The notes under the pieces are model-generated. The model had not been told where the DNA came from and did not search any database. It saw only the letters and a list, made by a program, of their open reading frames with translations. Position numbers and translations under genes: made by a program. Below, piece after piece: positions 1-64,000 of a stretch of 64,000 nucleotides of DNA. The stretch comes from Streptomyces liliiviolaceus (GTDB taxonomy: Bacteria; Actinomycetota; Actinomycetes; Streptomycetales; Streptomycetaceae), in assembly GCF_018070025.1 (NCBI RefSeq), contig NZ_JAGPYQ010000001.1:5084001-5148000 (forward strand), written 5' to 3'. The first letter of the stretch is position 1. Each line of letters opens with the position of its first letter.

Positions 1-135
1 CTGGGTCTCGCGCAGGGCGCGCCGCGCGGTGTCCGGGCCGAGGTCGTCGAGGGAGGGCGGGGTGGCGGAGGCGGTGAGCAGGCGCTGCACCACGTGGTCG
101 AGGGCCACGGCCGCACCCGGTTCTCCGGGTCTCAT
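1..135 (-). CDS. Alpha/beta hydrolase, N-terminal fragment cut by window edge
   Basis: Only the first 45 codons are in the window. The ATG at 135-133 is preceded by a strong GGAGGAG ribosome site about 6 bases upstream. The visible residues (MRPGEPGAAVALDHVVQRLL, later LGPDTARRALRE) resemble the helical N-terminal cap region of actinobacterial alpha/beta-hydrolase esterases, which often carry a P-S-L-x-x-L-x-P-x-x-A-R pattern before the hydrolase fold. The catalytic part lies outside. It starts 31 bases after the stop of the LAL regulator on the same strand, so it may be co-transcribed with it. The family call rests on a short stretch and is tentative. Confidence 0.55.
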   Translation of the reverse strand, partial: MRPGEPGAAVALDHVVQRLLTASATPPSLDDLGPDTARRALRETQ

Positions 136-166
136 GGGCTCTCCTCCGACCGTTCTGTCGCCGCTC

Positions 167-3127
167 TCACCGGTCCTGTACCAGGTCACGGAGCTGATGA
201 CGGCTGCTGACGCCGAGCTTGGGATACACGTTGTACAGATGCGAGCCTACGGTGCGCGGCGAGAGGAAGAGCCGCTCCCCTATCTCACGGTTCGACAGAC
301 CGCTCGCGGCGAACTGGACGATCTGCCGCTGCTGTGCCGTCAGCTCGTCCAGCGGCCCCACGCTCTTGGGGGCCGGTGCGGCGCCGCTGGCGCGCAGCTC
401 TATCCGGGCGGCGGTCGCGAGGGCGCCGGCGCCGAGGCGTTCGGCGGTCTCCAGGACCGTGGTCAGCTGTCGGCGCGCCTCCAGCGTACGACGGCGGCGT
501 CGCAGCCTGATCGCGTAGTCGAGGCGGACGTGACCGCGCTCCCACGGCCACCGGCCTGCCCCGTGATTGACGAGCGCGAGCTGGAAGTGCTCCTCGGCCT
601 CGCCGTCCGGGCCGACCATGGCGGCGGCGTGGTGCATGAGCAGCGTCATCCTGGTGCTCGGGCGGTCCCCCTGTTCGGCGCGGACCCGCTCCAGGATCGG
701 CAGTGCCTCGGCGGACCGTCCGGTGCGCTGGGCGGCGACCGCGAGTTCGGCGATGCTCCGCGCGGACAGGTGGGGGTGCAGCGGCGCTCCGTCGGCGGTG
801 AACAGTTCGCGCAGGTGCCGCCAGGCTCCTTCCCCGTCGCCTTGTGAGAGGGCGGCGAGTCCACGGGCGCGCAGCAGCCGGGCGTGCGTGGCCCGGTTCT
901 CGTCCAGGCAGACGGCACGCCAGACGGCGGGGGTGAGCCGGGGCGCCTCCGTGAGGGTTCCACGCAGCGCCCGGACGGTGAGCGCCTGTGCCTCCAGGTC
1001 GGCCTGGAGGCGGGGCAGGCGCAGTACCTCGGCCTCGGTCAGGGCGTCCTGGATGACGGTTTCGGCCTCCGGGAACCGCCCGATGGCCAGGAGGGTGTCG
1101 ACGAGAGGGAGGACCGACCAGCCGCGCAGTCCGAAGGCGCGGGCGGCCCGCAGCCGGTCGTCGGCCGTACGCGACTGCCCCAGGTCCACGTCCGCCTCGT
1201 CCGCGTGGCGGGCCACGGTGGCAAGCACCGTCCGAGCGGCCGGCGCGTCCGGTCCGAGGGGCCGGGAGTCCGGTCCGACGGACGGGACGTCCGGTCCGGC
1301 AGGCGAGACGCCGTACGGTCGGCCCGGGCCGGACTGCGGGGTGGCGTGCGGCCTGCCGAGGCCGGAGTGCGAGCCGGTGGCGGACTCCGGCCGGGCCACC
1401 ACCGTGACCAGTGCTTCCAGTGCGCGCCGCGCGTGCGGTGTGTCCAGGCGGAGCAGTGGGCCAGCCGCGGCGGGATGCCAGCGCGCGGACGCGTGGGCCT
1501 GGCGGGCGCGGTCGAGCAGGGTGGACAGGGCGGCCGTGTGCTCCGGCAGGCCGGACTGGTCGGCGATGGCCGCCGCGAGGCCCGTGAGCGCGAGCGCGTG
1601 GGTCCGGTCGATCGCCGGGAGGTGTTCGGCGACCTCGGCCAGTACCTCGAAGGCCTCGCGCTGGGCGGACTCCTGGGACAGGACGGAGGCCAGGGCGCCT
1701 GCCGCGGCACAGACGAGTTCCGGATCGACTTTCCGATCAGCCTTCGGGTCCGCTTCCGTATCGGCCTTCGGGGCAGCTTCCGTATCGGCCGTCGGCTCGG
1801 CTTCCGGAGGGGCTTCCGGAAGGGCTTCCGGGTGGCCGGACTCCTGGACGAGCCGTCCGTACAGCTCCCGTACCCAGCCGGGATCGCCCACCATGTGCGC
1901 CGCTGTCAGTGCTTCGGCCAGCCGACGCGCCCGTTTTGACCGCTGTGGGCTGAGCCGTGCCGCCCGCTCCAGGGCGTGCGCGGCCGACACCGCGTCCCCG
2001 CGCCGCCAGGCGGACTCGGCCAGCAGGGCGGCGACGAACGCGTTGGGTCCCACGGTGGTGGCGGCCAGATGGCGGGCCCTGGCCTCGGGCAGGACGGCGA
2101 TCTTGGCGAGGTCGCGGTGTGCCTGCCGGCGTTCACCGGCCGGGCGCCTGAGATACGCGGCCGAGCGCGCCAGCGGATGCCGGAAGTCGAGCCGGTCCTC
2201 GACCAGTACGACCAGGGCGGCGGCCTCCGCCGGTGCCCACACCGCGAGGTCGTCGGTGCCCAGGGCGGCCATGACGGCGCCGACGGTCTCGCCGGGCCCG
2301 GCGGCCGCCGCGTACAGCAGGGCCCGGCGTGTCCGCGCGGGAAGCGCGTCCAGTCGTACGCCGAAGACGTGCTCCGCGGGCAGATGTCGTGTCACTCCGG
2401 TGGGCCCCGGTACGCCGCGGCTCAGCTCCACGAGGGCCAGCGGATTGCCCTCGGCCTCCGCCAGGATCTCCAGGCGGTGCCGGCCCGTGGGCGCCGACGG
2501 CTGCCCGTCGAGGAACGCTGCGGCCGGGGCGTCGCTCAGCGGCCCCAGTCGCAGGATCTCGGAACCGGGCGGCGGGCCGGGGAGGTCCGCCTCGTGGTGT
2601 GCGGCGACCAGCACGGTGAGCGCGCGGCCGGGGAGCAGCCGGACCGCGGTGAACAGCGCTTCGAGGAAGGCGCGGTCGCACAGGTCGGCGTCGTCCACGC
2701 ACACCAGCACCGGCCGGACCGCGGCGAGCCGGTCCAGCAAGGCCGTGACCGCCGTGTGCAGCTCAGACCTGTCGCCGTCGTCCGCGCCCGGTACGGCCGT
2801 CAGCAGCCGTTGCTGCGCGGCGGGCAGAGCGGCCAGCTCGCCTCGTACCGTCGGTGTCAGCAGCTGCCGCAGACAGGCTTGCGCATGCCTAGGGTCCTCG
2901 GCCCAGCCCTGTGCGGACAGCACCAGTACGCCGTCGGTGGCGGCCCGTTCCCTGACGTGCCGGAGCACGGTCGTCCGCCCGATCCCCTCCTCGCCGAGGA
3001 GCAGCAGGGTCTGCGGAGTGCCGGGCTCGCGTGTCACGCAGCGCAGGATCCGCTCGATCTCGCCGTCCCGGCCCAGGACGGTGGCCTCGTGGCCGGTCAT
3101 GGGCTGCTGGGGCGGGTGGACCGTCAT
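167..3127 (-). CDS. LuxR-family LAL-type ATP-binding transcriptional regulator
   Basis: 986 residues, the usual size of a LAL (large ATP-binding LuxR) regulator. A Walker A motif GEEGIGRT lies at about residues 45-52 and a Walker B LVCVDDAD at about 141-148, inside an AAA/STAND-type ATPase. The middle is TPR-like helical. The last 60 residues are a LuxR HTH (LTAQQRQIVQFAASGLSNRE, then RTVGSHLYNVYPKLG). Such proteins act as ATP-dependent cytoplasmic activators. Two Pro/Ala/Asp-rich, DNA-repetitive inserts (about residues 430-468 and 595-630) look like expanded linkers. The ATG at 3127-3125 has GGGAG upstream. The target is unknown; the hydrolase just downstream is the obvious candidate. Confidence 0.9.
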   Translation of the reverse strand: MTVHPPQQPMTGHEATVLGRDGEIERILRCVTREPGTPQTLLLLGEEGIGRTTVLRHVRERAATDGVLVLSAQGWAEDPRHAQACLRQLLTPTVRGELAALPAAQQRLLTAVPGADDGDRSELHTAVTALLDRLAAVRPVLVCVDDADLCDRAFLEALFTAVRLLPGRALTVLVAAHHEADLPGPPPGSEILRLGPLSDAPAAAFLDGQPSAPTGRHRLEILAEAEGNPLALVELSRGVPGPTGVTRHLPAEHVFGVRLDALPARTRRALLYAAAAGPGETVGAVMAALGTDDLAVWAPAEAAALVVLVEDRLDFRHPLARSAAYLRRPAGERRQAHRDLAKIAVLPEARARHLAATTVGPNAFVAALLAESAWRRGDAVSAAHALERAARLSPQRSKRARRLAEALTAAHMVGDPGWVRELYGRLVQESGHPEALPEAPPEAEPTADTEAAPKADTEADPKADRKVDPELVCAAAGALASVLSQESAQREAFEVLAEVAEHLPAIDRTHALALTGLAAAIADQSGLPEHTAALSTLLDRARQAHASARWHPAAAGPLLRLDTPHARRALEALVTVVARPESATGSHSGLGRPHATPQSGPGRPYGVSPAGPDVPSVGPDSRPLGPDAPAARTVLATVARHADEADVDLGQSRTADDRLRAARAFGLRGWSVLPLVDTLLAIGRFPEAETVIQDALTEAEVLRLPRLQADLEAQALTVRALRGTLTEAPRLTPAVWRAVCLDENRATHARLLRARGLAALSQGDGEGAWRHLRELFTADGAPLHPHLSARSIAELAVAAQRTGRSAEALPILERVRAEQGDRPSTRMTLLMHHAAAMVGPDGEAEEHFQLALVNHGAGRWPWERGHVRLDYAIRLRRRRRTLEARRQLTTVLETAERLGAGALATAARIELRASGAAPAPKSVGPLDELTAQQRQIVQFAASGLSNREIGERLFLSPRTVGSHLYNVYPKLGVSSRHQLRDLVQDR

Positions 3128-3225
3128 GCACGTACTCCCGGGGCGGTGCGTTTTCCCTTACCTGGGGATTCTCGCCGAGGCCGGGGCGAAACCGCTTCTG
3201 TCACATGACTGGTCACCGGGCCTCA

Positions 3226-4326
3226 CTACGTGGTCCAGAGATGGAGGGCGGACTCGGTGGCGGAGGCGGTGTACCAGGTACCGTCGCCCAGAGCCCTGGG
3301 CAGGCCGGGCACCTCGAAGGGGTAGGCGAGACGGTCGGTCAGTCGCATACGGGTCGCATCGATGAGCCAGTGCCTGCCCGTGCCGAACTCTTCGTCGCTC
3401 TCGACCGTCGCGACGACGACGGTGTCCTCGTCGGCGAAGCCGCCCTCGTAGTCGAAGAACGCCTGTGTCTCGTCGCCCTCGAAGGCTTCGGACTGCTCGG
3501 TCGTCGGCGCGGGGCGCGGTGGGAGTTCGGCCGCGGACAGGGAGGCTTCCACCGTGCCGTCGGTGACCCGGTGGAGGGCGAGGGTGTCCTGGTCGTGGGT
3601 GACGGTGAGCAGGCGGTTTCCGGTGGGACTCACAGCCAGCAGGACGCGGTCCTCGTCACTGAAGCTGTCGATGGCGAGGGTGCGGCCGTCCCAGCGTCCC
3701 CAGCGCAGCGGAGCGCCGTCCTGTCCTTCGCCGATGGTCAGGCCCATCTGGCCAGCATCCGGATGCCCGACGTGGTCGGAACCTTCGGCTGCCGTATGTG
3801 TCGCGGCGCGGGCCAGTACCGTGCCGTCCTGGGCGGCCATGATCAGCCATTCGTCGGCTCCACGGCCGCGGTCGAGGGCCAGGGGGCCGCGGATGTGGGC
3901 CCACACCAGGGTCCCGTCCGCGGAGAACCCGGCCGAGCCGCTGCCGACGTACCGATGGTCCCGCTGGTCGGCGTACTCGGCGAAGGACTCGTGCCCCGCG
4001 CACCCTGCCCAGCAGCGGTGTCGCACCTCCCACCTCAGGTTTCCCGCCCGGTCCACCACCCTTAGCGCGTGCGGCCCGGCGAAGACGGCCAGGTCACCGG
4101 TCGGCGACACCGCGAAGTGGCCGTACCGGCGCGGCCAGGGAGCCGGAAAGCGGCCGGTCCCGGCCGTGGCCCACGACTCGTCGAGGTGCTGCACGATCAG
4201 CTCCGTGTCACCTCGCTGTACGAGCAGCCGCCTTCCCGCCCGCCGCTCCAGGTGGGGGGCGTCGTCGGCTCTGGTGAAAGGCAGAGGGGCGGCGATTGTG
4301 GTCACGAGTCGGGCAGGGTGCGTCAC
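3226..4326 (-). CDS. Hypothetical beta-propeller-like protein
   Basis: About 366 residues. I chose the GTG at 4326-4324 because it overlaps the upstream stop as GTGA, has GGAG 8-9 bases upstream, and the longer frame is only antisense-quality sequence above it. The protein has repeated blade-like strands of the type hFAVSPTGDLAVF, GFSADGTLVWAHI and LLAVSPTGNRLLTV, as in WD40 or YVTN propellers, but no catalytic motif that I recognise and no signal peptide. It is probably cytoplasmic and may be a scaffold. Its translation is likely coupled to the 100-residue gene before it. Function not assigned. Confidence 0.7.
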   Translation of the reverse strand: MTHPARLVTTIAAPLPFTRADDAPHLERRAGRRLLVQRGDTELIVQHLDESWATAGTGRFPAPWPRRYGHFAVSPTGDLAVFAGPHALRVVDRAGNLRWEVRHRCWAGCAGHESFAEYADQRDHRYVGSGSAGFSADGTLVWAHIRGPLALDRGRGADEWLIMAAQDGTVLARAATHTAAEGSDHVGHPDAGQMGLTIGEGQDGAPLRWGRWDGRTLAIDSFSDEDRVLLAVSPTGNRLLTVTHDQDTLALHRVTDGTVEASLSAAELPPRPAPTTEQSEAFEGDETQAFFDYEGGFADEDTVVVATVESDEEFGTGRHWLIDATRMRLTDRLAYPFEVPGLPRALGDGTWYTASATESALHLWTT

Positions 4327-4595
4327 GAGGACTCCGAAGGACGGGGGAACTTGCTGGCTCTTGGTGGCGCAGAGGACCGTCCGCTTACGGACCAGTCGGC
4401 GTCGTCCGGGAGCGAGGGCAGGCCGCCCGTGCGAGCGGCCGGACGGGCGGTTTCCGTCTGGGCCGGGGACAGTTCGTCGAACTGCAGCAGGTAGACGCAC
4501 GGGCGGGAGCGGGCAAGCAGCTCGGCCGCGACCGCGTCCGGGACGCCGTACTGCTGCGCCGTGTCGTGAACGAGCTGCTCGTGGATCGACGTCAT
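4323..4595 (-). CDS. Short protein resembling the N-terminus of YwqG/DUF1963
   Basis: About 90 residues from the ATG at 4595; a start at 4625 would give 100 residues, and neither has a clear ribosome site. The segment ARPAARTGGLPSLPDDADW resembles the start of YwqG/DUF1963 proteins (GGxPxLPxxxxW), which are normally 250 residues or more. After this the protein becomes Ser/Arg/Pro-rich and stops, so it is probably a truncated relative. It ends with a GTGA overlap with the propeller-like gene, showing the two are read as a pair. I cannot tell whether the short form is functional. Confidence 0.45.
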   Translation of the reverse strand: MTSIHEQLVHDTAQQYGVPDAVAAELLARSRPCVYLLQFDELSPAQTETARPAARTGGLPSLPDDADWSVSGRSSAPPRASKFPRPSESS

Positions 4596-4780
4596 GCACG
4601 TGATCGTGCCAGGAGGCACTGACATCCGTTCGCCGGTCCGGCGATTTCCGATCGCGGAAGGTCCTCGTCAGCGGCATCGTGCTGCCCCGCGCGGTTCCGA
4701 CGACGTGGTCGCACAAGCCGGACCACGATCATCTCCCCGTAACCGACGTGATCACCTGCGCATCGAGCCAGACTTGATGG

Positions 4781-5203
4781 ATGGAGTCGAATGCCCCGTG
4801 GTCGCCGGCTGCCGCCTGGGACTGGATGGAGGAATGCGCACGGTCCGCCGACTCCGCGGTGCGAGGGACCGACTCATGGGTTCCCCCTGTCGCGGAGGAG
4901 TTGGTGCTGGCTGCGAGGGCGAGCGCGTTGAGCCAGTGGTATCCGTTCACCAGCCACAACCACCTTCGGTTCGAGGACAGCCCCGCGTTCTGGATGCCTG
5001 GCGCACTGGATGTCAACAAGCTGGCTGGGTCCATCTCGTTCGACACCGGTGGACCGCAGGGTCGTCCCTTCTTCAGGGTCTGGAGCGGCCTCCTTCTCCA
5101 GAAGCCCGACCCCGTGCTCGTACTCTCCACCGCGAACGCCGTCGAGGCCGTGGCCGCACTCGTAGGGCTGGCGGCAGCTCACGGCGTGGAGAACCGGCCG
5201 TAG
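4781..5203 (+). CDS. Hypothetical protein, possibly DUF6193-like
   Basis: 140 residues. An in-frame stop lies two codons before the ATG at 4781, which therefore is the earliest start; no good ribosome site is visible. The core (ALSQWYPFTSHNHLRFEDS, then ISFDTGGPQGRPFFRVWSG and NAVEAVAALVGLAA) resembles Streptomyces DUF6193-type proteins, in which a domain of this kind sits at the C-terminus of a longer chain. Codon third positions are less G/C-biased than in neighbouring genes (several AAT, TAT, CTT, GGT), which suggests transfer or decay. It may be a stand-alone remnant. The antisense frame 4729-5130 is poorer. The family call is from pattern memory. Confidence 0.45.
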   Translation: MESNAPWSPAAAWDWMEECARSADSAVRGTDSWVPPVAEELVLAARASALSQWYPFTSHNHLRFEDSPAFWMPGALDVNKLAGSISFDTGGPQGRPFFRVWSGLLLQKPDPVLVLSTANAVEAVAALVGLAAAHGVENRP

Positions 5204-5454
5204 CGGCGCCTTTTCGCAGAGCAGTCTGGCGACAACCTCTTTCACTGGGCTCAGCCATCCAAGTCCCCCACACGAGTGGCCACCCGCGGGCGTCCGCCGC
5301 ATCCTCCCTATCGGCGCCCCTCCCCCGGCGAGGAGTGGCCGATTCTCATGCGTGGAGCCTCTCGGTCCTCAACTACGCTGCACATTCCGAGAACGGACAG
5401 AACGTAAGGAAGATCACAAGACGGACATGCGGTGGGGCGAGTCGGGGAGGGGCC
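5204..5454. other. Noncoding gap before TPP enzyme
   Basis: About 250 bases without a convincing gene. The last 100 bases are relatively A/G-rich and presumably hold the promoter and leader of the TPP-dependent enzyme; GGGGAGG just before 5455 is its ribosome site. No clear terminator or operator is seen. Confidence 0.4.
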
Positions 5455-7164
5455 ATGAAGGTCTACGAGGCCATCGTCAAGGGGCTGGAAGGAATCGGGG
5501 TGAAGACCGCCTTCGGCGGTGCCGGGGAGAGCGTCGCCGACCTGATGCTGGCCCTGGAGGAGTCGCGACGGATCCGGACGGTCATCACCCGTAACGAGCA
5601 GGCCGCGTCCTTCATGGCCTGTGGTGAGGCCATGTACACGGACCGGCTGGGCTTCTGCTTCGCGACGGCGGGCCCGGGCGCGTTCAACCTGATATCCGGG
5701 CTGGGCGTGGCGATGACCGACTCCTATCCGGTGCTGGCCGTCTCGGGTTACGCACGGATGGAGTGGGAGGGGTGGGGGGCGCTCAACGAGACCTCGGGGG
5801 TGCACCGCACTGCCGACTCGCGGGCCATGTTCGCGGCCACGACCAAGAAGTCCTTCCTGATCTCCGACCCGTCCGACACCTGTGACGTCCTGGAAGAGGC
5901 AGTCAACATCGCTCTGGGCGGACGGCCCGGACCGGTACACATCCATGTGGCCAGCGACCTCAACGAGCGCGGCACCGAGGTGAAGAACTTCCGGCCCCTG
6001 CAGCTCGACGTGGCTCCGGTCCTGCCCGACCCCGCAAGGGTCGAGGAGATCTCGTCGTTCCTGGCGGACGCGCTCGGGCGGCGGAAGAAGATCGTGCTGC
6101 TCGCCGGCTTCGGCGCGGTGCGCAGCGGAGCCGGGCCGGAGATCAGGCGACTGATCGAGCGGTTCCAGATCCCGTTGATCACCACGCTGGACGGCAAGGG
6201 CATCGTGCCGGAGGGGCATCCGCTCGCCGTGGGGGTCTTCGCCGACAGCGGTCACTCCAGCGCCTGGAAGGCCTTCCGGGAGGCCGACATCGTCCTGGCC
6301 GTCGGAAACTCCTTCAACCAGCACGCCACCTTCGACTTCCGCGGCGACCTGTTCCAGGACAAGCAGCTCGTCCATGTGAACATCGACGGGGACGAGTTCA
6401 AGAAAAGGTACCGGGCCGACCACACCCTGGTGTCCGACGCCCGCCCGGCGGTGGCCGCACTCGTCGACGCGCTGGAGCGGCGGGTCGGTGAGGTGCCGCA
6501 GGTCGAGGTCGACGGCCAGGACTACGAGGCCCGGCGCATCGTCCGGCTGCCCGGCAAGCTCCACCCGGGCCAACTCGCGCAGGCGATCGGCCGGATACTG
6601 CCGCCGCAGGGCATCCTGCTGGGCGACGCGGGCGCCCACACGGCCTGGCTCGGCTACTACGTGGAGCTGGAGGACGGGCAGCACTTCCGCAAGGCCGGTT
6701 CCTACGGGCCGATGGCAGGAGCCGTCAACAGCGCCATCGGCGTACAGCTCGCACACCCGGGACGGACCGTCGTCGTCGGCTGCGGTGACGGGTGCTACGC
6801 GATGAGCGGGTTCGAGCTGATGACCGCCGTCGAACACGAGATCCCCGTCATCTGGGTCATCTTCAACGACGAGGAGTTCAAGCTCATCAAGCTCTACCAG
6901 CTGTCCCAGCACGGGGAGTCCGGCCTGACCGGGTTCCGGAACCCGGACTACACGGCGTACGCGCGCGCGTGCGGTGCGGACGGCTACCGGGTGGACACGC
7001 TCGACGAGTTCGAGGACGCGTTCCGCAGGGCGCTGCGCTCCGGGCGGCCCACGCTCATCGACGCCCACATCACCCGGTGGGCCGTTCCGCACTACAGCCC
7101 CTCACCCGACGGTGTGATCGCCGGTCTCGTGGAGGCCGTCGAGGAACGCCTGAGGGAGGACTGA
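5455..7164 (+). CDS. Thiamine pyrophosphate-dependent enzyme, acetolactate synthase-like
   Basis: 569 residues starting at the ATG preceded by GGGGAGGGG. It has the three-domain layout of the AHAS/POX/benzoylformate decarboxylase superfamily: an N-terminal pyrimidine-binding domain with the conserved activating Glu in TRNEQAASFMA, a central Rossmann-like domain (LLAGFGAVRSGAGPEIRRLI), and a C-terminal ThDP domain with the GDG...FND motif (GDGCYAMSGFELMTAVEHE, then VIWVIFNDEEF). The expected reaction is ThDP-dependent decarboxylation or carboligation of a 2-oxo acid. No regulatory small subunit (ilvN-like) follows, so it is probably not the housekeeping acetolactate synthase. The patatin gene follows after 61 bases and may be in the same operon. 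Substrate unknown. Confidence 0.85.
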   Translation: MKVYEAIVKGLEGIGVKTAFGGAGESVADLMLALEESRRIRTVITRNEQAASFMACGEAMYTDRLGFCFATAGPGAFNLISGLGVAMTDSYPVLAVSGYARMEWEGWGALNETSGVHRTADSRAMFAATTKKSFLISDPSDTCDVLEEAVNIALGGRPGPVHIHVASDLNERGTEVKNFRPLQLDVAPVLPDPARVEEISSFLADALGRRKKIVLLAGFGAVRSGAGPEIRRLIERFQIPLITTLDGKGIVPEGHPLAVGVFADSGHSSAWKAFREADIVLAVGNSFNQHATFDFRGDLFQDKQLVHVNIDGDEFKKRYRADHTLVSDARPAVAALVDALERRVGEVPQVEVDGQDYEARRIVRLPGKLHPGQLAQAIGRILPPQGILLGDAGAHTAWLGYYVELEDGQHFRKAGSYGPMAGAVNSAIGVQLAHPGRTVVVGCGDGCYAMSGFELMTAVEHEIPVIWVIFNDEEFKLIKLYQLSQHGESGLTGFRNPDYTAYARACGADGYRVDTLDEFEDAFRRALRSGRPTLIDAHITRWAVPHYSPSPDGVIAGLVEAVEERLRED

Positions 7165-7225
7165 AGGACGACTGAGGGCGGGCTGAGGGCGGGCTGAGAA
7201 GAACCGGACCAGAAGGGGGGAAACC

Positions 7226-8215
7226 ATGTCCAAGGCGGATCTGGTTCTGGAAGGCGGAGGGGTACGCGGTCTGGGCACCGCGGGTGCGGTGATCCGGCTG
7301 CTGGAGGAGGGATACACCTTCCAGCGCGTGGCGGGCACCTCGGTGGGTGCCGTCGCCGCGGCCTTCGTGGCGGCCGGCATGGACGCCGAAGAGCTGCGCG
7401 AGGTCATGGAAGACCTGGAACTGAACCTGATACCCGACCGGGACCGGCTCGGCAGGTGGCCGATGCCGGGCGTTCCGATGCTGAGCGAAGGCGTTTCACT
7501 GCTCCGCCGGCACGGGGCGTACCAGGGTGCCTGGATCCACCAGTGGATAAAAACCGTACTCGCCAGGAAGAAGGTCACCACCTTCGCCGATCTGCGACGC
7601 GAGGACAGCGGTGACTCCGCGGGGCTCACCGAGGACCAGAAGTACAAGCTGGTGGTAACGGCCACCGATGTCACACGCGGCCGGCTGCTGCGACTTCCGT
7701 GGGACTACCACCTCTACGGCCTCAAGGCGGAAGAGCAGTCGGTGGCCGACGCCGTACGGATGTCGCTGTCGATTCCCTTCTACTTCCAGCCGCGCACACT
7801 CGCCCATGGCGAGACCGGACAGGAATCGGTGATCGTCGACGGCGGGGTGCTGTCCAACTTCCCCGTCGAGGTGTTCGACCGCACCGACGGAGAGAAGAGC
7901 CGCTGGCGGACGATCGGGGTACGTATCCTCCCCGACCTGCCCGCGGGCATCGCCCAACTGTTCTCGCTCCCGGCTCTGCGGCTGTTCCCGTTGCTGCACC
8001 TGCTCCAGCAGGTCGTGACGACCGCCGTCGTGGGCAACGACCAGAGCCATCTGGACCGCCCCGGGGTACGGGACCGGACCATCGCCGTGGACCTGCCGGC
8101 TCTCGGTGTCACCGATTTCGGCCTGGACCTGGCCCAGCGGCAGGAGGCCGTCCAACGCGGCTGGCACGCGGCCGACGCGTACGTGAAGCGTTGCCCCACC
8201 GATCCTTCGGAGTGA
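7226..8215 (+). CDS. Patatin-like phospholipase
   Basis: 329 residues with all patatin landmarks: the oxyanion-hole glycine loop EGGGVRGLGTAGAV at about residues 9-22, the nucleophile elbow GTSVGAV (Ser in G-x-S-x-G), and the DGGVLSNFPV block carrying the catalytic Asp. These enzymes hydrolyse acyl esters of phospholipids with a Ser-Asp dyad. There is no signal peptide or membrane anchor, so it is probably cytoplasmic or peripheral. The ATG is preceded by GAAGGGGGGAAACC, a strong ribosome site. Just before it, 7165-7200 carries a short GGGCGGGCTGA direct repeat. Confidence 0.88.
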   Translation: MSKADLVLEGGGVRGLGTAGAVIRLLEEGYTFQRVAGTSVGAVAAAFVAAGMDAEELREVMEDLELNLIPDRDRLGRWPMPGVPMLSEGVSLLRRHGAYQGAWIHQWIKTVLARKKVTTFADLRREDSGDSAGLTEDQKYKLVVTATDVTRGRLLRLPWDYHLYGLKAEEQSVADAVRMSLSIPFYFQPRTLAHGETGQESVIVDGGVLSNFPVEVFDRTDGEKSRWRTIGVRILPDLPAGIAQLFSLPALRLFPLLHLLQQVVTTAVVGNDQSHLDRPGVRDRTIAVDLPALGVTDFGLDLAQRQEAVQRGWHAADAYVKRCPTDPSE

Positions 8216-8318
8216 CGGCCGACGGGGCGGGGCGAGTGCGCACGGTTTCTCCCGGTCACCGATGAGTTTCGGTGCGCCGACCGGTCCAAGTCGGCGTATC
8301 CGAAAGAGGGAGAACCCG

Positions 8319-9170
8319 ATGGGCCAGACGCGCCCGCATCCGACGACCGGCATCGCCCGCCGCATGTTCGAGCTCCTGGAGCCGATCTGCCTGGTCACCT
8401 TCTGCGCCGACGAGTGCAACGAAGAACTGGCCGCGCTCGGCCACCGCACCTACTGGGACGGCTATTTCGCCAGCCGTGCCGCACCACTGGGACGGGTGCC
8501 GGCCCACGTCGTGCACGCGGCCTTCTACAACTTCGCCGACGGGGAGGCCGCACGGCACATCCCAAGCGCCTGGGAGACGATCCCGCCCGAGGCCTCCGTC
8601 GCCGCGCGGGAGCGGGGCAGCGCGGCCTCCCTGCGCCGCATCCTCGGCGACGAACTGGCCGACTCCCCCGGCCTGGTGCGCGCCGCGGACCTCACGACCA
8701 AGGCCGCGACGAGCGCCCCCACCGAAGGCCGGGTGATGTACGCGGGCATGCGCACCCTTGAGGTACCCGGCGACCCCGTCGCCCGGTTGTGGCATTCCGC
8801 GACCATGCTGCGCGAGCACCGCGGTGACGGGCACATCGCCGCGCTCGTCGGCGCGCGTATCGGCGGCACGGAAGCCCATGTGCTCTCCGCTCTGGAACAG
8901 GGCATCCACCCCCCGGAGTCGTTCGGCCGCATCCATCACCTGCCGAAAGAGCGCCTGGCCGCGGTCATGTCCGGCCTGCGCGCACGCGGGCTCGTCGACG
9001 CCGACGGCCACTTCACCGAGGCCGGCCGCGCGACCAAACAACGCATCGAAACGCTCACCGACGAACTCGCCGTCGCGCCCTACGACGCCCTGTCCCCCGC
9101 CGAGCTCGACGAACTGATCACCGAACTCGAACCCGTCACCGCGGCGCTGGTGGCCACAGGCTCACAGTGA
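8319..9170 (+). CDS. SCO6745-family protein with winged-helix-like C-terminus
   Basis: 283 residues from the ATG at 8319, which has AAGAGGGAG upstream; the frame stays open to 8262 but without a comparable ribosome site. The sequence (RRMFELLEPICLVTFCADECNEEL, then YWDGYFASRAAPLGRVPAHVV) matches the actinobacterial SCO6745 family, which ends in a helix-turn-helix-like region (HLPKERLAAVMSGLRARGLVD, then TEAGRATKQ). The biochemical role of the family is not established; it resembles a DNA-binding or ligand-sensing protein more than an enzyme. No signal peptide. Confidence 0.75.
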   Translation: MGQTRPHPTTGIARRMFELLEPICLVTFCADECNEELAALGHRTYWDGYFASRAAPLGRVPAHVVHAAFYNFADGEAARHIPSAWETIPPEASVAARERGSAASLRRILGDELADSPGLVRAADLTTKAATSAPTEGRVMYAGMRTLEVPGDPVARLWHSATMLREHRGDGHIAALVGARIGGTEAHVLSALEQGIHPPESFGRIHHLPKERLAAVMSGLRARGLVDADGHFTEAGRATKQRIETLTDELAVAPYDALSPAELDELITELEPVTAALVATGSQ

Positions 9171-9299
9171 CACGCAGAAACCGCCACAGACCAGAACGGC
9201 CGCGGAAATATACGACAGGTCACGCAACCAACCGCTGTACTCATGTGTCTGAAGAACGCTGCATGAGGACAGGAGAGGCATGGACATTCCATTCCCCCC

Positions 9300-10223
9300 G
9301 TGGGCCCGGGCCGCGCGCCCGAGAAGTGGTTGCTGCGCGTCGGTCTCGTTGGCCTGTTCATCGCGACCCCCGGTGTGACGGTCGGCTGCTTCGAGGGGTT
9401 CGACGACGGAACGGAGGCCGGTGCCTTCGCCTGGTTCACGATGTTCATCGGCGGTCTGCTGGTGGGCGCCGCGGCCTACGGCGGCCTGTTGCTCAGCCTG
9501 AATCCCCAGTCGCGGAAGGAACGCCGACGCAGGACGGTGGCCCTGCGCTCCCTGCAAGCTCCGCTGGCCACCGCCGATCTCACCTACTCCACTCTCCTCG
9601 AAGCTGCCACGAGTTCCGCGGGCGACGCACCACGGCAGAAGCCTCCCGCACCCGCGACCGATGACCGGGGCCGGTTGGTCTGGTGGCGCGATCGTGCCCT
9701 GCTCAGCGCCTTCCGTCTGCCCGGCATCGCCGGCTGGACCGTCTTCGTGGCGCTCACGGGGCTCAGTGGTGTGCTGCACCTCTTCGGCGGGACCGGCCGC
9801 GGCCTGCTCTTCCTCGCCGCGTCGGCCTGCGGACTGGTGGTGAGCGTGTTCGGAGCACGGCGCGCCCGCGCTCTCGCCCGCGTGGCCGTCAGCGAGGACG
9901 TACGCCCGATGCGCTGGCTACTGCTGCACGAACCGCACGACGGAGAGGCCTACTTGCTGCTGTACGAGGCCGACGGCGACCCGGACGAGACCGCGCCCCT
10001 GCTCCTGCAGATCGCCACGAAGCGGCAGGCACGACGTCTTGCGCCGGCGGGCGTCGCCGACGTCCACGGCCTGCCGCGGCCCGGCGCTGCCCTCGTACCG
10101 TGGATCGATGGCGCACCGTTGTGGACCTCTCACCGCGTGACCACCCTCGACCTGACCTCAGAGGACGACCGCGGGCTGCTCACGTATCTCATGGGGCCCG
10201 TTCCGCGCGACGCTCGGGCGTGA
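9300..10223 (+). CDS. Hypothetical multi-pass membrane protein
   Basis: 307 residues from the GTG at 9300. Hydrophobic spans lie at about residues 10-30 and 43-66, and two more at about 140-185 (GWTVFVALTGLSGVLHLFGG, then LLFLAASACGLVVSVFGA). The C-terminal ~110 residues are soluble. No enzymatic motif is seen. The start is doubtful: an ATG at 9280 has a perfect AGGAGAGG site but is in another frame, and joins this one only if a single C is added to the run of six C at 9294-9299. A real frameshift or a base-call error in that run are both possible. Confidence 0.65.
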   Translation: MGPGRAPEKWLLRVGLVGLFIATPGVTVGCFEGFDDGTEAGAFAWFTMFIGGLLVGAAAYGGLLLSLNPQSRKERRRRTVALRSLQAPLATADLTYSTLLEAATSSAGDAPRQKPPAPATDDRGRLVWWRDRALLSAFRLPGIAGWTVFVALTGLSGVLHLFGGTGRGLLFLAASACGLVVSVFGARRARALARVAVSEDVRPMRWLLLHEPHDGEAYLLLYEADGDPDETAPLLLQIATKRQARRLAPAGVADVHGLPRPGAALVPWIDGAPLWTSHRVTTLDLTSEDDRGLLTYLMGPVPRDARA

Positions 10224-10527
10224 GCCCACTCAGGGCGCAACTGACGGCCGCGGGATCACGGTAGGGCAGGGCCGGTCCGATCGCACCAGGCGGGCCTTGT
10301 CCGGTAGTTCACGTACGCCGACGGACGAATCGAAAGTGGACAGATCGACCGTGGACGGGTCAGTCGTGGACGGGTCGGCCGTGGAGGGGGGCGGCCGTGG
10401 AGGGGGGCGGCTTACGGAGCGGTTGGTCGGGTCCGGTGACGCTGACCCCGTACAGCGTCACCAGGATCGACTGAGGCGGTCAGGGCACGAGTTCCCCGGG
10501 GCGAATGGTTTCGACTGCGAGTACCGC
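10224..10527. other. Noncoding stretch with tandem repeat
   Basis: About 304 bases between the membrane-protein gene and the DUF4352-like gene. It contains the 15-base tandem repeat listed separately. A reading frame crosses it (starting at 10297), but its sequence is repeat-driven (VDGSVVDGSAVEGG) and I do not regard it as part of the protein. Confidence 0.5.
10336..10412. repeat. Five imperfect 15-16 base tandem repeats (GTGGACGGGTCxGxC)
   Basis: Units begin at 10336, 10351, 10366, 10381 and 10397. The first three read GTGGACRGRTCxRxC and the last two drift to GTGGAGGGGGGCGGC. The array lies in noncoding DNA 120-190 bases before the start of the DUF4352-like gene. Confidence 0.8.
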
Positions 10528-11160
10528 ATGAACCAGCACGACCCGCAGAACCAGCAGTACCCGCAGCAGCCGAACTGGGGTCAGCCGCAGCAGCAGCCGG
10601 GGTGGGGAGCCCCGCCTCCGCCGCCGCGGAAGAGCAACACCGGTCGCAACATCGGCATCGGATGCGCCGGCGCCGTCGGCCTTCTCGTCATCCTGGGAAT
10701 TTTCGGCGCCGCTCTCGGCGGCGACTCGGACGACAAGACCAGCAAGGACACAACCGCGGCCGCGACCAAGGACAGCGGTACGGGGGCCGAGAAGAGCGAG
10801 GCTCCGAAGAAGAAGGAAGCGGCGGCGCCCGAGTCGCCCATCAAGGTCACCGCGAAGGAGACCCCCTTCAAGGCCTCGATCCTGGCGCAGGACGCCAATT
10901 ACACCAGCGTGTCCGTGACCATCACGAACAACAGTGACGACACGATCGACGTGAACCCGCTGTACTTCGCGATCACCGACACCAAGGGCACGAAACACGC
11001 CTCCGAGCTGGCCGCCGACGAGAACCAGATCGACACCGTGAAGTTGGCCCCCGGGGAGAACGTCACCGGGGCGGTCACCGGCAAGGGCAAGTTCACCGCG
11101 AAGACCGTTACGTACACGGACGGGCTCATCGGCGACTCGATCCGCGCCGACGTTTCCTGA
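10528..11160 (+). CDS. DUF4352-type membrane-anchored protein
   Basis: 210 residues from the ATG at 10528. The N-terminus is a Gln/Pro-rich cytoplasmic tail (NQQYPQQPNWGQPQQQPGW). One transmembrane helix follows at about residues 41-63, then an Asp/Lys/Thr-rich linker, then an extracellular immunoglobulin-like domain (ITVTxxx-type strands: ANYTSVSVTITNNSDDTIDV, VKLAPGENVTGAV). This matches the common Streptomyces DUF4352 layout; the function is unknown but surface exposure is likely. I chose this start because the upstream frame is tandem-repeat sequence. A stem-loop terminator follows at once. Confidence 0.75.
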   Translation: MNQHDPQNQQYPQQPNWGQPQQQPGWGAPPPPPRKSNTGRNIGIGCAGAVGLLVILGIFGAALGGDSDDKTSKDTTAAATKDSGTGAEKSEAPKKKEAAAPESPIKVTAKETPFKASILAQDANYTSVSVTITNNSDDTIDVNPLYFAITDTKGTKHASELAADENQIDTVKLAPGENVTGAVTGKGKFTAKTVTYTDGLIGDSIRADVS

Positions 11161-11174
11161 CTCCGCGACAGGTC

Positions 11175-11205
11175 AGCCCGGCCCGCTTCCGTGCGCGGCC
11201 GGGCT
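11175..11205 (+). terminator. Probable intrinsic terminator after DUF4352-like gene
   Basis: Inverted repeat AGCCCGGCC (11175-11183) with GGCCGGGCT (11197-11205), a 9-base perfect stem starting 14 bases after the stop codon. There is no U tract, as is usual in Streptomyces. Confidence 0.65.
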
Positions 11206-11328
11206 TCGGCATGTCTGGGTGCCCGTACCGGGGGCGGTAGTCCGTGACTTCACCGCGGACACGCCGAACGCCCGTCCTGAACTGTTCGGTGCGCGTGGGG
11301 CGTTGCTTTCGTCGGTCGGACCGACTGC

Positions 11329-12240
11329 TCAATCGCGCTTGGAAACGGCGTCGCTCATAAGCTGCCACATCTCATAGTTCCCGCATTCCGCCGTGATCTC
11401 GGCCGTCGCCTGAGCCGCGGTGATGAAGTCATCGACCAGTGGCGAGGTGCGTGAGGCCGTCACCGCGAGGCACACCTGCTCGGGCGCCAGCTCCGGGATG
11501 GGCACATAGACGACTTCCGGATGGGAGTAGAACACGGTCGCCGAACGGGCCAGGAACGAGATGCCCCGGCCGGCCGCGACATGTTCGAGCGTCTCGTCCG
11601 CCCCGCGCACCACGTACCCGGCATTGGGGTGCGGGCGCCTGGTCGGCTGCGTGCTCGGGTCGGCGTGCCAGACCAGCGGTTCGCCGGCCAGGTCCGCCTC
11701 GGTGACCTCCTCCTTGCCGGCCAGCCGGTGGCCGACGGGCAGCACCGCCACCCGCGGCTCGGCGTACAGCGGGGTGACACGCAGACCGGTCTCGTCGATG
11801 GGCAGCCGCACATAGCCGACGTCGATGCGGCCGTCGAGCAGCATCGGGGCCTGGTCGTCCCCTTCGATCCGCTGTACGTCCACGACCACGTCCGGGTGCC
11901 GGGCCTCGAACGCCTGCGCCGCCGGAATGACCGGGATACCGGCGCGGAATCCGATCGTCAACCGCCGGCTGCCGCGGGCGGCGGCGGACACCCGGCGACG
12001 GACCGCGTGCGCGGAAGCGAGCAACGGACCGGCGTCGGCCAGCAGTTGTCGGCCCGCGTCGGTGAGCGCTACGCCGTGACGGTCCCTGGTGAACAGTGTG
12101 GCGCCGAGATCCTGTTCAAGCGCGCGGATCTGCCGACTGAGCACCGGCTGCGCGATATGCAGTTCATCGGCGGCGCGGCCGAAGTGCAACCGGTCGGCCA
12201 CGGCGACGAAGTAACGCAATTTACGCAGGTCCAGATCCAT
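11329..12240 (-). CDS. LysR-family transcriptional regulator
   Basis: 303 residues. The winged HTH at residues 1-62 is typical (MDLDLRKLRYFVAVADRLHF, then HIAQPVLSRQIRALEQDLGA), followed by the periplasmic-binding-protein-like effector domain (LTIGFRAGIPVIPAAQAFEA, RIDVGYVRLP). It is transcribed divergently from the SDR gene at 12484, across 243 bases that hold a tandem 13-base repeat, so it most likely controls that SDR and the reductase-like gene after it. Effector unknown. Confidence 0.92.
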   Translation of the reverse strand: MDLDLRKLRYFVAVADRLHFGRAADELHIAQPVLSRQIRALEQDLGATLFTRDRHGVALTDAGRQLLADAGPLLASAHAVRRRVSAAARGSRRLTIGFRAGIPVIPAAQAFEARHPDVVVDVQRIEGDDQAPMLLDGRIDVGYVRLPIDETGLRVTPLYAEPRVAVLPVGHRLAGKEEVTEADLAGEPLVWHADPSTQPTRRPHPNAGYVVRGADETLEHVAAGRGISFLARSATVFYSHPEVVYVPIPELAPEQVCLAVTASRTSPLVDDFITAAQATAEITAECGNYEMWQLMSDAVSKRD

Positions 12241-12334
12241 GGCGCCTCCCGGTCCGGTGATGCCTTGAGGGTATCACCGCAGCCAAAAGAGGTCTTGGAC
12301 ACTTACTCAGGCAACTGGCAGCCTAAATAGGTAC

Positions 12335-12386
12335 CTCGATTCGGCACCTCAATGCGACATCTCAATGCGGAACCTCAACGCGACCT
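12335..12386. repeat. Four 13-base tandem direct repeats in divergent promoter region
   Basis: Units begin at 12335, 12348, 12361 and 12374: CTCGATTCGGCAC, CTCAATGCGACAT, CTCAATGCGGAAC and CTCAACGCGACCT. The spacing is exactly 13 bases. They lie between the LysR start (12240) and the SDR start (12484). Direct repeats with near-helical-turn spacing can be regulator binding sites; this role is inferred. Confidence 0.75.
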
Positions 12387-12483
12387 GATCGCATTCGCCG
12401 TAAGAGCACTCCCGAAAGAACGCATCGAGAATTGTCGCCACTTCTCACGCGACACCAACGACAAGGAAAGAAGGAGCATCAGC

Positions 12484-13413
12484 GTGCGCGTTTTCGTCAC
12501 TGGTGGGACCGGCCATTCCGGTTCGTACATCATCCCCGAACTCATCACCGCCGGACATGAGGTCACCGGCCTGGCCCGGTCGGACACGGCCGCGGCGGCG
12601 TTGTCCGCGCTCGGCGCGAAGGTGCGTCGCGGTGGCCTTGAGGATCTCGACGGGCTCAAGGAGGCGGCCGCAGACACCGACGGCGTCATCCACGTCGCGC
12701 ACAGGCAGGACCTGCTCCCCACAGGCGGGCTCGACGCCGTGGCCGCCGCGGAGCTCCGGATCATGCTCGCGTACGGCGAGGCACTGGCGGGAACCGGAAA
12801 GCCGCTGGTCGCGGCGGGGAGCATAGGCTCACCGGGGAACCTGGGCCGGCCGGTCACCGAGGAGGATCCGGCCCTTCCCGGCGGCGATGAGTACAAGGGC
12901 ACCCTGCGGGTTCGCAACGTCGTGGAGACCACCGTGATCGGCCTCGCCGAGCAGGGAGTGCGGTCCTCGGTCGTGCGGATCGCCAACATCGCGCACAGCA
13001 CGACCGATCGGGCCGGGTTCCTCGTGCAGCTGATCGCGCTCGCGAAGGAAAAGGGGTTCGTCGGCTACCCCGGTGACGGCGCGAATCTGTGGAACGCCGT
13101 GCACATCCGCGATGTCGCCTCATTGTTCCGGCTGGCATTGGAGAAGGGGCCGGCCGGGAAATACTGGCACGCGGTCGGTGACGGGGCCGTGCCGCTGCGC
13201 GAGATAGCCGAGGCCATAGGCAGCCGTCTGGGACTGCCCGTCGCGAGCGTTCCCGCGGACGTACTGATGGTGCCTGGATATTTCGGGTTTCTCGCGAACA
13301 TAGTCACGCAGAGCTACCCGGCGTCCAACCTCATCACTCGCCGCACCCTGGGCTGGGAACCCATTCAGCCCGGCCTGTTCGCCGATCTGGACAACGGCCA
13401 TTACGGCGCATGA
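12484..13413 (+). CDS. NAD-dependent epimerase/dehydratase-type extended SDR
   Basis: 309 residues from the GTG at 12484, which has AAGGAG 7-8 bases upstream. The nucleotide-binding motif is at the very start (VRVFVTGGTGHSGSYIIPEL), which supports this start over the open frame to 12352. It continues with an extended-SDR core (DGVIHVAHRQD; VRSSVVRIANIAHSTTDRAG; GDGANLWNAVHIRDVASLFR). The usual YxxxK is not evident; the equivalent region reads DEYKGTLRVRNVVE. It is probably an NAD(P)-binding oxidoreductase or isomerase, likely under the divergent LysR. The frameshifted reductase follows after 35 bases. Confidence 0.85.
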   Translation: MRVFVTGGTGHSGSYIIPELITAGHEVTGLARSDTAAAALSALGAKVRRGGLEDLDGLKEAAADTDGVIHVAHRQDLLPTGGLDAVAAAELRIMLAYGEALAGTGKPLVAAGSIGSPGNLGRPVTEEDPALPGGDEYKGTLRVRNVVETTVIGLAEQGVRSSVVRIANIAHSTTDRAGFLVQLIALAKEKGFVGYPGDGANLWNAVHIRDVASLFRLALEKGPAGKYWHAVGDGAVPLREIAEAIGSRLGLPVASVPADVLMVPGYFGFLANIVTQSYPASNLITRRTLGWEPIQPGLFADLDNGHYGA

Positions 13414-13448
13414 CAAGAATTCGGCTCTTCTGAAAGGACGATGAGAAT

Positions 13449-14121
13449 ATGACGACGACTGTGGGAATCATCGGAAGCGGCAACATCGGCAGTACCGTCG
13501 CACGGCTCGCCGTCGAGGCCGGATACCAGGTCGTGCTCAGCAACTCGCGCGGGCCGGAAACGCTCGCGGACACCGTCGCGGAACTGGGGCCGCGGGCGTC
13601 CGCGGCGACGAGCGGGGAGGCCGCGGCGGCCGGTGACATCGTCGTGGTCACTGTGCCGGTCAAGGCCTTTCCCCACTTGCCCGCCGCGTCACTGGCCGGG
13701 AAGACGGTCATCGACACCTGCAACTACGGCCCCGAGCGTGACGGGCACATCCCCGAGCTCGACAGCAAGTCGCTCACCTCCAGCGAGCTGCTTCTGCGGT
13801 ACGTCCCGGACGCCGTGCTCGTGAAGGCGTTCCACAACATCTTCTTCAAGCACCTGCTGTCACTCGCCCGACCGGCGGGTGCGGCCGACCGCTCGTACCT
13901 GCCGATCGCCGGGGACTCCGCTCCGGCGAAGGCCGCGGTGACCGCGTTCATCGAATCCATCGGATTCGGCGTGGTGGACGCGGGATCGCTGGCCGACAAG
14001 CTGGCGACAGGAGGTGGGCACGCCGGTGTGGGGCACCCCGTACGGACCGTTCTCGAACGAGAAGGGCCGGCCGGTGGGCGAGGACGCCATTCGCACGGCA
14101 CTGGCCACCGCGATCCGGTAA
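13449..14121 (+). pseudogene. F420-dependent NADP reductase-like gene with frameshift near 13998
   Basis: The N-terminal ~180 residues are a good NADPH-binding reductase of the F420:NADP oxidoreductase-like family (MTTTVGIIGSGNIGSTVARL, VVVTVPVKAFPHLP, VLVKAFHNIFFKHL). After DAGSLADK the frame turns into repetitive nonsense and runs to 14549. Removing one base at about 13998-13999 (GACAAGC to GACAGC) restores a family-like end: SWRQEVGTPVWGTPYGPFSN, then EKGRPVGEDAIRTALATAIR and a stop at 14119-14121, giving 223 residues. So one extra A breaks the gene, either as a true mutation or a sequencing error. It is the second gene after the SDR and probably shares its promoter. Confidence 0.85.
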
Positions 14122-14197
14122 CCGTAAGTCGGCGTGCGCGGTGGTACGGTCCGGCGTTCTGCCGTCCGCGGCGGCGGACATGCGGTGGGCTCAAGAG

Positions 14198-14668
14198 CTA
14201 TGCACCGGCACCGCCGCCACTGCCGCCGCCACCCTCGCGCAGGGACCGGATCATGCTCTGCAGGCTCCGGAACGCGCCCGACCGCTCGGCCTCGGTCATG
14301 CCGGACAGCATTCTGACCTCGACGGACCGGACCGCCACGGTCGCCTCCTCAAGGCTCCGTCGGCCGCGAGGCGTGAGCCGCGCGGGGAGAACCTTCCCGA
14401 CGGGCGCCTCCGCGGGCCGGGTCACGTACCCCTCTCGTTCCAGATTCTGGAGCAGTACGTTCATCGACTGCCGTGTCACGAACGCGCCGCGCGCGAGTTC
14501 GGAGTTCGACAGGCCCGGTCGTTGCGCCAGCAGTTCAAGGCAGGAGTAGTGCGTCACGCTCATCCCGAGCGGTCGCAGCACCTCCTCCATCGCCACGCGC
14601 AGGACGCTCGACGCCTCTTTCAGCAGGTAGCCCAGAGACGTCTCCAGGTCGACACCGTCTTGATTCAT
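14198..14668 (-). CDS. MarR-family transcriptional regulator
   Basis: 156 residues with a MarR winged helix (LGMSVTHYSCLELLAQRPGL, SELARGAFVTRQSMNVLLQN, LEREGYVTRP) flanked by dimerisation helices, and a Gly-rich tail. It is divergent from the VOC protein gene across 62 bases. Two identical-format palindromes TGTCAG-N4-CTGACA lie in that gap, one overlapping this gene's own start codon, so it almost certainly represses both itself and the VOC gene. MarR proteins usually release DNA on binding phenolic or other small ligands. Confidence 0.9.
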   Translation of the reverse strand: MNQDGVDLETSLGYLLKEASSVLRVAMEEVLRPLGMSVTHYSCLELLAQRPGLSNSELARGAFVTRQSMNVLLQNLEREGYVTRPAEAPVGKVLPARLTPRGRRSLEEATVAVRSVEVRMLSGMTEAERSGAFRSLQSMIRSLREGGGGSGGGAGA

Positions 14669-14683
14669 GTCAGGATTCTGACA
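14668..14683. promoter_or_regulatory. MarR operator 1, TGTCAG-N4-CTGACA
   Basis: Perfect 6-base half-sites 14668-14673 and 14678-14683. It begins in the start codon of the marR gene, so binding here should block that gene's own transcription or initiation. Confidence 0.8.
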
Positions 14684-14695
14684 TACAGTGGCTCG

Positions 14696-14711
14696 TGTCA
14701 GAAAGCTGACA
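14696..14711. promoter_or_regulatory. MarR operator 2, TGTCAG-N4-CTGACA
   Basis: Same half-sites as operator 1 at 14696-14701 and 14706-14711, centre 28 bases away, placing it 20 bases before the VOC gene's ATG. The pair implies one regulator bound at two sites between divergent genes. Confidence 0.8.
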
Positions 14712-14730
14712 CGAACGAAGGAGCTTCATC

Positions 14731-15099
14731 ATGCCCGCCACCGGCCCCGACTTCATCTCGCTCCAGACGCGCGACCTCGACGCGTCGCAGGCGTTCTACG
14801 AGCGGTACCTCGGCCTCGTCCGCTCGCAGGCCGGACCCCCGCACGCCGTCGTCTTCGAGACGAAGCCGATCGCGTTCGCACTACGCGACATCGTTCCCGG
14901 CACGGATCTCGCTTCCGTCGCCCAGCCCGGCATCGGGGTCGCGATCTGGCTTCACGCCACCGACGTGCAGGCCGTCCACGACGCTCTCGCCGCCGACGGT
15001 CACACCATCGTCTCCGCACCGATCGACGGCCCCTTCGGCCGGACATTCACCTTCGCCGACCCCGACGGCTACCAGGTCACCCTCCACGACCGCGCCTGA
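14731..15099 (+). CDS. VOC-family (glyoxalase/bleomycin-resistance-like) protein
   Basis: 122 residues, one vicinal-oxygen-chelate module pair: FISLQTRDLDASQAFYERYL at the N-terminus and FGRTFTFADPDGYQVTLHD at the C-terminus. Such small VOC proteins act as metal-dependent isomerases or dioxygenases, or sequester antibiotics. GAAGGAG precedes the ATG by 9 bases. Its expression is probably switched by the divergent MarR repressor through the two operators upstream. Confidence 0.88.
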   Translation: MPATGPDFISLQTRDLDASQAFYERYLGLVRSQAGPPHAVVFETKPIAFALRDIVPGTDLASVAQPGIGVAIWLHATDVQAVHDALAADGHTIVSAPIDGPFGRTFTFADPDGYQVTLHDRA

Positions 15100-15308
15100 C
15101 ACCCCCGACGCCGACGGACAGCTGGGCCGCCCGCCACGGCCCGGCGACCTTCCCCGCGTCCGGCGGGGCCAGGGCCCGCAGGCCCCCGTGCCGCTCGGCC
15201 CGCACAGCAACTCCCCCCTCTCTCACGCCTGGCACCCCTGACTCAGACGCGATGCGTGCCGCGCCTCCGGTAGGGCGCACCGCCATCAGAACGCAGGGTG
15301 ATGCGCCA

Positions 15309-15323
15309 GTGGAGTGACTCCAC
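15309..15323. promoter_or_regulatory. Palindrome GTGGAGT-G-ACTCCAC upstream of crtE
   Basis: A 15-base perfect palindrome with 7-base arms, 16 bases before the candidate crtE promoter. It is a plausible operator for a carotenoid regulator such as a LitR-type MerR protein, but no such gene lies in the window. Confidence 0.45.
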
Positions 15324-15338
15324 CCCGCGACAGGCCCC

Positions 15339-15368
15339 GTAACGGGCAGGAATCAGCGCATCCGTTAC
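15339..15368 (+). promoter_or_regulatory. Possible ECF-sigma promoter for crtEIB operon
   Basis: GTAACGG at 15339-15345 and CCGTTAC at 15362-15368 are inverted copies 16 bases apart. Read as a promoter, GTAAC would be an ECF-type -35 and CGTT a -10 at usual spacing, giving a start about 50 bases before crtE. In S. griseus and S. coelicolor crt genes depend on ECF sigma factors (CrtS/LitS). The match is inferred, not proven. Confidence 0.35.
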
Positions 15369-15425
15369 CAGGCCCGCGAGAGAAGCACTGGTGTGCAGGT
15401 GACCGAGAGTGAAGGGGAGTTGTGC

Positions 15426-16577
15426 ATGCTGGGACTCCGGCCCACCGCGGCCGAAGCGGTCGCGCCCGTCGACTGTCCGCTCACGGCCCCGGAGGCCGTA
15501 CGCGCCGTCGAGGCCGAGCTCGGGCATGTACTCGACACCACCTTGCGCAGGGCCTTCGACGTGGACGAGGTGTTCGCACAGGATGTCGCCGGCCGGGTCA
15601 CCGCGTTCGTCCGACGGGGCGGCAAGCGGCTGCGCTCGGCGTTCGCATGGTGCGGCTGGCGGGCCGCGGGCGGATCGGGCGACCCCACCGCGCTGCTGCG
15701 GACCGCGGCCGCGCTCGAACTCGTACAGGCGTGCGCGCTCATACACGACGACGTCATGGACGGATCACCGCTTCGCCGCGGCGCACCGGCTGTCCATGTG
15801 GACCTGGCCCACATGCACCGGGCCGCCCGGATGACCGGCTCTCCGGAAGAGTTCTCGACCTCCGTCGCGATGCTCGCCGGCGACCTGGCCCTGGTCTGGG
15901 CGGACGACCTGCTGACCGAGACGGCACTCGGTTCGCCGCACGGCACGCGGCTGTTCCAGGAGTGGCAGGCGATGCGCACGGAGATGGTCGCCGGTCAGTA
16001 CCGCGACATCCACGCGCAGGCCGCCGGATCGTCCGGGGTCGACGAGGCCGTGGGCATCGCGACACTCAAGAGCGCCCTGTACACGGTCGAGCGGCCCCTC
16101 GCGCTGGGCTCGGCCCTGACCGGCGGCGACGACCACACCCTGAGCGCGCTGCGCTCGGCCGGGCGCTGTGCCGGGCTGGCTTTCCAACTGCGGGACGACC
16201 TCCTCGGCACCTACGGCGACCCGAGCACGACCGGCAAACCGGCCGACGACGATCTGCGGACCCGCAAACTCACCTATCTGCTCGCGGTCGGCCTGTGGCT
16301 CGCCGACGTCGCCGGTGACGAGGAGGCGGCCGACGCCCTCAGCCCGGTGACCGACGGCGCCGACCTCCGGACGGACGACGCGGTGAACCGGATGCGAGCG
16401 GCGCTGGAGCGGACCGGCGCCAGGGACGTCGTGGAGTCCAAAATCTCGGAGCTGGCGGCGACGAGCGTGCGGCACTTCGCGGGGGCCACCGCCGACCCCG
16501 TCGTACGGCGGGAGTTCACCACGTTGGTCGAGCGCGCCTCGGGCGTCGCCCTGGGGCCGGCCGGGGAGGCGGCGTGA
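15426..16577 (+). CDS. crtE: Geranylgeranyl diphosphate synthase
   Basis: 383 residues from the ATG at 15426, which has GGGGAG 6-7 bases upstream; a GTG at 15393 is an alternative. Polyprenyl synthetase with the first Asp-rich motif in LIHDDVMDGSPLRRG and the second in FQLRDDLLGTYGD, plus RRGGKRLRSAF for diphosphate binding. It makes C20 GGPP from IPP and allylic diphosphates, the precursor for phytoene. It is the first gene of the crtE-crtI-crtB-Rieske operon, overlapping crtI by GTGA. The genomic setting, not sequence alone, makes the crtE assignment firm. Confidence 0.92.
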   Translation: MLGLRPTAAEAVAPVDCPLTAPEAVRAVEAELGHVLDTTLRRAFDVDEVFAQDVAGRVTAFVRRGGKRLRSAFAWCGWRAAGGSGDPTALLRTAAALELVQACALIHDDVMDGSPLRRGAPAVHVDLAHMHRAARMTGSPEEFSTSVAMLAGDLALVWADDLLTETALGSPHGTRLFQEWQAMRTEMVAGQYRDIHAQAAGSSGVDEAVGIATLKSALYTVERPLALGSALTGGDDHTLSALRSAGRCAGLAFQLRDDLLGTYGDPSTTGKPADDDLRTRKLTYLLAVGLWLADVAGDEEAADALSPVTDGADLRTDDAVNRMRAALERTGARDVVESKISELAATSVRHFAGATADPVVRREFTTLVERASGVALGPAGEAA

Positions 16578-18181
16578 GGACCCTACCGGGACGGACGGAT
16601 CATGTCGTCGTGGTGGGCGCCGGACTGTCCGGCCTCGCCTGCGCGCTGCACCTGCTGGGCTCCGGCCGCCGGGTGACCGTCGTCGAACGGAACGCCGGCC
16701 CGGGCGGCCGAGCCGGTCACGTGCGCATGGGCGGTTTCGAGGTGGACACCGGTCCCACGGTGCTGACCATGCCGCACCTGGCCGACGAAGCGTTCGCCGC
16801 CGTCGGGGACAGCCTCGCCCGGCACGTCGAGCTGACGGCCCTTCACCCGGCCTACCGGGCGTCCTTCGCCGACGGGACGTCACTCGACGTGCACACGGAC
16901 GGCGAGGCCATGGAGGCGGAGGTGCGGCGGTTCGCGGGACCGGCCGAGGCGGCGGGCTACCGCGAACTGCGGGACTGGCTGGAGCGGCTGTACCGGGCGC
17001 AGATGCGGCGCTTCATCGACACCAACTTCGACTCCCCCTTCCAGCTCCTCCACCCGGACCTGGCCCGGCTGGCGGCGCTCGGCGGTTTCGGACGCCTGGA
17101 CCGCCGTATCGGCCGCTTCCTCTCCGACCCGCGGCTGCGCCGGATCTTCTCCTTCCAGGCCCTGTACGCCGGAGTCGCCCCGGCGAGGGCCCTGGCGGCG
17201 TACGCCGTGATCGCCTACATGGACACGGTGGCGGGCGTCTGGTTCCCGAAGAACGGCATCCACGCGCTGCCCCGCGGCATGGCGAACGCGGCGGCCGGCG
17301 CGGGCGCCGATTTCCGCTGGTCGACCGAGGTGACCTCGCTCGAACGGAGCGGGGGTAGGGTGCGTGCCGTGCACGTCGCCTCGGGCGACCGGATCCCCTG
17401 CGACGCGGTGGTGCTGACCTGCGAGCTGTCCACGGCGCACGGGCTCACCGGACGGACACCCCGCCGCCCGGTGAGGCTGCGGCACTCGCCGTCGGCCGTC
17501 GTGCTGCACGCGGGGACCGACCGTACGTGGCCCGGTCTCGCCCATCACACCCTCTCGTTCGGCGCGGCCTGGGAGGGCACCTTCGAAGAGCTGACCCGGT
17601 CGGGGACGCTGATGAGCGACCCGTCCCTGCTCATCACCCGGCCGACGGCGCACGACTCCTCCCTCGCCCCGCCGGGAAAGCACCTGCACTATGTGCTGGC
17701 CCCGTGCCCGAACACCGACCTCGGCCCCTCCGCCGAGGCCTGGCGGGACCTCGGCCCCCGCTACCGCGACAGCCTGGTCGCCGAACTGGAACGCCGGGGC
17801 CTGCACGGGTTCGCGGACAGCGTGCAGGAGGAACTGCTGGTGACGCCGCTGGACTGGGCGGCGCAGGGACATGCGGCGGGCAGCCCGTTCTCGGTGTCCC
17901 ACACCTTCGCCCAGACAGGACCGTTCCGCCCGCGCAACCTGGTGCGCGGCCTGGAGAACGTCGTGCTGGCCGGCTGCGGCACCACACCCGGCGTCGGTGT
18001 GCCGACGGTGCTCATCAGCGGAAAGCTCGCCGCCGCACGCGTCACGGGCGGTGTCACAGGCCGCGGCACAGGCGGCGTCACTGGCGGCGTCCGAGGCAGT
18101 GGCCCGCGCATCCGTCCCGTACCGCGCGCGGCACGCACCGCCGCGGTCCCCACCGAGGAAGGCGCTCATGACCCGTCGTGA
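16574..18181 (+). CDS. crtI: Phytoene desaturase
   Basis: 535 residues. FAD-binding dinucleotide fold at the start ([33 protein letters not shown]) and a C-terminal CrtI signature region ([32 protein letters not shown]). It desaturates phytoene to lycopene. The GTG start overlaps the crtE stop as GTGA, and the end overlaps crtB by 14 bases. The last ~50 residues after GKLAAARV are a Gly/Thr/Val/Arg-rich repetitive tail ([15 protein letters not shown]), unlike the conserved family end, and the DNA there is locally repetitive, suggesting slippage-driven extension into crtB. Confidence 0.93.
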
Positions 18182-19217
18182 GCTGGACGCCGCAGACATC
18201 ACCGATCCCGCCCTGCGCGTGGCCTACACCCACTGCAGGCGACTCAACGCCCGTCACGGCCGGACCTACTTCCTGGCCACCCGCCTCCTTCCGGTGGAGC
18301 GCCGCTCCGCGGTCCACGCGCTGTACGGGTTCGCCCGCTGGGCGGACGACATCGTGGACGACCTCGACCGGCACCGGACTCCCGACGAACGCGACCGGCT
18401 GCTGCGGCGCCTGGAGAGCGACCTCGCGCACGGACTGCGTACCGGAGCCGGGACGGATACTGGAGCCGGGACACGTGACGGAGCCGGGACGCAGAACGCC
18501 TCAGGTGACCAGCCGGTGGTCCGGGCCGTGGCCGACACCGCGAGCCGGTACGACATCGAGCACACGCTGTTCGCCGACTTCCTGGCCTCGATGCGCAGCG
18601 ACCTGCACATCACCGACTATCCGACCTACGCCGACCTGCGCGCCTACATGCACGGCTCGGCCGCGGTGATCGGACTGCAGATGCTGCCTGTGCTGGGCAC
18701 GGTCACCTCGCGCGAGGAAGCCGCGCCGCACGCCGCCGACCTGGGCGTGGCCTTCCAGCTCACCAACTTCCTGCGCGACGTGGGCGAGGACCTGGACCGG
18801 GGCCGCGTGTATCTGCCCGCGGACCTGCTCGCGGCGCACGGCGTGGACCGTTCGCTGCTGGAGTGGAGCCGCCGCACGGGGCGTGCCGACGCGAGGATCC
18901 GTGGGGCGCTCGTCGCCGCGGAGGACATGACCAGGAAGGTCTACCGGGCGGCGGAACCGGGCATCGCCATGCTGGATCCGCGGACGCGGCCCTGCATCCG
19001 TACCGCGTTCACTCTCTACGGCGGCATCCTCGACGCGATCGCGGAGCAGGACTACAGCGTGCTGCACCGCCGCGCGGTCGTCTCGCGCGGGCGCCGTGCG
19101 GCGACGGCCGCGGCGGGAATCGTCGGCATCAGCAGGGCGCGTTGGAGTGCTCGCGCCTCGCGTCGGACATCGACGGCGGGCGTCACGGCCCTGCCGCGGA
19201 AGGGACCCGTGCGGTGA
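18168..19217 (+). CDS. crtB: Phytoene synthase
   Basis: 349 residues from the ATG at 18168 (GAGGAAGG upstream), beginning inside the end of crtI. Squalene/phytoene synthase family: the first Asp-rich helix is [13 protein letters not shown] and the second [20 protein letters not shown]. It joins two GGPP molecules to phytoene. Between the first helix and [12 protein letters not shown] there is an in-frame six-residue tandem repeat ([18 protein letters not shown]) encoded by an 18-base DNA repeat. It ends with a GTGA overlap with the Rieske gene. Confidence 0.93.
18444..18497 (+). repeat. 18-base in-frame tandem repeat inside crtB
   Basis: The core GGAGCCGGGAC recurs at 18444, 18462 and 18480, exactly 18 bases apart, encoding GAGTxx hexapeptides in a surface-loop position of phytoene synthase. 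Confidence 0.85.
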
Positions 19218-20221
19218 GCGAGCGAGCGAACCGAACCGGCTGGACGTCTCCGTTGCGGCGGCGCCGTCGGTCGGACTGGGCGGCACAGCCGCCGACCTGG
19301 CAGGAGGCACGCCCGGCGGTCATCTCCGACGCGCTCAAACGGGCGTCCGCGCGGCCGTCCGGGAACTGGTTCGTCGTGGGTGCCTCACGGGACGTGCGCG
19401 TCGGTGAGCGCCCCTACGGGAGAACGGTCGGCGGCGTCGAAGTCGTGCTGTGGCGCACGGGGACGGGCGAACTGCGGGCCGGCCCGGGCGCCTGCCCGCA
19501 CCTCGGCGCACCTCTGCGCGACAGCCGGGTGGTGTGCGGCACGCTGGTGTGTCATTGGCACGGACTGGCCCTGGACGGGGGGCCGTTCGCGGGGTGGGAT
19601 CCGTTTCCCGCCCACGACGACGGTGTCCTCGTGTGGGTCCGGCTGGACTCGGTCGGCGGCGAGGAGCCGTCCGAGCTGCCCGCGGTGCCGGAGCGGCCGG
19701 CGACGGGCAGTGGGGTGGACGCCGTGTACATGGCCGTCGGCCGGTGCGAGCCCGAGGACGTGGTCGCCAACCGGCTGGACCCGTGGCACGGTTCGTGGTT
19801 CCACCCCTACTCGTTCGTCGACCTGACGGTGACCCGCCCGCCGCTCGGCGAGACCGACGACGCGTTCGTCGTCGATGTCTCCTTCCGTCTGACGGACCGT
19901 CTGGTGGTGCCGGTGCGGGCCGAGTTCACGGCGCCCGGACCGCGTACCGTGGTGATGCGCATCACCGAGGGCGAGGGGACCACGTCCGTGGTCGAAACCC
20001 ACGCCACGCCGCTGACCGGCGAGGCCGTGGAGCTGCCGCGGACCGCCGTGGTCGAAGCGGTCGTGGCCGCCTCGGACCGGCGGGGTTTCGCCCTGGCACG
20101 CGCTGTGGCGCCCGCGCTCCGCCCGTTGATGCGCCGGACGGCCGGCCGGTTGTGGCGCGACGACCTGGCCTACGCGGAGCGGCGCTGGGCGTTGCGCAGC
20201 ACGGGACGCTTTCCGGGCTGA
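19214..20221 (+). CDS. Rieske [2Fe-2S] protein with DUF5914, carotenoid operon
   Basis: 335 residues from the GTG that overlaps the crtB stop (GTGA). A Rieske centre is clear: CPHLG at about residues 94-98 and CHWHG at about 113-117, giving the Cys/His pairs of a [2Fe-2S] cluster. After it comes a large domain of the DUF5914 type, found behind crtB in Streptomyces, with a C-terminal basic region. It is probably an oxygenase or electron carrier acting on carotenoids. By position it corresponds to crtV of the crtEIBV operon as I remember it, but I do not assign the symbol. A stem-loop follows the stop. Confidence 0.8.
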
Positions 20222-20229
20222 GCGGAGGG

Positions 20230-20271
20230 GGTGTCAGCCCGACGGACAAGGGCTGGTCCTGAGCTGACACC
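20230..20271. terminator. Stem-loop between converging crt operons
   Basis: GGTGTCAGC (20230-20238) pairs with GCTGACACC (20263-20271), 9 perfect base pairs around a 24-base loop. It sits between the ends of two convergent operons and likely terminates both. Confidence 0.6.
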
Positions 20272-20333
20272 GCTTCCGGCTCGGGGGTCTTCGACGCCTT
20301 CCCGAGGAGCGCGGCGCAGCGGCTCCCGGCGGC

Positions 20334-21887
20334 TCAGCGGCTCCCGACCGCGCCGAGCGCCCGCAGCACCGGCGAACGGCCCGCCCGGGGGACCGTCCAC
20401 AGCACCTGGCCCTGGATCCCCCAGCCGGCCAGCAGCGCGTTGGCCGCCAGGAAGCCGGTGGTGGCGGCGCGTTCCATGAGGGCCACGGGCAGGTCGCAGC
20501 GGATCGCGTCACCGGCCAGCGTGACCTGCGGGTGCGCAGTGGTCACGGTGGGCCGCCTGGCGTAGGAGCCGACCGGGAAGAGCGGGCAGTCGGAGCGCCA
20601 CTCGTGCCGGGCGTCCACGATCCGCGCCTCGCGTGTCTCCGGGTAGATCTGGTGCAGGCGGTCGACGAGGCGGGACTGTACGGCGTCGGGCCGCGCGTCC
20701 TCCGGAACGGCGTACGCGTGCAGTTCCACCACCGCGCCGGCACAGCGGGACGACCATCGGGCCGCCTCGTCCTCGTAGCGGTCCAGGACACTGATGTTGT
20801 CGAGGCCGTCGTAGCCGCTGGTGCCGAGGAACGCGGGGCGGTCGGCGCGGACCGGGCGGTCGAGCCAGAGCCGCGAGACGAGAAACCGCGGTGCGGTGCG
20901 CAGGCTCGCGACGTCGTCGCGCCAGGCGCCGGTGCCCAGGCCGGGTGACGCCGCGACAAGACCCCGCAGTGCGCCGGTGTCGAGGGCGAGGACGACCGCC
21001 TCGTGACGGTCCACGGCGTTGTCCGTCCGGACGTCCACTCCCCCTCCGTCGAGCGGCCGGACGGCGCGCACCGGGGTGCCGGTGCGGACCTGCGTCCCGA
21101 GGCGCTGGAGGTATGCGCCGAGCGGGTCCCACAGCGCTTGGGGGAAGGGGTCGGTCGGTACGTCGAAGAGCAGGCCCTCGGACGAGCCGAGGAAGTAGAT
21201 GTGGAACATCAACAGGAGTTCCGCGGCGGACAGTTCACGGGGGTCGGCGAAGAAGCTGCGGGAGAACACCTCGAACGCCAGATGGTGCGCGGCTTCGGGG
21301 AAGCGGACGCTTTCGAGGAAGTGGGTCGCGCTGACCGAGTCGAAGCGCTCGTAGACCTCGGGTACGCGGACGTCGAGGAGTGGCAGCGCGGCCCTGGCGT
21401 CCATCGCGGCGAGGTCGCGCCAGCCGAACGTGGGGCTCAGGGCGACGAACCCGAGGGCGCTGAAGGGTGGTGTGCGCGGGACGCGGGCGAAGCTGTCGGT
21501 CAGCCCGCCGCTGTGCCGCAGCGGGTAGTCGGGCAGCGGCCGGAGACGGTCGAGGGCCGGATCCGTTCGCCGCAACAGGCCACGGAGGTTGTAGTACTGA
21601 CGGAAGAAGGCGTGGAAGCCCCGGCTCATGGTCGCCTCCCCGCCGTCGGCCAGCTGGGTGCGCCAGCCGGCGAGCCGGCCGCCGAGGGACTCCTCCCGTT
21701 CGTAGAGAGTCACGCGAGCGCCTCGTTCGGCCAGGAGGGTGGCCGCGGCGAGGCCCGCGATCCCCCCACCGATCACGGCGACACTCGGGGTGTCCGTGGG
21801 GGCGAACCGCTTCAGGCCGGGCGCGGGCATCACGACCTCGGCCTTGCGGTCCCGGCCTCGCCGGGCGGCACGTCGCGGATCGTTCAC
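20334..21887 (-). CDS. crtU: Carotene desaturase/methyltransferase for aromatic carotenoids
   Basis: 517 residues from the GTG at 21887 (GTGA overlap with crtT); a later ATG at PAPGLKRF would give about 498. N-terminal FAD fold (VAVIGGGIAGLAAATLLAER, LYEREESLGGRLAGW) and an amine-oxidase-like body. CrtU converts the beta rings of beta-carotene to the phi-type aromatic rings of isorenieratene through desaturation with methyl shift. It is the last gene of the SDR-crtY-crtT-crtU operon. Presence together with crtY and a Rieske gene supports isorenieratene as product. Confidence 0.88.
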   Translation of the reverse strand: MNDPRRAARRGRDRKAEVVMPAPGLKRFAPTDTPSVAVIGGGIAGLAAATLLAERGARVTLYEREESLGGRLAGWRTQLADGGEATMSRGFHAFFRQYYNLRGLLRRTDPALDRLRPLPDYPLRHSGGLTDSFARVPRTPPFSALGFVALSPTFGWRDLAAMDARAALPLLDVRVPEVYERFDSVSATHFLESVRFPEAAHHLAFEVFSRSFFADPRELSAAELLLMFHIYFLGSSEGLLFDVPTDPFPQALWDPLGAYLQRLGTQVRTGTPVRAVRPLDGGGVDVRTDNAVDRHEAVVLALDTGALRGLVAASPGLGTGAWRDDVASLRTAPRFLVSRLWLDRPVRADRPAFLGTSGYDGLDNISVLDRYEDEAARWSSRCAGAVVELHAYAVPEDARPDAVQSRLVDRLHQIYPETREARIVDARHEWRSDCPLFPVGSYARRPTVTTAHPQVTLAGDAIRCDLPVALMERAATTGFLAANALLAGWGIQGQVLWTVPRAGRSPVLRALGAVGSR

Positions 21888-22615
21888 CGTGCGGACTCCG
21901 CCGTGGCCGCCGAGCCCTCGCGGGCCAGGAAGGTGTGCACGATGCCGGTCTGCCACCCGGCGACGGGCAGGGCGCGTACGGCCGAGAATCCGGTGCTCCG
22001 CAGGCGGTCGCCGAAGGCGGGGACCGTGTCGAAGTCGAGGACGCTTCGCCACAGATGGCGGTACAGGTCGCGGTCCCCGCTGACACTCCCCGCAGGGAGG
22101 ATCACGCCTCGGCAGACGGCCGTCCACACAGCCCGGTGGACGGCGGAACCGCTGAGGCTGTACTCGTGGACGGCGAGCCGCCCGCCCGGGCGCAGCAGAC
22201 TCCGGACGGTCCTGAGGACGTCGTCCACGTCCGTGACATTGCGCAGCAGATAGGCGGCGAACACCGCGTCGTACGGCCCCTCGTCCGCGGCGGCCAGTGC
22301 TTCGGCTGTCATGTGCTGGAAGCGCACGCGGTCGGGCCAGGGTTTGAACCGTGCGCGAGCCAGCATGCCGGACGAGGCGTCGACGGCCGTGATCCGGGCG
22401 CGGGGCGCGGCCCGCAGCAGGGCCCGGGTGGAGGCACCCGTTCCGCACCCCAGGTCCAGCACGTGGAGACCGGCGCCGGCCCGGGGCAGCCGAAGCCGTC
22501 GCGCCGAACGCAGCAGGTCGGTGCGGTATCCCGGGTTGAGGCCCGTGAGCCGGTCGTAGCTGTGCGAGGCGTGGTCGAAGGCGAGTGCCAGGTCGTGGTC
22601 GCGCAGCAGGGTCAT
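21884..22615 (-). CDS. crtT: Methyltransferase in carotenoid operon
   Basis: 243 residues. Class I SAM-dependent methyltransferase: motif I is VLDLGCGTGASTRALL at about residues 49-64, followed by ITAVDASSGML and the UbiE-like block FAAYLLRNVTDVDDVLRTVR. The ATG at 22615-22613 overlaps the crtY stop (ATGA) and the gene's end overlaps crtU (GTGA). crtT genes occur in Streptomyces isorenieratene clusters; their exact substrate is not established. A UbiE-like quinone methyltransferase would look similar, but the setting favours a carotenoid role. Confidence 0.8.
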   Translation of the reverse strand: MTLLRDHDLALAFDHASHSYDRLTGLNPGYRTDLLRSARRLRLPRAGAGLHVLDLGCGTGASTRALLRAAPRARITAVDASSGMLARARFKPWPDRVRFQHMTAEALAAADEGPYDAVFAAYLLRNVTDVDDVLRTVRSLLRPGGRLAVHEYSLSGSAVHRAVWTAVCRGVILPAGSVSGDRDLYRHLWRSVLDFDTVPAFGDRLRSTGFSAVRALPVAGWQTGIVHTFLAREGSAATAESAR

Positions 22616-23835
22616 CGGCGGCTCTCTTCGATTCGTGGGGCTGGGTGGGTACGGCGCCGCAGGAAAGGGAGTTCGGCGGCGGTCCGCAGCATGGGACCCA
22701 CGGGGGTGCGCAGGCCGATGCCCCACTCCTCCCAGGGTGAGGTGCGCCCGTCCAGGAACCGCAGCAGCCGTTCCGGCGGAACGTGGCGGAACAGGCCGGT
22801 GAAGAAGCCGGGGCCGTCGATCCGCCCGGTGTCCAGGGCCCGGAGCAGGATCGCGTCCATGGCCAGCACCCGCCGCGCATGCGGTCGGGGCGCGACCGCG
22901 CGGCCGTCCCGCAGGGCGGCGGCGACGGCCCGGCTCTGCCGCTGCACCGCGGCGAACGTATAGCCGGTCGCCGGGCGGGTGGCGCCACCGGCGGTCCCGA
23001 TCCGGGAGACGGCCGTGCCGATCCGGCGGGGGAAGCGCGCGTCGGTCATGGGGATCACACCCTGCTCCGCCCTCTCGACGGTGAACGCACCGAGTTCGAG
23101 GATCTCCCGGCCGTACTGTCCGAGCGCCGACTCGTACGCCGCACGGGTCAGCGGGGTCCGGGAGAACTCGGTGTACTCGACGAGCGCACGGTCCGGCGCG
23201 AGCGGCAGTACGTATCCGAAGGCGAGGCCGTGGCCCGGCTGAGGCACCCGGAAGTCCATCAGGTCCGCGACGGCCGGATCGAACCGGTCCGTGTCCGTGC
23301 GCACGAACCAGCCGCGGAAGTGCTGAAGCAGTCGCGTCCGGGCCGGCGGCAGAGCCGTAAGGGGGCGGGAGTCGAACACATGGCGGGCATGGAGTGTGAG
23401 GGTGCGGCCGTCGGGTGCCGTGCACCTGACGGCCGCTCCCCCGGCGGTGTCGCGCACCGTGTCCGCCGTCGCGCGCACGATGCGCGCACCGGGCGACCGG
23501 GCGATCCTGGAGTGCGCCCAGTGCTCGAAGGCCGTGGAACGGAGCATGCGGTAGCGCAGCGGGGCGGGATCGACGGTGACGGCGCCGCCGTCGGCGTCGT
23601 GGATGCGGAGCCGCGACCAGGACGCGTCGACCGCTTCGTCGAGTTCGGCGCCGTCCTCGTCCCAGTAGCACCAGGTCCGCTCGGGCGCCCGCAGCGGACC
23701 GTCCGGCGCTTCCACCAGGGTCACGGTCAGGGAATCGGTCGCCGTCAGGTGCTGCGCGAGGCTGAGTCCGGACGCGCCGCCGCCGACGATGATCACGTCG
23801 GACATCTCGTCCGGAAGGCCGGAGCGTCGGGTCAC
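22612..23835 (-). CDS. crtY: Lycopene beta-cyclase
   Basis: 407 residues from the GTG at 23835, which overlaps the SDR stop as GTGA. CrtY/CrtL family: N-terminal nucleotide fold VIIVGGGASGLSLAQHL, then RTWCYWDEDG, the central VFDSRP and FRGWFVRTDTDRFDPA blocks, and VEYTEFS. It closes the psi ends of lycopene to beta-ionone rings, giving beta-carotene for CrtU. Coupled translation with the SDR before it and crtT after it makes a four-gene operon. Confidence 0.9.
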   Translation of the reverse strand: MTRRSGLPDEMSDVIIVGGGASGLSLAQHLTATDSLTVTLVEAPDGPLRAPERTWCYWDEDGAELDEAVDASWSRLRIHDADGGAVTVDPAPLRYRMLRSTAFEHWAHSRIARSPGARIVRATADTVRDTAGGAAVRCTAPDGRTLTLHARHVFDSRPLTALPPARTRLLQHFRGWFVRTDTDRFDPAVADLMDFRVPQPGHGLAFGYVLPLAPDRALVEYTEFSRTPLTRAAYESALGQYGREILELGAFTVERAEQGVIPMTDARFPRRIGTAVSRIGTAGGATRPATGYTFAAVQRQSRAVAAALRDGRAVAPRPHARRVLAMDAILLRALDTGRIDGPGFFTGLFRHVPPERLLRFLDGRTSPWEEWGIGLRTPVGPMLRTAAELPFLRRRTHPAPRIEESRR

Positions 23836-24542
23836 CGGGCGCGCCGTTCGACGACCGGTGTTCCGTCGGGCGCCGTGCGCAGCAGCTCGGCGTCCGCCGC
23901 CATCGCCTCCGCGACCGCTCTGACGACGTCGCGCGGATCGCCTCCCGCGGGCAGCGGCGGGGCCGTGCCCACGACGGCGCGGTCGGCGAAGCCGGTGTCC
24001 AGGTGGCCGGGCCGGACCTCCAGGACCCGGATGCCCGCGGTACGCGCCTCGCGGCGCACGGCAGCGAGCCAGGCGGTCAGCGCGGCCTTCGAAGCGCTGT
24101 AGTCGGCCATTCCTGCCTGCGGGCGCTCCGCGACCACACCGGTGAACGCGACGATCATGGAACCGGGTTCCATGGTGGCGAGCGCGGCGCGGAAGAAGGC
24201 CGCGGGGGCGAGGACGTTGACCGCCATCACATGCTCGGCAACCTCGTCACCGACCGCCGTCGCCCCTCCGAAGGCGACCGTCCCGAAGACCGTCACCACG
24301 GCGTCCAGTCCGCCCAGGGCGTCCGCGGCACGGACCACGGCGCGGGCGCAGGACTCGGGGGCGTACGCGTCGAACAGGACGGTCGGAGCGTCCTTGCAGA
24401 CCTCGGCGGCGCGGGCGAGGCGGGCCCGGTCCCGTCCCGCGAGCGCCGGGCGCGCACCACGGTCCACGAGCTCCGCGGTGAGCGCGCCGCCGAGGACTCC
24501 GGTGGCTCCGGCCACCAGCACCCGCGCGCCGTTGATCTCCAC
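23832..24542 (-). CDS. Short-chain dehydrogenase/reductase in crt operon
   Basis: 236 residues, classical SDR: Rossmann motif VLVAGATGVLGGALTAEL, catalytic-type YSASKAALTAW (Y-x3-K), and RVLEVRPGHLDTGF. It is the first gene of the leftward crt operon, coupled to crtY. In S. coelicolor an oxidoreductase gene (litQ) lies beside crtY and the light regulator litR, as I recall; this could be its counterpart, yet no litR or litS gene is nearby. Substrate unknown. Confidence 0.85.
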   Translation of the reverse strand: MEINGARVLVAGATGVLGGALTAELVDRGARPALAGRDRARLARAAEVCKDAPTVLFDAYAPESCARAVVRAADALGGLDAVVTVFGTVAFGGATAVGDEVAEHVMAVNVLAPAAFFRAALATMEPGSMIVAFTGVVAERPQAGMADYSASKAALTAWLAAVRREARTAGIRVLEVRPGHLDTGFADRAVVGTAPPLPAGGDPRDVVRAVAEAMAADAELLRTAPDGTPVVERRAR

Positions 24543-24694
24543 GTCTCACTCCCGATCACGAGGCGGGCAGGTCGTGCCCCCTCTCACACCAGTGGTTCCG
24601 TGAGCCGGCGGTCCATGGATGCGCCGGACAAGGATCAATCGAAGTCAACCGCAAAGGTTGTCATTCGGCGCGTCGCGATGACGTCCGAGCAGCT
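24543..24694 (-). promoter_or_regulatory. Promoter region of the leftward crt operon
   Basis: The 152 bases upstream of the SDR contain the inverted repeat CAACC-GCAAA-GGTTG at about 24648-24662, and on the minus strand TTGACT is a possible -35. It does not resemble the crtE upstream palindrome, so the two crt operons may not share one operator. The Lrp gene ends at the far side. Confidence 0.35.
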
Positions 24695-25153
24695 TCAGCC
24701 GACGGACTTGATCGTTTTCATCGTGAGGTGGGAGGTGAAGCGCAGGACGCCCGGAAGCCCGCTGAGCTTGCCGGTGAGGAACGCCTCGCATGCGGCGTGG
24801 TCGGCGACGGCGGCACGGATGAAGTAGTCGGGCCGGCCGTACATGCGGCGGAACTCGATGACCTCCTCGTACGACGCGACGGTGGTTTCGAAGTCCTCGA
24901 AGCTCTTGCGGTCGTTGGCGTAGATCTCGACGTCGATCAGGACCTCAAGACCGCGGCCGAGGGCGGCGGGATCGACCAGGGCGCGGTATCCGGTGATGAC
25001 ACCGGCCTCCTCCAGACGCCTGACGCGGCGCAGGCACGGCGGCGGGGTCAGACCGACCCGCTTGGCGAGCTCGACGTTGGTCAAACGACCGTCCTCGTTC
25101 AGATGAAACAGAATTTCACGGTCTGTGGAATCGAGTACCACTTCATTGCTCAC
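24695..25153 (-). CDS. Lrp/AsnC-family transcriptional regulator
   Basis: 152 residues: an AsnC-type HTH (LDSTDREILFHLNEDGRLTN, VELAKRVGLTPPPCLRRVRR) and a RAM/ligand-binding domain (FEDFETTVASYEEVIEFRRM, DYFIRAAV). It is divergent from azlCD across 62 bases. Lrp-type proteins next to azlCD usually control branched-chain amino acid export in response to amino acids (as AzlB does in Bacillus), so that is the likely role. It is followed by the crt operon on the same strand, but I see no reason for a carotenoid role. Confidence 0.9.
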   Translation of the reverse strand: MSNEVVLDSTDREILFHLNEDGRLTNVELAKRVGLTPPPCLRRVRRLEEAGVITGYRALVDPAALGRGLEVLIDVEIYANDRKSFEDFETTVASYEEVIEFRRMYGRPDYFIRAAVADHAACEAFLTGKLSGLPGVLRFTSHLTMKTIKSVG

Positions 25154-25203
25154 AAGACGACTTTACAGCCATGATACGCAACCAAATAAGGCGTCAACTT
25201 GCC

Positions 25204-25209
25204 TAAAAT
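25204..25209 (+). promoter_or_regulatory. -10 element TAAAAT of azlC, probably leaderless
   Basis: TAAAAT ends 6 bases before the azlC ATG at 25216 and there is no ribosome site between, so transcription should start at or next to the A of the ATG. The region is unusually A/T-rich for the window. Confidence 0.5.
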
Positions 25210-25215
25210 GTCTGC

Positions 25216-25968
25216 ATGCGAATACGTCCTGCCGACGTCCTCCCTGCAGCGCGGCCTGCCCCCGATCCCACAGGCCGGACACCGTCCGAAGCACGAGCCG
25301 CCTTCCATGCCTCGCTCTCCGTGGGCCTTGGGTTCGTACCGCTCGGTCTCGCCTTCGGGGCACTGGTCGTCCAGTCGGGTCTGGACTGGTGGTGGGCCGG
25401 CCTGTCCGCCGCGGTCGCCTTCGGCGGCTCGTTCGAGTTCCTGCTGATCGGCCTGGTCGTCGCGGCGGCTCCCCTGGCATCGGTCGCCGTAGCGGCGTTC
25501 ATGGTGAACGTCCGGCACGTCTTCTACGCCCTGTCGTTCCCCCTGCACCGGGTGCGAGGCCGCCTCGGCAAGGCGTACAGCACGTTCGCGCTGTGCGACG
25601 AGGCGTACGCGCTGGCCTCCACCGAGCGTGCACGCTCCTGGCCCGGTCCGCGCGTTCTGTGGATGCAGTGCTACCTGCATGTGTACTGGACCGGGAGCGC
25701 GCTGACCGGCGCCCTCCTCGGCTCTCTCATCCCCGAGAGTGTCACCGGGCTGGACTTCGCCCTGACCGCCCTGTTCACCGTGCTGGCCCTCGACGCCCTG
25801 CGGGACCTGCGCGGCGACCTGCCCACCCCGCTGCTCGCCGCCGTGAGCGCCCTCGTGGCCCGCATGCTCTTCCCGGAGCAGATGCTGCTGGTCGCGTTCG
25901 GCCTGTTCACCGCCGTGCTCCTGGCCCGTCACCTGATGACCACCACCGGGAGGCCGGACCGTGCCTGA
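25216..25968 (+). CDS. azlC: Branched-chain amino acid exporter, large subunit AzlC
   Basis: 250 residues. The AzlC family pattern is clear: ARAAFHASLSVGLGFVPLGL near the start, SGLDWWWAGLSAAVAFGGSF, FMVNVRHVFYALSF with the conserved N-x-RH, and LCDEAYAL. About six to seven membrane helices. With AzlD it exports branched-chain amino acids or analogues. It overlaps azlD by 8 bases and is probably translated from a leaderless mRNA under the divergent Lrp regulator. Confidence 0.9.
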   Translation: MRIRPADVLPAARPAPDPTGRTPSEARAAFHASLSVGLGFVPLGLAFGALVVQSGLDWWWAGLSAAVAFGGSFEFLLIGLVVAAAPLASVAVAAFMVNVRHVFYALSFPLHRVRGRLGKAYSTFALCDEAYALASTERARSWPGPRVLWMQCYLHVYWTGSALTGALLGSLIPESVTGLDFALTALFTVLALDALRDLRGDLPTPLLAAVSALVARMLFPEQMLLVAFGLFTAVLLARHLMTTTGRPDRA

Positions 25969-26287
25969 CACCGCGTACGCCGTCGGGGCCGTGCTGGTCG
26001 CCGCCGCCGTCACCTGGGCGCTGCGGGCCCTGCCGTTCGCGGCTCTCGCCCCGCTGCGGGCCAGCGGTACGGTGCAGTACCTGAGTACGCGCATGCCGGC
26101 CGGCGTCATGATCATCCTGGTCGTCTACTGCCTGCCGGACCTTTCGGTGACCGAGGCCCGTACCGTGGCACCGCTCGCGGCGCTGGCCGTCACCGTCGGT
26201 CTGCACCTGTGGCGCCGCAATGCCCTGCTCAGCATTCTCGGCGGCACCGCCGTCCACGTCCTGCTGACGAGCGTCGTTCTCGCCTGA
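25961..26287 (+). CDS. azlD: Branched-chain amino acid exporter, small subunit AzlD
   Basis: 108 residues, three to four hydrophobic helices, with the AzlD features VTWALRALPFAALAPLR and YLSTRMPAGVMIILVVYCL. It forms the two-component exporter with AzlC. The ATG lies inside the azlC end (8-base overlap), so synthesis is coupled. Confidence 0.9.
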   Translation: MPDTAYAVGAVLVAAAVTWALRALPFAALAPLRASGTVQYLSTRMPAGVMIILVVYCLPDLSVTEARTVAPLAALAVTVGLHLWRRNALLSILGGTAVHVLLTSVVLA

Positions 26288-26346
26288 GACACCGTCAGCC
26301 CGGGTACCACTCTCCCGTCCGCTCCGCCCGTGAGGAACACGCCCCG

Positions 26347-27135
26347 TTGAACACCGGCAGCTACTTCGAACGCATCGACGACCACCGCTACAAGCCCACC
26401 CCGCACGCGGGCGGGGCGTGGGACGCCGACGAGATGCATGTCAGCCCGCTCGCCGGCCTCGTCGTCCACGCCCTCGACCGCCACCTCGCCCGCGACCGGG
26501 ACAGCGGCCTCGTCCTGTCACGGATCAGCTTCGACATCCTCGGGCGCCTCGCCCTCGACGAGTGCGAGATCCGGATCGAGACGCTTCGGCCGGGCCGCAC
26601 CATCGAACTGATCGAGGCCGTCGTCCACATCGCCGGCCGCCCCGTCGTTCAGGCCCGCGCCTGGCTCCTCGCGCCCGGCGACACCGCCGCCGTCGCGGGC
26701 GGCGCGGGCGACCGGCTCACACCGCCGGATGCGCTCGACTCCTGGCCGCTGACCTCGGTGTGGCCGGGCGGCTACATCTCCTCCCTCGACGTCCGGCCGG
26801 TCACACCCCCGCAGCCGGGCCGCGCGACCGTGTGGCTCACCACCGACCTGGACCTGGTCGCCGGCGAGCCGGTCAGCCCGCTCGCCTCGTACGTCGCGCT
26901 CGTCGACACCGCCAACGGCATCGCCGTACGCCGGCCGCCCACCGACTGGATGTTCCCCAACGTGGACCTGACCATCCACCTCCACCGCCGCCCCGAGGGC
27001 CGCTGGACCGGCCTGGACACCACCGTCGTCTTCGGCCCCACGGGACAGGGCGTCACGAGCACCGTCCTCCACGACACCGCAGGTCCTGTCGGGCACGCCC
27101 AACAGATCCTGACGATCCGGCCCCAGCCCTCCTGA
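26347..27135 (+). CDS. Acyl-CoA thioesterase-like (TesB-type double hot-dog) protein
   Basis: 262 residues from the TTG at 26347 (GAGGAA upstream); the frame extends to 26209 but that part is antisense-quality. The pattern is that of actinobacterial thioesterase-family proteins: YFERIDDHRYKPTPHAGGAW, then the first hot-dog (SRISFDILGRLALDECEIRI, GRTIELIEAVV), and a second (LASYVALVDTANGIAVRRPP, NVDLTIHLHR, WTGLDTTVVF). It probably hydrolyses or handles acyl-CoAs; no partner gene is evident. Confidence 0.8.
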   Translation: MNTGSYFERIDDHRYKPTPHAGGAWDADEMHVSPLAGLVVHALDRHLARDRDSGLVLSRISFDILGRLALDECEIRIETLRPGRTIELIEAVVHIAGRPVVQARAWLLAPGDTAAVAGGAGDRLTPPDALDSWPLTSVWPGGYISSLDVRPVTPPQPGRATVWLTTDLDLVAGEPVSPLASYVALVDTANGIAVRRPPTDWMFPNVDLTIHLHRRPEGRWTGLDTTVVFGPTGQGVTSTVLHDTAGPVGHAQQILTIRPQPS

Positions 27136-27198
27136 CGGGACGATCCGACCTCAGCCCACCTGAGGGCCGGCGCGACCACGTACGCACGACCACGTGCG

Positions 27199-27816
27199 TC
27201 AGAGGGCCTCGGCGCCCAGGGCTATGTCGAAGCCGGCTCCGTTGCGTGCCAGGCCCACCAGGAGGAGGCCTGCCCATTCAAGGGCGTGAGCCATGTCGAG
27301 CCCTCCTGCGTCGAGGGCCCGCATGTCCAAGCTCTCCAGGAACGCCGCGACGCGCGCCTTCGCCTCGGCACTGTCGCCGGCGAAGAACACGTCCACCGGC
27401 TTGTCCTCGGCGAGGACGCCGCGCAGGATCGAATTGAACGCCTTCACCACGTGTGCGTCCTCGGGCGCGGCGGTGGCGAGCTGCTGGGACACCGAGGTGC
27501 CCGGGGTGGTCACGAGTCCGCTCACGTCGGCGTTGAACGGGTTGGTGATGTCGACGAGGATCTTGCCCGCCAGCGCATCGCCGTAGTGCGCGACCACTTC
27601 GACCGCGCCGGTGTACAGGACGGCCACGACGACGATGTCACCCGCCGGCCTCGCACCGAACGTGCCGACGGTGGCTCCGTGGCCGATCCGGTCGGCGAGC
27701 GCCTGGGCCTTGGCGGTGTCGCGGCTCATGAGCTCGACGGTGTGGCCGTGCTTCGCCGCCCGAGTGCCGATGGTGGCGGCCATGTTGCCCGAGCCGATGA
27801 TGCTGATGGTGGTCAT
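27199..27816 (-). CDS. NADPH-binding F420-reductase-like oxidoreductase
   Basis: 205 residues: N-terminal NADP fold (MTTISIIGSGNMAATIGTRA), VVVAVLYTGAVEVV, VDITNPFNADVSGLV and VKAFNSILRGVL, as in NpdG-like NADPH-dependent F420 reductases and relatives. It is an intact relative of the frameshifted gene at 13449. It lies 57 bases downstream of the SDR on the same strand, likely in one operon controlled by the divergent TetR. The real cofactor partner is unproven. Confidence 0.85.
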   Translation of the reverse strand: MTTISIIGSGNMAATIGTRAAKHGHTVELMSRDTAKAQALADRIGHGATVGTFGARPAGDIVVVAVLYTGAVEVVAHYGDALAGKILVDITNPFNADVSGLVTTPGTSVSQQLATAAPEDAHVVKAFNSILRGVLAEDKPVDVFFAGDSAEAKARVAAFLESLDMRALDAGGLDMAHALEWAGLLLVGLARNGAGFDIALGAEAL

Positions 27817-27873
27817 GGTGCGTGTTCCCTTGTCAGGTATGGGCAGTTGGTCGCGAGAGGGGGTTTGCCACGC

Positions 27874-28608
27874 TCAGATCACCGTGGTGCCGCCGTCGGC
27901 GACCAGTTCCATGCCGTTGACGTAGCTGGAGTCGTCCGAGGCGAGGAACAACGCGGCTGACGCGATCTCTTCAGGGCGACCCATCTCCCGCCGCGGGATC
28001 ACGGATTCGAACTGCGCCTTCAGCTGTTCGTCCATCACCTCTTGCAGGATCGGCGTGGCGACCTGGCCGGGGGTCAGCACGTTCACCCGGATCCGCCTGT
28101 CCCTCAACTCGGAGACCCACACCCGTGCGTAGGCGGGCAGCACGGCCTTGCTCGCCGCGTACACGCTCCAGTCGGGGTAGCCCCGCAGCGACGCGTTCGA
28201 CCCGGTCATGAGGATCGAGCCGCCGTCGTTGATCAGCGGCAGCGCCTTCTGGACCGTGAACAGCGTGCCGCGCGCGTTCAGTGAGAAGGCGGCATCGAAC
28301 TGCTCCTCGGTGATCTCGCCGAGCCTGCCCTGCTCGCCCGTCCCGGCACTCGCCCACAACACGTCGACCGCGCCCTTCTCCCGCTTGACCGTCTCGAACA
28401 GCCGGTCCAGATCTTCGAGGTCGGCCGAATCGCCCTGTACGCCGGTCACGTTGCGGCCGATCACCTTGACGGCTTCGTCCAGCGCGTCCTTCCGCCGCCC
28501 CGAGATGAAGACGTGAGCTCCTTCCTCGACGAACAACTTCGCACCCGCCAGGGCCATCCCGCTCGTCGCGCCGGTGATCACCGCGACCTTGCCATCGAGC
28601 TTTCCCAC
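27874..28608 (-). CDS. Classical SDR oxidoreductase
   Basis: 244 residues from the GTG at 28608, chosen because GGAG lies 8 bases upstream; ATG starts at 28620 or 28632 are possible. Motifs: VAVITGATSGMALAGAKLFV (cofactor), WSVYAASKAVLPAYARVWVS (Y-x3-K), and the C-terminal ASAALFLASDDSSYVNGMEL with ADGG. It reduces a carbonyl or oxidises an alcohol with NAD(P)H. The promoter region shared with tetR has a long inverted repeat, so TetR control is likely. Confidence 0.9.
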   Translation of the reverse strand: MGKLDGKVAVITGATSGMALAGAKLFVEEGAHVFISGRRKDALDEAVKVIGRNVTGVQGDSADLEDLDRLFETVKREKGAVDVLWASAGTGEQGRLGEITEEQFDAAFSLNARGTLFTVQKALPLINDGGSILMTGSNASLRGYPDWSVYAASKAVLPAYARVWVSELRDRRIRVNVLTPGQVATPILQEVMDEQLKAQFESVIPRREMGRPEEIASAALFLASDDSSYVNGMELVADGGTTVI

Positions 28609-28639
28609 GATGCACTCCATGTCTTCTGCCATAACGAAA

Positions 28640-28665
28640 TTAAGTACACCGTTCTGAGTACTTAA
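28640..28665. promoter_or_regulatory. Operator TTAAGTAC-N10-GTACTTAA
   Basis: Perfect 8-base inverted repeats at 28640-28647 and 28658-28665, just upstream of the SDR start codons. The A/T-rich arms are rare in this DNA, supporting a true binding site. Confidence 0.75.
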
Positions 28666-28708
28666 CGATGACCGTAGCGAACAGCCGTGAGCGGCGCAAG
28701 CTATGCAC

Positions 28709-28730
28709 ACCGATCGGTACCCACGTGGGT
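28709..28730. promoter_or_regulatory. Two abutting palindromes before tetR
   Basis: ACCGATCGGT (28709-28718) is followed immediately by ACCCACGTGGGT (28719-28730), both perfect, ending 12 bases before the tetR ATG. The first looks like a typical TetR half-site pair; autorepression is inferred. Confidence 0.6.
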
Positions 28731-28742
28731 TAGGCTGGGCGT

Positions 28743-29312
28743 ATGACAGAGCTGGAGAAGGGGCCGCGAGGCCTGCGCCGCGGCAGGGGGGCACGAGAGC
28801 GCATCCTCAGTGCGTCCCAACAGCTGTTCCGCGATCAGGGCATCGGGGGCACCGGCATGGACCAGCTCTGCGCGGTGGCCGAGGTGTCCAAGCGCACGCT
28901 CTACCAGCACTTCACCGGCAAGGACGACCTGATCGCCGAATGCCTGCGCCGTTTCGATCCCGACATCCTGCCCGAGGTGTTCGACCGCACCGACCTCACT
29001 CCTCGTGAGCGACTCCTCGCCGTGTTCGACGTGCACGCACCCCTGTGCCCGTACATCGCGGCGGCCGTCGAGATCCCCGACCCGGAGCACCCGGCACGCG
29101 TCTACGCCCGCGACTACAAGAAGGGCTTCGCCGCCCGGCTCGCCGATACCGCCCGCGAGGCCGGCGCCACCGACCCCGACCAACTCGGCGAGCAACTGGC
29201 GCTGCTCCTGGACGGTGCCTCGGCCCGCAGCCGCGTCCTCAACACCGACGCGTTCGCCACGGCCGCCGCCGTCGCGGCCGTCCTCGTCGACGCCGCTCTC
29301 CCCACGGCGTAG
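28743..29312 (+). CDS. TetR-family transcriptional regulator
   Basis: 189 residues. N-terminal TetR HTH (RERILSASQQLFRDQGIGGT, DQLCAVAEVSKRTLYQHFTG, KDDLIAECLRRF) and a helical ligand domain. Divergent from the SDR/reductase operon, with one long inverted repeat near the SDR and two palindromes before its own start, so it probably represses both. Ligand unknown. Confidence 0.9.
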   Translation: MTELEKGPRGLRRGRGARERILSASQQLFRDQGIGGTGMDQLCAVAEVSKRTLYQHFTGKDDLIAECLRRFDPDILPEVFDRTDLTPRERLLAVFDVHAPLCPYIAAAVEIPDPEHPARVYARDYKKGFAARLADTAREAGATDPDQLGEQLALLLDGASARSRVLNTDAFATAAAVAAVLVDAALPTA

Positions 29313-29353
29313 TCCTGGCGGCCCGGCAGCCGACCTCCAACCGGCGTTGCCCC

Positions 29354-29359
29354 TACGAT
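29354..29359 (+). promoter_or_regulatory. -10 element TACGAT of DUF6153 gene, probably leaderless
   Basis: TACGAT ends 6 bases before the GTG at 29366 with no ribosome site between; transcription would start at the start codon. The -35 is not obvious. Confidence 0.4.
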
Positions 29360-29365
29360 GGGCCC

Positions 29366-29764
29366 GTGACCGCACCCGTCCGAGCAGCCCACCGCCCCGC
29401 CGGGCGGTTGTTCGTGCTGCTGGTTCTGGCGGTGCTGGCCGGTGTGCTGGGGATGCACGCGCTGGCCCCCGGTGGGGTTCCGGCAGCGGGTGCCGGGCAC
29501 GAGATGGCGACGGCGATGGCGGCGGACAACGTGCCGCACGCGGACGCCGGTTGCTCGCACACCGACGGCGGCTCGGGGCACCTCGCCCACGCGGACGGTA
29601 CATGCGCGGCCGCCGGTACGAGTGCGGCGTACACCCCTCCTGCGCTCGCCGACGCGATCCTTGACGTACCCGCCGCGGAGTCCCCCGTGGCGGCGGTCAC
29701 CGGCTGGTCGCACGAGGGCCGGGCCCCGCCCGACCTGTCCGAACTGCAACTTCTCCGGATATAG
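29366..29764 (+). CDS. DUF6153-family secreted or membrane-anchored protein
   Basis: 132 residues from the GTG at 29366. One N-terminal hydrophobic helix (LFVLLVLAVLAGVLGMHALA), then a His/Asp/Cys-rich exported part (HADAGCSHTDGGSGHLAHAD, GTCAAAG) and the conserved end GRAPPDLSELQLLRI, typical for the Streptomyces DUF6153 family. The His and Cys residues suggest metal binding, and the DUF305 lipoprotein gene follows after about 165 bases, a pairing also seen elsewhere, as I recall. Function unproven. Confidence 0.8.
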   Translation: MTAPVRAAHRPAGRLFVLLVLAVLAGVLGMHALAPGGVPAAGAGHEMATAMAADNVPHADAGCSHTDGGSGHLAHADGTCAAAGTSAAYTPPALADAILDVPAAESPVAAVTGWSHEGRAPPDLSELQLLRI

Positions 29765-29928
29765 AGCCCCGCACGGCATCGGCACGCCCGGCCCGTTCTC
29801 GGGCCGATGGCCTGCGGCTTTTGGCCTGCGGCCTTTGGCTTGTGGCCGATGCCGTCCTCGCGCTCGCTCTCACTGTCCGTGACATCGCGCGCCGTCCTAC
29901 CGGCGCGCGTCAAGGAGTTGCACCACAC
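29765..29928. other. Gap with GGCCTGCGGC repeats between DUF6153 and DUF305 genes
   Basis: Contains near-repeats of TGGCCTGCGGC (about 29808-29845) and flanking CATCGGC/GCCGATG arms that can form a hairpin. AAGGAG at 29912-29917 is the ribosome site of the DUF305 gene. Confidence 0.45.
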
Positions 29929-30573
29929 ATGATCTGCAAGCGTTCACTTGTCCGTCGTACGACCGCCGTCGGCGTCGCGAGTGCCGCGGCGCTCGTGCTG
30001 GCCGCCTGTGGCGGGGACGGCGACAGCGCCGACTCGTCCCAGCACAACGGTCACGGCGCCGGCGCCGGCTCCAGTTCCGCATCGGCATCGCCGACGACCG
30101 CGCAGGGGAAGCACAACGCGGCCGACGTCGCCTTCGCCCAGGGGATGATCCCCCATCACCGCCAGGCCGTGGAGATGGCCGACCTCGCCGAGGGACGGGC
30201 CCGGTCGGCCGAGGTGAAGAAGCTCGCCGCCGACATCAAGAGGGCCCAGGCCCCGGAGATCAAGACGCTGTCCGGATGGCTCACGTCCTGGGGCGAGGAC
30301 GTGCCCGCCGAGGGCGGCATGGACCACTCCCTGCACGACACGGGCGCGATGATGACGGCCGAGGAGATGACCGAACTCGAAAACGCTTCGGGTACGGCCT
30401 TCGACACCGCCTTCCTGAAGATGATGATCAAGCATCACGAGGGTGCGGTGGCCATGGCGAAGACCGAGCAGGCCGACGGCGCGTCCGCTGCCGCCGTGAA
30501 GCTGGCCGGTCGGATCGTCACCGCGCAGAGCACGGAGATCGATCAGATGAACACGCTCCTCGGCAAGAACTGA
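29929..30573 (+). CDS. DUF305 lipoprotein
   Basis: 214 residues. Signal peptide with lipobox LVLAAC at about residues 23-28, so it is a surface lipoprotein. After a Ser/Ala/Gly linker it has the two ferritin-like DUF305 repeats with paired histidines: FAQGMIPHHRQAVEMADLAE and FLKMMIKHHEGAVAMAKTEQ. The His residues and relatives such as cyanobacterial CopM suggest metal, perhaps copper, binding outside the membrane. AAGGAG precedes the ATG by 12 bases. Confidence 0.9.
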   Translation: MICKRSLVRRTTAVGVASAAALVLAACGGDGDSADSSQHNGHGAGAGSSSASASPTTAQGKHNAADVAFAQGMIPHHRQAVEMADLAEGRARSAEVKKLAADIKRAQAPEIKTLSGWLTSWGEDVPAEGGMDHSLHDTGAMMTAEEMTELENASGTAFDTAFLKMMIKHHEGAVAMAKTEQADGASAAAVKLAGRIVTAQSTEIDQMNTLLGKN

Positions 30574-30803
30574 CCCAGCGGACAGGGGGCGGGGCGGGCA
30601 CTTTCGAGGGCCCGCCCCGAACCCTCGGGCCCCGCCGCCCCCTCGGGCCCTGCCCCGCGGGGCGGTTGCCAAGCGGAGCGCCCCCTGCGCGCTCCCGCAC
30701 CACGACCCGTCGGACAGGCGTCCCAACAAGTCGCTCCCACCCCCTTTCGCCGCTGCTAACTTCGCGCCAACGCAGCGTGCGGCAACCCGGGGGAGGCGGC
30801 TTC

Positions 30804-32651
30804 ATGGCCGAAGGGACGCAGGACGACAGCGCCTACGGAAGGTCCGCGGATCCGGCCGAGGACGCGGCCGAGCATCTCGCCGCGGCGATCGGGACAACTG
30901 CCTGGGCCAAGGCCCGGAACGGGGTGCTCGGCCTCTTGCCGGACGACGAGCCGGACGTGAACGAGCGGATCGAGGCCTGGGCGACCGTCGCGGCAGAGCA
31001 CGAGGGCGACAGACTGACCCACTTCCTGACCGATTCGCTGCCGGAGTGGCGGGAGATGATCGAGAGGGCCGTCGCGGATGATCCCGAACGGGCGGAACAG
31101 GCCCGCCGCTTCGCGGATTCCGTTCAGTCGCTCCTCCCCTCGCCGGACGGCACCACCACCCAGGTCGCCGTGGCGACCGGACACGGCACCGTCAACTCCG
31201 TACAGAACGGCAACATCTACTACGAGGTCGTGCTCGGCCTGGCCCCACGGCCGCCCCGGAAGACGAGCCTCGGCACAACGGCCGCCATCACGGTCACCGC
31301 GGCGACGGTGGCGGCCGGCGGCGCCCACGCCGTCGCCGACCATCTGGCCACCGAAGCGGTACGGGCGGTCGGCACCGGACCGGCGGCGGGGGTCCCGATC
31401 GCCGACCCGGTCCAGGCCTCCGCCGCGGCCACGCAGAGCGCCGGGTCCACAGCCGCGTCCGGTGCCGGAACCTCGGCGCCGGGCGCGACACTCGCCGCCA
31501 AGGCCGGCGCCGTCCTCGCCAAGGCCACCGCAGCCGTCGGCAAGACGCTGGCCATCGGCGGCGCCGGGGCCGCCGGCGTCAGCATGCCCGTGGTGGTGGG
31601 CGTGGTCACGGTCGTGGTGGTCGTGACCACCACCGTGACCGTCGTCCTGCCACCCCTCCTGGACCGGGCGTCCTGCGACAAGGCCGCCGAGGGCCGCAAG
31701 GCCACCGCGGTCCTCGCGGAGGCCGCCCGGCGCGTGGAACTGACGAGCTTCCGCTACGACGTCACGCGCGGCCGGCGCCATGTCACCGGGGCGGCGGATC
31801 CGCACGCGCGGACGGCCTGGTTCCGGCAGGGCCTGACCGGCGGCCCGGTCACCAGCGGCACGATCGACCGGGGCAGGGTCGTGCTGCCCACCGGTACGGC
31901 CACTCCCTCCGGGGCCGATGCCCGGTGGGTGAGGGCGGACGGCGCCTTCATGGACGCCGTGGACCCCGCCGCGCCTGCGCGGGAACTCCGATCGGTGATC
32001 CGGGCGCGGCGCGAGGGCTGCACCTTCACGGGGGCGTTGGCTCCCGGAGCCGAGCCCGTCGGAAGCGCCGGAAGCACCGGTTCCGCCGAACCCGCGGCGG
32101 CCACCAGCGCGGCAGGCACCGGCCCAGCGGGCCCCTCCGCACTGGCCGCCTCCACGCCGAACGCGGACGACACCCCCGTGGGCTTCCGGGCGCGTATCGA
32201 CGACCTCGGCCGACTCGTGCGCCTGACCACGGAGGCGTCCGGTGAGCGGTTGCCCACCTCCGCCCGCTACTGGGACTTCGGGCTGACCGTGACCGCGTCC
32301 GCGCCGCCGTCCGGCGGTGGGCCGGAGCAGACCGAGTCCGAGGCCGTCACTCTGACGGGTGCATGGACGGGAGACTGGTCCACCGGGTTCGGCACCGGAG
32401 GGTTCACGGCCACCCTGTCCCAGGACGGGGACCGACTCACCGGAGACCTGAAGGTCACCGGAGTGCCCTGCGCACTGGACGGGTCCCTCGACGGCACGCT
32501 CGACGGCGACCGCATCACGTTCGGCAGCGTGAGCAGCGAGAAGAGGATCACGTTCACCGGACAGGTGGACGGCGACACCATGCGCGGCACTTTCGAGACC
32601 GACTGTTACGACGCCTCCGGTCCGTGGACCGCGCGGCGCTCCGGCCCCTGA
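30804..32651 (+). CDS. Single-pass membrane protein with helical domain and GTVNSVQNG motif
   Basis: 615 residues from the ATG at 30804 (GGGGGAGG upstream). Residues 20-112 are helical and resemble the N-terminal domain of the next gene's product. At 128-140 comes the short motif GTVNSVQNGNIYY. A Thr/Val transmembrane helix lies at about 259-283, then an outward region with MPV-type beta structure like lipoprotein LppX/LprG domains (AEAARRVELTSFRYDVTRG) and a C-terminal beta barrel-like domain (LTGAWTGDWSTGFGTGGFTA, GTFETDC). The N-in topology is inferred. It is probably a signalling or assembly protein; I do not recognise a catalytic site. Confidence 0.7.
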   Translation: MAEGTQDDSAYGRSADPAEDAAEHLAAAIGTTAWAKARNGVLGLLPDDEPDVNERIEAWATVAAEHEGDRLTHFLTDSLPEWREMIERAVADDPERAEQARRFADSVQSLLPSPDGTTTQVAVATGHGTVNSVQNGNIYYEVVLGLAPRPPRKTSLGTTAAITVTAATVAAGGAHAVADHLATEAVRAVGTGPAAGVPIADPVQASAAATQSAGSTAASGAGTSAPGATLAAKAGAVLAKATAAVGKTLAIGGAGAAGVSMPVVVGVVTVVVVVTTTVTVVLPPLLDRASCDKAAEGRKATAVLAEAARRVELTSFRYDVTRGRRHVTGAADPHARTAWFRQGLTGGPVTSGTIDRGRVVLPTGTATPSGADARWVRADGAFMDAVDPAAPARELRSVIRARREGCTFTGALAPGAEPVGSAGSTGSAEPAAATSAAGTGPAGPSALAASTPNADDTPVGFRARIDDLGRLVRLTTEASGERLPTSARYWDFGLTVTASAPPSGGGPEQTESEAVTLTGAWTGDWSTGFGTGGFTATLSQDGDRLTGDLKVTGVPCALDGSLDGTLDGDRITFGSVSSEKRITFTGQVDGDTMRGTFETDCYDASGPWTARRSGP

Positions 32652-32696
32652 CCGGACTCCTGACCGGGCTCTTGACCGGATTCCTGACCGAGGAAA
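32649..32696 (+). repeat. 12-base tandem repeat giving four in-frame stop codons
   Basis: TGACCGGACTCC, TGACCGGGCTCT, TGACCGGATTCC and TGACCGAGGAAA start at 32649, 32661, 32673 and 32685. Each unit opens with TGA in the frame of the upstream gene, so readthrough would meet four stops. The last unit supplies the GAGGAAAGG ribosome site of the next gene. Confidence 0.85.
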
Positions 32697-32705
32697 GGCA
32701 CCCAC

Positions 32706-33137
32706 ATGATCCCCGAATGGCTGTCCATGCTCACCGCGGCCGGCTCCGCCGCCCTGGTCGACGCTGCTTCCACCGACGCCTGGCAGGCCGCCCGTGAGCG
32801 CTTCGCCAGGTTGCTGGGCCGCGGCGATCCCGACCGTACCGAGGCCGCGGCCCGGCGTCTGGACGAACTGCGGCGCGTCGCCGACCTGCCCGGCAACGAG
32901 CGTGAGCTGGCCGACGCCCGCCACGCTTGGCGCCTGCGCCTCCAGGACCTGCTGGAGGACCATCCGGACGCCGTCGGCGACCTGCGGTCCGCGATCGCCG
33001 AGATGCCCCCGCCCAGGACCGCCTCCGCCGCCATGAACCGTCAGGAGAACCGTGCGCACGACCGCGGAACCGTGAACGCGGTCCTGAACGGCGACCTGAC
33101 GATCCACCGCACGCGACCGGCGGCATCGGACGGCTGA
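32706..33137 (+). CDS. Small helical protein with GTVNAVLNG motif
   Basis: 143 residues. An N-terminal all-helical domain (STDAWQAARERFARLLGRG, ARRLDELRRVADLPGNEREL, HAWRLRLQDLLEDHPDA) is followed by a flexible stretch and, at residues 121-133, GTVNAVLNGDLTI. In many Streptomyces proteins a similar TDAWQ-type domain precedes a short motif related to bacterial amyloid/RHIM-like signalling motifs (as in xVYQAGRDxHI), from memory. The same layout in the preceding, larger gene product suggests the two proteins interact through the motif. Ribosome site GAGGAAAGG. Confidence 0.75.
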   Translation: MIPEWLSMLTAAGSAALVDAASTDAWQAARERFARLLGRGDPDRTEAAARRLDELRRVADLPGNERELADARHAWRLRLQDLLEDHPDAVGDLRSAIAEMPPPRTASAAMNRQENRAHDRGTVNAVLNGDLTIHRTRPAASDG

Positions 33138-33220
33138 GACGCCCATGACCATGTCCTCACGGGGCCCTCGTCCACCCGGCCCGCAGGCATCCGGCCGGGA
33201 ACAGCGGGAACATGGGATCC

Positions 33221-33451
33221 ATGACAAAGCATGATGATGACGACACGCACACGCACCACGCGCCCGGATCCCAGCCGAGCGTCCGTCCCGGTTCCGACGA
33301 GCCGCAGACGGTCCCGGCACCCACACCACCCGTCGCCTGGGACAGCGGTCCTACGGACCCGGCCGACCTGGCCGACGAGGAGGCCGAGCCGGAGCGGCCC
33401 GCCGCCCGCGAAGAGCCGAAGAAACCCACGTCGCAGGACGACCGACCCTGA
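33221..33451 (+). CDS. Small acidic, probably disordered protein
   Basis: 76 residues from the ATG at 33221 (79 from 33212). Asp/His-rich start (MTKHDDDDTHTHHAPG), then Pro/Glu/Asp-rich sequence with no hydrophobic core or known domain. The codon pattern is compatible with a real gene, and a stem-loop follows its stop, which supports expression. No function can be given. Confidence 0.45.
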   Translation: MTKHDDDDTHTHHAPGSQPSVRPGSDEPQTVPAPTPPVAWDSGPTDPADLADEEAEPERPAAREEPKKPTSQDDRP

Positions 33452-33473
33452 CGGGGACGCGCGCGAATCCGGC

Positions 33474-33503
33474 GACACCTGACCCGGGTCGAGGTCGGGT
33501 GTC
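33474..33503. terminator. Stem-loop between convergent genes
   Basis: GACACCTGACC (33474-33484) with GGTCGGGTGTC (33493-33503): 10 pairs with one T-G wobble and an 8-base loop. It lies between the small acidic gene and the XRE gene, which converge here. Confidence 0.6.
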
Positions 33504-33513
33504 CCGGTGGTGG

Positions 33514-34392
33514 TCATCGCGTCGGATCCTGTGTCCGGTCGGTGCCCGGCTGCCGGGTCGTCCATGACGTGAGGATGCGCAGGGCGTCGTACGAGGGACT
33601 GCCGGTCTCGGCGGTCAGGATCATCAGGCGCTGTCCCGAGCCGTCGGGGCTGGTCCAGGTGTCGCAGTCCAGGGTGAGGTCGCCCACCAGATGGTGGCGG
33701 TAGTGCTTCGTGCCGTAACTGGCGCTGTTGACGCGGTGTTCGGCCCACCATGTGCGGAAGTCGGCGTCCTGGAGGGACAGTTCGCCGACGAGTCGGGCGA
33801 GGTCGGGATCGTCGGGGTGGCCCGCGGCCTCCATGCGCAGTGCGGCGACGGCGTCCCGGGCGTCGTGGGCCCAGTCCTGGTGCAGTCGCCGGACCACCGG
33901 GTGGGTGAACAGCAGCCGCAGGTAGTTGCGCCGGTTCGCGGGGAGGGCTGCGAAGTCCGTGTAGAGGGCGGTGGCGGCGGGGTTCCAGGCCAGGATGTCC
34001 AGGCGTTCGCCCAGGACGAGCGCGGGGGTTTCGGAGAGCTGGTCGAGCAGCCGCCGCATGGCCGGACGCAGACGTTGGGCGGGTCGGCGGCGGGGCGGGT
34101 GGGCGTCGGCGCGGCCCGCGAGGTCGTAGAGGTACTTCTGCTGGTCCTCGTCGAGACGCAGGGCGCGGGCCAGGGTCGTCAGCACGGGTACGGACGCCCG
34201 GACGCGGCCCTGCTCCAGCCGCGTGTAGTAGTCCACGCTGATGGCGGCGAGCTGGGCGGCCTCCTCGCGGCGCAGCCCGGCGACCTTGCGGGCGGAGTCC
34301 GTCTCCGGAAGGCCGCACTCCCCCGGTGTCAGCTGGGCCCGGCGGGCCTTGAGGAAGGCGCCCAGCGCCCGGGAGTCAGAGTCCGAAGTCAT
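33514..34392 (-). CDS. XRE-family regulator with MmyB-like ligand domain
   Basis: 292 residues from the ATG at 34392, the start of the conserved RALGAFLKARRAQLTPGECG block. The HTH (VAGLRREEAAQLAAISVDYY, TRLEQGRVRASVPVLTTLAR) is followed by the MmyB-type sensor domain (LGERLDILAWNPAATALYTD, RNYLRLLFTHPVVRRL, HHLVGDLTLDCDTW), which binds small lipophilic ligands in known members. It is divergent from the alpha/beta hydrolase gene with a 193-base gap and probably regulates it, as is common for this family. Confidence 0.92.
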   Translation of the reverse strand: MTSDSDSRALGAFLKARRAQLTPGECGLPETDSARKVAGLRREEAAQLAAISVDYYTRLEQGRVRASVPVLTTLARALRLDEDQQKYLYDLAGRADAHPPRRRPAQRLRPAMRRLLDQLSETPALVLGERLDILAWNPAATALYTDFAALPANRRNYLRLLFTHPVVRRLHQDWAHDARDAVAALRMEAAGHPDDPDLARLVGELSLQDADFRTWWAEHRVNSASYGTKHYRHHLVGDLTLDCDTWTSPDGSGQRLMILTAETGSPSYDALRILTSWTTRQPGTDRTQDPTR

Positions 34393-34585
34393 GCTCCCCA
34401 GTGTCCCTGTGCCGCGACCACCACGGCACGTGGGTTGAGGGGGCACGTTCTTTCCCAGGCAGAAACCTGGCTCTCCCGCTCGCACGGAGAACGACGGAAC
34501 GTGGACGTGCACCCGGCAGGAGGCGGACCCGAGTCCGTCGTGCCGGTGCGCCACGACACGTCATCGCCGTCCCAGGGAGTCACCC

Positions 34586-35509
34586 ATGGCCAGGACCACC
34601 GTCAGCTTCGACAGCGCCGGCATCCCGCTCGCCGCCCACCTCTACACCCCCGACACGTCCGCGTCGGGTCCGCGGCCGGCGCTCGTGGTCGGTCATCCCG
34701 GTACCGGCGTGAAGGAGCAGACCTCCGGCACGTACGCGCGGCGGATGGCCGAGCGCGGGTTCGTCGCCCTGGCCTTCGACGCCGCCCACCAGGGCGAGTC
34801 CGGCGGTCTGCCCCGTGGTCTGGAGGACCCCGCCCAGCGGGTGGAGGACTTCAAGGCCGCCGTCTCGTACCTCACCACCCGTGCCGACGTCGACGCCGAT
34901 CGCATCGGGCTGCTGGGCATCTGCGCCTCCGGCAGCTACTCGCTGGCCGCCACCGGCGGTGACCACCGCGTCAGGGCCGTGGCCACGGTCTCCACGGCCG
35001 AGCCGGCCCGCCAGTTCCGTCTGGGCGCCGACGGCACCCAGGATCCGGCCGTCTTCCAGTCCCTGCTGGACGCCGCGGCGGCGGCGCGCAGCACCGCGGC
35101 CCGCGGTGAGGACCCCGGCGTGATGACCATGTTCCCGGAGACGGCCGAGCAGGCCCGCGCGCTCGGCGGCGAGCACGGCGTCGAGGGCTTCGAGTACTAC
35201 CGCACCCCGCGGGGCATGCACGAGCGCTCCGCGAAGACCCTCGCCTGGGAGAGCGTCGACAGGATGGCCCTCCACGACGCGTTCTTCGCCGTGCCGCTGA
35301 TCGGCCCACGCCCCATCCTCCAGATCATCGGCGAACGTGCCGTCACCGCGTGGATGGCCGTCGAGGCACACCAGCGCGCCACCGGCCCCAAGGAGATCCA
35401 CTGGATCAAGGGCGCGAGCCACGTCGACCTCTACGACAAGAAGGAGTACATCGACCCCGCCATCGACAGGCTCACCGCTTTCTACACGGCCCACCTCACC
35501 ACCGACTGA
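34586..35509 (+). CDS. Alpha/beta hydrolase with cysteine nucleophile
   Basis: 307 residues, DLH/Xaa-Pro-peptidase-like hydrolase. The nucleophile elbow reads GLLGICASGSYSLAA, a G-x-C-x-x-G pattern with Cys in place of Ser, as in dienelactone hydrolases. The oxyanion region is PALVVGHPGTGVKEQTSG and the likely catalytic His is in KGASHVDLYD. CAGGGAG precedes the ATG by 9 bases. Divergent from the XRE regulator. Substrate unknown; it may cleave small esters or lactones. Confidence 0.85.
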   Translation: MARTTVSFDSAGIPLAAHLYTPDTSASGPRPALVVGHPGTGVKEQTSGTYARRMAERGFVALAFDAAHQGESGGLPRGLEDPAQRVEDFKAAVSYLTTRADVDADRIGLLGICASGSYSLAATGGDHRVRAVATVSTAEPARQFRLGADGTQDPAVFQSLLDAAAAARSTAARGEDPGVMTMFPETAEQARALGGEHGVEGFEYYRTPRGMHERSAKTLAWESVDRMALHDAFFAVPLIGPRPILQIIGERAVTAWMAVEAHQRATGPKEIHWIKGASHVDLYDKKEYIDPAIDRLTAFYTAHLTTD

Positions 35510-35554
35510 CGAGCGGCGAAGCCGAGTTGCCACGGCGCGCCTTCCTCATCGATG

Positions 35555-35568
35555 GTTGTTCGTACAAC
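35555..35568. promoter_or_regulatory. Operator-like GTTGT-TCGT-ACAAC
   Basis: Inverted 5-base arms in an A/T-richer patch (35551-35575), about 120 bases before the LLM gene. The TTGTxCGxACAA form is typical of TetR/MarR-type operators. No regulator for it is adjacent. Confidence 0.5.
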
Positions 35569-35617
35569 TACCTTGTGAGTGCGCCGACTTGGCGACGGGT
35601 GTTCGGTGGGCATGAGC

Positions 35618-35644
35618 CGGACGCCCGACCGTATCGGGCGTCCG
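35618..35644 (+). other. Perfect 11-base hairpin in leader of LLM gene
   Basis: CGGACGCCCGA (35618-35628) pairs with TCGGGCGTCCG (35634-35644) around loop CCGTA, 40 bases before the ATG at 35685. It lies after the operator-like site and before the ribosome site, so it could be a leader hairpin, or a terminator of the hydrolase gene upstream. Confidence 0.6.
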
Positions 35645-35684
35645 ATGGGCCGCCCGGCCGTGTCTCAGCAAGGAAAGACAGAAC

Positions 35685-36587
35685 ATGAAGATCGGCTTCG
35701 CGCTCCCGCAGTTCCACAAGCAGGCTTTCGGCATATCCCGCATCGCCCAGTTCGCCCGTGAGGTCGAACAGGCCGGTGCCGCGAGCCTGTGGGTCGGTGA
35801 CCGCAACCTGGCCGCGGTGTCCCCGAAGATCGGCTACGGCGGTCAGGGCGACACGATCCCGGCCGAACTCAACCCGGCCGCCGACCCGTTCGTCCTGCTG
35901 GGGGCGGCGGCGAGCGTCACCGAGCGCGTTCAGCTGGGTATGCACGTACTGATCGCGCCGCTGTACCCGCCGGTCCAGCTCGCCCGCTCCCTGACCACTC
36001 TCGACCTGGTGAGCGAAGGGCGTCTGCTGCCCGGGTTCGGTATCGGCTGGTCCCCCGAGGAGTACGAGGCGGCCGGCCTGGACTTCCACCGGCGCGGCGC
36101 GCGGATGGAGGAGCTGCTCGACGTCCTCGACACCATATGGACCGCCGACCCGGCCGAGTACAAGGGCACCCAGCTCACCGTGCCCCTGCACCACGCCCCG
36201 CTCAAGCCCCACCAGAGCCCGCGTCCGCCCATCTACCTGGGAGCGATGTCCGAGCGTGCCCTGCGCAGGGTCGCCCTGCGGGGTGACGGCTGGCTGCCGC
36301 TGTGCGTGGTGCCGAGCTACGTCGACATCGACGGGCTCGTCGCGCAGCGCGCCCTCATCGACAGCCTGGCCCAGGAGGCAGGCCGCGACGCGGCGGGCAT
36401 CGACGCGGTCCTGCGCGTCAACATCGACTCCGGTACTCCGACCTCCGTCGTCGTCGACACCGTCAAGTCCGTGCACGAGCGCACCGGCATCGACCACTTC
36501 ATGATCGACTCGCTCTACACGGCCGACACGGTCGAGGACTCGATCGAACTGGCCGCCGAGATCCTCGCCCTGGCGAACGAGGGCTGA
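35685..36587 (+). CDS. LLM-class F420-dependent oxidoreductase
   Basis: 300 residues of luciferase-like monooxygenase fold: MKIGFALPQFHKQAFGISRI, LWVGDRNLAAVSPKIGYGGQ, VLIAPLYPPVQLARSLTTLD, GRLLPGFGIGWSPEEYEAAG and PRPPIYLGAMSERALRRVAL. In actinobacteria this subfamily uses reduced F420 rather than FMNH2, as known for the LLM F420 families. It probably reduces or oxidises an unknown small molecule. AAGGAAAG precedes the start. It may be controlled through the operator-like site and hairpin in its leader. Confidence 0.88.
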   Translation: MKIGFALPQFHKQAFGISRIAQFAREVEQAGAASLWVGDRNLAAVSPKIGYGGQGDTIPAELNPAADPFVLLGAAASVTERVQLGMHVLIAPLYPPVQLARSLTTLDLVSEGRLLPGFGIGWSPEEYEAAGLDFHRRGARMEELLDVLDTIWTADPAEYKGTQLTVPLHHAPLKPHQSPRPPIYLGAMSERALRRVALRGDGWLPLCVVPSYVDIDGLVAQRALIDSLAQEAGRDAAGIDAVLRVNIDSGTPTSVVVDTVKSVHERTGIDHFMIDSLYTADTVEDSIELAAEILALANEG

Positions 36588-36653
36588 GCCCGGTCCCGTG
36601 TCCCCGTACCTGCGGGGACACGGTTCACCGCGAGGTGTGCCGTCGCCACGCGG

Positions 36654-37565
36654 TCACTGTCCGATCCCGGCCGCCGTCCCGTCCTCCACCGGGATGCCCA
36701 GCCCGTCGGCCACGCCGGTCAGCGTCGGCCCCAGCGGGAGTGCGATCCGGGTGACGGCGTGGACGTCACCGCGGGTCGCGTCCCGGTTCACGATCAGCAC
36801 CGGCTTCCCGTCCTGGGCCGCCTGGCGGACGAAGCGGAGCCCGGACATCACCGTCAGCGAGGAGCCGAGGATCAGCAGGGAGGTCGCCGCACGGACCAGT
36901 TCGCGGCACTGCTCGACCCGGGGGACGGGCACGGATTCGCCGAAGAACACCACGTCCGGCTTGAGGATGCCGCCGCAGAGCGTGCAGGGCACCACCTGGA
37001 AGTCCCCGACCTGGTCGTCGGTGAGGTCGGCGTCACCGTCGGGGTTGATCGCCGCGGCCACCGGTTCGAAGCCCGCGTTCGCCTCCTCCAGTCTGCGGGC
37101 CAGTTCGCGGCGCGGGCTGAAGGTGCCGCAGGACAGGCAGACGACCCGGTCCAGACTTCCGTGCAGCTCCACGACACCCTCGGTGCCCGCGGCCTGGTGC
37201 AGGCCGTCGACGTTCTGCGTGATCACGCCCGTGAGCAGGCCGTGCCGCGCGAAGGCGGCGACGGCCCGGTGTCCCGCGTTGGGGCGGGCCCGGCCGAAGG
37301 TACGCCAGCCGAGGTGGCTGCGCGCCCAGTACCGGCGCCGCGCCTGCGCACCGCCGACGAAGTCCTGGTAGGTCATCGGGGTGTGCCGGCTCAGGCTCCC
37401 GCCCTCGCCCCGGTAGTCGGGGATGCCGGATTCCGTGGAGATGCCCGCCCCGCTGAGCACCAGCACCCCGCCGAGGCGCAGCGCGTCGGCGACCGGCCGC
37501 GGATCGGTGGTGCCGGGCGGCAGGTCTTCGGTCGGGGTCCAGCTCAACGTGGGGCGCATGCGCAT
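36654..37565 (-). CDS. Sir2-family NAD-dependent protein deacylase
   Basis: 303 residues. Sirtuin motifs: LVLSGAGISTESGIPDYRGE, VITQNVDGLHQAAG, the catalytic His in VELHGSLDRVVCL, zinc cysteines in CLSC and CTLCGGILKPDVVFFGE, and LLILGSSLTVMSG. It removes acyl groups from lysines using NAD. The ATG at 37565 is closely preceded by TACTCT (6-base gap) and has no ribosome site, so the mRNA may be leaderless. It is divergent from the two-domain Lrp gene by 258 bases. Confidence 0.92.
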   Translation of the reverse strand: MRMRPTLSWTPTEDLPPGTTDPRPVADALRLGGVLVLSGAGISTESGIPDYRGEGGSLSRHTPMTYQDFVGGAQARRRYWARSHLGWRTFGRARPNAGHRAVAAFARHGLLTGVITQNVDGLHQAAGTEGVVELHGSLDRVVCLSCGTFSPRRELARRLEEANAGFEPVAAAINPDGDADLTDDQVGDFQVVPCTLCGGILKPDVVFFGESVPVPRVEQCRELVRAATSLLILGSSLTVMSGLRFVRQAAQDGKPVLIVNRDATRGDVHAVTRIALPLGPTLTGVADGLGIPVEDGTAAGIGQ

Positions 37566-37823
37566 GCCACCAGAGTAGGCAACCTTCATCGTCCCGCTGC
37601 TCGGTGACGTCCACCGGGCGGTCCACGCAGGCAGACCCCCGGTGAACTTTTTCAGACACGCGGTGGCGTAATCCGTCACCTTCCAGCCATGCGCGGGCAC
37701 GGTCCCGAACTGCGTCCTTTACGCCTCCGTAACCCCTCGGATGCTGGATGACACGGCCTTGACCAGCGGCGATGCAGGATTCCTTCATTGACGGCGGCCC
37801 CGGTGCTCATTAGCGTCGGCGCC
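37566..37823. other. Divergent promoter region of sirtuin and Lrp/AsnC genes
   Basis: 258 bases without a gene. It holds a good promoter for the Lrp/AsnC gene at 37788-37816 and a possible -10 for the sirtuin at its other end. An imperfect GGTGxCGTAATCCGTCACC palindrome lies at about 37662-37680. Confidence 0.5.
37788..37816 (+). promoter_or_regulatory. HrdB-type promoter TTGACG-N17-TAGCGT, leaderless
   Basis: -35 TTGACG at 37788-37793, 17-base spacer, -10 TAGCGT at 37811-37816, then 7 bases to the ATG at 37824. This is the best housekeeping promoter in the window and predicts a transcript beginning at the start codon. Confidence 0.75.
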
Positions 37824-38834
37824 ATGAACCACCGAGCCCCCGTGGACACCATCGACGACCTGGACCGACGCATCATCGCCGCGCTCCAGCTCAACGGTCG
37901 TGCCCCGTGGAGCGCGGTGGCGCGGTGGGTGGACGCCAGTGAGACGACCGCCCAGCGGCGCTACCGGGCCCTGCGCGAGCGCGGGCTGCTGCGGGTCGTC
38001 GGGACCATGGAGCTGGACCGGACGCGGGAGGGATCCTCCATGCTCGTCCGGGTGCAGGCCAGGCCCGGACGTGGGCTGGAGGTCGCGGACCGGCTCACCG
38101 ACAGTCCGGACGTGCGGTTCGTGGCCGTCGTCACCGGCGCCGCCGACCTCATCGTCGACTTCGTGGCCCGCGACAACGAGGAGATGATGCGGATCCTGTT
38201 CACCGACCTGCCCGCGGCCGACCTCATCACCAGCACCGAGGCCGTACCGGTCATCCGCGCGTTCACCTCGGCGTCCATGTGGGACACCGGACTGCTGCCC
38301 GCCGAGGCCGCCGCCGGCCTGCGGCCCGATTCCCTGGCGTCGTCCTGCGACCGCGCCGACTGGGACGTCACACCACAGGCGCTCACCACCCTGGAGCAGG
38401 CGGTCGTCGCGGCCCTCAAGGAGGACGGCCGCACCCCGGTCAGCACACTGGCCAGGAACCTGGAGCACACCGAGTCCAGCGTCGCGCGGGCCATGGACCG
38501 GCTCATCGCCCGCGGCATCCTCCAGTTCCGCACCCTCGTCGAACCGGCCCTGATCGGGTACGACGCGGAGTTCATGGTCTGGCTGTCGATCGAGCCCGAC
38601 CGGCTGGACGCGGCGGGACGACAGCTCGCCGGGCATCCGGGAACCAAGTTCCTGGGCGCGGCGACCGGACGCTTCAACCTCGTCGGGCACATGGTGCTCC
38701 CCCGCCGCGCCGATCTCTTCCGCTACACCAGCGACGTCATCGGGGCGCTGCCCGGCCTGCTGGCCTCGGACGTGACCCTGCACCTCGTCACCATGAAGTA
38801 CTCCTGGCACCGCATGGTCCGCCCCGCCGCCTGA
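37824..38834 (+). CDS. Two-domain Lrp/AsnC-family regulator
   Basis: 336 residues, about twice the usual Lrp length, with two HTH plus RAM units in tandem: first HTH IDDLDRRIIAALQLNGRAPW with DASETTAQRRYRALRERGL, second HTH LEQAVVAALKEDGRTPVSTL with ESSVARAMDRLIARGI. The ATG at 37824 lies 7 bases after a -10, so it is probably leaderless; a TTG at 37788 is inside the promoter. It stands at the head of the catabolic operon that begins 90 bases on, and is the likely regulator of that operon. Confidence 0.9.
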   Translation: MNHRAPVDTIDDLDRRIIAALQLNGRAPWSAVARWVDASETTAQRRYRALRERGLLRVVGTMELDRTREGSSMLVRVQARPGRGLEVADRLTDSPDVRFVAVVTGAADLIVDFVARDNEEMMRILFTDLPAADLITSTEAVPVIRAFTSASMWDTGLLPAEAAAGLRPDSLASSCDRADWDVTPQALTTLEQAVVAALKEDGRTPVSTLARNLEHTESSVARAMDRLIARGILQFRTLVEPALIGYDAEFMVWLSIEPDRLDAAGRQLAGHPGTKFLGAATGRFNLVGHMVLPRRADLFRYTSDVIGALPGLLASDVTLHLVTMKYSWHRMVRPAA

Positions 38835-38924
38835 ACGGGCACCCGCCCGGCCGCGCGTCCGCGACCTCTCCCACACCCCGCTCCCCCACTTTTTCCGTCC
38901 TGTCCCCGACCCCGTGGAGTCACC

Positions 38925-39902
38925 ATGCCCACAGACGACTCCGGCCTGCCCGCGGAGAGCTGGCGCTGGACCGAACCGACCTGGCGCGGCCACCTCGACG
39001 CCGTGCGCGCCGGACGCCGGCTGGTCCCCGACCGCTGGCCCGGCGGCGCCCGCGTCGCGGTCGCGCTCTCCTTCGACTCCGACCACGAGACGATCCCGCT
39101 GCGCGACGGCGAGACCAGCCCCGGCCGCCTCGCCCAGGGCGAGTACGGAGCCCGCGTCGGCGCGCCCCGGATCCTCGAACTCCTCGCCCGGTACGGCGTA
39201 CCCGCCACGTTCTTCATGCCGGCGGTCTCCGCCCTGGTCCACCCCGAGGAGGCGCGCGCCTACACCCGGGACGGTCACGAGCTGGCCGTCCACGGCTGGA
39301 TCCACGAGCGCAACATGCTGCTGGGCCGCGACGACGAGCGGGAGCTGACCGCACGCGCCCTGGACACCCTCACCACGCTGACCGGGCAACGGCCCGTCGG
39401 TATCCGTACGCCGTCCTGGGACTTCTCCGACTCGACGCTCGCCATCATGCTCGAACTCGGCTTCGCGTACGACTCCTCGCTGATGGCCGACGACGAGCCC
39501 TACGAGATCCTCGCCGACGGCAGGCCCACCGGTCTGGTCGAGATCCCCGTGGACTGGATCCGGGACGACGCCCCCTACTTCACGATGGACCGCTACGGCT
39601 CCGTCCGCCCGCACAGTCGCCCGCGCGACGTGCTGGAGATCTGGACCGACGAATTCGACGCCGCGTACCGCGACGGCGGTGTCTTCCAGCTCACCCTGCA
39701 TCCGCACGTCATCGGGCACCGCTCGCGCCTGGTGGCACTGCGGGAGCTCCTCGACCACATCGCCGCCCACTCCGGCGTCTGGTACGCCACACACGCCCAG
39801 CTCGCCGACACGGCCCGCGCCGTCCTGAACAGCGGGGCCACCGTCGAAAACGACCAGACGACCGCCCGTTCCGTCCCCGACGCCCCGGAGCAGACGCCAT
39901 GA
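38925..39902 (+). CDS. Polysaccharide-deacetylase-fold amidohydrolase (allantoinase PuuE-like)
   Basis: 325 residues. NodB-fold metal motif: VALSFDSDHETIPLR (Asp-Asp-His type) and the H-x3-H site in VHGWIHERNML, with the C-terminal LTLHPHVIGHRSRL. This cytoplasmic branch (no signal peptide) includes PuuE-type allantoinases that open ureido or amide rings and HpbA-like deacetylases. It is first of the four coupled catabolic genes (ATGA overlap with the transporter). The substrate is probably a cyclic or acylated amide rather than a polysaccharide. Confidence 0.85.
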   Translation: MPTDDSGLPAESWRWTEPTWRGHLDAVRAGRRLVPDRWPGGARVAVALSFDSDHETIPLRDGETSPGRLAQGEYGARVGAPRILELLARYGVPATFFMPAVSALVHPEEARAYTRDGHELAVHGWIHERNMLLGRDDERELTARALDTLTTLTGQRPVGIRTPSWDFSDSTLAIMLELGFAYDSSLMADDEPYEILADGRPTGLVEIPVDWIRDDAPYFTMDRYGSVRPHSRPRDVLEIWTDEFDAAYRDGGVFQLTLHPHVIGHRSRLVALRELLDHIAAHSGVWYATHAQLADTARAVLNSGATVENDQTTARSVPDAPEQTP

Positions 39903-41230
39903 CCACCGGATCCGCCACACCACCCGCCGGTCCCCTGTCCAAGGGCGGCGACTCCCCCGCCCCGGGCAGACTGAGCCGTGCCCAGCGCAAGGCCATCGTC
40001 GCCGGCACCATCGGCAACACCGTCGAATGGGTCGACTGGGCCCTGTACTCGATCTTCGCGAAGATCATCGCTGACGAGTTCTTCCCCAAGGGCGACGGAG
40101 CGGTGGCCCTGCTGTCCACGCTCGCCGTGTTCGCCGTCGGCTTCGTGATGCGCCCGGTCGGTGCCGCCGTCCTCGGCGCCTACGCCGACCGCCACGGCCG
40201 TAAGAAGGGCATGACCCTCACGGTCGCGCTGATGGCGGGCGCCGGCTTCCTGATCGCGATCACCCCGAACTACGACACCATCGGCGTGCTCTCGCCGCTG
40301 ATCCTGCTCCTGGCCCGGCTCGTACAGGGCTTCTCCGCGGGTGGCGAGTTCGGTTCGTCCTCCGCCTTCCTGGTGGAGTCGGCGGCCCGCGGCAGGCGCG
40401 CGTTCGCCGGGTCGTGGCAACAGGTGTCGGTCGCGGGCGGTGTCCTCATCGCCTCGCTCCTGGGCACCCTCACCACCTCGACGCTCAGCGACGACGCCGT
40501 GCACTCCTGGGGCTGGCGCGCCGCGTTCATCTTCGGCGGACTCCTCGGCCTGGTCGGACTGTGGCTGCGCGTCACGGTCGAGGACACCGAGTCCTTCACC
40601 CAGGCACAGGACACGGGCCGCACCCGTACCAACCCCGTCAAGACGATGTTCGTCGAGCACCCCGGCGCGACCCTGCGCGTCGCCGGTATCACGATCGCGG
40701 GCACGCTGACCTACTACATCTGGGTCAACTACCTTCCCACGTACGCGAATCTCACCACCGGCATCCCGCTCAAGACGGCCCTGTTGTCGCAGACGCTGTG
40801 TCTGGTCGTGTTCGTCGTCGCGCTGCCGTTCGTCGGGCTGCTCTCGGACCGGATCGGCCGCAAACCCACCATGGCGGCCTTCGCCGGCGGCTTCGTCGTC
40901 CTGGCCTGGCCGCTGCTGCACCTGCTCAGCGGCAGCTTCCTGAGCCTGTTCCTGGTCCAGCTCGTCGGCATGCTGCTGATCCTCGGCTACTCCGCCAACT
41001 GCGCCGTCATCATGGCCGAGCAGTTCCCGGCGGAGGTACGCGCCACGGGTATCGCCCTGCCGTACGCGCTGGCGGTCGCGCTCTTCGGCGGCACGGCGCC
41101 CTATCTGACCACCTGGATGCACGAGAACGGCCACAGCGACCTGCTGTGGATCTACGTCTCCGGCGCCGCGCTCATCTCCCTCGTCGTGTACCTCACGATG
41201 CCGGAGACCAAGGACAAGGAGTTCAACTGA
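39899..41230 (+). CDS. MFS transporter, metabolite:H+ symporter (MHS) type
   Basis: 443 residues, 12 predicted membrane helices. The MHS signature is at the start (VAGTIGNTVEWVDWALYSIF, then FVMRPVGAAVLGAYADRHGR) and in LVQGFSAGGEFGSSSAFLVE. MHS members import small organic acids and zwitterions such as proline, betaine, ketoglutarate or shikimate with protons. The ATG overlaps the deacetylase stop (ATGA) and its own stop overlaps the SDR start by one base (TGATG). It is presumably the uptake system for the operon's substrate. Confidence 0.9.
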   Translation: MTTGSATPPAGPLSKGGDSPAPGRLSRAQRKAIVAGTIGNTVEWVDWALYSIFAKIIADEFFPKGDGAVALLSTLAVFAVGFVMRPVGAAVLGAYADRHGRKKGMTLTVALMAGAGFLIAITPNYDTIGVLSPLILLLARLVQGFSAGGEFGSSSAFLVESAARGRRAFAGSWQQVSVAGGVLIASLLGTLTTSTLSDDAVHSWGWRAAFIFGGLLGLVGLWLRVTVEDTESFTQAQDTGRTRTNPVKTMFVEHPGATLRVAGITIAGTLTYYIWVNYLPTYANLTTGIPLKTALLSQTLCLVVFVVALPFVGLLSDRIGRKPTMAAFAGGFVVLAWPLLHLLSGSFLSLFLVQLVGMLLILGYSANCAVIMAEQFPAEVRATGIALPYALAVALFGGTAPYLTTWMHENGHSDLLWIYVSGAALISLVVYLTMPETKDKEFN

Positions 41231-42057
41231 TGGCGCACGTCCTCGTCACCGGTGCCTCGGGCGGTATCGGCGGCGCGATCGCCGAGGAGTTCGCCGCACG
41301 GGGCGACCTGCTCACGCTCGCCGACCGTGATCCCGAGGCGCTGGAGCGGACCGCGGCACGGCTGGGCGGCGGCACGGCGGCGCACACCGCGGACCTCACC
41401 GACCCGGACGCGCCGGCCGCCCTGGTGGAGGCGGTCTGGGCGGCGCACGGGCCCGTGGACGTCCTGGTCAACGCGGCGGGCGTCTATCCGTCCCTGGACA
41501 TGGCCCAGGTCGAAGCCGGCGCCTGGGACCGGCTGTTCGCCGTGAACCTGCGGGCTCCCGTACTCGCCACGGCCGCGTTCGCGCGGCTCGCCATGGCGGC
41601 CGGACGGCCCGGCGCGGTCGTCAACATCTCCTCCGGTTCCGCGCTGCGGGCCCGTCCCGGCGGTGGCCCGTACGCGAGTTCCAAGGCCGCGCTGGAGATG
41701 GCCACCCGGGCCGCCGCCCTGGAACTGGGCGAGCACGGCATCCGCGTCAACGCGGTCAGCCCCGGGTTCGTCCAGGTGTCCAGCGACTGCAATCCCGTCT
41801 CCGTCGAGTACGCCGCGGCCATCGGCGGCAATCCGCTCGGCCGCCCGGGCAGCCCCCAGGACATCGCCCGCGCGGTGTGCTGGATCGCGGGCCCGGACGC
41901 CTCCTGGATCACCGGGGAGGTCCTGCGGGTGGACGGCGGATCCAGTACCGGCGCACTGCACCTGCCCCGCATCTGGCAGCCCGGCGACACCCGCGCCGCC
42001 CCGCACGCGTCGATCCCGGCCGCCGCCACCGCCTCCACGGAAGGACTCCTGTCATGA
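41230..42057 (+). CDS. Classical SDR oxidoreductase in catabolic operon
   Basis: 275 residues. VLVTGASGGIGGAIAEEFAA, VLVNAAGVYPSLDM (NAAG), YASSKAALEMATRAAALELG (Y-x3-K) and RVNAVSPGF are all standard. It oxidises or reduces a hydroxyl/carbonyl with NAD(P). The tail beyond GEVLRVDGGSSTG is ~35 residues longer than usual, Ala/Pro-rich. Start overlaps the MFS stop, and end overlaps the fusion gene by ATGA, so the four genes are one translational unit. Confidence 0.92.
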   Translation: MAHVLVTGASGGIGGAIAEEFAARGDLLTLADRDPEALERTAARLGGGTAAHTADLTDPDAPAALVEAVWAAHGPVDVLVNAAGVYPSLDMAQVEAGAWDRLFAVNLRAPVLATAAFARLAMAAGRPGAVVNISSGSALRARPGGGPYASSKAALEMATRAAALELGEHGIRVNAVSPGFVQVSSDCNPVSVEYAAAIGGNPLGRPGSPQDIARAVCWIAGPDASWITGEVLRVDGGSSTGALHLPRIWQPGDTRAAPHASIPAAATASTEGLLS

Positions 42058-44333
42058 CCGCCCCCTCCCCGCAGCGGGCCGCCTACACCGTCGTCGGCGG
42101 GGGCGCGATCGGCGGCACGCTCGCCTTCGCCCTCGCACGGGCCGGCCATCCGGTCACCGTCGTCGACACCGACCCCGCCCACGTGGCCGCGATCCGCGCC
42201 CGCGGACTCGTCGTCGCCCACGGCGAGTCCCGCACGAGCGTGCCGGTCGCCGCCGCCACCCCGGACGAGTTCTCCGGCACCCTGGGACGGGTCCTGCTGG
42301 CCGTGAAGGCGCAGGCCACGGGGACGGCGGCGGCGTGGATCGCGCCCCGGCTGGAGCCGGACGGCTATGTCGTCTCGCTCCAGAACGGCTTCAACGAGGA
42401 CCTGATCGCCGAGCATGTGGGTGCCCGTCGGACCGTCGCCGCGTTCGTGAACATCTTCGCCGACGTGGTCGAACCGGGTGTCGTCCTGGACGGCGGCGCC
42501 GGGGCGCTCGTCGTCGGCGAGGTCGGCGGGGCGCCGGTCAGCCCTCGTGTCCGCGCGGTCGTCGCCGACCTGCAGAGCTGGGGTCCGGCGGTGGCCAGCG
42601 ACAACGTCGAGGGGTACTTGTGGGCCAAGGCGGGTTTCGGTGCGATGCTCGCCGCCACCGCCCTCGCCGACGCCCCGATGGCCGACCTGATCGACCGGCA
42701 CCGGCCCGCCATGGCCGCTCTGACCGGTGAGATCTTCGCCGTGTCCGACCGGCTTGGCATCACCCTGGAGGCCTTCGACGCCTTCGAACCGCTCCCGTTC
42801 CGGCACGGTACGGATCCGGCGGAACGCGATGCCGCCTTCGACCGCCTGAGCGCGTGGCTGCGTACGCAGGCGAAGGACCGCAGCGGCATCTGGCGCGACC
42901 TCGCCGTACGGCACCGGCCCGTCGAGGTGACCACCCACTACGCCGACGTCTTCGACCACGCGGCCCGCGAAGGACTCCCCACGCCGCTGCTGCGCACCGT
43001 CATGGACGGTCTGCGCTCGCTGGAGGGCGCCCCGGACGGGATGTCGGAAGCACGGCTGGCGGAGCTGGACCGGCTCGCCGGGTCGGCGGTACCCGGGCGG
43101 CCCGACGACCAGAACCACCCTGCCCCGGCCGCGCTGCCCGGCCGGCTGCCGGAGGTGGAGCAGGCCGCGGCGGTCCGGGCCTGGCTCGACGAGCACCGCG
43201 AGGACATGGTCGCCGACCTCGACGCGTACACGTCCCAGGGCAGTGCCAGCGACGACCTGGACGACCTCGGTGCCTGTCTCGGCTGGCTGCGCGACTGGCT
43301 CGACCGGCGCCTGGGCGCACCGGACGCCGAGGAGATCCTCCCCCGGGCGGAGGCAAGGGCCGGGGACATCCTCGTACGCCGTTATCCGGCCCGGGACGCG
43401 GTCGCCGAGGACGCTCGGCCGGTCCTGCTGCTCGGCCACTACGACACCGTCTGGCCGACGGGCACCCTCGACGACTGGCCCTTCCGGCGGGACGGCGACC
43501 ACATCAGCGGGCCCGGGGTGTTCGACATGAAGGCCGGTCTCGTACAGGCGGTGTGGGCCCTGCGTGCCCTGGACGCCCTGGGCCTGCCCAGGCCGGCCTG
43601 CACCCTGATGCTGAACGGCGACGAGGAGACCGGCAGCCTCGCCTCCCACGAGGCCATCGTCGCCGAGTCGCACGGCAGCAGGCTCGCCATGGTCTTCGAG
43701 GCGGCGGCGGACGGCGCGATCAAGACGGCCCGCAAGGGGGTGGGGCTGTTCACCCTGACGGTCACCGGCAGTGAGGCCCACGCCGGGCTCGACCCGACCG
43801 CCGGGGCGAGCGCGGTGGACGAACTCGCCCACCAGATCCTGCGGCTGGCCGAACTGCGTACCCCGGACGTGGGCACTTCGCTCAACGTGGGCGTGGTGGA
43901 GGGCGGCACCCGCAGCAACGTCACCGCGGGACGGGCCGTCGGCCGCATCGACATCCGGGTCGCCTCGGCGGCCGAGCAGCAGCGGATCGGCGAGGCCCTC
44001 GCCCTCGCCGCGCTGCGCCCGGTGGATCCGCGGACCCGCGTGGAGATCACCGGGGACTGGAACCGGCCCGTCTTCGAGCGGACCGAACAGGTCGCGGCGC
44101 TCGCCGAGTTGACCCGCCGGTGCGCGGCGCTGCTCGGGGAGGACCTGCGGGAGGCGTCCGTGGGCGGGGCGAGCGACGGCAACTTCGTCGTGGCCGCGGG
44201 GACGCCCGTCCTGGACGGCATAGGGGCGGTCGGTTCGGGCGCCCACGCCCGCTCGGAGAACACCTCGGTGTCCGGCATGGTCGCGCGTTCCGCGCTGGCC
44301 GCCACGGTGTTGGTGTCGTTGGCCGCCGGATAG
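42054..44333 (+). CDS. Fusion: ketopantoate-reductase-like domain + M20 metallopeptidase
   Basis: 759 residues in one uninterrupted frame. Residues 1-340 are ApbA/PanE-like: NADP loop YTVVGGGAIGGTLAFALA, LLAVKAQATG (Lys85) and the C-terminal helical Lys in YLWAKAGFG (Lys192); the Asn residues expected 4 and 8 after it in PanE are Gly196 and Ala200, so the substrate likely differs from ketopantoate. Residues ~365-759 are an M20 peptidase like carboxypeptidase G2, with metal ligands His462 and Asp464 (GHYDTVW), Asp491 (GVFDMKAG), Glu524/525 (NGDEETGS), Glu549 and a late His in GAHARSEN. Both domains look active. It ends the operon before a perfect terminator. Confidence 0.9.
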   Translation: MTAPSPQRAAYTVVGGGAIGGTLAFALARAGHPVTVVDTDPAHVAAIRARGLVVAHGESRTSVPVAAATPDEFSGTLGRVLLAVKAQATGTAAAWIAPRLEPDGYVVSLQNGFNEDLIAEHVGARRTVAAFVNIFADVVEPGVVLDGGAGALVVGEVGGAPVSPRVRAVVADLQSWGPAVASDNVEGYLWAKAGFGAMLAATALADAPMADLIDRHRPAMAALTGEIFAVSDRLGITLEAFDAFEPLPFRHGTDPAERDAAFDRLSAWLRTQAKDRSGIWRDLAVRHRPVEVTTHYADVFDHAAREGLPTPLLRTVMDGLRSLEGAPDGMSEARLAELDRLAGSAVPGRPDDQNHPAPAALPGRLPEVEQAAAVRAWLDEHREDMVADLDAYTSQGSASDDLDDLGACLGWLRDWLDRRLGAPDAEEILPRAEARAGDILVRRYPARDAVAEDARPVLLLGHYDTVWPTGTLDDWPFRRDGDHISGPGVFDMKAGLVQAVWALRALDALGLPRPACTLMLNGDEETGSLASHEAIVAESHGSRLAMVFEAAADGAIKTARKGVGLFTLTVTGSEAHAGLDPTAGASAVDELAHQILRLAELRTPDVGTSLNVGVVEGGTRSNVTAGRAVGRIDIRVASAAEQQRIGEALALAALRPVDPRTRVEITGDWNRPVFERTEQVAALAELTRRCAALLGEDLREASVGGASDGNFVVAAGTPVLDGIGAVGSGAHARSENTSVSGMVARSALAATVLVSLAAG

Positions 44334-44352
44334 TCCTTCCCAAGCGATCCAT

Positions 44353-44399
44353 GTCCTGCCCCGTCGCGGAGCGCACTCGGCTCCGCGACGGGGCAGGAC
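44353..44399. terminator. Perfect 20-base-pair bidirectional terminator
   Basis: Arms 44353-44372 and 44380-44399 are perfect inverted repeats around a 7-base loop, placed between the converging catabolic operon and GH43 gene. It is the strongest stem-loop seen in the window. Confidence 0.9.
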
Positions 44400-44422
44400 T
44401 GCGGCGGTCGCGCCGCCGGTCG

Positions 44423-45925
44423 TCAGCCCGCGGGCGCGACGGCCACGTTGTCGAAGGCGGCCTCGGTGTCGAAGACCCGGACGCCGTTCGCTCCGCTGCG
44501 GTAGGTGCTGTCGCTGACGGAGATCTTGGGTGTCGTCATGTCGTCGACGAACACCTTGATCGAGGAACCGACGGCGGTCACGCGCATGCGGTGGGGCGAG
44601 CCGGTGCCGACGGTCGTGCGGGCGGTCGCCAATTCGGTCCAGGAACCGTTCGCCCGGCCGAGGACCACCTTGCCGCCCGGGCTGATGCCCGCGTAGTAGC
44701 CCGTGTAGCTGTCCCAGCCGACCGACGGCCCGCTCACCCTGAACGTCAGGCCCGCGTCCCCGCCGCCCGAGGTGACGGTGACGTCGGCGTCGTAGGTGAA
44801 GTCGGCGAAGTTCGTGTCGAGCAGCGCCTTGCCGCCCAGGTTCCGCCCCACCCGGTACTGTCCGCCGCTGACGGACCAGGTCCCGCCGTACGTCTTCCAG
44901 CCCAGCGCGTTGCCGTCGGCGAAGTTGTCCTTCACCTGCATCGCGACCCGCCGGATGGTGCCGTCGGCGTTGAAGTGGAGCCGGTCGTAGGCCAGTTGGC
45001 GGTGGTTGCCGTCGGTCTCGCTGAGCGGACGACGGTGGTAGACGATGTACCAGATGTCGGTGCCCGGCACGTTGACGACGGAGTTGTGGCCGGAGCCCTT
45101 GGCGACCGCCGGGTCCTGGGCGAGCACTTTGTCGATCTTCCGGAACGGGCCGGTCGGCGAGTCGGACATCGCGTACGACACCGAGTAGTCGGGGCCGGTC
45201 CAGCCGCCCTCCGACCACATGAAGTAGTACTTGCCGTCGCGCTTGAACATGTAGGAGCCCTCGGTGAAGTTCTCGGGGGTGATCTCCTTGTAGGTGGAGC
45301 CGTCGTCGAACGTGCCCAGGCTGGTCATGTCCGGGTTGAGCTTGACGACGTTGGAGTGGTGCCAGCCTCCGTAGTACATGTACGCCTGGCCGTCGTCGTC
45401 GATGAACACGTCCTGGTCGATGGGCTGGGCCCCGTTGTGGAACTGCGAGATCAGCGGCTTGCCGAGAGCGTCCTTGTACGGGCCCTCGGGGCGGTCGGCG
45501 ACGGCCACGCCGATACCGCCCAACTCGGAGTCGCTCTGGATGTCGTTCGCCGCGAAGTAGAGGTAGTACTTGCCGTTGCGTTCGACCGGTGCGGGCGCCC
45601 ACACCGCGTACTTGGCCCAGGAGACGTCAGCCGTCTTCAGGACGTTGCTGTGCTTCGTCCAGTGGACCAGGTCGGTGGAGGAGAAGGCGTCGAGGTGGGT
45701 CTGCTCGGCGTAGGGCTTGGATGCCGTGGGGTAGACCCAGAACTTCCCGTCGTAGACCGCGATGTCGGGGTCCGCGTACCAGCCGTCGACGAACGGGTTG
45801 CCCGCCTCGGCGGTCGAGTAGTCGGGCGCCGCGACGGCCGTTGAGGGCGAGAACATCGCCACGAGGCCGCCGACCAGCAGCGTGGCCCAGGACTTGGCGA
45901 GAAACCCGGTCGATCGGACAGTCAC
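44423..45925 (-). CDS. Secreted glycoside hydrolase family 43 protein
   Basis: 500 residues. Signal peptide of about 32 residues (LVGGLVAMFSPSTAVAA). A five-bladed GH43 propeller follows: NPFVDGWYADPDIAVYDGKF (catalytic-base Asp region), YAVWAPAPVERNGKYYLYFA, and the acid region TEGSYMFKRDGKYYFMWSEG. The C-terminal ~170 residues form a LamG-like beta-sandwich (DVTVTSGGGDAGLTFRVSG). GH43 enzymes are arabinofuranosidases, xylosidases or arabinanases, so plant hemicellulose is the likely substrate. A GACAACGTTGTC LacI-type operator lies 37 bases upstream. Confidence 0.92.
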   Translation of the reverse strand: MTVRSTGFLAKSWATLLVGGLVAMFSPSTAVAAPDYSTAEAGNPFVDGWYADPDIAVYDGKFWVYPTASKPYAEQTHLDAFSSTDLVHWTKHSNVLKTADVSWAKYAVWAPAPVERNGKYYLYFAANDIQSDSELGGIGVAVADRPEGPYKDALGKPLISQFHNGAQPIDQDVFIDDDGQAYMYYGGWHHSNVVKLNPDMTSLGTFDDGSTYKEITPENFTEGSYMFKRDGKYYFMWSEGGWTGPDYSVSYAMSDSPTGPFRKIDKVLAQDPAVAKGSGHNSVVNVPGTDIWYIVYHRRPLSETDGNHRQLAYDRLHFNADGTIRRVAMQVKDNFADGNALGWKTYGGTWSVSGGQYRVGRNLGGKALLDTNFADFTYDADVTVTSGGGDAGLTFRVSGPSVGWDSYTGYYAGISPGGKVVLGRANGSWTELATARTTVGTGSPHRMRVTAVGSSIKVFVDDMTTPKISVSDSTYRSGANGVRVFDTEAAFDNVAVAPAG

Positions 45926-45961
45926 GAGAACCTCCGCGTGGGGGTGAGGCCGACGGTGTCG

Positions 45962-45973
45962 GACAACGTTGTC
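45962..45973. promoter_or_regulatory. LacI-type operator GACAACGTTGTC
   Basis: A perfect 12-base palindrome with central CG, 37 bases before the GH43 start. This form is typical of LacI-family repressors that control Streptomyces sugar-polymer hydrolases. No lacI gene is in the window. Confidence 0.75.
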
Positions 45974-46020
45974 GAGAGCTCTGTGCCGAGAAGGTGTTCA
46001 TGGGGTGGCTGCAAGCAGGT

Positions 46021-46049
46021 GTTTACATCGTTGCAAGTGGGCTGTAAAC
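46021..46049. promoter_or_regulatory. Inverted repeat GTTTACA-N15-TGTAAAC upstream of GH43
   Basis: 7-base arms at 46021-46027 and 46043-46049, about 95-125 bases before the GH43 start, in an A/T-richer patch. TAAACA on the minus strand could be a -10. It may be the core promoter or a second operator. Confidence 0.5.
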
Positions 46050-46183
46050 CCTTTGCGCACGACCCGTCAGCCGACGGGTCGTGCGCGGCCTCGGTCACAT
46101 GAACGGGATGAACGGCCCCGGCGGGGGCACTCGGCTTCTGCGACACCAACGGGTGCCGCGCTTTCCGACAGAGAGGCAGACCC

Positions 46184-46258
46184 GTGTACATCGGCCTGGG
46201 TACCATCGTCGTCATTATCATCATCATCGCCGTCGTCATGATGCTTCGCCGTCGCTGA
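46184..46258 (+). CDS. 24-residue single-pass membrane miniprotein
   Basis: From the GTG at 46184 with GAGAGG 7-9 bases upstream: a short start (MYIGLGT), then a run of Ile/Val with Ala and Met (IVVIIIIIAVVMM), then LRRR and a stop. The hydrophobic run of about 17 residues followed by three arginines gives an obvious single transmembrane helix with a positive cytoplasmic end. Similar very short proteins occur in Streptomyces, as I recall; their role is unknown. It is shorter than usual gene-calling limits. Confidence 0.7.
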   Translation: MYIGLGTIVVIIIIIAVVMMLRRR

Positions 46259-46362
46259 CATGAGTTCGGCAAGGTGTCGATGACGTCGTACAAGTCCTCC
46301 TCGAAGCCGATGAAGTCGGCGCGGGCGGTGTCGGACTCCTCGTCCTGGTTCATCGACGTCAC
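46259..46362 (-). pseudogene. Coding-like fragment (possible gene remnant)
   Basis: On the minus strand MTSMNQDEESDTARADFIGF, then EEDLYDVIDTLPNS has a strong third-position G/C bias and looks like the N-terminus of a real protein. After about 35 residues it runs into the antisense of the miniprotein and loses coding character. I do not recognise the family. It may be a truncated gene. Confidence 0.3.
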
Positions 46363-46434
46363 CGCTCACCGGCGCCCGCCTGGAAGGCAGGCGGCCCGAA
46401 CGGGTCCCGGAGGTTGTGTCAGGCGCTCGTACGG

Positions 46435-46905
46435 TCAGGCCGTCAGCGCCGACAGCTCCGCGTTGGCTCGCTCGGTGACGAGGGCGAGGACGCGCCCGGC
46501 GGCGGCCAGGTCCTCAGCGGGAATCCCGCCCCAGATACGGTCGGAGAGGGGGGCGGTCTCCGCCCCGACGGCGGCGAGCAGCTCGCGCCCCGCGCCGGTG
46601 GGTCGAAGGTACGCGCCGTCGGCGACCAGCAGTTGCTTGGCCAGCAGCTCGTCGAGCGTGGCGCGGATGTCGGCCGGGTCCACCTTGAGGGACCCCTGGA
46701 CCTGGGCGAGGAGATCGTCCGGGGTCTGCGGGGTGTCGGAGGTGACGGCGGCGCGCAGGGCGACCTGCTGCTGGAACGTGGCGTCGTGCCGGGCCAGGAC
46801 GTGCTCCAGGACTCGGCGCGCGGCGTAGTGGGCCAGGGCGAGGTCGCGGGCGTTGGCGGCGGGTGCGGTGGTGGTGTCCGCGGCGGTGGATCGGGTGGTG
46901 GTCAT
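46435..46905 (-). CDS. MarR-like winged-helix protein
   Basis: 156 residues from the ATG at 46905. Helical N-terminus (ARDLALAHYAARRVLEHVLA), a winged-helix-like centre (VALRAAVTSDTPQTPDDLLA, DIRATLDELLAKQLLVADGA) and C-terminal dimer helices. It lies 26 bases downstream of a clear MarR gene on the same strand, so the two are probably one operon of paired regulators. The HTH is diverged, so a role as a partner of the first is possible. Confidence 0.75.
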   Translation of the reverse strand: MTTTRSTAADTTTAPAANARDLALAHYAARRVLEHVLARHDATFQQQVALRAAVTSDTPQTPDDLLAQVQGSLKVDPADIRATLDELLAKQLLVADGAYLRPTGAGRELLAAVGAETAPLSDRIWGGIPAEDLAAAGRVLALVTERANAELSALTA

Positions 46906-46931
46906 GTCGTTGTGCCCCCTGATGCCTCTCG

Positions 46932-47411
46932 TCAACTGCTCTCGTCGTTCGGTACGGAGGGTGCGAGCGGTACGTCGAGCAGGGCCGTCAACTCGTCGGT
47001 GAACGCCCGCGTCCGTGGGGCGTCGAGGCCGCCGAGCGGGTCCAGCAGCTGCTGGAGCAGTCTCTGGACCACCGCGACGGCCTGCCGCGTGACGGCCTCC
47101 CCCTGCTCGGTGAGCGCCAGCTGTACGGCGCGCGGGTCGCGGGGATCGCGGGTGCGCTCGATCAGGCCGGCCGACTCCAGTGCGCGCGCCAGCTTCGAGA
47201 CGTACAACGCCTCCAGGCCGGTGTGGTCGGCGAGCCGGCGCTGACTGGGTCGCTCGCCGCCGCGCTGCATGCCGTACAGCGACGCGACCAGCGAGTACTG
47301 CGCGTGGGTGAGCCCCAGCGGAGCCACCGCACGATCGACCGCGACACGCCACTTGTTGGCAAGCCGCCACACCAAGAAGCCGGGTGTGGGGCCCGGCGAA
47401 CCCTTGCTCAT
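46932..47411 (-). CDS. MarR-family transcriptional regulator
   Basis: 159 residues with a standard MarR core: AVAPLGLTHAQYSLVASLYG, RRLADHTGLEALYVSKLARA, LESAGLIERTRDPRDPRAVQ with the wing D-x-R-D-x-R. A palindrome GACAT-A-ATGTC lies 18-28 bases upstream of its start, suggesting autorepression. Its start codon may follow a -10 (TACGCT) by 7 bases, so translation could be leaderless. Ligand unknown. Confidence 0.9.
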   Translation of the reverse strand: MSKGSPGPTPGFLVWRLANKWRVAVDRAVAPLGLTHAQYSLVASLYGMQRGGERPSQRRLADHTGLEALYVSKLARALESAGLIERTRDPRDPRAVQLALTEQGEAVTRQAVAVVQRLLQQLLDPLGGLDAPRTRAFTDELTALLDVPLAPSVPNDESS

Positions 47412-47428
47412 GTCGAATAGCGTACATA

Positions 47429-47439
47429 GACATAATGTC
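47429..47439. promoter_or_regulatory. MarR-type operator GACATAATGTC
   Basis: Perfect 11-base palindrome in a larger imperfect one (TAGC...GCTA arms at about 47418-47446), directly upstream of the marR start. Confidence 0.65.
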
Positions 47440-47534
47440 CATGGCTACTATTTTCGACGACGCTCGGCCCATCGCGCATCGCTTGGCGACGCGAGCGGCT
47501 TGGCGCGCGGACAGGGCGGGCAGGGCCGGCCGAC

Positions 47535-48572
47535 TCAGCCGGTTGAGGCAGCCGTTGCGGAGGGCGCGAGCGACTTGCCCTGGGGCGTTCTGACGCATTC
47601 CTTCGCGCCGCCCGTCGCGGGGCTGAAGCAGGCCCGCAGCGGCGTCCCGGGGCTCGCCACGCTCATCAGTGTGTAGACGTACGTGTCCGCCTCGTCGCGG
47701 CTGGTGACCCGTGCGTCGTGGTGGGAGCCGTTCCGGCCGCCCGTCCGCAGTTCGACGCGGTCGTCCATGGCCGCGCCCCACATGCGGGCCCAACTCGCCC
47801 CGCATTCCTGGCTGTAGCGGATCTGGATCCAGGCCCCCGTGGCGGTCTCGTGCTCGGCGAGTGTCGTCGGCTCTGCGGCGCACTTCATCGCGATCGGGTC
47901 CTTGCCCTGACAGGCCTTGTGCCGGCAGAACGCCCCGGTGGCGGGGGTCGTCGCGGGGGACGGGGGCGCCTCCATGCCGTGCGAGGGGGGAAGGTTGACG
48001 AGCACGAGCGTTCCTATGGCCAGCGCGCAGGCCGACACCAGGGCGGTGAGGGCGGTTACGGGGCGGTGACTGGTCGGGCGGGTTCGGGGGTGGGTGTGCG
48101 TGTGGGTGCTGTCCGCGTCGTCCGGGGCTGTCTCGGTCGGGGCCGTGGCGGGTGAGGTTGGGCCCGGTGAGGCGGTGGTGTCCGGTGCCGTCTCGTTTCC
48201 GCCGTTGTCGGACGCGGAGTCGACAGTCTCGGACAGGGGCGGCGGGTCCGTCCGCGCGCCGGTGCGCTGTTGAGCCGGTGTCCCCCGCGTCGGCGCACCG
48301 CCCTCCTTCCGCGGCGCCCCTTGCGTCCGGTACGTCCGGGCGATCTCCAGGAGCGCCAGCGGGTGGTCGGCCGAGTCGCCGACCAGATTGCACAGCTCCA
48401 TGACCGCACTGCGGGGCGGCAGGCTCTTGCCGTTGAGGTAGCGCTCCCAGGACGACTTGCTGAAGGTGGTCACGTTCGCGAGCTGTGCCAGGCTCAGGCC
48501 GGTGCGCTGCTTCAACTGCTGGAGTACGACGGCCAGTCGGGCGCCCGGTGGCGAGGGTGCGGCCCGTGTCAT
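47535..48572 (-). CDS. Membrane-anchored XRE HTH protein with DUF2690 ectodomain
   Basis: 345 residues from the ATG at 48572, overlapping the upstream gene's stop (ATGA). N-terminal HTH at residues 10-65 (LKQRTGLSLAQLANVTTFSK, SSWERYLNGKSLPPRSAVME), a long Thr/Pro/Asp-rich linker, one membrane helix (VTALTALVSACALAIGTLVL), and an outer DUF2690 domain (FCRHKACQGKDPIAMKC, GAWIQIRYSQECGASWARMW). Topology puts the HTH inside and DUF2690 outside, as in one-component membrane regulators. Paired with the next gene, which has the same plan but another sensor. Confidence 0.88.
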   Translation of the reverse strand: MTRAAPSPPGARLAVVLQQLKQRTGLSLAQLANVTTFSKSSWERYLNGKSLPPRSAVMELCNLVGDSADHPLALLEIARTYRTQGAPRKEGGAPTRGTPAQQRTGARTDPPPLSETVDSASDNGGNETAPDTTASPGPTSPATAPTETAPDDADSTHTHTHPRTRPTSHRPVTALTALVSACALAIGTLVLVNLPPSHGMEAPPSPATTPATGAFCRHKACQGKDPIAMKCAAEPTTLAEHETATGAWIQIRYSQECGASWARMWGAAMDDRVELRTGGRNGSHHDARVTSRDEADTYVYTLMSVASPGTPLRACFSPATGGAKECVRTPQGKSLAPSATAASTG

Positions 48573-49381
48573 CCGCGCAGCGCCTTCCAGGAGCGCGGCC
48601 CCAGCATCCCGTCGACGACCAGGCCCGAGCGCTGCTGGAACGTCTTGACGGCCCGCAGCGTCAGCGGGCCGAACATGCCGTCGATCCCGCCGGGTGAGAT
48701 GCCCGCCCGGCGCAGCAGACACTGCGCTTCGGCCACGTCGGCGCCCGTGGCCCCGTACACGATCTCGTCGTTCCGGCCTTCGTTGATGCCTGCCGACCAG
48801 CGGCCGTCGACGCGCGCGATGCGGCATGTGTAGGAGGGCGACGGCGAGGCCGCGGCGGTGGAGGGTGGGGCGGCGACGGCGGCCTGGGTGACGCCGTCGT
48901 CGAGGCGCAGCATGAGCAGCAGCGCCGCCGAGAGTGCCACGGCTAGGGCTATGACGCCTGCCGTGAGGGCGATGTGCGGGAAGCGGCCGGGCGCCGGTGC
49001 GGCGGCAGGGGGTGTCGTGGGCCCGATCAGTGTGACCGGTTCCTGTTCCGCTTCCGGTTCCTGTTCCTGTTCGTGCGGCGCGGGCTCCGGCTCCACGTCG
49101 GGCTGGGCGCGCCGGTTGTCCCAGGTGTCGGCGGCGATCTCGTGCAGCGCGATCAGTGGGACGGGGTCGGCGCCGGTGATCCGGGCCAGCGCCTCCAGCG
49201 CCTCCCGGGGCGGCAGCGAGGTGCCTCCCAGGTACCGCTCCCACGACCTGGCGCTGTAGCCGGTCTTCGCCGCGAGGTGTCGCATCGTCAGCTCGCCCTG
49301 GTCCTTCAACCGGCGTAACTGTTCCACCAACTGCCGCGCGCAGGGATCGAGTTCATCCGACAGCGGCTTGTAGCGCGACAT
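48569..49381 (-). CDS. Membrane-anchored XRE HTH protein with peptidoglycan-binding domain
   Basis: 270 residues. N-terminal HTH (LKDQGELTMRHLAAKTGYSA, RSWERYLGGTSLPPREALEA), Glu/Pro-rich linker, one membrane helix (IALTAGVIALAVALSAALLL), and outside a PG_binding_1-type domain (AEAQCLLRRAGISPGGIDGM, FGPLTLRAVKTFQQRSG). It could sense cell-wall state and act on DNA from the membrane. GGGGAAAC precedes the ATG. The gene is coupled to the DUF2690 gene by ATGA, and two secreted peptidoglycan-binding genes lie divergently upstream. Confidence 0.88.
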   Translation of the reverse strand: MSRYKPLSDELDPCARQLVEQLRRLKDQGELTMRHLAAKTGYSARSWERYLGGTSLPPREALEALARITGADPVPLIALHEIAADTWDNRRAQPDVEPEPAPHEQEQEPEAEQEPVTLIGPTTPPAAAPAPGRFPHIALTAGVIALAVALSAALLLMLRLDDGVTQAAVAAPPSTAAASPSPSYTCRIARVDGRWSAGINEGRNDEIVYGATGADVAEAQCLLRRAGISPGGIDGMFGPLTLRAVKTFQQRSGLVVDGMLGPRSWKALRG

Positions 49382-49646
49382 GTTTCCCCAAATACGTTCA
49401 TGAGCGTGACCAGCGATCCCCTTCGCTGCTCCGCATTCTGCATGAGCCCGTCACATCTGTCACAGCCGTCCCACACAACCGTCCCGCTGGACCCTGTCGT
49501 CGCAGGTCAGCAGGGTGGTCGTCCCGACCAACCGCCAACTGCGCCGCAGCCGTGGCCACGACGCCCCGGCGCCCTGCACCTTTGATCTCGCCACCTGGTC
49601 CCGTCAGTCGGGGCAGGTGCGGATTCCACGACCGAAAGAGGGAAGC

Positions 49647-50093
49647 ATGCGACCGAACGCTCTGGGCACGACCATCGCCGGACTCGTCACCGTCGTCGGC
49701 CTCGCCGCCGGCAGTGTGGCGACCGCGGGAACCAGCTTCGCGGCGACCGGGACCACCGCGCAGACGGCGGCCGTCTCACAGCCGGCCGCCGTGGCCGCGA
49801 CGGAGAACTTCGGTCTGACCTCGGCCGAGGCCAAGAACGTCCAGAACTTCCTCGCGGACTACTGGGGCTACACGGGCGCCATCGACGGCCAGCTGGGCAC
49901 CAACAGCTGGAAGGCCTTCCAGCGCTGCCTCGCGAAGTACTGGGGCTACACGGGCGAGATCGACGGCGACCCCGGCCCCAACACCATCAAGGCGCTGCAG
50001 CGTCTGCTGAAGGACGACTACGGCTACACGGGTGACATCGACGGCATCGCCGGTGCGGGCACCCGGGCGGCGTTCAAGCGCTTCGCCGCCTGA
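49647..50093 (+). CDS. Secreted small protein with three peptidoglycan-binding-like repeats
   Basis: 148 residues from the ATG at 49647 (AGAGGGAAG upstream). Sec signal peptide cut near GTSFAA. The mature part holds three repeats of about 35-38 residues: DYWGYTGAIDGQLGTNSWKA, KYWGYTGEIDGDPGPNTIKA and DYGYTGDIDGIAGAGTRAAF. They match half PG_binding_1 modules (Y/WGY-T-G-x-I-D-G). It probably binds the wall or acts as an inhibitor or ligand. A stem-loop terminator follows. Confidence 0.85.
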   Translation: MRPNALGTTIAGLVTVVGLAAGSVATAGTSFAATGTTAQTAAVSQPAAVAATENFGLTSAEAKNVQNFLADYWGYTGAIDGQLGTNSWKAFQRCLAKYWGYTGEIDGDPGPNTIKALQRLLKDDYGYTGDIDGIAGAGTRAAFKRFAA

Positions 50094-50106
50094 GAGTCCG
50101 AGTGAC

Positions 50107-50151
50107 GCGACCCCGGCCCGTCCTGCAACGGCAAGGACGAGCCGGGGTCGC
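50107..50151 (+). terminator. Terminator between peptidoglycan-binding genes
   Basis: GCGACCCCGGC (50107-50117) pairs with GCCGGGGTCGC (50141-50151), with an inner CGTCCT/AGGACG pair, so a stem of 17 pairs with small mismatch. It starts 13 bases after the stop. Confidence 0.85.
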
Positions 50152-50244
50152 CTGTTCTCGCCCCACCACGGTGCCGGGCCCGTAGCCCGTAGCCCGACGG
50201 TACGTCAGAAGCCCCTCCAGCAACCGAAGGAGAACCTCCCCGTC

Positions 50245-51888
50245 ATGGGAAGACTCGCATTCCTCGTTCGCGCCGAAGACGGAAGTCCCCTACGCCGGGA
50301 CAGGCACCGCGCCGGGGCGGGGTGGCGGACGCGCGTCGGGACCTTCGCCGCCACCGCGGCCATGGTCTCGGCCGGCCTCGTGATCGGCGCGCAGCCCGCC
50401 GCGGCGGCACCGGCCCCGATCAAGCTGACCTCCGCGTCCTGTCCCGCCGAGATCGTGCAGGGCCAGACGAGCGGGTGCGTCACGGAGTTGCAGAACCTGC
50501 TCAACGCGCACGGCGCCGGTCTCGTGGTGGACGGGCAGTTCGGGGCGGGCACGCTCTACGCGGTCCGTGAGTACCAGGCCGCCACCGCCATCGCCGTGGA
50601 CGGCCGGGTGGGCCCCGCCACCAAGAGCAAGCTGTACGCGACCGGAGGCTCGGCGCCCGCCCCCGTCAACCTCAACTCCGCGTCCTGCCCCGCGAACATC
50701 GTCCAGGGCGCCACGGGCGGATGCGTCAGCGAGCTCCAGCGGCTGCTGCGCCACCAGGGCTACGCGGTCGACGTGGACGGCGACTTCGGGGCCGGGACGG
50801 CGAGCGCAGTCCGCGCCTTCCAGGCTTCCCGCGGTCTCACCGCCGACGGGCAGGTCGGTACGAACACCAAGCGGGCACTGTACGACACCGACGAGTCACC
50901 GTCGACGAGCCTGGACCTGCGGTCGTCGTCCTGCCCGGAGAACATCGTGGAGGGGCAGAGCGGCGGGTGTGTCGCCACGCTGCAGTCCCTGCTGAACGGC
51001 AAGGGGCAGAGCCTCGACGTCGACGGCAGCTTCGGCCCCCAGACCCTGACGGCCGTGAAGGCGTTCCAGTCCGCGAGCGGCCTCACCGCCGACGGCGCGG
51101 TCGGCCCGAACACCAAGGCCGCCCTGTACGCGAACATCGGCGGTGGCGGCGGCAACGGCGCGCCCGCGCCGGTCAACCTGAACTCCGCCTCCTGCCCGAA
51201 CGAGATCGTGCAGGGGCAACGCAGCGGCTGCGTCACCGAGTTGCAGAGCCTGCTCAACCACCACGGCGCCGATCTCGCCGTGGACGGTGACTTCGGTTCG
51301 CTCACCGACAGCGCCGTCAGGGACTTCCAGGCCGAGAAGGGGCTGTCGGTCGACGGCCATGTGGGACCGAACACCAAGGCGGCGCTGTACGGCGCGGTCA
51401 CCCCGCCGTCGTCGCCCCCGCCCGGCGGCGGTTACGGCAAGATCCTCGAAGTGGCCGAGGCCGAGGCGGGCACGGTCGAGGGCAGCGCCCGCGCGAACAG
51501 CTACGGCTCGTCCGTGGGGCTTTCGCTCTCCACCAGCAACTACGCCTGGTGCGCGACCTTCGTGAGCTGGGTGGCCAAGCAGACCGGGGCCAGCTCCTAC
51601 CGCAACTCCTATGTCTCCGGCTGGGTCAAGCAGGCCCGGGCGGGCAACTACCACCTGTCGGTGACGACCAGCCCGCAGCCGGGCGACATCGTGGCCTTCG
51701 ACTGGGACGGCGGAAGCGACTTCACCGGCGGCAACGAGCACATCGGCATCGTACGTACGGTGTCCGGATCGTCCTTCACCACCGTCGAGGGCAACACAGG
51801 CAACCCCAACGGCGACAACGACGGCGTCTACGTCAGGTCCCGTGCGACGAACAGCGGATACGACGTGGTCTTCATCCGGGTCCGCTGA
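50245..51888 (+). CDS. Secreted protein with four peptidoglycan-binding repeats and a CHAP amidase domain
   Basis: 547 residues from the ATG at 50245 (AAGGAG 12 bases upstream). Signal peptide to about residue 53 (AAMVSAGLVIGAQPAAAAPA). Four repeats of about 75 residues each start SASCPxxIVQGxxSGCVxEL (third: SSSCPENIVEGQSGGCVATL) and contain GxxVDGxFGxxTxxAVxxFQ. A Pro/Gly linker leads to a CHAP domain (residues ~400-547) with Cys in NYAWCATFVSWVAKQTG and His in GGNEHIGIVRTVSG. It is likely a wall hydrolase cutting peptide or amide bonds of peptidoglycan. Confidence 0.9.
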   Translation: MGRLAFLVRAEDGSPLRRDRHRAGAGWRTRVGTFAATAAMVSAGLVIGAQPAAAAPAPIKLTSASCPAEIVQGQTSGCVTELQNLLNAHGAGLVVDGQFGAGTLYAVREYQAATAIAVDGRVGPATKSKLYATGGSAPAPVNLNSASCPANIVQGATGGCVSELQRLLRHQGYAVDVDGDFGAGTASAVRAFQASRGLTADGQVGTNTKRALYDTDESPSTSLDLRSSSCPENIVEGQSGGCVATLQSLLNGKGQSLDVDGSFGPQTLTAVKAFQSASGLTADGAVGPNTKAALYANIGGGGGNGAPAPVNLNSASCPNEIVQGQRSGCVTELQSLLNHHGADLAVDGDFGSLTDSAVRDFQAEKGLSVDGHVGPNTKAALYGAVTPPSSPPPGGGYGKILEVAEAEAGTVEGSARANSYGSSVGLSLSTSNYAWCATFVSWVAKQTGASSYRNSYVSGWVKQARAGNYHLSVTTSPQPGDIVAFDWDGGSDFTGGNEHIGIVRTVSGSSFTTVEGNTGNPNGDNDGVYVRSRATNSGYDVVFIRVR

Positions 51889-51933
51889 GCGGCCCGGCCG
51901 CACGAAGGCACCGCGAGGTCCGGGCCTCCCTCG

Positions 51934-52812
51934 TCACGTCTGCTGGGGCACGATCGCCACCGGACAGTCCGCGTGGTGCAGCAGTGCGTGTCCCACCCGG
52001 CCGAGTTGCAGGCCGAAGTGGCCGTGCCTGCGCCGGGCGCCGACGACGACCAGGTCCGCCGCCGACGAACGCTGCAGGAGCACCTTGCGGGCCGGTCCCT
52101 CGACGGTGGTCTTCCGCACCCGCACATCCGGGTGATCGGCGAGACCATCGTGGACGACCGCGTCGAGCACCGCCGAGGCCCGTTCCTCGTGGTAGCGCTC
52201 CGGTGCGCCGGCCATGCTCGGGTGGTCGGCGCCCTCGTAGGAGGGGCAGCGCCAGGCGCGTACGACATCCAGCGTGCAGCCGCGTGCCCGCGCCTCACGG
52301 AACGCGAACCGGGCCGCCTCACCGCTCAGCGCCGGGTCGCCCGCGCCGAGCAGGACGCGTTCGTGCGTCGCCTCCAGGGCGGTCTTGTCACCGCGGACCA
52401 CGATCACCGGACAGTGGGCACGCGCCGCCACCGCCAGACCGACCGAGCCCAGCAGCAGTCCCCTCAGCTCGCCGCGACCGCGCGAGCCCGTGACGAGGGC
52501 CGAGGCGTCGCGGGCCGACTGCAGCAGGGCGGTCGCCGCGTCCTCCGGCACGATCTCCGCGAAGACCCGCACGGAGGAATCCCGCTGCCGGGCGCGCTCG
52601 GCGGCGGATCCGACGATCTTCTCGGCGAGCGCCCGGTCCGACGGGCGTCCGGCCCCATCGGTCTGATCGTCGCCTTCGTAGCGTTCCCACAGGCAGGCGT
52701 GCACCAGGCGGACGGGCAGGCCGAGGCGGGCCGCCTCGTCCACCGCCCAGTCCATCGCCTGAAGGCTGGACTCCGATCCGTCCACGCCCACTACCAGGGG
52801 CAGCTCCATCAT
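51934..52812 (-). CDS. Universal stress protein, tandem UspA domains
   Basis: 292 residues from the ATG at 52812 (GGAAGG upstream; GTG at 52821 is possible). Two UspA domains: the first PLVVGVDGSESSLQAMDWAV with ATP-loop GSRGRGELRGLLLGSVGLAV, the second ERVLLGAGDPALSGEAARFA with GARRRHGHFGLQLGRVGHAL and CPVAIVP. The G-x2-G-x9-G-S/T motif for ATP binding is clear in the first. A GGGCCGTACGGCCC palindrome lies about 110 bases upstream, so it is probably part of the DevR/OsdR-type regulon here. Confidence 0.92.
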   Translation of the reverse strand: MMELPLVVGVDGSESSLQAMDWAVDEAARLGLPVRLVHACLWERYEGDDQTDGAGRPSDRALAEKIVGSAAERARQRDSSVRVFAEIVPEDAATALLQSARDASALVTGSRGRGELRGLLLGSVGLAVAARAHCPVIVVRGDKTALEATHERVLLGAGDPALSGEAARFAFREARARGCTLDVVRAWRCPSYEGADHPSMAGAPERYHEERASAVLDAVVHDGLADHPDVRVRKTTVEGPARKVLLQRSSAADLVVVGARRRHGHFGLQLGRVGHALLHHADCPVAIVPQQT

Positions 52813-52917
52813 CGCCACCACCTTCCATCTGATTCGGGACGTTCCACCGCGGTCAGGGCATCTTCATTCAACGCCTGTGCCGGGCTGCGCACTTGAGCCG
52901 GTCGGTGCGCTTCCCCT

Positions 52918-52931
52918 GGGCCGTACGGCCC
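52918..52931. promoter_or_regulatory. DosR-like palindrome GGGCCGTACGGCCC upstream of USP
   Basis: Perfect 14-base palindrome between the USP start and the sensor kinase end. It has the GGGxC-N4-GxCCC geometry of the mycobacterial DosR box and matches two copies before ppdK/devR. Confidence 0.55.
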
Positions 52932-52966
52932 TGCCGGACGGGCCCGCCGGAAACCGCCGCGCGGTG

Positions 52967-54751
52967 CTACCGCTCACCCACCGGTGCCCACCACACCAGA
53001 GTGGTGCCGCCACCGTCGGGGCTGCCCAGCCGCAGTTCTCCGCCCAACTGCTCGGCCCGTTCCGCCATGTTGCTCAGACCGCTCCGGCGACCCCCGGACG
53101 GAATGCCCACGCCGTCGTCGGACACCGTCAGGCGCACCTCACGGCCATCGGTCTCCAGAACCACCGCGGCACACGTGGCCCTTGCATGACGGGCGATGTT
53201 GGTCAGCGCCTCGGAGAGCACGGCCACCACGTGGTCGGCCGTCTCCTTGGCGACCTGGGTGTCCACCAGTCCCTCCATCTGGAGGCTGGGCGTGAAGCCG
53301 AGCACCGGAGCCGCCTCGCCGACCACACGCACCACGCGGGCCCGCAGGCCCGGGGCAGCGGCGCCCTCACGCGCCCGCAGGCCGAAGATCGTCGACCTGA
53401 TGATCTTGATGGTCTCGTCCAGGTCGTCCACCGCCCGCGACACACGTTCCGAGGCCTCGTCGTGCTCGATGAAGCGGCTGGCGCTCTGCAGGGTCATGCC
53501 GGTGGCGAACAGCCGCTGGATCGCCAGGTCGTGGAGGTCGCGGGCGATCCGGTCACGGTCCTTGAGCACCGCGATCTCCTCGGCGTCCTCACGGCGTTCC
53601 GCCAGCTCCATCGCGACCGCGGCCTGCGCGGCGAACCCCTGCAGCGCGTGGGTCTCCTTCTCGGTGAACGCCGGCCCGCCGGACTCGCGCACCAGCAGGA
53701 CGATCCCGCGCACCCGCTCGCCCGTTCCGATGGGGACGGCCACGGCCGGACCCAGTCCGGTGAACCGCGCGGGCCCGGACGCGCCGTGTTCCTCCGCGGA
53801 GATGTCGGGACTGGCGACCGAGGCGGCCGCGGAGAACGCGCGGCCGATCAGGCCCTCGTCGACCGGCAGCACAAGGCCTCGATGCGCCTCCGCCGCCTCG
53901 CCGAAGGCCAGTTCGGCGGTCAGCGAGTCGGTGTTCTCCATGGGCAGGGCGACCACCGCCAGCGCCGCCGAGGTGATGTCCCTGGCCCGCTCCGCGATCA
54001 GGCCGAGGACCTCGGCGCGGTCGTTGCCGGACATCAGACAGTGGGTGATCTCCGCACTCGCCTGCAGCCAGCGTTCGCGCAGCCTCGACTCCTCGTAGAG
54101 GCGGGCGTTGTCGATCGCCACGCCGGCGGCCACCGCCAGCGTCGACAGGACCGACTCGTCCTCCTCGTCGAACTGTGCGCCGCCCCGCTTCTCGGTCAGG
54201 TAGAGATTGCCGAAGACCTGCTCCCGCACCCGGATCGGGACACCGACGAAGGTGTCCATCGGCGGGTGATGCGGCGGAAAGCCGTACGAGGCGGGGTGCC
54301 CGGACAGTTTCATCAGCCGCAGGGGCTCGGGATGCCGGATGAGTTCGCCCAGGATGCCGTGCCCCTCCGGGAAGTGGCCGATCTCGGCGATCTGTTCGTC
54401 GCTGATCCCGATGGTGTGGAAGGCCGACAGCCGCTTGCCGTCGGCCCCGATCACCCCGAGGGCCGCGTAGCGCGCGTCCACGAGCACGGCCGCGGCCTCC
54501 ACGATGCTGCGCAGCGCCTGCTCCAGATCCAGCTCCCGGCCGACGGAGAGCACCGCCTCCAGCAGACTGTGCACCCGGTCGCGCGTACCGCGGGCGGCGT
54601 CCAGTCTGGCCTGCAGTTCTTCCAGCAGCTCGTCCAGCTTCAGCTGCGGCAGCCGTACGCGGGCCTGACGGGACTCCTCGGCGCTTCCCACCGGTCGATC
54701 CTCCAGGTCCCCTCGGCGCACGGACGGCCGGCCGTTCCGGTCGGGTGACAC
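52967..54751 (-). CDS. GAF-domain sensor histidine kinase, DevS/DosS (OsdK)-like
   Basis: 594 residues. A short helical lead, GAF-A (about 75-225) and GAF-B (about 240-385), then HisKA_3 with phosphoacceptor His407 (DRDRIARDLHDLAIQRLFAT) and an HATPase with DDGVGIPSGG and GLSNMAERAEQLGG. In GAF-A the block GFPPHHPPMDTFVGVPIRV matches the part of DevS/DosS that contains the haem-ligand His, from memory, so it may sense oxygen or NO. The GTG at 54751 starts it, 73 bases after GAPDH. Its partner is the response regulator at 56073. Confidence 0.9.
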   Translation of the reverse strand: MSPDRNGRPSVRRGDLEDRPVGSAEESRQARVRLPQLKLDELLEELQARLDAARGTRDRVHSLLEAVLSVGRELDLEQALRSIVEAAAVLVDARYAALGVIGADGKRLSAFHTIGISDEQIAEIGHFPEGHGILGELIRHPEPLRLMKLSGHPASYGFPPHHPPMDTFVGVPIRVREQVFGNLYLTEKRGGAQFDEEDESVLSTLAVAAGVAIDNARLYEESRLRERWLQASAEITHCLMSGNDRAEVLGLIAERARDITSAALAVVALPMENTDSLTAELAFGEAAEAHRGLVLPVDEGLIGRAFSAAASVASPDISAEEHGASGPARFTGLGPAVAVPIGTGERVRGIVLLVRESGGPAFTEKETHALQGFAAQAAVAMELAERREDAEEIAVLKDRDRIARDLHDLAIQRLFATGMTLQSASRFIEHDEASERVSRAVDDLDETIKIIRSTIFGLRAREGAAAPGLRARVVRVVGEAAPVLGFTPSLQMEGLVDTQVAKETADHVVAVLSEALTNIARHARATCAAVVLETDGREVRLTVSDDGVGIPSGGRRSGLSNMAERAEQLGGELRLGSPDGGGTTLVWWAPVGER

Positions 54752-54824
54752 GGTATCGGTCCGGTGCGGTCGTGCGCGGTCCGGGGCGGGAGAGCGTAGG
54801 TATCCGGCCCTGTTGCCGGGCCCG

Positions 54825-55853
54825 TCAGTCCTTCGGCAGCCGGGCCGAGACGTACTCGGTGAGGTCGAGCAGCCGGTTGCTGTAGCCCCATTCGTTGTCG
54901 TACCAGCCGAAGACCTTGACCAGTTCGCCGTGGGCCTGGGTCAGCGGGGCGTCCAGGACGCACGAGGCGGGGTCGCCGACGACGTCGCGGGAGACGATCG
55001 GGGCGTCGGAGACCCGCAGGACGCCCCGCAGCGGGCCGTCCGCGGCCTCCCGGAACGCCGCGTTGATCTCGTCCGCCGACGCGGGCCGCTCCAGGACCAC
55101 GCTCAGGTCGGTCAGCGAACCGTCCTCGACGGGGACGCGTACGGCGATACCGTCGAGCGTGCCCTCCAGTTCGGGCATGACGAGGCCCACGGCGCGGGCG
55201 GCCCCGGTGCTGGTGGGGATGATGTTCACGGCGGCGCTGCGGCCCCGGCGCAGGTCCTTGTGCGGGCCGTCCAGGACGACCTGGTCGTTGGTATAGCCGT
55301 GGATGGTGGTCATCAGCCCCTTGACGACGCCGAAGTGGTCGTTCAGCACCTTCACCATGGGAGCCACGCAGTTGGTGGTGCACGAGGCGTTGGAGACGAC
55401 GTGGTCCCGCCCGGCGTCGTACGTGTTCTCGTTGACGCCCATCACGATCGTGCCGTCGACTCCCTTGCCCGGTACGGACAGCAGCACCTTGCGTGCCCCC
55501 GCCTTCAGATGGAGGCCCGCGTCCTCCCGGGTGCGGAAGCGGCCGGTCGACTCGATGACGACGTCCACGCGGAGTTCGCCCCAGGCCAGCGCGGCGGGGT
55601 CCCGCTCGGCGGTCACGGCGATGCGGTGCCCGTCCACGGTGAGCGAGGTCTCGTCGTGCTCGATGGCGCGGTGCAGCCGTCCGTACGTCGAGTCGAACTC
55701 CAGCAGGTGCGCCAGAACCGCCGGCGAGGTGATGTCGTTGACCGCGACGACCTCCACCGCTGTGCCCGCGCCGGTCTCCGCGCGCTCAAGCACGCAGCGC
55801 AGATAGTTGCGTCCGATGCGGCCGAAGCCGTTGATGCCCACCCGCACGCCCAT
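54825..55853 (-). CDS. gap: Glyceraldehyde-3-phosphate dehydrogenase
   Basis: 342 residues: VRVGINGFGRIGRNYLRC (NAD fold), catalytic Cys158 in HVVSNASCTTNCVAPMVKVL, and GYSNRLLDLTEYV at the end. It is an extra GAPDH placed between the sensor kinase and the response regulator genes, all leftward, which suggests induction under low oxygen along with PPDK and AdhE. A GGGACGTTCGGCCC box lies 96 bases upstream of its start. Ribosome site GAAGGAC. Confidence 0.93.
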   Translation of the reverse strand: MGVRVGINGFGRIGRNYLRCVLERAETGAGTAVEVVAVNDITSPAVLAHLLEFDSTYGRLHRAIEHDETSLTVDGHRIAVTAERDPAALAWGELRVDVVIESTGRFRTREDAGLHLKAGARKVLLSVPGKGVDGTIVMGVNENTYDAGRDHVVSNASCTTNCVAPMVKVLNDHFGVVKGLMTTIHGYTNDQVVLDGPHKDLRRGRSAAVNIIPTSTGAARAVGLVMPELEGTLDGIAVRVPVEDGSLTDLSVVLERPASADEINAAFREAADGPLRGVLRVSDAPIVSRDVVGDPASCVLDAPLTQAHGELVKVFGWYDNEWGYSNRLLDLTEYVSARLPKD

Positions 55854-55948
55854 GTCCTTCGTCCTTCCGGTCCGTCCCGTGTCTGTCCGCGGTGCCAGCG
55901 TGCGGGCGGCCGACCGGGCGGGGCTTGGGCCGTACGGGGGTGAGCCGG

Positions 55949-55962
55949 GGGACGTTCGGCCC
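55949..55962. promoter_or_regulatory. DosR-like box GGGACGTTCGGCCC upstream of gap
   Basis: Matches GGGxC-N4-GxCCC with the left half identical to the mycobacterial GGGAC. It lies 96 bases before the GAPDH start, in the gap between gap and the regulator gene. Confidence 0.45.
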
Positions 55963-56039
55963 TGCGGCCGGCCGCGCCGCTCGGCACCCGTGCACGGACT
56001 CGGGGATGTCCGGGCACGGACTCGGGCTCACGGGCTCTC

Positions 56040-56078
56040 GGGCTTCAGACTTCAGGCTTCAGGACTCAGGACTCAGCG
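56040..56078. repeat. Degenerate CTTCAGG/ACTCAGG repeat at end of response regulator gene
   Basis: GGCTTCAGACTTCAGGCTTC and AGGACTCAGGACTCAG make about six 7-base units. The array runs into the stop codon of the regulator gene (56073-56075). Confidence 0.7.
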
Positions 56079-56777
56079 TCCTTCGTTCTTGGGCCTGCCC
56101 TGGGTCTGGGCCTGCGCCTGGGTGGCGATGACGGCGGCCTGGATACGCCGTTCCACGCCCAGCTTGGCGAGCAGCCGTGAGATGTGGTTCTTCACTGTCT
56201 TCTCCGCGAGGAAGAGCCGTTGGCCGATCTGACGGTTGGTCAGCCCCTCGCCGATCAGGGCCAGGATCTCCCGCTCCCGCTCGGTCAGGCCGGGCAGCGC
56301 GTCCGGCTCTTCCTTCGGCTGGTCGCCCGCGCGCAGCCGGGCCATCAGCCTGGCGGTGGCGCTCGGATCGAGCAGGGACTGGCCCGCGGCCACCGTGCGG
56401 ACGGCCGACACCAGGTCCGCTCCCTTGATCTGCTTCAGGACGTACCCGGAGGCCCCGGCCATGATCGAGTCGAGCAGTGCCTCCTCGTCGTCGAAGGAGG
56501 TCAGCATCAGACAGGCCAGATCCGGCATACGGGAGCGCAGTTCCCGGCACACGGTCACCCCGTCCCCGTCGGGCAGCCGGACGTCGAGGACCGCCACCTG
56601 GGGCCGCAGTGCGGGAACGCGCACCAGGGCCTGTTCGACGGTCCCGGCCTCACCGACCACGGTGATGTCCGGCTCGTCGTTCAGCAGGTCGTGCACCCCG
56701 CGCCGCACCACCTCGTGGTCGTCCAGCAGGAAGACCCGGATGGGGCTGTCGGGGCCCGCCCGTTCGCTGTCGGCCAT
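56073..56777 (-). CDS. NarL-type response regulator, DevR/DosR (OsdR)-like
   Basis: 234 residues. Receiver domain with phospho-Asp65 ([13 protein letters not shown]), acidic pair DD at 19-20, conserved Lys in [11 protein letters not shown], and a LuxR HTH ([40 protein letters not shown]). The linker and HTH resemble mycobacterial DevR and S. coelicolor OsdR. It is the natural partner of the GAF kinase two genes away. Divergent from ppdK with two GGGCCG-N2-CGGCCC palindromes in between, suggesting it controls itself and ppdK. A Gln/Ala tail (TQAQAQTQ) is repeat-encoded. Confidence 0.9.
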
Positions 56778-56877
56778 CGGATGCTCCCTCTCGTGCGCCG
56801 GACGCCGATGTCCGCACCCGCGCGCGTACCGGCTTCTTCTGCTGCTGGATCCTTCCGGTTTCCGCGGCGGACGACCA

Positions 56878-56891
56878 GGGCCGGTCGGCCC
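56878..56891. promoter_or_regulatory. DosR-like palindrome GGGCCGGTCGGCCC
   Basis: First of two boxes between divergent devR-like and ppdK genes; 100 bases from the regulator start. Confidence 0.55.
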
Positions 56892-56930
56892 CGATTCCCC
56901 AGGCGAACCGATTCTCCACGACGGTCACAC

Positions 56931-56944
56931 GGGCCGACCGGCCC
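56931..56944. promoter_or_regulatory. DosR-like palindrome GGGCCGACCGGCCC
   Basis: Second box, centre 53 bases (about five helical turns) from the first and about 100 bases before ppdK. Paired DosR boxes at such spacing occur in mycobacterial promoters. Confidence 0.55.
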
Positions 56945-57045
56945 ACCTGAAGGGACGTACAGCACCTCCTCCGCCGCCGGCGGCGGTCCGACGCTGGGAA
57001 AGGCGCACCCACAGGGCCGCGGTACCGAGCCGAGGAGCACATGTC

Positions 57046-59742
57046 ATGGTCCGTCACGTGTACGACTTCACCGAGGGCGGCCGTGACATGGCCGACCTGC
57101 TCGGTGGCAAGGGAGCGAATCTGGCCGAGATGACCGGTCTCGGCCTTCCGGTGCCGCCGGGGTTCGTCGTCACCACCGAGGCCTGCCGGGCCTTCCTGGC
57201 CACCGGCGCGGAACCCGACGGCATGTCACGGGAGATCTCCCGGCACCTGTCGGCCCTGGAGGCCGCCACCGGGCGGCGCCTCGGGCAGCCGGACGATCCG
57301 CTGCTGCTGTCCGTCCGCTCCGGGGCCCGGTTCTCGATGCCGGGCATGATGGAGACGGTCCTCGACATCGGGTTGACCGACGCCTCCGTACAGGGCCTGG
57401 CCAAGGTCTCCGGGAGCGAGCGGTTCGCCTGGGACTCGTACCGCAGGCTGGTGCAGATGTTCGGCAGTACGGTCATGGGTGTCGACGCCGGGCTGTTCGA
57501 GCGGGCCATGTCGCTGCTCAAGGAGAAGCGCGGTGCCCCGGACGATCTGCGGCTGGACGCGGGCGACCTCGCCGAACTCGTGGAGACGTACAAGCACTTG
57601 ATCCATGTCGTGACGGGTGACCACTTCCCGCAGTCGCCCGCCGAGCAGCTGCGCCGGGCGGTGCTCGCGGTCTTCCGTTCGTGGAACACCGAACGCGCCC
57701 GTCTGTACCGGCGGCGCGAGCGCATCCCCGACGACCTGGGCACCGCGGTCTGCGTACAGCGCATGGTGTTCGGCAATCTCGGTCCCGACTCCGGCAGCGG
57801 TGTCGCCTTCACCCGTGATCCGGCGACCGGACGCGGCGGCCCGTACGGCGACTACCTGGCCGACGCCCAGGGCGAGGACGTCGTCGCCGGCATCCGCGAC
57901 ACCGTGCCCCTGGCCGAGCTGGAGCGGCTCGACGCGGCCTCGTACCAGCAGCTGCGCGAGCATCTGCGAACGCTGGAGCACCACTACCGGGACCTGTGCG
58001 ACATCGAGTTCACCATCGAGCGCGGCACGCTGTGGATGCTGCAGACCCGGGTGGGCAAGAGGACCGCCGAGGCCGCCTTCCGCATCGCCGCCGAGCTGGT
58101 CGACGAAGGGCTCGTCACCCCGGCCGAGGCACTGTCGCGTGTCGGCGGGGACGGGCTCGCCCGGCTGATGTTCCCACGCTTCGACACCACCGCGGCCGGG
58201 GATCCGCTGGCCCGCGGCCTGCCCGCCTCGCCGGGTGCGGCGGTGGGCGCCGCGGTCTTCGACTCCGCCGAGGCCGTACGGCGTGCCGCCGCCGGGGAGC
58301 ACGTGGTCCTGGTCCGCCAGGAGACGACCCCCGACGATCTGCCCGGCATGGTCGCCGCCCGGGCCGTGCTCACCGGCCGCGGCGGCAGGACGAGTCACGC
58401 GGCGGTCGTCGCCCGCGGCATGGGCAAGGTGTGCGTCTGCGGTGCCGAGGAACTGACCGTGGACGCGGAGGCACGGCGCTTCACCACACGGGCCGGCACC
58501 GTCGTCGAGGAGGGGACGGTCGTCTCGGTGGACGGCTCCACGGGAGCCGTGTACCCGGGCGCGGTCCCCCTGGTCGACTCCGCGGTCATGCGGTACCTGG
58601 AGACGGGCGAACGCGGTGAGCGGTCGGCCCAGGTCGTCGACGCGGTCGCACGGGCCCTGCAACAGGCGGACGGGACAAGGCGGTTGGAGGTACGGGCCAA
58701 TGCCGACACTCCACAGGACGCCGCCCGGGCCCGCCGGTTCGGCGCCCAGGGTGTCGGCCTGTGCCGCACCGAGCACATGTTCCTCGGCGAGCGCCGCAAG
58801 CTGGTCGAGCAGATGATCCTGGCCGGCGGCGGCGCCGCACGCGAACGCGCCCTGGCCGCGCTGCTCCCCCTGCAGCGGCGGGACTTCGCCGGCATCCTCG
58901 AAGCGATGGACGGCCTGCCCGTCACCATCCGCCTCCTCGACCCGCCGCTGCACGAGTTCCTGCCCGACCGCACCGAACTCGCCGTACGCATCGCCACCGC
59001 CGAGGCACACGGCGACCTGCCCGATCCGCACGACACCGAACTGCTCGACGCCGTGAACCGCATGCACGAGGAGAACCCGATGCTCGGCCTGCGCGGGGTT
59101 CGCCTGGGTCTGGTGGTGCCGGGCCTGGTCGCCATGCAGGTACGGGCCGTCGCCGAGGCGGTCGTCGAGCGCGTGCGGGCCGGAGGCTCGCCGAAAGCGG
59201 AGATCATGGTGCCGCTGGTGGGCGCCGTCGAGGAGTTGCGCATCGAGCGCGAAGAGGTGGAACGCGTACTGGCCGAGGTCTCGGCCGAGTCCGGCGTCCC
59301 GGTGAACTGCCCGGTCGGCACCATGATCGAGCTGCCCCGGGCCGCTCTCACTGCGGGCCGGATCGCCGAGCAGGCGGAGTTCTTCTCCTTCGGCACGAAC
59401 GACCTCACCCAGACCACCTGGGGGTTCTCCCGCGACGACGTCGAGGCGGCGTTCTTCTCCGCCTATCTCGACAAGGGCGTCTTCGCCGCTTCCCCGTTCG
59501 AGACGATCGACCGCGAGGGCGTGGGGCGGCTGGTCCGGATCGCCGTCGCCGAGGGCCGGGCGGCCAGGCCCGACCTGACGATCGGCGTCTGCGGTGAGCA
59601 CGGTGGCGATCCCGAGTCCGTCCGCTTCTTCCACGCGGCGGGGCTGGACTACGTCTCCTGCTCGCCGTTCCGGGTCCCGGTGGCCCGTCTGGAGGCCGGG
59701 CGGGCCGCACTGGCGGAGACCGAGGTGAGCGACAGCCGGTGA
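57046..59742 (+). CDS. ppdK: Pyruvate, phosphate dikinase
   Basis: 898 residues from the ATG at 57046 (GAGGAG 9 bases upstream). N-terminal ATP-grasp (GGKGANLAEMTGLGLPVPPG, RSGARFSMPGMMETVLDIGL), phosphohistidine domain with His451 in GGRTSHAAVVARGMGKVCV, and the C-terminal TIM barrel (GLCRTEHMF, MVPLVGAVEEL, FFSFGTNDLTQTTWGFSRDD, Cys in GVCGEHGGD). It interconverts pyruvate + ATP + Pi and PEP + AMP + PPi. In the dormancy-type locus it could save energy by using PPi or feed gluconeogenesis. Two DosR-like palindromes lie upstream. Confidence 0.95.
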   Translation: MVRHVYDFTEGGRDMADLLGGKGANLAEMTGLGLPVPPGFVVTTEACRAFLATGAEPDGMSREISRHLSALEAATGRRLGQPDDPLLLSVRSGARFSMPGMMETVLDIGLTDASVQGLAKVSGSERFAWDSYRRLVQMFGSTVMGVDAGLFERAMSLLKEKRGAPDDLRLDAGDLAELVETYKHLIHVVTGDHFPQSPAEQLRRAVLAVFRSWNTERARLYRRRERIPDDLGTAVCVQRMVFGNLGPDSGSGVAFTRDPATGRGGPYGDYLADAQGEDVVAGIRDTVPLAELERLDAASYQQLREHLRTLEHHYRDLCDIEFTIERGTLWMLQTRVGKRTAEAAFRIAAELVDEGLVTPAEALSRVGGDGLARLMFPRFDTTAAGDPLARGLPASPGAAVGAAVFDSAEAVRRAAAGEHVVLVRQETTPDDLPGMVAARAVLTGRGGRTSHAAVVARGMGKVCVCGAEELTVDAEARRFTTRAGTVVEEGTVVSVDGSTGAVYPGAVPLVDSAVMRYLETGERGERSAQVVDAVARALQQADGTRRLEVRANADTPQDAARARRFGAQGVGLCRTEHMFLGERRKLVEQMILAGGGAARERALAALLPLQRRDFAGILEAMDGLPVTIRLLDPPLHEFLPDRTELAVRIATAEAHGDLPDPHDTELLDAVNRMHEENPMLGLRGVRLGLVVPGLVAMQVRAVAEAVVERVRAGGSPKAEIMVPLVGAVEELRIEREEVERVLAEVSAESGVPVNCPVGTMIELPRAALTAGRIAEQAEFFSFGTNDLTQTTWGFSRDDVEAAFFSAYLDKGVFAASPFETIDREGVGRLVRIAVAEGRAARPDLTIGVCGEHGGDPESVRFFHAAGLDYVSCSPFRVPVARLEAGRAALAETEVSDSR

Positions 59743-59984
59743 CGGGCCCGTACCGCCCGGCCCCGTACCGCCCGGCCCCGGCATCGGCCGTCCCGGTCCC
59801 CCGCGGGCCGGTCCGGTCGGCCCGCTCCCCCGGGGCCGACCGGGCCCCGCCGGGGACCATCGGCACAAGCGACGGGGTACGCCCCGGACGAGAGTGGAGA
59901 CGTGAGCGGCACCGGCCCCCGCGGTGCCGCTCCACCCGGACCCGCCGGCCCCCGCGGCGGCACACGACACCGGAGGTGCACGCC
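59743..59984 (+). promoter_or_regulatory. Upstream region of adhE with partial DosR-like boxes
   Basis: 242 noncoding bases. GGGACCATCGGCAC at 59853-59866 fits GGGxC-N4-GxCCC with one mismatch, and GGGCCGACCGGGCC at 59833-59846 fits with one mismatch. A repeated CCGTACCGCCCGGCC sits at 59748-59778. The ribosome site GGAGGT lies before the ATG at 59985. Confidence 0.4.
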
Positions 59985-62810
59985 ATGACCCGACACGGCG
60001 CCGGAACCACGGCAACCGCCGCGACCACGGCGACCACGGCGACCACGGCGACCACGGCCGAGGGAAGCATGGCCGAAGGGGCCATGGCCGAGGGAGCCGC
60101 CGAGGCACCGTCCGACATCGCCGTCGCCGTGGACCGGCTCGTGACAGCGGGTCTCAAGGCCCTCGCCGACTACGAGGCCCTGACCCAGGAACAGGTCGAC
60201 CACATCGTCAAGAAGGCGTCCGTCGCGGCCCTGGACCAGCACACCGCGCTGGCCCGGCTCGCCGTCGAGGAGACGGGCCGCGGGATCTTCGAGGACAAGG
60301 CCGCCAAGAACATGTTCGCGTGCGAGCACGTGACGCACAGCATGGGCCCCATGAAGACCGTCGGCGTCATCGCCCGCGACGACATCGAGGACATGGTCGA
60401 GATCGCGGAACCGGTGGGTGTGGTCTGCGCGATCACCCCCGTCACCAACCCGACCTCGACCACGATCTTCAAGGCGCTGATGGCGCTGAAGACCCGCAAT
60501 CCGATCGTGTTCGCCTTCCATCCCTCGGCGCAGCGCTGCAGCGCCCGGACGGCCCAGGTCGTACGGGACGCCGCCATCGCCGCCGGGGCTCCGGAGCACT
60601 GCGTCCAGTGGATAGAGACCCCGTCGGTCCGGGCGACCGGCACGCTCATGCGTCACCCGGGTGTCTCCCTGATCCTCGCGACCGGCGGCAACGCCATGGT
60701 GAAGGCGGCCTATTCGGCGGGCAAGCCGGCGCTGGGCGTGGGCGCGGGCAACGTTCCCGCGTACGTGCACAGGAGCGCCGCGCTGCGCCGGGCCGTCAAC
60801 GACCTGGTGCTGTCGAAGTCGTTCGACAACGGAATGATCTGCGCCTCCGAGCAGGCCGCCATCCTGGACGCCGAGATCTACGACGAGGCCCTGGCCGAGT
60901 TCCGAAGGCTGCACGCGCACCGGGCGACCGCCGAGGAGAAGGCGAAACTGGAGGCCTTCCTCTTCCCCACCGGCACCGTCCCCGAGGACCGGGCGGCGGA
61001 GGGAGATCCTGAGCCCAAGGTCAACTCCTCGGCGGTCGGGCAGAGCGCGGCGTGGATCGCCGAGCGGGCCGGATTCACCGTGCCCGCCGACACCTCGCTC
61101 CTCCTCGTCGAGGCCGAACGGGTCGGCCCCCAGGAGCCGTTGACCCGTGAGAAGCTCTGCCCCGTCCTGGCCGTACTGCGGGCCGGATCGCAGCAGCAGG
61201 GCTTCGATCTGGCCGCCGACATGGTCGCCTTCCACGGCCAGGGCCACAGCGCCGTCATCCACACCGGGGACTCCGCGCTCGCCGAGGCGTACGGGCGGCG
61301 GATGAAGACCGTGCGGATCATCGTCAACGCCCCCTCCTCGCAAGGGGCGATCGGCGGCATCTACAACCACCTGCTGCCGTCGCTGACCCTGGGCTGCGGC
61401 TCCTGGGGCAACACCTCCGTGTCCAACAACGTCTCCGCCGCACAGCTGCTGAACATCAAGAGGGTCGGCACCCGCCGCAACAACATGCAGTGGTTCAAGG
61501 TCCCGCCGAAGATCTACTTCGAGCCGCAGTCCATCCGGTACCTGGCCTCCATGGCGGACATCCACCGCGTCACGGTCGTCACCGACGCGACCATGACCCG
61601 CCTCGGTTTCGTCGACCGCGTGACGCGGGTCCTGCAGCGCCGGCACGATCCGGTCACGCTCCAGATCATCGACAACGTCGAGCCGGAGCCGAGCATCGAC
61701 TCCGTCCGGCACGGCGCCCGTCTGATGGACGACTTCCGCCCCGACACGATCATCGCGCTGGGCGGCGGCTCGCCCATGGACGCCGCCAAGGTGATGTGGC
61801 TGCTGTACGAGCAGCACGCCCGGGGCAAGGACATCGACTTCACCGACATGCGGCAGAAATTCTCCGACATCCGCAAGCGCGCCTTCCGCTTCCCCGTGCT
61901 CGGCGCACGCGCCCGCCTGGTGTGCGTGCCCACCACCTCCGGCACCGGAGCCGAGGTCACCCCCTTCGCCGTCATCTCCGACCCGGCCACCGGCAAGAAG
62001 TACCCCTTGGCGGACTACGCGTTGACCCCGAGCGTGGCCATCGTCGATCCGTCGCTCACCAAGGAGCTGCCGCCGGCGCTGGCCGCCGACAGCGGCTTCG
62101 ACGCACTGACCCACGCCATCGAGTCGTACGTGTCCGTGTACGCGAACGACTTCACGGACGGCCTGGCCCTCCATGCGATCCGGCTGGTCTTCGACAACAT
62201 CGAGGCGGCGGTCGGCGACCGCACGGACCGGCCCGGCGCGCGGGAGAAGATGCACAACGCCGGCACCATCGCCGGGATGGCCTTCGGCAACGCGTTCCTC
62301 GGCATCGTCCACGCCATGTCCCACACCCTCGGCGCCACCTTCCACGTCGCGCACGGCCGCACCAACGCGATCCTGCTGCCGCACGTCATCCGCTACAACG
62401 GCACCGTTCCCGCCAAACTCACGGGCTGGCCCAAGTACGAGCACTACCGTGCCCCCGAACGCTTCCAGGACATCGCCCGCACCCTCGGCCTTCCGTCGGC
62501 CACCCCGCAGGAGGGGGTGGAGTCGCTGGCCCGAGCCGTGGAACGGCTGCGTGACGCCGTGGGCATCGAGCCGTCGTTCCGTGCCGTCGGCGTCGACGAG
62601 CGCGCGTTCCTCGACGCGCTGCCGCAACAGGCCCTCAACGCCTACGAGGACCAGTGCGCGCCCGCCAACCCGCGGATGCCGATGCTCGACGACATGCGGG
62701 AGATCATGCGCGCGGCCTACTACGGCCGAGCGGACGCCCCCGACATCGACGAGGACGTGGCCGTACAGGGGCGGCCGGACACGGACGAGGGCCGAACGGC
62801 CCTGGCGTGA
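59985..62810 (+). CDS. adhE: Bifunctional acetaldehyde-CoA/alcohol dehydrogenase
   Basis: 941 residues from the ATG at 59985 (CGGAGGT). After a ~40-residue low-complexity N-terminus (TTATAATTATTATTATTA, MAEGAMAEG) comes the CoA-acylating aldehyde dehydrogenase with Cys286 in SFDNGMICASEQ, then the Fe-type alcohol dehydrogenase (ALGGGSPMDAAKVMWLLYEQ, metal-type H in DALTHAIESYVSVYA and AMSHTLGATFHVAHG). It reduces acetyl-CoA to ethanol with NADH, a fermentative redox outlet that fits a hypoxia locus. A true start at the later MAEG codons (60069 or 60084) is possible, removing the repeat. Confidence 0.93.
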   Translation: MTRHGAGTTATAATTATTATTATTAEGSMAEGAMAEGAAEAPSDIAVAVDRLVTAGLKALADYEALTQEQVDHIVKKASVAALDQHTALARLAVEETGRGIFEDKAAKNMFACEHVTHSMGPMKTVGVIARDDIEDMVEIAEPVGVVCAITPVTNPTSTTIFKALMALKTRNPIVFAFHPSAQRCSARTAQVVRDAAIAAGAPEHCVQWIETPSVRATGTLMRHPGVSLILATGGNAMVKAAYSAGKPALGVGAGNVPAYVHRSAALRRAVNDLVLSKSFDNGMICASEQAAILDAEIYDEALAEFRRLHAHRATAEEKAKLEAFLFPTGTVPEDRAAEGDPEPKVNSSAVGQSAAWIAERAGFTVPADTSLLLVEAERVGPQEPLTREKLCPVLAVLRAGSQQQGFDLAADMVAFHGQGHSAVIHTGDSALAEAYGRRMKTVRIIVNAPSSQGAIGGIYNHLLPSLTLGCGSWGNTSVSNNVSAAQLLNIKRVGTRRNNMQWFKVPPKIYFEPQSIRYLASMADIHRVTVVTDATMTRLGFVDRVTRVLQRRHDPVTLQIIDNVEPEPSIDSVRHGARLMDDFRPDTIIALGGGSPMDAAKVMWLLYEQHARGKDIDFTDMRQKFSDIRKRAFRFPVLGARARLVCVPTTSGTGAEVTPFAVISDPATGKKYPLADYALTPSVAIVDPSLTKELPPALAADSGFDALTHAIESYVSVYANDFTDGLALHAIRLVFDNIEAAVGDRTDRPGAREKMHNAGTIAGMAFGNAFLGIVHAMSHTLGATFHVAHGRTNAILLPHVIRYNGTVPAKLTGWPKYEHYRAPERFQDIARTLGLPSATPQEGVESLARAVERLRDAVGIEPSFRAVGVDERAFLDALPQQALNAYEDQCAPANPRMPMLDDMREIMRAAYYGRADAPDIDEDVAVQGRPDTDEGRTALA
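60023..60058 (+). repeat. 9-base tandem repeat GACCACGGC x4 in adhE N-terminus
   Basis: Copies at 60023, 60032, 60041 and 60050 encode the Thr-Thr-Ala run. It is in frame and unrelated to conserved AdhE sequence. Confidence 0.85.
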
Positions 62811-62882
62811 GGCACCCCGGCCTCGTTCCAATGACCTGATCACGCACACGCGGTGTGCAACGACCCCTTACGGACATCCGCC

Positions 62883-63347
62883 ATGGCCTTCGACAATGCC
62901 GAGCCGGTCGACTCCGGGCCCCGCCAGAGCATCGAGCTCGACGGCGAGGAGGCTCTGCGACTGCTGGGCACCGTGTCCCTGGGAAGGATCGTCTTCACCC
63001 GGGACGCGCTGCCCACCATCCGCCCGGTCAACCATGTGCTGGACGGCGGGGACATCGTCATCCGCACCCACGAGGGGGCGGCCCTGACCTCACGCACCCG
63101 GCACACCGGCGGCCCGGGAGTGGTCGTCGCCTACGAGGCCGACGCCATCGACCCCGACACGCATCTCGGCTGGAGCGTCGTGGTCACCGGCTACGCGCAC
63201 CTGGTGACCGAGTCGCACGAACTCGCCCGCTACCGGGAGCTGTTGCGGCCCTGGGTGGACCGGACGATGGACTACGCGGTCCGCATCCACCCCGACCTGA
63301 TCACCGGCATCCGCCTCACCGCCCTGCGCAGCGGGGCAAGCCGGTGA
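62883..63347 (+). CDS. Pyridoxamine 5'-phosphate oxidase-family (flavin-split-barrel) protein
   Basis: 154 residues from the ATG at 62883; a GTG at 62853 would add 10. Split-barrel pattern ALRLLGTVSLGRIVFTRDAL, PTIRPVNHVLDGGDIVIRTH and GWSVVVTGYAHLV. In mycobacteria and Streptomyces such short PNPOx-like proteins (including Rv2003c/Rv3131-type dos-regulon neighbours in a loose sense) bind F420 or FMN; which it uses is unknown. It lies between adhE and a second USP and is likely part of the same stress locus. Confidence 0.85.
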   Translation: MAFDNAEPVDSGPRQSIELDGEEALRLLGTVSLGRIVFTRDALPTIRPVNHVLDGGDIVIRTHEGAALTSRTRHTGGPGVVVAYEADAIDPDTHLGWSVVVTGYAHLVTESHELARYRELLRPWVDRTMDYAVRIHPDLITGIRLTALRSGASR

Positions 63348-63368
63348 GTCGCCGGCCGGGGGTGTCGT

Positions 63369-64000
63369 TCATCCGGTCGGCACGACGAGCACGGGGCAGT
63401 GGGAGCGGTGCAGCAGGGTGTGCGCCGTCGGACCCAGGTGCGGTCCGACCCGACGGTGGTGGGCGCCGATGACGACGACGTCGGCCGCCCTGGTGGCCTC
63501 CAGCAGTGCGCGGCGCGGGACGCGCAGCCGGGCGCCGCGGCGCTCCGCCTCCTCGATGGCGCAGGCGGCCACGTCGGGGTCCGCGTCGCCGGCGGGACCG
63601 AGCAGCACCTCACCGCCGTCCCCGCACCGGCGGTCGCCGCGTACCACCAGCAGCGGGCTGTGCACACGGGCCGCCAGACGCAGGCTCACGGACCCGAGCA
63701 GCATGCCGGTGAGCCCTGAGAACCCGCGGGTCCCGACGACGGTGAGCGCGGCGCCCTCGCTCTCGCGCGTCAGCGCCCGTACGGCGCCGCCCCGCACGGC
63801 CTCGGTGGTCACCGGCAGGCCGGGGTGCCGCGCGACGACCCGGGCCTTCGCCGCAGCGAGGATCGGGCCGGCCTCGTCCAGGTCGGGCACGGCGTACAGG
63901 ATGCGCAGCGCGGCCGCCCGTCGTGCCGCCTCGGCCGCCGCCCGGTCCAGCGCCCGGACGGAGACGAGTGAACCGTCCACTCCGGCGACCACCTGATGGG
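63369..64000 (-). CDS. Universal stress protein, partial, with shortened second domain
   Basis: About 210 residues, running past the window edge at its N-terminus (reading ...HQVVAGVDGSLVSVRALDRA). The first UspA domain is intact (VVGTRGFSGLTGMLLGSVSL, ATP motif G-x2-G-x9-GS). The second is only ~75 residues, with VLLGPAGDADPDVAACAIEE joined almost directly to PRRALLEATRAADVVVIGAH, so ~60 residues of the usual middle are missing. The end CPVLVVP is normal. Tandem USPs are near 290 residues, as is the copy at 51934. Confidence 0.88.
   Translation of the reverse strand, partial: HQVVAGVDGSLVSVRALDRAAAEAARRAAALRILYAVPDLDEAGPILAAAKARVVARHPGLPVTTEAVRGGAVRALTRESEGAALTVVGTRGFSGLTGMLLGSVSLRLAARVHSPLLVVRGDRRCGDGGEVLLGPAGDADPDVAACAIEEAERRGARLRVPRRALLEATRAADVVVIGAHHRRVGPHLGPTAHTLLHRSHCPVLVVPTG

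Follow-up and report, generated by a model that had tools for sequence, protein, structure and literature searches.

The GGGCCG-N2-CGGCCC palindromes of the window, the whole 64-kb stretch of Streptomyces DNA analyzed here, are very probably binding sites of OsdR, the Streptomyces low-oxygen regulator and counterpart of DosR. The full reading, in which these OsdR boxes serve as operators that work through activation next to the -35 element and through tandem loading and that control a hypoxic fermentation set, is held with high confidence. The OsdR system itself has already been described, and the proposed extension of its regulon to fermentation genes is what is added here. The placement of the osdR box at the -35 element, the companion boxes at 20-24 bp, and the boxes before gap, ppdK, adhE and the pyruvate formate-lyase gene (pfl) go beyond what is described in the accessible parts of the papers cited below.

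Palindromes and genes in the window

The exact palindrome was found four times in the window, against an expectation of between 0.14 copies under a first-order Markov model and 0.27 copies under base composition. Copies with at most one mismatch numbered 11 against a shuffle mean of 4.2, and none of 100 shuffles reached 11. The three copies first listed as perfect (52918-52931, 56878-56891 and 56931-56944) are all exact, and the relaxed copy listed before gap (55949-55962) was correctly placed and has one mismatch. Of the two one-mismatch copies claimed before adhE, that at 59833 stands, but that at 59853 has three mismatches relative to the strict form, the other one-mismatch copy being at 59810. 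The claim that all copies are noncoding did not hold, as a fourth perfect box, GGGCCGAACGGCCC (62789..62802, plus strand), absent from that list, lies within the last codons of adhE.

Gene identities were assigned from Pfam matches. On the minus strand, a universal stress protein (USP) gene with two Usp stretches (51934..52812) is preceded at -119 by the perfect box at 52918..52931, the published equivalent of which is at -100 of SCO0200 (PMC5069765), and by a weak companion box 23 bp nearer the gene (52895..52908, 9/12 match). The glyceraldehyde-3-phosphate dehydrogenase gene gap (54825..55853, minus) has its one-mismatch box (55949..55962) at -109 and a weak companion (55927..55940, 9/12 match) 22 bp nearer the gene, both on the minus strand. 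The osdR box (56878..56891, minus) is at -114 from the osdR ATG, with a published equivalent at -81 of SCO0204. On the plus strand, the pyruvate phosphate dikinase gene ppdK (57046..59742) has a perfect distal box at -115 (56931..56944), compared with published sites at -102 and -158 of SCO0208 (PMC5069765), and a weak proximal companion 21 bp downstream (56952..56965, 9/12 match). The bifunctional aldehyde/alcohol dehydrogenase gene adhE (59985..62810, plus), supported also by the AdhE structures 6ahc and 6tqh (E about 1e-241), is preceded by three plus-strand boxes, two with one mismatch (59810..59823 and, +23, 59833..59846) and a weak third (59853..59866, +20, 9/12 match). The box at the adhE end lies at -94 from the ATG at 62883 of a pyridoxamine 5'-phosphate oxidase-like (PNPOx) gene (62883..63347, plus), for which 62853 is the start favoured by the gene caller. 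Boxes thus precede gap, ppdK and adhE as well as pfl just outside the window, and the strong boxes, each assigned to its nearest gene, begin 94-126 nt before start codons (132-175 nt for adhE).

The same box, regulator type and kinase type are known from S. coelicolor: for OsdR (SCO0204) and OsdK (SCO0203), Urem et al. 2016 (PMC5069765) published the box AGGGCCGATCGGCCCT and gel shifts for osdR, uspA and the intergenic region between SCO0207 (usp) and SCO0208 (ppdK). As in that regulon, a AGGGCCGATCGGCCCT-type box is found upstream of osdR, usp and ppdK in the window, although the gene divergent from ppdK is a USP gene in S. coelicolor and osdR here. Binding by S. coelicolor OsdR was enhanced by phosphorylation, and the promoter activity of uspA, osdR and SCO0207 depended on OsdR (PMC5069765). 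The PNPOx gene SCO0214 is a listed OsdR target there (PMC5069765), and the PNPOx gene is boxed here too.

Regulator, osdR promoter and genomic distribution

The regulator gene (56073..56777, minus) encodes a receiver plus a LuxR/GerE helix-turn-helix of the NarL subfamily type (Pfam Response_reg and GerE). Its closest solved relative is M. tuberculosis DevR (3c3w, E 7e-82, 277 bits), followed by VraR at 146 bits. In the alignment to 3c3w, with positions counted along the chain, the equivalents of Asp54, Lys179, Lys182 and Asn183 are kept, and Lys179 and Asn183 of DevR are taken by us to be DNA-contacting residues. Paper abstracts describe Asp54 of DevR as phosphorylatable and Lys182 as contacting DNA. 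The neighbouring OsdK/DevS/DosT-like sensor kinase gene (52967..54751, minus, 5' end uncertain) encodes two GAF domains, HisKA_3 and HATPase. The first GAF domain matches 2vzw (a probable histidine kinase, presumably DosT) at E 1.5e-49 and DevS 2w3d at E 1.6e-45; the protein is a two-GAF kinase of the DevS type, with a putative haem-binding GAF-A. Compared with the GGGACTT-type half-site of mycobacteria, the Streptomyces box has a higher GC content, and whereas the predicted targets in the window are fermentation enzymes, the M. tuberculosis DevR/DosR regulon has other targets.

The proposal in the earlier note that this DevR-like regulator binds the palindromes agrees with the S. coelicolor gel shifts (PMC5069765) and with the conservation of orthologous promoters, and by this analogy the protein would be the one that occupies them. 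It is unlikely that the main binder of the boxes is instead an OsdR-like paralogue. One paralogue, split across the ends of contig C2, shares 78% identity with the window regulator along 170 residues; its recognition helix retains EKTVKN, and a one-mismatch box precedes its own gene at -79. Having the same recognition residues, it could also bind the boxes. A second paralogue (C1:1480876) has no box with three or fewer mismatches in the 300 bp upstream. The densest group of exact boxes, moreover, surrounds the window regulator and includes its own promoter with its conserved layout.

The comparison of homologous promoters showed the motif to be strongly conserved, the exact palindrome being present upstream of OsdR-like regulators in 49 of 79 loci (one of 80, L030, was left out as too short) compared with about 0.1 in shuffles. 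For regulators at least 80% identical the count was 27/39 (shuffle mean 0.05; random stretches of the same loci 0.96), and for those less than 80% identical it was 22/40 (0.04 and 1.05, respectively). When all exact palindromes with 6-base half-sites and gaps of 0-12 were considered, the OsdR palindrome, again with 49/79, was the commonest upstream of the regulator. The 69 of these 79 promoters having a box of at least 11/12 were aligned, and -35 and -10 elements were found at a fixed distance from the box. The -35 columns were T at +14 in 61, G at +15 in 45, G at +16 in 56, and T or C at +17 in 62 promoters; the -10 columns were A at +38 in 41, A at +41 in 33, and T at +42 in 41. In the window, the -35 element TGGTCG (56872..56877, minus) abuts the osdR box and is separated by a 17-bp spacer from the -10 element AAGGAT (56849..56854, minus), which places the centre of the box near -43 of the inferred start, itself predicted to lie near 56842. 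A "second palindrome" at +14 (at least 9/12 in 19 of 69 promoters) was rejected as an extra box, since the -35 element accounts for at least part of it.

These positions bear on whether the palindromes might be intrinsic terminators or RNA hairpin elements at gene ends. They are GC-rich inverted repeats, and two lie near gene 3' ends (osdK and adhE). Against this, two copies are placed in the region separating the divergently oriented osdR and ppdK, which contains no annotated gene end, no T-run follows the palindromes, and neither the distances of the strong boxes to start codons nor the fixed distance to -35 and -10 fits a terminator, so that this explanation is very improbable.

Genome-wide enrichment of the strict palindrome was not found, with 33 places in 11.13 Mb compared to 41 for a reversed control pattern. 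This count, at or below the control, is what would be expected if the copies were a functionless compositional by-product of 71% GC DNA. However, six of the 33 places fall within 28.4 kb around the locus (Poisson 5e-10, with the span chosen after looking), while no 30-kb stretch in 20,000 draws of uniform placement held more than five. In the coding-versus-noncoding scan suggested in the earlier note, 14 of the 33 places are noncoding, which is an excess, and 19 are coding. With coding status taken from one codon-usage gene caller and the noncoding background of 13.5% measured on 120 kb, the binomial probability of the excess was 4e-5 for all 33 places and 0.007 without the cluster; noncoding places made up five of six in the cluster and nine of 27 elsewhere. 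The 18 of the 19 coding copies that lie outside the cluster are probably chance occurrences. As a possible marker of noncoding sites, a central dinucleotide containing A or T was seen at 11/14 noncoding and 9/19 coding sites (p = 0.09).

Companion boxes at other promoters

Among 66 non-osdR promoters with a box of at least 11/12, the pfl and adhE loci of this genome being left out, 34 had another box between 20 and 24 bp closer to the gene (shuffle mean 2.3, maximum 7 in 200). Promoters of related species, which are not independent, were counted singly here and in the other conservation counts. Together with the clustering and the 49/79 orthologous regulator promoters, far above shuffles, this spacing leaves the compositional explanation with next to no probability. 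Both it and the terminator explanation were rejected on the basis of promoter placement, clustering, conservation and spacing.

In this genome, two of the ten promoters examined, osdR and usp3, have no second box at a distance of 20-24 bp in either direction. A search of the genome with a strict tandem-box pattern gave no match; the companion boxes are degenerate. In the promoter alignment, 68 non-osdR promoters were pooled, with the pfl and adhE loci of this genome kept. In a separate test for -10 elements on promoters with a box of at least 11/12, a matrix derived from osdR did not rank the expected offset in its top six for paired promoters; a looser -10 pattern put it second (z 2.5 and 2.7), another offset scoring higher (z 3.1). 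The idea that all target promoters share a -10 element was thus rejected as poorly supported, given the competing offsets.

The pairs appear to resemble mycobacterial DevR promoter layouts, in which boxes are close-packed, the proximal box overlaps the -35 element and an adjacent weaker site is loaded cooperatively (PMC3029386). For OsdR, one gene in Table 1 of the S. coelicolor paper, SCO0517, has two sites separated by 20 bp (-248 and -268), and box spacing is not a subject of the accessible part of that paper (PMC5069765). The tandem-box rule of 20-24 bp combined with the -43 anchor may find real sites more specifically than the bare palindrome, which is no commoner than chance in this genome.

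The mechanism proposed for OsdR operators is as follows. OsdK, a GAF-domain sensor kinase, would phosphorylate OsdR as oxygen falls or NO rises, and dimers of OsdR~P would bind GGGCCG-N2-CGGCCC. At osdR, the single perfect box abutting the -35 element is centred near -43, so that bound OsdR could contact RNA polymerase and activate its own gene. Many of the other targets are proposed to have a strong distal box from which another dimer is loaded onto a weak proximal box, two helical turns closer to the gene, and the proximal box would then take the -35-adjacent place. The predicted targets are universal stress proteins, gap, ppdK, adhE, the PNPOx-like gene, and the genes for pyruvate formate-lyase and its activase. 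Hypoxia would thereby switch on a fermentation set of the ethanol/formate type.

Pyruvate formate-lyase, AdhE and a proposed extension of the regulon

The pyruvate formate-lyase (PFL) encoded just outside the window is judged authentic from its sequence. Alignment to 1h16 (E 0) revealed an adjacent Cys-Cys pair and an RVSGYA motif, which we take to be the catalytic pair and the glycyl-radical motif of this enzyme, respectively. The activase is present as an open 246-aa radical-SAM protein. A scan for a formate channel (PF01226) had no hit in this genome but did have hits in 3 of 14 control genomes. Among 150 sampled genomes, including this one, 138 have an OsdR-like regulator (E up to 1e-75); PFL was present in 57 and adhE in 40 of these, compared with 0/12 each in genomes without the regulator (p = 0.004 for the PFL contrast). 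Some of the counted genomes gave only partial matches (PFL in G013, G034, G042 and G106; adhE in G057). PFL and AdhE occurred together in 40 of the 150.

Upstream regions were examined for 30 loci each of the 57 and 40 positive genomes, mostly the closest matches, with the loci of this genome (L138 and L168) excluded from the box counts. Boxes with at most one mismatch were found within 260 nt upstream of PFL in 20/29 loci (shuffle mean 0.85) and within 300 nt upstream of adhE in 10/29 relatives (1.03). The adhE boxes are patchy, the other 19 relatives having no such box within 300 nt. A wider 450-nt span, which reaches neighbouring genes, gave 22/29 and 13/29, respectively. At the same threshold, boxes precede relatives of PNPOx in 13/18 (shuffle mean 0.54), USP in 10/21 (0.62), gap in 3/6 (0.2) and ppdK in 3/7 (0.14), counts that cover relatives reaching identity cut-offs of 45-60% and having well-aligned starts. 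Upstream of gap in the loci L017 and L023, the same 14 bases as the gap box of the window recur, at -128 and -108.

Among the matches listed in searches of open-licence PMC papers, none describes OsdR as acting on adhE or pfl by way of binding sites. Table 1 of the S. coelicolor paper does not include gap, adhE or pfl, and the terms SCO0206, SCO7511, glyceraldehyde and formate are absent from its main text; eight local OsdR sites are, however, said to control 20 of the 22 genes SCO0198-SCO0219, which may include SCO0206 unnamed (PMC5069765). Genes that rise with OsdR in S. lividans are gap3 (SCO7511), ppdK (SCO0208), a putative pyruvate formate-lyase gene (SCO0206) and several USP genes (PMC6302529). 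That link is an expression correlation, whereas the link made here comes from box sequences. The pfl-activating gene of S. lividans is an N-terminal fragment and putative pseudogene (PMC6302529), in contrast to the open activase found here, where a bifunctional adhE is also present.

Streptomyces do not grow without oxygen, yet they survive anoxia and have many anaerobic enzymes, which has been termed the 'anaerobic paradox' (PMC5069765). The boxed fermentation genes could help explain how supposedly strict aerobes endure airless periods. The glycyl-radical pyruvate formate-lyase is oxygen-labile, and conserved operators linking OsdR to this oxygen-sensitive enzyme and to AdhE make the paradox directly testable. 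We hypothesize, at about even chances, that roughly one in four Streptomyces species possesses a fermentation module switched by OsdR (PFL, activase and AdhE, here with GAPDH and PPDK) which would be the missing energy supply of the paradox. Its paired-box promoters, two helical turns apart, would fire only when OsdR~P is high enough for cooperative loading, and the operator at the adhE end would serve the next gene. A box with at most one mismatch at the position seen in the window, 22 nt back from the stop-codon end of adhE, was found in 4/29 adhE relatives, and all four are among the five in which adhE is followed by a PNPOx gene of the same orientation.

The palindromes and their probable regulator

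The recurring palindromes described in the earlier note are real. A motif scan of the 64-kb window for GGGCCG-N2-CGGCCC returned exact copies at 52918, 56878 and 56931, all as claimed earlier, together with an additional one at 62789. These four compare with 0.14 to 0.27 expected by chance per 64 kb, consistent with the previous estimate of less than one. One-mismatch copies lie before gap (55949) and before adhE (59810 and 59833). The earlier assignment of one-mismatch adhE copies held for 59833 but not for 59853, which carries three mismatches, the other one-mismatch copy being that at 59810.

The product of 56073-56777 is a receiver-HTH regulator whose nearest solved relative is M. tuberculosis DevR, and its phospho-acceptor and recognition-helix residues are retained in the alignment to DevR. 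Of the two GAF domains in the kinase (52967-54751), the first matches DevS. The order USP, kinase, gap, regulator, ppdK, adhE, PNPOx is similar to that of the S. coelicolor OsdKR region. In S. coelicolor (PMC5069765), gel shifts placed OsdR binding at osdR, uspA and the SCO0207-SCO0208 (ppdK) interval, binding was strengthened by phosphorylation, and the uspA, osdR and SCO0207 promoters required osdR. The operator itself is thus already known from that species. The earlier proposal that the palindromes are bound by the DevR-like regulator of the window is very probably right.

Genome-wide, the strict motif occurred at 33 places in 11.13 Mb, compared to 41 for a backwards-read control pattern, and is therefore without global enrichment. 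Six of the 33 fell inside 28.4 kb spanning the right end of the window and the adjoining DNA (5e-10, a Poisson figure for a span chosen after looking). In the suggested count of coding versus intergenic matches, the noncoding share (14/33 with our own gene caller) exceeded the background of 13.5% noncoding DNA measured on 120 kb; the other 19 of the 33 were coding. The binomial probability of the noncoding excess was 4e-5 for all 33 and 0.007 after removing the cluster, whose five noncoding exact boxes start 114-126 nt ahead of a start codon. The palindrome alone is a poor genome-wide predictor.

Conservation and promoter anatomy

Counted irrespective of kinship among species, orthologous Streptomyces promoters, the comparison proposed earlier, retained the palindrome beyond shuffles. 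The regulator was used to scan named genomes, and 300 bp upstream was taken at 79 of the 80 loci found, one being too short. The exact palindrome was present at 27/39 loci with regulators at least 80% identical (shuffles, 0.05; random same-locus stretches, 0.96) and at 22/40 of those below 80% (0.04 and 1.05, respectively). It was the commonest exact palindrome with 6-base half-sites and gaps of 0-12 (49/79). Allowing up to one mismatch, the box was found above shuffles in promoters of PNPOx (13/18), USP (10/21), gap (3/6) and ppdK (3/7), and likewise in those of pfl (20/29) and adhE (10/29).

In 69 box-aligned osdR promoters, TGG(T/C) adjoins the box end (T 61, G 45, G 56, T or C 62), and A..AT lies at +38 to +42 (A 41, A 33, T 41). 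Their counterparts in the window, TGGTCG (56872-56877) and AAGGAT (56849-56854), separated by a 17-bp spacer, form a -35/-10 pair that puts the box centre near -43 of the predicted start.

A companion box (at least 9 of 12 positions) was observed 20-24 bp gene-ward in 34 of 66 non-osdR promoters with a good box. Shuffling the flanks 200 times gave 2.3 such promoters on average and never more than 7, and the other downstream offset bins held 0 to 7. On the far side, 17/66 promoters had one (2.2 in shuffles). Gene-ward offsets at our locus were +23 (usp), +22 (gap), +21 (ppdK), +23 and +20 (adhE), +22 (pfl) and +22 (ppk2), and upstream-side companions were at -21 (PNPOx) and -22 (CoA-ligase gene). 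Among the promoters examined at this locus, no companion was found at osdR or the third USP. For M. tuberculosis DevR, PMC3029386 describes a proximal site overlapping the -35 and an adjacent weaker site loaded cooperatively. The -10 support was poor in the paired-box promoters, so a -35/-10 anchor is putative there.

The box at the end of adhE

The exact box at 62789 falls within the final codons of adhE and precedes an ATG of the PNPOx-like gene by 94 nt. Among 29 adhE relatives, four (L169, L172, L177 and L185) carry a box with no more than one mismatch in the equivalent position, likewise 22 nt ahead of the stop-codon end. All four are among the five in which PNPOx is the next same-direction gene, and the fifth (L176) has a two-mismatch copy there. 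Two of the remaining 24 (L175 and L180) have a box elsewhere within the last 150 coding bases. From this co-occurrence, the 62789 box most likely serves PNPOx, as a neighbour's operator taken up into the adhE end.

The AdhE of the window is of the bifunctional type. Its N terminus (59985-60110) is a low-complexity Thr-Ala repeat; because alignments to most relatives begin only around residue 30-49, the true start may lie downstream of 59985.

Fermentation genes and further loci

Pyruvate formate-lyase (PFL) and its radical-SAM activase lie directly right of the window. This PFL aligns over nearly its full length to E. coli PFL, with the Cys-Cys and glycyl-radical motifs retained. The flank (C1:5148001-5168000) also encodes CBS-BON proteins, a Crp-like regulator, PPK2, a CoA-ligase/GNAT protein and USPs. 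One exact box is common to the CoA-ligase/acetyltransferase gene and the divergent PPK2 gene, and another precedes another USP; the OsdR-type boxes of pfl, the CoA-ligase gene and a USP end 108-112 nt upstream. No formate/nitrite channel (PF01226) was found in the whole genome, though PFL is present. The gap3, ppdK and putative pfl genes of S. lividans increase together with OsdR (PMC6302529). In the literature searched, the box-pair rule, the -43 anchor and the operator inside adhE appear to be new, as does the extension to gap, adhE and pfl by predicted binding sites.

Among 150 Streptomyces genomes, including our own, 138 were found to have an OsdR-like regulator (E up to 1e-75), 57 PFL, 57 the activase (the last two sets differing by one genome in each direction) and 40 AdhE. 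AdhE never occurred without a PFL match (40 of 40 genomes), and the 12 genomes lacking the regulator had neither. Ignoring shared ancestry, PFL was present in 30/45 genomes whose regulator was at least 80% identical versus 27/105 others (p = 3e-6), and AdhE in 25/45 versus 15/105 (p = 5e-7). One genome (G141) has the activase but, at the limit used, no PFL match; in another (G013) the PFL match stops at residue 656 and activase is not matched. Decay of the PFL module is possible in both.

Elsewhere in the genome, both ends of the 2.5-Mb contig C2 lie inside one OsdR-like regulator gene (C2:1-546, L131; C2:2513140-2513292, L130). As this gene reads in frame across the ends, the contig may be circular or arbitrarily cut. 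A second DevS-like kinase, a phosphoketolase and a Crp-like gene are nearby. Two perfect boxes 2.4 kb apart were also found on C2, at 1545477 and 1547837 (L127), one before a VKOR-containing gene pair and one between a DUF4142 gene and a COX1-type terminal oxidase gene.
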